Assembly: GCA_027603945.1 (NCBI GenBank)
Contig: JADIIU010000195.1
Span: 1 to 17,467, forward strand
Origin: Terramyces sp. JEL0728
Taxonomy: Eukaryota; Chytridiomycota; Chytridiomycetes; Rhizophydiales; Terramycetaceae
Length of the DNA stretch: 17,467 nt
Direction: 5' to 3'
Made by a program: the position numbers and the translations under genes. The notes under the pieces were generated by a model. It saw only the letters and a program-made list of their open reading frames with translations. It made no database searches and had not been told where the DNA came from. Shown here in pieces: positions 1 through 17,467 of the stretch. The first letter of the stretch is position 1; the number at the start of each line of letters is the position of its first letter.

Positions 1-1
1 A

Positions 2-256
2 GCTATCTTCTTCTCTGGCTCAGCTGGATGGTTCTCTGGTGCTTCTTCATTCAACATGACTGATTTCCTTGATTCTTACTTGATCATCATGGCTTATCTA
101 GTTTTGTATATTCTTTACAAGATTGTCTACAGAACCAAACTTGTTCCTCTCACTGAAGTTGATTTGATTACTGGTGCGCAATTCAAGAAGGATGTTATTG
201 AGTATGAAGAAGGTCCAAAAACCATCTGGGGTAAAATCTCTGACATTATTGCTTGA
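2..256 (+). CDS. Amino-acid permease (YAT/AAP family), 3' end only
   Basis: Only the last 84 residues are in the window; the frame is open from base 2 to the TGA at 254-256. The family are 12-TM plasma-membrane proteins that import amino acids with protons. Visible here are part of a late membrane segment (GSAGWFSGASSF), the last hydrophobic segment (SYLIIMAYLVLYILYKIVYR) and a cytosolic tail with T-K-L-V-P-L-T-E-V-D-L-I-T-G. This resembles the RTKFV.L.E.DL.TG tail of fungal general amino-acid permeases. The ATG at 56 is internal, since the frame continues upstream. The tail is short, about 40 residues. Family assignment is good; substrate cannot be told. Confidence 0.85.
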   Translation, partial: AIFFSGSAGWFSGASSFNMTDFLDSYLIIMAYLVLYILYKIVYRTKLVPLTEVDLITGAQFKKDVIEYEEGPKTIWGKISDIIA

Positions 257-260
257 TTAC

Positions 261-266
261 AATAAA
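261..266 (+). terminator. Poly(A) signal of the permease gene
   Basis: AATAAA lies 4 nt after the TGA stop. It is one of ten such hexamers found at gene ends in this window. Confidence 0.6.
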
Positions 267-423
267 TTAGAATTTCGTAATGATTTCAACTTTTTAATAT
301 AACATTCCGATGGTGCGTGCTGCTGTTGGAAACAACATTCTGCTTGGTGATGTGTTGGTACTGGACCTAGTAGGCGATGAAGACTGGTAAGACAGCGATT
401 TGAAACCACAAAAATATACACAG

Positions 424-429
424 TTTATT
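424..429 (-). terminator. Poly(A) signal overlapping the Yippee stop codon
   Basis: The minus strand reads GAATAAAC, so AATAAA contains the TAA stop at 427-425. Confidence 0.6.
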
Positions 430-745
430 CTCTAATTACAACTCGTCTGGATTCAATCAAATACAAGTCCCGCTTCTTGATGTTATACCTCCAACCCACA
501 AACATTTCGCAATCCACACATCTAACTTCAGATACATGGAAGCCGCTCTTATAATGAGCTTTTCTCCCAAATATACAGTTCTCCCTGCTATTAATATAAA
601 AATACATTTGAGGAAATAAATAAGCTTCCTGCTTGCTTGACAGCAGTTGGTTAGATATCATATCATCCATGTAGCAAAAGTGCGAACGACACTTGGAACA
701 GCAAATTACTTGTCCATTCAATAACTGCGGAATTTTAATTCCCAT
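425..745 (-). CDS. Yippee-like zinc-binding protein
   Basis: The ATG at 745-743 gives 106 residues, normal for the Yippee family (about 100-120). Family members are small conserved eukaryotic zinc proteins of the cereblon/Yippee fold whose molecular role is not settled. Seen here: CSKC at residues 16-19, the YLF motif at 42-44, S-G-F-H at 67-70, and VRCVDC with Cys76/Cys79 followed by FVGWRY. These match the Yippee pattern C..C - YLF - TGLH - C..C - GW.Y. The frame stays open upstream to 832 but without an ATG, so 745 is the chosen start; a spliced 5' exon cannot be excluded. No internal intron is needed. The gene ends on TAA with AATAAA across the stop. Confidence 0.85.
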   Translation of the reverse strand: MGIKIPQLLNGQVICCSKCRSHFCYMDDMISNQLLSSKQEAYLFPQMYFYINSRENCIFGRKAHYKSGFHVSEVRCVDCEMFVGWRYNIKKRDLYLIESRRVVIRE

Positions 746-1278
746 AACAAAGAATACGACACCATGCTTTTTATAATCTCCAAACCATGTGGTACCACTG
801 TTAAACGCTTGTACTAGCCACAGATTTTTCAAGGATCCACACTGTCACCATGCGTTAGAAGGAAGAGCAGATAGAAATATTTAGAAATATATTTAGCAGT
901 TCCAGCCAGTATCAAGCTTTTAAATTCTAGTACTGGAATGTTGAGGCAATGGAATTTTGTTGCAACAAGCAATTGACAATGAGGCGCACCAACATGAAAG
1001 AGATTCACATTCATCACTGGTCACAACAATGTAGATGACTCCATTGCAATCCAGATCCAAATAGATCTTTCTAAATGAACCAATCGTAGGATATTGAGGA
1101 TTTTAATTTCAATGATCGTGTAATCTAGTAAATAATTTAGCTTTATAATCCGCACTAACCTTCTAAATTCTAATTAACCGAGAGCTTGCAAAGTCAAGTC
1201 TAATTTCTTCGGTGGTATTCGGATAGTTAAAAAAGGAAAATCCCGACTTAACAACTCTCCAAAATTTTTAACAGAGAG
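746..1278. other. Region between Yippee and ankyrin genes, no resolved gene
   Basis: No clean gene is seen on either strand. The minus strand holds three overlapping open stretches between 829 and 1140. One contains LFHVGAPHCQLLVATKFHCL (within 1017-829). Another, in a different frame upstream, contains YLDLDCNGVIYIVVTSDE. They look protein-like but are not joined by any 19-22 nt GT...AG segment I could find. They could be a decayed gene, unrecognised exons, or chance. The 5' regulatory regions of both flanking genes must also lie here. Confidence 0.4.
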
Positions 1279-3648
1279 TTGCTTTCAAAGGATTTGTTAG
1301 TCGCAATATCCAGTCATTTGAATCTGACGGAATATCACCAATTCAGATTTTCATTTCGAAATACTATACCAGTGGAACCAGAATTTACGTTAACTTCCGT
1401 CAAAGAAAGTTTGAAAATATTAAAAGAAACCAAAGGGTTAAAGCTGAAAGGACAGCATTACGATTATTTGCTATCGATTTGGGACACCAATTTGCTCCCC
1501 AAGTGTTCAATTGGAAGAGAAAAACAGCTTGTAATGAAATGGGCAACAACAGAGAATTTGATTGACCCAGCTCTGATTTATGAATTTGCCAAACGCTGTG
1601 ATTTTACAAATATAGAGTTCACAAGGTATTTTTCATGTTAAATCCAGGATATTCATGAAAGCTTGTTTTATTGGCAGCGATTGCCTATTTGACTATACCC
1701 TACCAAACAGCTTGGATGTAAATAACGCAATGAGATTTGCCAGTGCAGGCGGACATTTTGGAATAATTAAAAAGCTGCTGGACAGTGGAAGATTGGATTT
1801 ACAATTGATGAAAACCAGCAGTTTTCCAATACTGGTTTCTAGAGGATACTTTGATATTGTTTTATTTATATGTAATAGAGTAGAGGGATGTGTGGATGCC
1901 AGAAATCTTCGGTTGGCTGTTAACGGCGGACATTACGAAATGACAAAATATTTTATTCAGCTCACTGATCCATCATTGGACAATAATTACTGTATAAGAT
2001 CAGCAATACGAAATTCACACACAAAGTTGGTTGCGCTGCTGCTGAATGATAATCGTGTCACACCCAGTTCTGATGGGTAAGTTGCTATTGATGATAGATT
2101 AAAATTTGCGATATCAAAGGGGTTTGTAGAAATAACAAAGCTACTACTTGACGATGGGCGATGTGCTGTGGATGGCTGTTTGAAATTGGCTGTGGATGCT
2201 GGAAATATCGATCTAGTGCACATGCTACTTGGTAAGAGCCCTTTAATCCAGAAACTGCTTATTACAAACAAAATTCAGTAATAATTGAAGAAATGGAAGT
2301 GGCTGCTCCTGCAATATGTCCTTTTGCTGATGGCATTCAGCCGAAATCTAGTCCAAACCCGTTTTCCAAAGAGAAGTCTAAAGTTACAAAGCATTATCCA
2401 TCTTCACCTCCATCATGTGCGTCAGACTTGAATGCATGTCAAAAAGAAAAGAATTCAGCGCTATTGAGTGCGATCAAAAAGAATCACAATGGCATATTTC
2501 ATCTATTAATATCCGACCCTTCAATTAATGCAGGTTCTTCAAATAATGCTTCTATTAGAGCGGCTATCAATACACAAAATATTCAAATGGTATCACGGTT
2601 ATTGGAAGACGAACAGGTAGATCCATCTTCCTATTCAAACTATTGCGTTTATCTGGCAATCAAGCTGAAAAACATTGAAATATTAACTCTTTTATTGGAC
2701 CATCCTGCAGTCAATCCCTTGTTCATGGAAAACGATGCAATAAGCTTGGCTGTTCGATGTGAAAATTTGGAAATTCTAAAGAAATTATTAATGGACGGCA
2801 GGGCAGATCCAGCAGCATTAAACCACACACCACTTAAACTTGCAGTGATGAGACAGTTGCCAGATTGTGTTGAATTATTATTAAACGACTTTAGGGTAGA
2901 TCCTCGAGCAGACTCTAGTTTTGCTTTGCGAGAGGCAGTTCGATTGCAAAATAGACAGGTCGTTGAAATACTGTTAAATGATGGAAGAGCATCACCCTGC
3001 GAATACGGAAATTACTGTATTATGGAGGCGTGCAAAACAGGAAATCTGGAAGTTGCTAAACTGCTAGTAAACGATAAGAGGGTAGATCCGGTATGCAATG
3101 ACAATGCGCCGATACGATTTGCGGTTGAGAGTGGAAACTTGGAATTAGTAAAGTATTTTTTGCAATTATCAAATGTTGATCCAAGTGCTGGCAACCAGGA
3201 TGCGATACACTCCAGTATAATACTCGGCAACTACGAAATATTCGAATTATTGCTGAAAGACAGTAGAGTAGATCCATCAACAAGAGAAGATGAAGGTTTA
3301 ATCAACGCAGTTGCTCGGAATTCATTCCAGATAATTCAAACTTTATTGCAAGACCCACGTATCAGCATCCAGTTGGACGACTATTACAGCTTTAGACTGG
3401 CGATACAATTACAAAACACAGAAATAGTAAAGCTATTTCTCAACTGTGACGATTTAGATCCAAATGCTGATGGTTCATTTCCCCTAAGGTATGCTTGCTA
3501 TGTGGGCAATATGGAAATACTAGAACTGCTATTACAAGATCAAAGGATAAAAATTCCAAAAAGTGCAGCAGCCTCAGCTACTGCTGGTGGTAACTTTGAA
3601 ATATTCGATTTATTAGTTAGTGATTGCAGATTTAAAATAAATAGTTGA
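1279..3648 (+). CDS. F-box-like ankyrin-repeat protein (4 exons, 3 mini-introns)
   Basis: Exons are 1279-1625, 1648-2076, 2098-2231 and 2252-3648, giving 2307 nt in frame and 768 residues. Removing three segments of 22, 21 and 20 nt joins four otherwise broken frames. Residues 1-30 (LSKDLLVAISSHLNLTEYHQ) resemble an F-box, suggesting an SCF substrate adaptor, though weakly. About 6 degenerate ankyrin repeats follow to residue ~303, then a Ser/Pro/Lys-rich linker at ~318-371. About 13 more repeats run to the C-terminus on a pattern like N..I..A....N.EI..LLL.D.RVDP. Ankyrin arrays bind proteins; the partner is unknown. The 5' end is unresolved: residue 1 is TTG, no ATG occurs for over 160 nt upstream, and an in-frame stop lies at 1249-1251. 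The next in-frame ATG is at 1534. Its 3' end faces that of the LeuRS gene 69 bp away. Confidence 0.75.
1626..1647 (+). other. Mini-intron, 22 nt (ankyrin gene intron 1)
   Basis: Begins GTATTTTT and ends TTAAATCCAG, phase 2. Without it the frame stops at the TAA at 1639-1641. With it EFTR joins IFMKACFIG and the ankyrin frame continues. TTAAA acts as the likely branch site, 5 nt before the end. Confidence 0.8.
2077..2097 (+). other. Mini-intron, 21 nt (ankyrin gene intron 2)
   Basis: Begins with a consensus GTAAGT and ends TTGATGATAG, phase 2. It contains the in-frame TAA at 2078-2080. Removal gives SSDG-LKFAISKG, whose repeat spacing matches the next repeat (VDG-CLKLAVDAG). Length is a multiple of 3, so the stop codon rather than frame is the main evidence. 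Confidence 0.75.
2232..2251 (+). other. Mini-intron, 20 nt (ankyrin gene intron 3)
   Basis: GTAAGAGCCCTTTAATCCAG, phase 1, with TTTAAT as a likely branch site. Retention leads to TAA at 2279-2281. Removal joins VHMLL to ETAYYKQN and leads into the long 3' exon. Confidence 0.8.
3636..3641 (+). terminator. Possible poly(A) signal just before the ankyrin stop codon
   Basis: AATAAA lies inside the coding end, 4 nt before the TGA at 3646-3648. It fits the pattern of the other genes but, being in an AT-rich coding stretch, is the least certain. Confidence 0.4.
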
Positions 3649-3717
3649 TTTAACAGGTTGGGCTAGGTTGCGAATTGCAAAAAATGAGACCTCATATCTC
3701 CATTATAAAAATACACT

Positions 3718-5887
3718 CTATATTAAAATATTGACAATCTTTTTGGATTTGTTGATGATTACTTTCTTGTGCTGCGCTAATTCAAGTTGGTCCAGCACTT
3801 TTTGTTGGATTTCTTCATCCGCAAGCCCATCCAGTTGGATCTCCTTTACTTGCTTTCCATTAACCATCACGTTAAATGTAGATTTCTCTTGCTCAACGGC
3901 TAGAGCGGTTGGGAACTCTAGACTACTACAAGGCTCAATCTGATTGTACAATTGCAATGCTGTTTCGGGTGCGAATATTGATAACATTTCCAGTAGCCTT
4001 TTCGTAGCTTCTGTGCTGCCATTAGTAGATAATTTTGCCGCCAGTTTCATTAACTCTGTGATTGCGAGATTAAATCGAAACTTTTCAATGTGGCTAGTTA
4101 CCTATTTTAGCTCTAATTACTTTTATGATTGCGCTATTTGCAATTGCGTCCACACTTGGATTTGAAGAAGGTGGCTGTTGGACTATTTCCCGCACTCTGT
4201 TCACGAATCTTTGCATTCCGACAATAGCGGTAGAGTCCCACGCCAGTTCATCTTGCGGTGGTGCCTTGTAAAGAATAAACAGTCTCGTAACATCAGTGCC
4301 ATATTGTAGAATCATGTCATGGGGATTAATTCCATTGAATTTGCTCTTGCTCATTTTCTCAAAAGTGACTTTAACAGAATTCTTGGTTGACTTTACCCGG
4401 GGCTGGCTATCGATGTATTCAATATCAGTGGAAGGGACGTATCTACTGGTTTGAGTACATTTGTAAGTTATTCCAGTCACCATTCCTTGGGTTAGTAATT
4501 GTTTGAATGGTTCGCCATTGGGTATATCGATCAAGTTTATATCTGTAAGGAATTTAGCAATAAATCTAGCGTACAGTAAATGCATAATTGAGTGTTCTAT
4601 TCCGCCGATATAGATATCTACCGGCAATCCTTGCACCTTGTCCTTTGCAATCAGCTGCGCATCATTGTGTGCATCTAGAAATCGAATCCAGTACCACGAG
4701 GAATCAACAAATGTATCCATGGTGTCAGTTTCATACTCGGCTTCACGGTTGCACCTACATTAATGAAACACTACTCTGGACATTTTGGTTTCTTTTGTTT
4801 ATCACGCAATCTTAGCGGCAAATCCTTTTCAGGAATAGGAACTGTGTTACAAGAAGGACAGTGAATGATTGGAATAGGAGTACCCCAGTTTCTTTGTCTT
4901 GACACCAACCAATCTCGCAACTGATATCTTACTACTGTTGGGCAATTGTCGCTCAAAAGTTCTCCCACACAATCCAGCGTGTTCTGCTGAATATATTTTA
5001 GATGCACAGGATCTGTATCTGTACCGATTTCACATCCTTCTTGCACAAAATTTGTCACATGAATTGGAATATTTTTGATTTCATCATTGGACGCATATAG
5101 CCCCGTGAATATACCTTCCAATCCTCCGCTTGGCTTCATTGAATTAATACAACCTTGAATTTCTTTAGACAATCCTTTGACCAAATGGTGTTGTGGCCCA
5201 ACTGCAATAAAATAACAGCTGCCTTTTCCTTCAACAAAGCAATCGAGTTTGAAATTTCCAACTTTAAAACGAACCAATTTGCTTGTTTTCGGTTTGATCC
5301 AATTCCTTTGCTGTTGCTTCACTGCATCTGGCCAATCCAATACATCCAAATCGTTAAACAATCTATCTGCGTATCTCGTTATCCTGAAATACCACTGCTT
5401 CAAGTACCTTTTTTCTACAAGCGCTCCGCTACGCTCTCCCCTTCCGTTTACCACTTGCTCGTTTGCCAGGACAGTTTCATCAACTGGATCCCAATTAACA
5501 ACGCTCTCTTTTTGATAAACCAATCCATTTTCATATAGTTTCAAGAATATATATTGTGTCCACTTGTAATATTTATCGTCGCTAGTTTTGAATTCCCTGT
5601 CCCAGCCAAAATTTATATTCATCTTTAGCAATTGATTCTTCATTTGCGCTATGTTTTGGTTGGTCCATTCTTCAGGGTCTTTGTTGTTGACTCTAGCTGC
5701 GTTTTCTGCAGGTAAGCCAAAGCTATCCCAGCCAATTGGGTGTTTTACTCTATGGTATCTAGACAAAACATCTGCAATTGTATAGACCCGCAAGTGCCCC
5801 ATATGTAGTAATCTTGTTAATCAATTTTTACCCCGAGGGATAGGGGAACATTGCCAATATATATTTTTTCATTTTTGGATTAGCCAT
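3718..5887 (-). CDS. Leucyl-tRNA synthetase, mitochondrial/bacterial type (4 exons)
   Basis: Exons on the minus strand are 5887-5832, 5812-4775, 4754-4121 and 4101-3718, giving 2112 nt and 703 residues. It charges tRNA-Leu, presumably in mitochondria. Seen: FPYPSGLLHMGHLRVY with the HIGH-box HMGH; GWDSFGLPAENAA; a zinc-type pair CPSC...CPEC; DTMDTFVDSSWYW; the KMSKS loop in EKMSKSKFNG; the anticodon-binding region with KVTSHIEKFRFNLAI; and the C-terminal end MVNGKQVKEI...KKIVNILI. Oddities: the CP1 editing domain is short and lacks the TTRPDT and HD.RD signatures, so editing is probably lost. Only 22 residues precede HMGH, against 40 or more usually, and no import signal is evident. An in-frame stop lies 8 codons upstream of the ATG. 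The preceding gene ends 37 bp upstream on the same strand. Confidence 0.92.
4102..4120 (-). other. Mini-intron, 19 nt (LeuRS intron 3)
   Basis: GTAATTAGAGCTAAAATAG, phase 0, branch-like GCTAAAA. Removal gives AIIKVTSHIEKFRFNLAI, matching the spacing of the bacterial LeuRS segment TI.KVTDDI....FN.AI. Retention shifts frame and stops within three codons of the intron end. Confidence 0.9.
4755..4774 (-). other. Mini-intron, 20 nt (LeuRS intron 2)
   Basis: GTAGTGTTTCATTAATGTAG, phase 2, branch-like ATTAAT. Retention gives TAG after CPE. Removal gives CPECNREAEYETDTMDTFVD, restoring the second Cys pair and the conserved segment of LeuRS. Confidence 0.93.
5813..5831 (-). other. Mini-intron, 19 nt (LeuRS intron 1)
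   Basis: GTAAAAATTGATTAACAAG, phase 2, branch-like GATTAAC. Retention gives an immediate TAA after FPYPSG. Removal gives FPYPSGLLHMGH, the conserved LeuRS HIGH region, so the boundaries are fixed by homology. Confidence 0.92.
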
Positions 5888-5920
5888 ATCAGTCAAAAAA
5901 GTACTTTTAATTCAAAACAA

Positions 5921-5926
5921 TTTATT
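5921..5926 (-). terminator. Poly(A) signal overlapping the stop of beta-lactamase-like copy 1
   Basis: The minus strand reads TGG-TAA-TAAA: AATAAA shares two bases with the TAA stop at 5927-5925. Confidence 0.6.
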
Positions 5927-7914
5927 ACCAGATACGGAATTGGACCAAATTCAAATTGACCAATTGAATCAATCCAATCAATTTGCAAACAACGAGTGCG
6001 ACAAGAATCCATCTGTCGTGCACTTTGACTTTCTTGAAGCAAGCGACAGCGGCAATAAGAGCGACTAAAGCAGCAGAAACAGTAAACAGGATCAACATTA
6101 CTTCTAAAGCTACAAGAATCGGACAGTCTGGCGAGGAGATACTTTGATTTGCGTAAAAGTGAATGATAATCCCTGCTAGGACGACTGAAAACAATGGGCT
6201 GAAGAGTGAAATAACGTCAATTAATTTTTGATATGTCGGCTTTGTTGGCACGTCATTGTTTAGCAGCGGTTCTTCTTCTTCCGCGATTGCTTTACTGGAT
6301 TTCCATCTTTTGAGGGCAGAGTACGCAAGGACACCCATCAAGATATGAGCTGCAAGTTCCATCACTAAACCGGCTTGGACAATAATGAGTTTGTCCAAAA
6401 AGGAGAGAGGATACGCCGTGGTAGTACCACCAATAGAAATGCGTGATACTTTACCATTTTCGAGTTGAACTGAGAGGCTTTTTGAATCATTCACCGGCTT
6501 ATATAATAAAATATTTTCCGGGAATGCTTTCTGGCTGTCGGACAACTGAATTTGATAATACCTTACTTTTTTTGTTGAGGTAGTCATAACAAGACTGTTT
6601 TCACCAGCAACAGGCTCAAAAGAAAAATATGACCCAAGCATGAAATATTTTATGATTCCGTTCCAAACCACTCGTTTGTTTCTAAATTCGCCCTTTAGTT
6701 AGAAAAGTTAAACCTTGATTTTTTGAGTAGCAGCAATATTTTCCAATGTTGCTTTTGCAGGAGTGAATACCCCAGAATCTGCACCTGATTCTTGAGGATG
6801 CAGGACTTTGAGGAAACTAGCCAAAGCAAGAGCGCGATATTGCAAATCAGGAGTGTTTACAAATACACCACCTTCGTTGAATTCAGGGATAATCCATGCT
6901 AAAGATGAGAAACCCATCAAATCACCACCTAGATTAGCAAACAGTACCTTTTGTCCAGACTTTAACTTTACCATGAGTTTCAAATTCCCATCCATTTCTG
7001 TATCCGTTTTCACCAAACCATAAATGATAATCCATCGGCGCTCTTGATTGATCAACAGTTTCTTGATGCTCGTAGATTCCTTTTCCATCTTGCAACAAAG
7101 AAGAAAAGAATTTTGCGACATCACCAATGCTGGACACTAAATCTCCAGATGCGTAATCATCAATATCGTAAGGTTCAAGTTTAGTTGAATGAGATTCAAA
7201 TGGAAAACACAAATCATTCAAATTGTCCTGTTGGTGTGTGAACCCGCTTGTCTTTATATCCAATGGTTTGAAAATAGCCCTTTTCAAATAGTCTCCAAGC
7301 AATTCTCCTGTAATTTCCTCAATCACTGCACCAAGTAAAGTCCATCCAGAGTTTGAATAGCTAGGGCCATTTTGAATACCTGGTGAGTTTATAAAGTTAG
7401 TCCAACATTTGGTAACTGTTTCTTTGTGTGACTTTGGGATATGCGGAAATACTACCGGCTTCTTTTTACTGATTCCTATTTCGTCAAAAGATGTCGTGTG
7501 TTGCAACAAGTCTTGAATTAGCAGGGTTTCGCCATCTAAATAAGGCTCGATCCAGGGTACATACTGCTGAACTGGCGCGGTCCTGTTTAGCAACCCTTGT
7601 TCAATCAGTTGAAAAGCGGTAGTTGCAGTGTACATTTTAGTGATGCTGGCAAATCTCCACAAATTCGTATCTGATGGCACACCTCTGACATTTCCTTCCA
7701 GATCATAACAGCTGCCATTAAAGAATTGGACCAATTTTTGATCGTTCCCTTCGTTTTTGAAAAACACAGCTGCAAAAGCGTCTGGATTTACAGGAGTATT
7801 TTCTTTAGCTTGAAGTACAAATTCATCCATCCACTTTGAGTTTAGCGACTTTTCAAAGTCTCCAAGTGCGCTCTTTCCGAGCAAGCTGGAAGCCAATAGA
7901 AGGAATTGAAGCAT
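5925..7914 (-). CDS. Serine beta-lactamase-like protein with C-terminal TM domain, copy 1
   Basis: Exons on the minus strand are 7914-6948, 6928-6714 and 6692-5925, giving 649 residues. The start is ATG at 7914. A signal peptide (MLQFLLLASSLLGKSALG) leads into a class C beta-lactamase/DD-peptidase-like fold: S-I-T-K at 90-93 (catalytic Ser/Lys), Y-S-N at 186-188, and a WTKGG segment as the third-motif candidate. Relatives in this broad family include esterases, LACTB-like proteases and peptidases, so the substrate cannot be named. The last ~200 residues hold about four hydrophobic segments: around LDKLIIVQAGLVMELAAHIL, SLFSPLFSVVLAGIIIHF, VALEVMLILFTVSAALVALI and WILVALVVCKLIGLIQLV. The catalytic domain is therefore probably outside the cytosol and membrane-tethered. 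Its paralogue lies at 10069-12050, head to head. TGACTCA and TGAGTAA occur ~50-65 bp upstream. Confidence 0.88.
6693..6713 (-). other. Mini-intron, 21 nt (beta-lactamase-like copy 1, intron 2)
   Basis: Begins GTTTAACT (a non-GTA 5' end) and ends TCTAACTAAAG, phase 0. The second codon of the retained intron is TAA. Removal gives TQKIKGEFRNKRVVWNGIIK, aligning with TQQVKGHFVNKRSVWHGATK of copy 2, which has an intron at the identical position. Confidence 0.93.
6929..6947 (-). other. Mini-intron, 19 nt (beta-lactamase-like copy 1, intron 1)
   Basis: GTACTGTTTGCTAATCTAG, phase 1, with a textbook-like GCTAAT branch site 5 nt before the end. Retention gives TAA inside the intron. Removal gives VWTKGGDLMGFSSLAW, aligning with VWTKGG-like IWTKGGAIAGFSSFAF of copy 2, which has no intron here. 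Confidence 0.93.
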
Positions 7915-7960
7915 TTTGGAAAGTTGCTTTGTGCTTTTCTTTCTGCTTTTTCACAACAGG

Positions 7961-7979
7961 TGACTCATTAGTTGAGTAA
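7961..7979. promoter_or_regulatory. bZIP-like sites upstream of beta-lactamase-like copy 1
   Basis: TGACTCA (7961-7967), a perfect AP-1/Gcn4-type palindrome, and TGAGTAA (7973-7979) lie 47-65 bp upstream of the ATG at 7914. TGAGTAA also recurs upstream of the three stress-protein genes. Confidence 0.4.
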
Positions 7980-8300
7980 AGACTGAATGCAAACTTTAAC
8001 CAATATTCGATTGAAATATTATATGGCAATGGTTATAATTGAGACATTGAGTCGAATCAGTGGATCAACATTTGGTTAATAGTAAGTCTCTTAATGAACA
8101 GCCGGAGTAATTTTAATGCCGAAAAATTATCACCAAAGAGATTTGGTGCAAAAGTCAAGTCTGATACCTGTGTTACAAATAACTATTTGAATATTGTTGT
8201 GCCATTTCGGCCAACTTAACACGCAGTGGAAAGTGCGAACTGCCGACTCATGCAAGAGCAGATAATACTGCATAATTAAAAACCATAAAATGAGCATAAT

Positions 8301-8326
8301 CACAAGGGCTTGGTGTAGCCCTTGTG
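8301..8326. repeat. Perfect inverted repeat, 10-bp arms and 6-nt loop
   Basis: CACAAGGGCT - TGGTGT - AGCCCTTGTG. A GC-rich hairpin in an AT-rich non-coding region. No poly-T tract or coding frame is attached, so its role is unknown. Confidence 0.6.
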
Positions 8327-8444
8327 GACAATAGGAAAGTGGCGTGTTTAGGATTGCAATGGTCTAGAGATTGAGTTGATATCATTTGCAGAGAGGCGTG
8401 CGAATGTAAAGGACCATGAGCGAATATTTTCACTTTATGTGAGC

Positions 8445-8458
8445 GGCATAATTATGCC
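8445..8458. repeat. Perfect 14-bp palindrome
   Basis: GGCATAATTATGCC reads the same on both strands. It could be a dimeric protein-binding site or chance; it lies 120 bp from the hairpin at 8301-8326. Confidence 0.45.
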
Positions 8459-9141
8459 AACCCTTTAAAGTTGTTTCCGCATCATTGAATGCTGGTGAGT
8501 CTTTGCGATATGTTAGGGATACTCATGGTGGAAAGGATTTGGGTACTGTCTAATGATAGATCCTAAAAACCAATCTGATTGTTCGTAGACGGGGCTTAAA
8601 CAAGTTACTTGAGGCAATATTAGCGCGTATTCACTCCAAACCGCATTAGTTTGATGATGTAATAGAATCTAGTGGTATACTGATGTAGCCCAGCGCTTTC
8701 TATATTTTTCGGGTACAAGGGGTATGGCATGTTACAGAAAAATGTGCGTTTCAACTTTGTGGAAATTCAAAGGACTGTCCCTGCCAATAAAATTCTTGAC
8801 TTGCTCGTGTAACTGTACTCATCCATCGATAATCATTTAAATTTATCAATTGGATACCAACAGATGAAACACATTGGACCAATTAATAGCTTGTCATTCA
8901 TGAACGCCTGAAGCTTTTTTCAAGCCCAGAAATTATTCGCCACATTCTTTATTTTCAAATATTATCAAACCTCGGCGTATTAGAGCTAGTTGGTGTGCAG
9001 AACAGGCAGGATAGATCTAGGCTCTCGTATGGCCGCAATGTCAAGTACTAGATTCGATAGTACGCAATATTTGCAGATTTGAGTTTTTTTCCACATTAGC
9101 CAGAGAAGGGACCTAGGGGGTTGAGCCAGAAATGAAACTCT

Positions 9142-9149
9142 TATTTAAA
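9142..9149 (+). promoter_or_regulatory. TATA-like box of the Lys-rich secreted protein gene
   Basis: TATTTAAA lies 30 bp before the ATG at 9179, implying a very short 5' UTR. The antiporter gene has the same arrangement. Confidence 0.45.
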
Positions 9150-9178
9150 CAACGGGTTAGAACCATCAAAGAATCAAA

Positions 9179-9793
9179 ATGATTTTCTCAGTCAAATCTC
9201 TTGTCAATATCCTTGCTCTTGCTGCTTATGTTTCTGCCATTGCCCTACCAAATGTAAATGATGAACCATCTTTGGCTATCCGCGATTCCCAAGTTGCCGA
9301 ATCTAGCTTCTTGAACTTGCTTGCAAAGAGAGATCCTACCCCAGACCCAAAAAAGAAAAAGAAGAAGGGAAAGAAAGGAAAGAAGGCCAAAAAAGGCAAA
9401 AAGAAGGGAAAGAAAGGAAAGAAAGGAAAGAAGGGAAAGAAAGCCAAGGAAGCTGCCGCCGCTGCTGCTGCCGCCAACAATGCCAACAATAATGCTGCTG
9501 CAGATAATGGAGCAGCTAACAATGGTACAGCTGTAGATGCTGGAGCAGCTAATAACGGCACTGCTATTGATGCTGGAGCAGCTAACAATGGCACAGCCGT
9601 CGATTCTGGTGCTAATGCAGCTGACGCCAATGCTGGAGATGCCGCTGCAAACGGGGCTGCTGACAATGGTGCATCTAATGCATCCAACGGTGATGCAGCA
9701 GCAGCAGATAATGGAGCCAATGCAAATGCTGCTGATGCAAATGCAGCTAACGATGCAAATGCAGCTAACGATGCAAATGGTGCAGAAAATTAA
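9179..9793 (+). CDS. Secreted Lys/Gly-tract and Ala/Asn/Asp-repeat protein
   Basis: 204 residues from ATG 9179. Residues 1-22 (MIFSVKSLVNILALAAYVSA...) form a clear signal peptide. K50-R51 in LLAKRDPTPDP is a Kex2-type processing site, so 23-51 is probably a propeptide. Residues ~58-90 are almost only Lys and Gly with some Ala (KKGKKGKK repeats). Residues 91-204 are low-complexity Ala/Asn/Asp/Gly, including three 11-residue units (AANNGTAVDAG type, DNA 9512-9610, exact 33-nt period) each with an N-G-T glycosylation sequon, and DANAAN repeats at the end. The mature product would have a strongly basic head and an acidic, possibly glycosylated tail. It may act at the cell wall or on polyanions outside the cell; that is inference and no family is recognised. 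A TATA-like box lies 30 bp upstream. Confidence 0.85.
   Translation: MIFSVKSLVNILALAAYVSAIALPNVNDEPSLAIRDSQVAESSFLNLLAKRDPTPDPKKKKKKGKKGKKAKKGKKKGKKGKKGKKGKKAKEAAAAAAAANNANNNAAADNGAANNGTAVDAGAANNGTAIDAGAANNGTAVDSGANAADANAGDAAANGAADNGASNASNGDAAAADNGANANAADANAANDANAANDANGAEN
9512..9610 (+). repeat. Three in-frame 33-bp repeats in the secreted protein gene
   Basis: Units 9512-9544, 9545-9577 and 9578-9610 each begin GCAGCTAA and encode AANNGTA(V/I)D(A/S)G. Synonymous differences between units show they are not brand new. Confidence 0.8.
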
Positions 9794-9798
9794 ATGTA

Positions 9799-9804
9799 AA
9801 TAAA
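9799..9804 (+). terminator. Poly(A) signal of the secreted protein gene
   Basis: AATAAA begins 5 nt after the TAA stop at 9791-9793. Confidence 0.6.
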
Positions 9805-10068
9805 GTGTAAACTAAATTATTCACAAAATATTACGAGTTATAACCCTATATGTTGAATCGCCAATACAAGTTGATGTCACTCGAATAATTCACAAAAGTA
9901 ATCATTGCCCTTCGCATCATGAAATACGATATTCATCCAAAAGATACAAGAGGAGCACTGTATTGGAGATATTCAGGGACTTGCAACTGGTTTGAATGAA
10001 ACAAGGAGTTAAATGCCAACTCGTCACTAAGCGAATTAGAAATTGTGCAAAGTTTAATTTTTACCGAA

Positions 10069-12050
10069 ATGCTGGTTGCAAATCTGCTAATTGCAATCGC
10101 GCATACCAAGAAACCCGTGGATTTCGAAACAGAGTTGAAATCAAGATGGTTTAAAGAATTTCAAAAGCAAGTAGATCTGACCAACACTTATCCGGAAGCT
10201 TTCAGCGCAGTTTTTTACAAAAAAGAAGGTCAGGAAATGTTTGTGGAATTTCATAATGGTTCATGTTACACTCTCGGTGGACAATCCAAAGGTATACCCA
10301 AGGAAGATACAGTATGGAGAATTGGCAGCGTTACCAAGATGTACACTGCAACTGCCGCTTTCCAATTGATTGAAAAGGGATTACTAAATAGAACTGCACC
10401 AGTTGCAGATTACTTACCATGGCTGCAAGATAGTGTACAAGGACAAAATATTTTGATCCAGGATTTATTGCAACACACAACTTCATTTGATGAGCATGGA
10501 CTCTGGAATAAATGGCCAGTTGTTTTCCCCCATCCTCCTACTTCTCATAAAGATAGCTTTATCCGGTATACTACAGATTATTTAGACCATGTTGGTGTTG
10601 CTGGCGGTCCGAGTTATTCAAACCATGGCTGGGTAATGCTGGGTGCTGTTGTGGAGGAAATAACTGGTGAAAAACTTGGTGATTATCTCCAAACGAATGT
10701 ATTCAAGCCGTTGGGAATCAAATCCAGTGGGTTTTCATACCAACAAAGGAATTTAAACGATTTGTGTTTTTCTACTGGTGCTCTTGCCAATAGGGAACCG
10801 TTCGATGTAGAAGGGTATGCTACTGGTGATATGATATCCAACCCAAAAGATGTGTTGCGCTTCTTTACTGCACTATTGAACAATGGAAAAGAGCTTTTTG
10901 GATCTGCAGACACAGTCAAAGGAATGAAAACTCCCATGTATTACCATGACTGGTTTGGCGAAAATGGATTTATTAATGGATTTGAATACCAGCAACATGG
11001 CAGTATTAAGATTTGGACGAAAGGCGGGGCTATTGCAGGGTTTTCATCGTTTGCTTTCATAATCCCAGAATTCAACGAGGCTGGAGTATTCTTTAGCTCG
11101 CCTTTAATTCACCATTATTCTAGAGCCTTGCATTCGTTCCTTTCAATTCTCCATCCCAAAGAATTGGGATCAGAGTCTGGAATATACACATTTGCTGAGC
11201 TAACTCCTGAAAATATAGCGGCAACACAACAAGTCAAGGTAATCTGTCTATAACACAGGGACACTTTGTAAACAAGCGATCTGTTTGGCATGGAGCTACC
11301 AAGTATTTTCTGATGCCTTTTTCTCGATTCTCAATTAGACCAAAAGCAAATTCTAATCAAATTTCTGCTGTCCTTGGAAATTTAGAAATTGATTTGCAAC
11401 TGGCTGAAAAGGTCGACAAATCAAACCCGGTTCCACCAAATATCCTTTTATACCAAGACCTGAAACGAGCTTTGACAATTTCAGTGGTATTTCATCACAA
11501 GAGGATAAGCAAAGTGGTTGTATCCGGTAATTCCCAAGGCACACAATCAACTCATTACCCAAAATCAATTTTGGATAACTATCTACTGGTTCAAATAGGG
11601 TTATTTTTGAATTTATGTGCTCATATTTTGGTGTTCGTACTTGCTTTCTTTGCAATCAAGAGGTATGTAAAGTCAAAATCTGTTGACGATTCTGAATCTG
11701 ATGAAGCAGTACCATTGATCAACCAGCAACCAACACATAACGTATACCAAAAGATTGTTGACATCCTCTCTGTCATCACGGCATTATTTAGTTTGGTATT
11801 TTTCACAGTCCTTGTTCGTCTGCTCAATAGTATTGTATCGATGGATGACAAACCTAAATTCATAGTAGGTGAATTGGCGATATTGCTATTTATTATTTTT
11901 GTCGGGCTGATTTCGCTGGTAGCTGGAGTAGGGTGTGCAAGAAAAACCAAGCTTGCTGATCGTTGGTACATTCTTTTGCTTGCATTTTTACAGTTATTTG
12001 GTTTGATTCAGGTTCTCAATCTGAACCTCGTTCAATTTCGAGTATGGTGA
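10069..12050 (+). CDS. Serine beta-lactamase-like protein with C-terminal TM domain, copy 2
   Basis: Exons 10069-11238 and 11259-12050 give 653 residues. The frame opens at a GTG at 10045, but the first ATG is 10069, which yields a short hydrophobic leader (MLVANLLIAIAHTKK). Motifs match copy 1: S-V-T-K at 87-90, Y-S-N at 183-185, IWTKGG, then a C-terminal region with about four hydrophobic segments (YLLVQIGLFLNLCAHILVFV, IVDILSVITALFSLVFFTVL, LAILLFIIFVGLISLVAGVG, YILLLAFLQLFGLIQVL). Both copies end VQFR(I/V)W. The two are clearly homologous along the whole length, including the membrane part and intron 2, but this copy lacks the 19-nt intron at WTKGG. They are arranged head to head, 2.15 kb between starts, so the duplication involved an inversion. 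The substrate is unknown. Confidence 0.88.
11239..11258 (+). other. Mini-intron, 20 nt (beta-lactamase-like copy 2)
   Basis: GTAATCTGTCTATAACACAG, phase 0, branch-like TATAAC. Retention gives V-I-C-L-stop. Removal gives TQQVKGHFVNKRSVWHG, in register with copy 1, whose intron 2 sits at the same codon boundary. Confidence 0.93.
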
Positions 12051-12055
12051 ATAAA
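12050..12055 (+). terminator. Poly(A) signal overlapping the stop of beta-lactamase-like copy 2
   Basis: TGAATAAA: the last base of the TGA stop is the first base of AATAAA. Confidence 0.6.
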
Positions 12056-12195
12056 AAACATTGCTCTGGACGACAGCATGTATTAACTGTAGTAGTAAGA
12101 TTGTGCAAGCTTGTACATGGTTGCTAGCTGGACCTAGCAGCAACGTCTAAACTGTGCATGAATAAATGAGCCACAATTAAAGTGGGTCATTTTAC

Positions 12196-12201
12196 TTTAT
12201 T
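12196..12201 (-). terminator. Poly(A) signal overlapping the stop of Usp 1
   Basis: The minus strand reads CAATAAAG: AATAAA contains the TAA stop at 12199-12197. Confidence 0.6.
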
Positions 12202-12682
12202 GTGGAGGGACTACAATTACAGGCACAACGGAATTGTGAATAATATGATTAGAAATGCTTCCCATAAACACCTGTTCAACTTTTCCCAATCTCCTCTTTC
12301 CAATTACAATAAGATCAGGTTGCTCAATCCTCAACTGTTCATCAATGGCTTTCTTTGGATTACCAGGAATAATAACGCCTTTCACATGGATATGTCCAAC
12401 ATTAATTACCGCAGCAAAGGTTTTGACAAACTGGAAAGCTGCTTTTTCATGTTGCTCTTCTAATTCCTTGATTGCGTCCGCATAAGCTCCACTTCCAATC
12501 ATTGCAATTTCCGATGCGATATCTTTGTATACGTGGAATAGAATTACTAGATCGGTTGGCTTGATTAGATTTTCCTTTGCCCACCGGATTACCTGTTCAG
12601 ACCGGTCTGATTTATCGATAGGAATGAATATTTTACGCTCTGGTTTGAATTCTGTTTCTGACATGGGTGGTATTTCTTGCAT
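12197..12682 (-). CDS. Universal stress protein (UspA family) 1
   Basis: 161 residues from ATG 12682; a second ATG at residue 7 (12664) could also serve. One complete Usp domain: beta1 RKIFIPIDKSDRSEQVIRWA, LVILFHVY, then HVKGVIIPGNPKKAIDEQL, PDLIVIGKRRLG and the end MGSISNHIIHNSVVPVIVVP. The GKR...G-S-(I/V)-S stretch corresponds to the ATP-binding loop G-x-x-G-x9-G-S of ATP-binding Usps, here in a variant form. Such proteins are cytosolic, often nucleotide-binding and stress-induced; a precise role is not known. It is first of three same-strand copies (107 bp to the next). TGAGTAA sites lie 35 and 72 bp upstream. Its 3' end faces that of beta-lactamase-like copy 2. Confidence 0.92.
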   Translation of the reverse strand: MQEIPPMSETEFKPERKIFIPIDKSDRSEQVIRWAKENLIKPTDLVILFHVYKDIASEIAMIGSGAYADAIKELEEQHEKAAFQFVKTFAAVINVGHIHVKGVIIPGNPKKAIDEQLRIEQPDLIVIGKRRLGKVEQVFMGSISNHIIHNSVVPVIVVPPQ

Positions 12683-12716
12683 GGGTTTTTGTAGGGAAGA
12701 TTTTTAGTAACAGTGG

Positions 12717-12760
12717 TGAGTAATTATTGCTAATAAAAGCAAATGGGTGATAATGAGTAA
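12717..12760 (-). promoter_or_regulatory. Paired TGAGTAA sites upstream of Usp 1
   Basis: TGAGTAAT at 12717-12724 and TGAGTAA at 12754-12760 (TTACTCA in the gene's direction) lie 35 and 72 bp upstream of the ATG. They resemble AP-1/Yap-type bZIP half-sites. Confidence 0.45.
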
Positions 12761-12785
12761 ACTATCGAAATGCTAGCATCATGAA

Positions 12786-12791
12786 TTTATT
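12786..12791 (-). terminator. Poly(A) signal overlapping the stop of Usp 2
   Basis: The minus strand reads TAATAAATT: AATAAA starts within the TAA stop at 12792-12790. Confidence 0.6.
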
Positions 12792-13233
12792 ATGGACAAA
12801 CAGCAACTGGAATGTGTGCAGTGTTCAGAACATGAGAAGACACTGAACCCAGCAACAACCGAGATACCGGATTCAATCCGCTTCTCTTTCCCATAACTAC
12901 CAAATCAATATCCTCCTTCTTAATCGTATCATCAATAAGGACCTTGATATTTCCACTTTGAATAATACCACGACAATTGTATCCCATATCAGTTAGTGTC
13001 TTTATATGCTTCTCCAATAGCTCTTGCGCTACTTTTTGGTTTTCATCCGCTAATGCAAGCATAGCTTCCTGATACTTTCCAGTCAAAATCGAATTTGATT
13101 GATCGTAGACAGAGTAATACACATGGAATAGGATTATTTCATCAGATTTGGTTAGTATTGTTGATGCGAATTTGATTACATGAGCAGCTGTTTCTGTGTT
13201 GTCAATTGGGATTAGCACCCTCCTCGATTGCAT
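12790..13233 (-). CDS. Universal stress protein (UspA family) 2
   Basis: 147 residues from ATG 13233; the shortest of the three because it lacks an N-terminal extension. The Usp fold is complete: RRVLIPIDNTETAAHVIKFA, EIILFHVYYSVYDQ, CRGIIQSGNIKVLIDD, DLVVMGKRSGLNPVSRLLLG then SVSSHVLNTAHIPVAVCP. It is the most divergent of the three, and unlike them it has the classical SGL...LLLGSVS loop seen in bacterial and plant relatives. It may bind ATP (inference). A TGAGTAAT site lies 36 bp upstream and a short tandem repeat 60-128 bp upstream. Confidence 0.92.
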   Translation of the reverse strand: MQSRRVLIPIDNTETAAHVIKFASTILTKSDEIILFHVYYSVYDQSNSILTGKYQEAMLALADENQKVAQELLEKHIKTLTDMGYNCRGIIQSGNIKVLIDDTIKKEDIDLVVMGKRSGLNPVSRLLLGSVSSHVLNTAHIPVAVCP

Positions 13234-13268
13234 TTTGAGAAAAAGTCTAAATCACGCGTTATTGATTG

Positions 13269-13276
13269 TGAGTAAT
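13269..13276 (-). promoter_or_regulatory. TGAGTAAT site upstream of Usp 2
   Basis: 36 bp upstream of the ATG at 13233, in nearly the same place as the proximal site of Usp 1. Confidence 0.45.
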
Positions 13277-13292
13277 GATTAATATATTGATT

Positions 13293-13361
13293 GACAAGCT
13301 AATCAGCATTATTAATGACAAGCTAATCCTGCATTATTAATGACAAGCTAATCCTGCATTT
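13293..13361. repeat. Tandem repeat of ~25 bp, nearly 3 copies
   Basis: Units start with GACAAGCTAATC at 13293, 13317 and 13342. The first is 24 bp (one base shorter), the second 25 bp and the third partial. The repeat lies in the Usp 2 upstream region, between Usp 2 and the end of Usp 3. Confidence 0.8.
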
Positions 13362-13414
13362 CCACTTTGTGTCTGGAAAACTAGCAGATCACTACAAAAA
13401 CCAAATAATTCTTG

Positions 13415-13420
13415 TTTATT
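13415..13420 (-). terminator. Poly(A) signal overlapping the stop of Usp 3
   Basis: The minus strand reads TGAATAAAC: the last base of the TGA stop starts AATAAA. Confidence 0.6.
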
Positions 13421-13884
13421 CAAGGAACAATCAAAACTGGGATATCGCGAGTGTTCAATACATGGTTAGAAACACTCCCCATAAATATTTGTTTAACTTT
13501 ACCCAAATCTCTCTTTCCCATAACAATCAAATCAGGTTGCTCCTTATCAAGCAGTTCATCAATCAATTTCTTGACCTTTCCTGCTCCCAACACTCCTTTT
13601 ACGTGAAAACTAGTCAACTCGTTCGCATAAGTGGTTAACAAAGATTTGGATGCAGTTTGGAATTCGCTATTGTATTTTTGAACGGTTTCCTTGTTCCCGC
13701 CACCTGGTAGCTCGTCGCTTGCTAATTTGTGAGCGTTGAATAGGATTATTAGGTCGCCATCACGGAGGATATTCTTTTTAGCCCAGGAAATTACGTGTGG
13801 TGTGCGTTCAGAGTTGTCAACTGGAATGAAAACTTTACGTTTTCCTACTGCCGAAGTGTCGATTACTGTCGAAAACGTAGCCAT
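13420..13884 (-). CDS. Universal stress protein (UspA family) 3
   Basis: 154 residues from ATG 13884. A complete Usp domain follows a ~15-residue leader: KRKVFIPVDNSERTPHVISW, DLIILFNAHK, FHVKGVLGAGKVKKLIDELL, PDLIVMGKRDLGKVKQIFMG then SVSNHVLNTRDIPVLIVP. It is closest to Usp 1 (shared AKKN/AKEN helix end, GKR-LGKV-Q-FMGS loop), so 1 and 3 look like the more recent duplicates with Usp 2 between them. The three probably arose by local duplication and may share control, since TGAGTAAT also lies 70 bp upstream here. Confidence 0.92.
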   Translation of the reverse strand: MATFSTVIDTSAVGKRKVFIPVDNSERTPHVISWAKKNILRDGDLIILFNAHKLASDELPGGGNKETVQKYNSEFQTASKSLLTTYANELTSFHVKGVLGAGKVKKLIDELLDKEQPDLIVMGKRDLGKVKQIFMGSVSNHVLNTRDIPVLIVP

Positions 13885-13953
13885 GGCTGTTCTTGGTGAG
13901 ATTTTTTGGTATTTATACCAGACAAGTCACATACTGTCACAAAATACTAATAA

Positions 13954-13961
13954 TGAGTAAT
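13954..13961 (-). promoter_or_regulatory. TGAGTAAT site upstream of Usp 3
   Basis: 70 bp upstream of the ATG at 13884, matching the distal site of Usp 1. It also lies just beyond the 3' end of the E2 gene. Confidence 0.45.
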
Positions 13962-13970
13962 CGACTACAC

Positions 13971-13976
13971 TTTATT
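13971..13976 (-). terminator. Poly(A) signal directly after the E2 stop codon
   Basis: On the minus strand AATAAA follows the TAA stop (13979-13977) with no gap. Confidence 0.6.
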
Positions 13977-15827
13977 TTATAACTCGTTTAATATTTTTTT
14001 CAGTTCTTCAAGATCGACATCTTTGGATTCGGGATATTCTTGCCAGACCTCTACTTGTTTGAGAATACGGTCTCGCTTTAATCTAAAGTGGTTTTGAACT
14101 ACTTCTTTGAAATTGCCGGGTGGATTGACCAGTTGACCAATCATTGCGTGTTTTACAACATTGACCCTGACATTTCCATTGTAAGATTTACTTTCGGGAG
14201 TATCTACAGGCTCGCCATATCCAGGTTCATTGAAATACGGTCTGTTGACGAAAATCATTGACTGGATTGAAATAATCACTTGCAGCAATGTTGATTTGCC
14301 AGGAATCCACTGGTTTGAGGACCAGGTATTTAGCACCGATAAACATACTTTTCCATTATTGTACAGGTTTGGATTAGCTCTCCATGTTCCGTTGCCTGTA
14401 GTTTTATAAGTAAATTTAGGTGGTGCGAGTGGATAGGTATAAGGCAGTACGATATCAAATAGAAAGACTCCATTAGCATACGGAGTTCCTTCTGGTCCAA
14501 TCAAACACAATTGCATAACGTGCATCTTTTCTTCGTCAACTCGCAGAAAGGCACTCGTATTGTAGTCAATTGGAATGGAATTTGACAAGGTAGCAATTTC
14601 TTTTGCAATAATCTTTGTTCGCACCTCATTGCCATTTTCATATTCGACCATTTTTTCTTGTGGTAAATCCAATTCCTGCATAGCAAAGCCAAGTGGAGAC
14701 ATGGTTTGGATGTAATGCGAAATTGTTTTTTCATTCGGCAATGCCATTTCGACATCATATTCGTGCTTTGCAAAGTTGGTTACTGCATCTGAAGAGTCTT
14801 CAATCAGCGTTTCATCATTTTCATCGCTGCAAAAGGACAAGATTTCTTCAGTAAGCAATACAAAATCTTTGTATTCGTTTTGGTTGTTTTTAGTCAGCTT
14901 ATTGTACTGCACCAGTTGACTGTCCAGCTGTCTAATCATCTTGTAGAGAGAGTCTTTGCTGTACTCTATCATCTGTCCATGCAGCCCAGAATTTGTGTTT
15001 AGATCCATATATAGGTATGGTCTTAAATCATCATGCTTTGCAATTAAAGCAAGTATTTTTAGCCAAGTGATAAACAGCTTTGGTCTGGTGTTTAAATCAT
15101 GAAGCGATGCGATTTTAAAGGCTGATTTGAGGCAAGGCCCCAATATTGATACAGCGAGCAGGCTTTTCAGTGCGCTGTGAGGGGTATAGTCAAAAGTATA
15201 CTCTCCTCTATCTGTTGATGGAATGTATTGGCGCATAGCAACCAAAACATCAATAACGTTGTCATCTCTACTAGAGTCAACAATATTCTGATCATCAGTG
15301 ATATCTTTAAATACATCCCCAATGGAGATATGGCAAGCATATCCTACCCCACTATCGCCCTTTACATATGTGACATTTTCCACTCTGATATTTTCAATAT
15401 TATTGGCTTCGGTTTGAATCCCTTCCAAGAACATCAGATAATGATAAACAGCAACAAAGGCGGAATCAGGACAGTGAAATAGCTTCCCTTCATCTGTTTG
15501 AAATTGAAAGTCGTCCTCATCAGAGCCGTCCATTTCGCAATCATAACTTTCGGAAAATAAATCTCCACAAAACCTGCAGATATTGGTTTGGCAGTTGAAG
15601 CAATACTGTCCCTTTGAAACCAGGTACATTTCATCTTGAAACTTTGAGAGTGACAATGCTTTGGGTTGAAGGAGCGCAATTGATTTCTGGTGCGTATCTC
15701 CGCATTTGGAGCATTTATAACTCTCCACAGTAATATTTTGTATTGCCTGTTGAACCGCCTCCATGTAATATGAAAGAATTTTCCTCCCTTTTATGCCAAC
15801 CTGAAAATGAGTCACATGATCAATCAT
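13977..15827 (-). CDS. BIRC6/UBE2O-like ubiquitin-conjugating enzyme (E2)
   Basis: 616 residues from ATG 15827 (a GTG two codons earlier is not used). It transfers ubiquitin, or a related modifier, through a catalytic cysteine. The UBC fold spans about 390-600: GPEGTPYANGVFLFDIVLP, YPLAPPKF, NPNLYNNGKVCLSVLNTW with catalytic Cys495, then WIPGKSTLLQVIISIQSMI and PYFNEPGY. The NPNLYN.GKVCLS and PYFNEPGY blocks are typical of large BIRC6/UBE2O-type E2s, not small Ubc4/5-type ones. Near the N-terminus C39/C42 and C76/C79/C84/C87 form CxxC pairs that could bind zinc, followed by an acidic stretch (MDGSDEDDF). The middle (130-390) is helical and unassigned. No BIR domain is seen and it is far shorter than BIRC6. 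The gene has no intron. Confidence 0.9.
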   Translation of the reverse strand: MIDHVTHFQVGIKGRKILSYYMEAVQQAIQNITVESYKCSKCGDTHQKSIALLQPKALSLSKFQDEMYLVSKGQYCFNCQTNICRFCGDLFSESYDCEMDGSDEDDFQFQTDEGKLFHCPDSAFVAVYHYLMFLEGIQTEANNIENIRVENVTYVKGDSGVGYACHISIGDVFKDITDDQNIVDSSRDDNVIDVLVAMRQYIPSTDRGEYTFDYTPHSALKSLLAVSILGPCLKSAFKIASLHDLNTRPKLFITWLKILALIAKHDDLRPYLYMDLNTNSGLHGQMIEYSKDSLYKMIRQLDSQLVQYNKLTKNNQNEYKDFVLLTEEILSFCSDENDETLIEDSSDAVTNFAKHEYDVEMALPNEKTISHYIQTMSPLGFAMQELDLPQEKMVEYENGNEVRTKIIAKEIATLSNSIPIDYNTSAFLRVDEEKMHVMQLCLIGPEGTPYANGVFLFDIVLPYTYPLAPPKFTYKTTGNGTWRANPNLYNNGKVCLSVLNTWSSNQWIPGKSTLLQVIISIQSMIFVNRPYFNEPGYGEPVDTPESKSYNGNVRVNVVKHAMIGQLVNPPGNFKEVVQNHFRLKRDRILKQVEVWQEYPESKDVDLEELKKILNEL

Positions 15828-16394
15828 TTGCACAGCAACAGAATGCTAGATCATTCAAGAGATAAACAATAATAAAACACTGCAAGGCAGTAGCAATAAT
15901 TGCAGACTATACACCATCTGTATATGAAATTAGTTACCAACGATATGGGCAGATTACTTTTACTGCAAAAGAAGGCTGATTCCGTCGTAGCATATCCTGT
16001 ATAATATAAAATGCCAAGTGCAGCTGTAAAGGATTACGCACGCCTCCCAGAGGATCTCTATTGATATACCAATAATGAGATTGCTAGTATTATGGTGTGA
16101 TTCAATTTAATCGTTATTTCTTTTGTATTAATTATTTTCTTGAGTATTTTATTAGTCTCGACGTTTGGTTGGGAACGGATTTGAATTGCAGAGTTATCTT
16201 TTAAATTCTTTCTAAGCCTGAATATCAATAATCGGTCCAGTATAGCGATTCATCTGAAATCTGTATTATCAACACTATTCCAAACACAGCATTCGGGAAA
16301 ATTTAGTGTCAGCAATTGAATCCAGTATGGCTAATTTCTTTCATGATTTTCTATCCCCACTGTTTATTCCATTTTTATTGTACTTTTTTTTTCA
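15828..16394. other. Intergenic region upstream of the E2 gene
   Basis: No gene, RNA or repeat is recognised. On the minus strand a 20-nt GT...AG segment with a TAAT-like core (GTAACTAATTTCATATACAG, ending near 15914) looks like a possible mini-intron in a 5' leader. The frames it joins soon stop, so no coding exon is supported. Confidence 0.35.
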
Positions 16395-16730
16395 ATGTTT
16401 GTCACCTACTGGTTTCATGCTTCAAATACACAATTGATGTCATTGTCAAAGGCCAAGTTCAAGCAAATCCTGCATCTAATATATGACGCAAATCAAAGAG
16501 GCATTTCACCATCGGACATTTTAACCATTATGGCTGTGTGTTCGGCTCTACAAGCGACAATCCTTATTTCACTCAGTGACATCTCACAGCCACGTCATTT
16601 CTTCTATGCAAAAAAAATACGCGGATATTTCAAGTTAACCTGCGACAAATATAATGGTAACAAGGAAAATCCAAAGAATACTAGCGAACTTGACCTACCT
16701 GTCCACCCCAAAAACTTGAATTTATGGTAA
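16395..16730 (+). CDS. Small hypothetical protein
   Basis: 111 residues from ATG 16395, with another in-frame ATG at residue 15 (16437). I recognise no family. The middle (KAKFKQILHLIYDANQRGIS then PSDILTIMAVCSALQATILI) is predicted-looking helical, and the C-terminus is Lys/Asn-rich and basic. There is no signal peptide. It lacks the AATAAA at its stop seen in most neighbours (only AATAAG nearby). It ends 94 bp before the antiporter start, in the space where that gene's promoter lies. It may be real, or an open frame by chance. Confidence 0.4.
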   Translation: MFVTYWFHASNTQLMSLSKAKFKQILHLIYDANQRGISPSDILTIMAVCSALQATILISLSDISQPRHFFYAKKIRGYFKLTCDKYNGNKENPKNTSELDLPVHPKNLNLW

Positions 16731-16763
16731 AAATAAGAATAGTAGCCGGATTAAATCAAAAGC

Positions 16764-16789
16764 CACGTGTGGCTATTGGAAGTATAAAA
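16764..16789 (+). promoter_or_regulatory. Promoter elements of the antiporter gene
   Basis: An E-box CACGTG (16764-16769) sits within the inverted repeat AGCCAC-GT-GTGGCT (16761-16774). An inverted CCAAT box (ATTGG, 16775-16779) and TATAAAA (16783-16789) follow. The TATA box is 35 bp before the ATG, implying a 5' UTR of about 10 nt. Confidence 0.55.
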
Positions 16790-16824
16790 CGAGCAGCGAG
16801 GGAATAGCAGGCTTCCTTGCAAAC

Positions 16825-17467
16825 ATGGTTCAATCTGTGGCCAACAACTCGTTCCTTACCGGAATGAATCCATTGACTCAAAATATTTCCCTTTTTCTTA
16901 CACAAATGGTGATCATTGTTGTAACTTCGCGCATAGTTCGTATATTTTTACAGTATCTGAATCAGCCTGCTGTCATTTCTGAAGTCGTTGGTGGGATTAT
17001 CCTTGGTCCGTCGGCATTGTCAAGCTATCCTGCTTTTAAAAATACAATCTTTCCAGCCTCTTCGCTGCCATTGCTCAAACTAGTTGCTGACATTGGCTTG
17101 ATTTTGTACTTGTTTATGGTTGGTATGGAGCTGGACCTTGGTAAGGTTGCCAAGGAATTCAAACAGTCTGCTGCTATCTCTCTTGCCGGCATTCTGTTGC
17201 CATTTGGAGCCGGAATTGCTGTATCTAAACTGGTCTACGACTTGTACGGAGACCCTTCTGTGCCATTCTCCTCCTTTATTGTGTTCTGTGGTGTCGCCGT
17301 CTCAATTACTGCATTCCCAGTTCTCGCTCGTATTTTGACAGAGAGAAAGCTTTTAGGTACCAGTGTGGGCAACTCTACCCTTGCAGCTGCAGCAACTGAT
17401 GATGCCGTTGCATGGAGTCTGCTCGTGTTGGTTGTTGCCCTCATCAACAACCCATCTCAAGCCATCA
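16825..17467 (+). CDS. CPA2-family K+/H+ antiporter, 5' part (Kha1-like)
   Basis: The frame is open from ATG 16825 to the window edge (214 codons), without introns. CPA2 antiporters exchange K+ or Na+ for H+ across endomembranes or the plasma membrane; fungal Kha1 is a Golgi-type example. Seen: a first membrane segment (QMVIIVVTSRIVRIFLQYL), QPAVISEVVGGIILGPSALS, LVADIGLILYLFMVGMELDL, SAAISLAGILLPFGAGIAVS, then AVSITAFPVLARILTERKLL and STLAAAATDDAVAWSLLVLV. The last contains the DD of the ion-binding helix typical of this family. The start is supported by the TATA box 35 bp upstream and by alignment of the first helix. The C-terminal half lies outside the window. Confidence 0.92.
   Translation, partial: MVQSVANNSFLTGMNPLTQNISLFLTQMVIIVVTSRIVRIFLQYLNQPAVISEVVGGIILGPSALSSYPAFKNTIFPASSLPLLKLVADIGLILYLFMVGMELDLGKVAKEFKQSAAISLAGILLPFGAGIAVSKLVYDLYGDPSVPFSSFIVFCGVAVSITAFPVLARILTERKLLGTSVGNSTLAAAATDDAVAWSLLVLVVALINNPSQAI

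What the first reader, a model, noticed from the sequence alone, without database searches (positions are those of the whole stretch)
1626..11258. Ultra-short spliceosomal introns (19-22 nt) in four genes
Nine GT...AG segments of 22, 21, 20, 19, 20, 19, 19, 21 and 20 nt interrupt four genes, and removing each restores the frame. Five junctions are fixed by strong homology: three in LeuRS at conserved blocks, and two in the beta-lactamase-like copies by their mutual alignment. Fungal introns are usually 50-100 nt. Introns near 20 nt are known mainly from some ciliates and the chlorarachniophyte nucleomorph. A genome with all visible introns in this range would be a notable minimal-intron system.
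Basis: partly seen in the sequence, partly recalled or inferred. Interest (0 to 1): 0.92.

Follow-up and report, generated by a model that had tools for sequence, protein, structure and literature searches.

The report
Chytrid fungus with 20-nucleotide introns
In a chytrid fungus, the introns examined are almost all only 19 to 22 nucleotides long, near the shortest known in any organism, so its splicing machinery has to work with signals packed almost end to end.

Summary
All nine GT...AG segments are there, 19-22 nt long. Deposited protein models match removal at four; relatives' proteins support two that the deposited models miss; the three in the ankyrin gene rest on frame and repeat pattern.

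In 200 kb of another contig a self-trained gene finder, with half its length prior on 25-300 nt, put 99 of 116 introns at 18-23 nt (controls 7 of 43, 6 of 66) and showed no excess of longer ones. Genome-wide, GTAATT + TTAAYNNTAG spaced as a 19-22 nt intron occurs 251 times, against 6 for the reversed pattern and 7 when spaced as 49-52 nt. Held-out loci agree (35 of 43). U2AF2 carries a 19-nt intron inside a conserved domain. Two near-identical gene copies carry a 21- and a 20-nt version of one intron.

Anatomy: GUAAUU-like 5' site, YURAY branch site with A usually 14th or 15th, 5-6 nt to the last G. Comparable systems are known in Stentor, mikrocytids and a nucleomorph; my searches listed none in a fungus. 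No RNA data were available; U1 and U6 were not found.

The parts
1626..1647 (+). 22-nt intron in ankyrin-repeat gene, GTATTT...TTAAA..CAG
   Evidence: sequence and frame; no deposited model seen
2077..2097 (+). 21-nt intron in ankyrin-repeat gene, GTAAGT...TTGAT..TAG
   Evidence: sequence, frame and restored ankyrin pattern by eye
2232..2251 (+). 20-nt intron in ankyrin-repeat gene, GTAAGA...TTAAT..CAG
   Evidence: sequence and frame
1252..3648 (+). ankyrin-repeat gene hosting three introns (ORF limits; true start not fixed)
   Evidence: Pfam Ank_2 2.3e-46 on the ORF 2236-3648; spliced frame open
4102..4120 (-). 19-nt intron 3 of LeuRS, GTAATT...CTAAA..TAG
   Evidence: deposited HDV01_002723 protein matches removal; relatives align poorly here
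4755..4774 (-). 20-nt intron 2 of LeuRS, GTAGTG...TTAAT..TAG
   Evidence: gap-free across the junction with solved LeuRS 6q89; deposited protein matches
5813..5831 (-). 19-nt intron 1 of LeuRS, GTAAAA...TTAAC..AAG, inside MFPYPSG|LLHMGH
   Evidence: gap-free with solved LeuRS 6q89 and with Boothiomyces sp. JEL0866 and Gorgonomyces proteins; missed by the deposited Terramyces model
3718..5887 (-). bacterial/mitochondrial-type leucyl-tRNA synthetase gene hosting three introns
   Evidence: Pfam, solved structures E 4.5e-130, homologues; start codon read
6693..6713 (-). 21-nt intron in first beta-lactamase-like gene, GTTTAA...CTAAC..AAG
   Evidence: removal gives KIK|GEFRNKRVVWNGIIKYF, one open frame; paralogue P0121 and Boothiomyces P0122 align through it; deposited P0124 drops a longer piece
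6929..6947 (-). 19-nt intron in first beta-lactamase-like gene, GTACTG...CTAAT..TAG
   Evidence: deposited P0124 (HDV01_002724) protein matches removal
5925..7914 (-). beta-lactamase-like (PF00144) membrane protein gene hosting two introns
   Evidence: Pfam 2.8e-25; P0124; spliced frame open
10069..12050 (+). second beta-lactamase-like membrane protein gene hosting one intron
   Evidence: Pfam 3.7e-36; P0121; spliced frame open
11239..11258 (+). 20-nt intron in second beta-lactamase-like gene, GTAATC...ATAAC..CAG
   Evidence: deposited P0121 (HDV01_002726) and Boothiomyces P0122 join here as QVK|GHF and KVK|GHF

Best explanation
These are U2-type spliceosomal introns, and in Terramyces sp. JEL0728 nearly all introns seen have one stereotyped form of 19-22 nt (mode 20): GUA(A)(U)(U), about 4-5 free nt, YURAY branch site, 1-2 nt, then mostly UAG. 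Most likely mechanism: SF1 and U2 snRNA recognise an ordinary branch site, and the AG is read 5-6 nt downstream with no polypyrimidine tract. The branch A lies only 13-14 nt downstream of G+1, so the U6/5'SS and U2/branch helices must lie almost end to end and the lariat loop is only 14-15 nt. Shown here: intron structure, length distribution, position of the branch motif, conserved U2, presence of SF1 and U2AF2. Inferred: removal from RNA, use of the predicted branch A, the order of recognition, and any remodelling of early complexes that permits so short a distance.
For: Species: deposited HDV01_002726 and HDV01_002724 and HDV01_002723 are window proteins; lineage. Junctions. Length peak without motifs: 19-22 nt: 32 candidates against 3, 4 and 8 in controls; 16 against 2, 2, 3, 0. 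With trained motifs: (99 of 116 at 18-23 nt), held-out (35 of 43, in 16 of 22 stretches). Whole assembly: 251 against 6 and 7; base-composition expectation about 5. Anatomy: of 59 introns with a scorable branch motif (65 examined), branch A is 14th-15th in 48 and 5-6 nt from the last G in 50. Two conserved genes in the 200 kb align gap-free across 3 of 4 predicted junctions each (Vps1-type dynamin; ethanolamine-phosphate cytidylyltransferase); the fourth of each lies outside or in a gapped part of the alignment. Near-identical copies L022/L023 carry 21 and 20 nt versions of one intron and give the same spliced end.
Against: No RNA was available. U1 (where no control genome rang either, three hits that look like coding sequence) and U6 (the two weak hits are copies of one region that codes for a protein end) were not found. 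SF1 is interrupted by a 21-nt insert with two stops, but it does not fit the pattern cleanly: the only GT-AG excision under 36 nt that leaves no stop is 15 nt; a 21-nt GC-AG excision also fits by eye. The sample is one contig plus 22 stretches; the profiles were trained on short introns, which disfavours long introns with other signals (the motif-free runs, do not have this bias). Donor statistics after training are partly shaped by the model; the untrained set has 16 introns (+5 T 7, G 4, C 3, A 2). The finder called 3 of 9 window introns.
Confidence: 0.95

Rival explanations
1. Sequencing or assembly errors, or decayed genes: the segments are artefacts and the restored frames are fitted after the fact.
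For: Deposited models do not use two of the nine segments.
Against: Errors would not carry a GT...TTAAY..TAG signature with fixed spacing 251 times against 6 in the reversed control, or sit gap-free at junctions of conserved proteins, or interrupt U2AF2 with the same signature.
Confidence: 0.01
2. Two-class system: ultra-short introns are one class and a substantial class of ordinary 40-150 nt introns also exists but was missed.
For: Some predicted introns of 25-300 nt remain: 17 of 116, 7 of 43. A few may be real; not all were explained.
Against: They are not more frequent than with false boundaries: 17 against 29 and 56; 24 against 31, 26, 29 and 28 at 41-200 nt; 7 against 6 and 10. Several begin and end with complete short introns around a skipped exon. 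The 49-52 nt spacing occurs 7 times in the assembly, reversed control 2; by eye four of the seven hold a 20-nt intron-like sequence at their 3' end.
Confidence: 0.06
3. The segments are kept in the mRNA and bypassed during translation (frameshifting, hopping or stop readthrough).
For: None beyond the lack of RNA data.
Against: GT-AG ends and a branch motif that matches canonical U2; lengths fall in all three classes modulo 3. Deposited proteins of this and a related strain are modelled as spliced.
Confidence: 0.01
4. Excision by a non-spliceosomal route (tRNA-splicing type endonuclease and ligase, or IRE1-like).
For: Short introns removed without the spliceosome are documented elsewhere (start of the abstract of PMC5435141, seen in the listing).
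Against: GT-AG and YURAY at fixed distance, with U2, SF1 and U2AF2 present, and no other intron class detected for the spliceosome to serve.
Confidence: 0.01

Closest known systems
Stentor coeruleus (15-16 nt introns; PMC9505925: outline, sections 2.1 and 2.5, and passages seen)
   Same: One narrow length class genome-wide, AU-rich introns, GUA start, 5-nt tail after the branch A; its most abundant intron begins GUAAUU, the consensus found here; U2AF1 and U2AF2 are listed as present in a table passage.
   Different: 4-5 nt shorter; branch A at 10th-11th instead of 14th-15th; no strong branch consensus in Stentor, a clear YURAY here; a ciliate, not a fungus.
Chlorarachniophyte nucleomorph (18-21 nt introns, as stated in PMC10245619, section 7 read)
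   Same: Almost the same length range.
   Different: A relic nucleus of an endosymbiont with extreme genome reduction; here a fungal nuclear genome with a 15 Mb assembly.
Mikrocytids (Mikrocytos mackini and P. canceri, 16-17 nt introns; PMC10245619, section 7 read)
   Same: Tiny introns of very uniform length.
   Different: 224 introns and a highly reduced spliceosome in an intracellular parasite; here a projected several thousand introns (rough).
Ordinary fungal introns (for example Cryptococcus neoformans, mean 63 bp; PMC8476143, section 14 read)
   Same: GT-AG ends; short (YURAY branch site in fungi in general is recalled).
   Different: About three times longer. That section of a 644-genome survey names no fungus with a mean near 20 nt.

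Membership tests
Uniformly ultra-short U2-type spliceosomal intron systems | GT-AG boundaries whose removal restores conserved proteins | tested here: met
   SF1 is an unclear case
Uniformly ultra-short U2-type spliceosomal intron systems | single narrow length class, most introns under 30 nt, genome-wide | tested here: met
   samples; whole assembly; not a complete annotation
Uniformly ultra-short U2-type spliceosomal intron systems | branch A at fixed position close to the 3' end | tested here: met
   48 of 59 at 14th-15th nt, 50 of 59 at 5-6 nt from the last G; motif only, no lariats
Uniformly ultra-short U2-type spliceosomal intron systems | major-spliceosome snRNAs present | tested here: inconclusive
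   U2 found; U1 and U6 not found; U4 and U5 not searched genome-wide
Uniformly ultra-short U2-type spliceosomal intron systems | segments absent from mature RNA | not testable with these tools
   no RNA data held
Minor (U12-type) introns | RTATCCTT 5' site and TCCTTAAC branch site (recalled consensus) | tested here: not met
   donor is GTA(A)(T)(T), branch YTRAY
Ordinary fungal introns (50-100 nt) | length peak at 50 nt or more | tested here: not met

The most novel reading that the evidence does not exclude
Terramycetaceae run a remodelled spliceosome in which the intron is read as one composite signal of about 20 nt. The 5' site has shifted from GUAAGU to GUAAUU, giving up the usual +5 G:U1 pair, which would require an altered U1 or a U6-led recognition of the 5' site; and the early complexes accept a branch A 13-14 nt from the 5' site, where human B complexes are estimated to need about 52 nt. 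The same donor letters open the most abundant Stentor intron, suggesting that ultra-short introns force a common solution.
Probability: 0.35. Interest if true: 0.9.

Novelty: new variant of a known kind. Interest (0 to 1): 0.78.

Why it matters
Human spliceosomes are estimated to need about 52 nt between 5' splice site and branch site unless the complex changes shape (PMC6692369, passages); here the distance is 13-14 nt, in a fungus. That would give splicing biochemistry a fungal system near the physical minimum, with an intact branch-site consensus, to set beside yeast and Cryptococcus. There is also a practical side: deposited gene models of this strain, and apparently of Boothiomyces macroporosus, are truncated or mis-joined at such introns, so published proteomes of this family probably contain false proteins. 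A gene finder or read mapper that allows no intron of 20 nt or less would miss 76 of the 115 short introns predicted.

Tried and rejected
Codon-only scoring with a strict retained-frame rule gave no signal and excluded most lengths divisible by three; replaced by a stop-based rule and a gene-model search. The first whole-genome pattern (GTAAGT...AG) matched 374 times, its reversed control 723 times, and was dropped as a count; its listed sites pointed to the branch motif. U6 by covariance model and by two patterns: the pattern gave 200 matches up to 3 mismatches against 154 in its control, best one read by eye as coding; none; the covariance-model hits are coding. U1 by covariance model none, by a loop pattern three matches against three in its control. 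A second copy of window 1500-7000 was sought and not found. Rfam scan of the window and 120 of the 200 kb of C1 at gathering thresholds: nothing. I first wrote that SF1 holds a clean 21-nt GT-AG intron; one search did not bear that out. I first placed one intron at 6690-6710; two searches gave 6693-6713. Literature: search listings; passages or named sections of PMC9505925, PMC10245619, PMC8476143, PMC6692369, PMC5364385, PMC10639083 and PMC13391722; a find in PMC9926174 gave no match. I recall a 2022 PNAS genome study of early fungi that may include this strain; it is not held and was not read.
Full report
What the window is. Three proteins of the window are in public databases as HDV01_002726 and HDV01_002724 and HDV01_002723 of Terramyces sp. 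JEL0728, a chytrid fungus of the order Rhizophydiales. The closest listed relatives are Boothiomyces sp. JEL0866 and B. macroporosus. The assembly held here has 15.0 Mb in 231 contigs, and the window is contig C195.

The nine segments. Searches used wrong limits for one or two of them; one search gives the final ones. Junction evidence differs by gene. LeuRS: intron 1 sits in MFPYPSG|LLHMGH and intron 2 before CNREAEYETDTMDTF; both align without gap at the junction to the solved LeuRS 6q89. The deposited protein matches removal of introns 2 and 3 but begins at MGHLRV, so it lacks exon 1. At intron 3 the relatives align poorly. Beta-lactamase-like genes: 11239-11258 and 6929-6947 agree with the deposited proteins. 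At 6693-6713 the deposited protein lacks a longer piece, but the paralogue and a Boothiomyces protein align through KIK|GEFRNKRVVWNGIIKYF. Ankyrin gene: open frame and restored repeat pattern only.

Length distribution. I took 200 kb of contig C1. With no motif beyond GT and AG, candidate introns between coding-like flanks peak at 19-22 nt: 32, against 3, 4 and 8 for GT-GA, GT-AC and GT-TG. A gene-model search with a flat length prior gave 16 at 19-22 nt against 2, 2, 3 and 0 for four false boundary pairs, and no excess at 41-200 nt (24 against 31, 26, 29, 28). After training splice-site profiles and giving 25-300 nt half of the prior, 99 of 116 introns were 18-23 nt; with GT-AC and GC-AG boundaries 7 of 43 and 6 of 66 fell there, while 25-300 nt held 17, 29 and 56. 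The profiles came from short introns, so long introns with other signals would be disfavoured in that run; the motif-free runs do not share this bias. With 0.98 of the prior on short introns, 115 of 123 were 18-23 nt; I use that run only for density. On held-out sequence (the window and 21 loci, 83 kb, some of them overlapping or near-identical copies; L025, L035 and L037 left out because they lie in the training stretch or the window) 35 of 43 were 18-23 nt, in 16 of 22 stretches, against 3 of 12 and 1 of 13 with false boundaries. Several of the remaining long predictions begin and end with complete short introns around a skipped exon; others stay unexplained. The finder called 3 of the 9 window introns, so it undercounts.

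Whole genome. GTAATTN{3,6}TTAAYNNTAG, an intron of 19-22 nt, occurs 251 times in the assembly (123 forward, 128 reverse); the reversed control occurs 6 times. The same motifs spaced as a 49-52 nt intron occur 7 times, control 2, and by eye four of the seven hold a 20-nt intron-like sequence at their 3' end (two of these four are near-copies). A base-composition expectation for the four short spacings is about 5. Extrapolating the C1 density gives about 8,600 introns in the assembly, a rough figure from one contig. The predicted density is 0.86 introns per kb of coding sequence, against a mean of 3.93 for two Chytridiomycota in a 2021 survey (PMC8476143, passage; the two densities were not measured the same way).

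Anatomy. In 65 introns from C1 position +3 is A in 64, +4 A in 42, +5 T in 37 and G in 11, +6 T in 42. In the 16 introns of the untrained run +5 is T 7, G 4, C 3, A 2, and in the nine window introns T 5, A 2, G 2. The branch motif is YTRAY; of 59 scorable introns the branch A is the 14th or 15th nt in 48, and 5-6 nt from the last G in 50. That leaves no room for a polypyrimidine tract between branch and AG.

Machinery. U2 snRNA is canonical at 140 bits, with GUGUAGUAUC intact. SF1 (60% identity over 122 aa, with two stops inside) and U2AF2 (48%) are present. SF1 is interrupted by a 21-nt insert with two stops; its limits are unclear, since the only stop-free GT-AG excision under 36 nt is 15 nt, and a 21-nt GC-AG excision also fits by eye. 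U6 and U1 were not found. The two weak U6 matches lie in two copies of one region that codes for a protein end. I take this as missing or divergent sequence in the assembly, not as absence.

A natural indel. Loci L022 and L023 (contigs C199 and C111) are near-identical. Inside one intron they differ by one T, 21 against 20 nt; it is the only indel before the stop codon, and the spliced protein end is the same in both.

Relatives. In B. macroporosus the deposited beta-lactamase-like protein ends ...KVKVL at the position where Terramyces has intron 11239-11258, and its LeuRS begins at MGHLRV like the deposited Terramyces model. This suggests shared introns that defeat gene finders there too. Intron lengths in Boothiomyces could not be measured.

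Mechanism. Shown: structure, spacing, U2, SF1, U2AF2. Inferred: ordinary two-step splicing in which the U6/5'SS and U2/branch helices are almost adjacent. A human study estimates that about 52 nt are needed between 5' site and branch site without altering the B complex, with Smu1 and RED relieving shorter distances (PMC6692369, passages). Whether Terramyces has these two factors was not tested. Loss of the +5 G preference predicts either a changed U1 5' end or weaker reliance on U1; both are untested.

Known systems. Stentor has 15-16 nt introns with branch A at position 10-11 and no strong branch consensus; its most abundant intron begins GUAAUU (PMC9505925). Mikrocytids have 16-17 nt and the chlorarachniophyte nucleomorph 18-21 nt (PMC10245619). 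A section of a 644-genome fungal survey names no fungus with such short introns (PMC8476143, section 14). Eight literature searches listed no paper that I recognised as reporting this in Terramyces or another fungus; the lists are capped, and most subscription papers and preprints are not in the library. Some of these introns are implicit in deposited gene models, so the data are public even if the phenomenon is not described.

Verdict. What remains is RNA confirmation and the question of how the spliceosome does it.

Noticed in passing
   Followed up: partly
window 5813-5831 and 6693-6713: Deposited Terramyces models HDV01_002723 and HDV01_002724 do not fit the sequence evidence at these introns; B. 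macroporosus HK103_006585 and HK103_006586 look truncated at the corresponding places.
   Followed up: partly
L044, minus strand, SF1 match 1884-1501: The SF1 gene is interrupted by a 21-nt insert with two stops that is not a typical GT-AG intron; candidates are a 15-nt GT-AG or a 21-nt GC-AG intron.
   Followed up: partly
L022:1501-1606 and L023:1501-1605: The only U6 covariance-model hits (27 bits) lie over a protein-coding gene end; U6 and U1 were not found in the assembly.
   Followed up: partly
window 9181-9793: ORF whose product begins with a hydrophobic stretch, then a run of KKGK-like repeats and an Ala/Asn/Gly-rich tail.
   Followed up: no
window 12197-13926: Three consecutive small ORFs on the minus strand look alike by eye; the middle one matches universal stress protein PF00582.
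   Followed up: no
window 13977-15845: Ubiquitin-conjugating enzyme 70% identical to a Boothiomyces protein deposited as BIRC6-like; one uninterrupted ORF.
   Followed up: no
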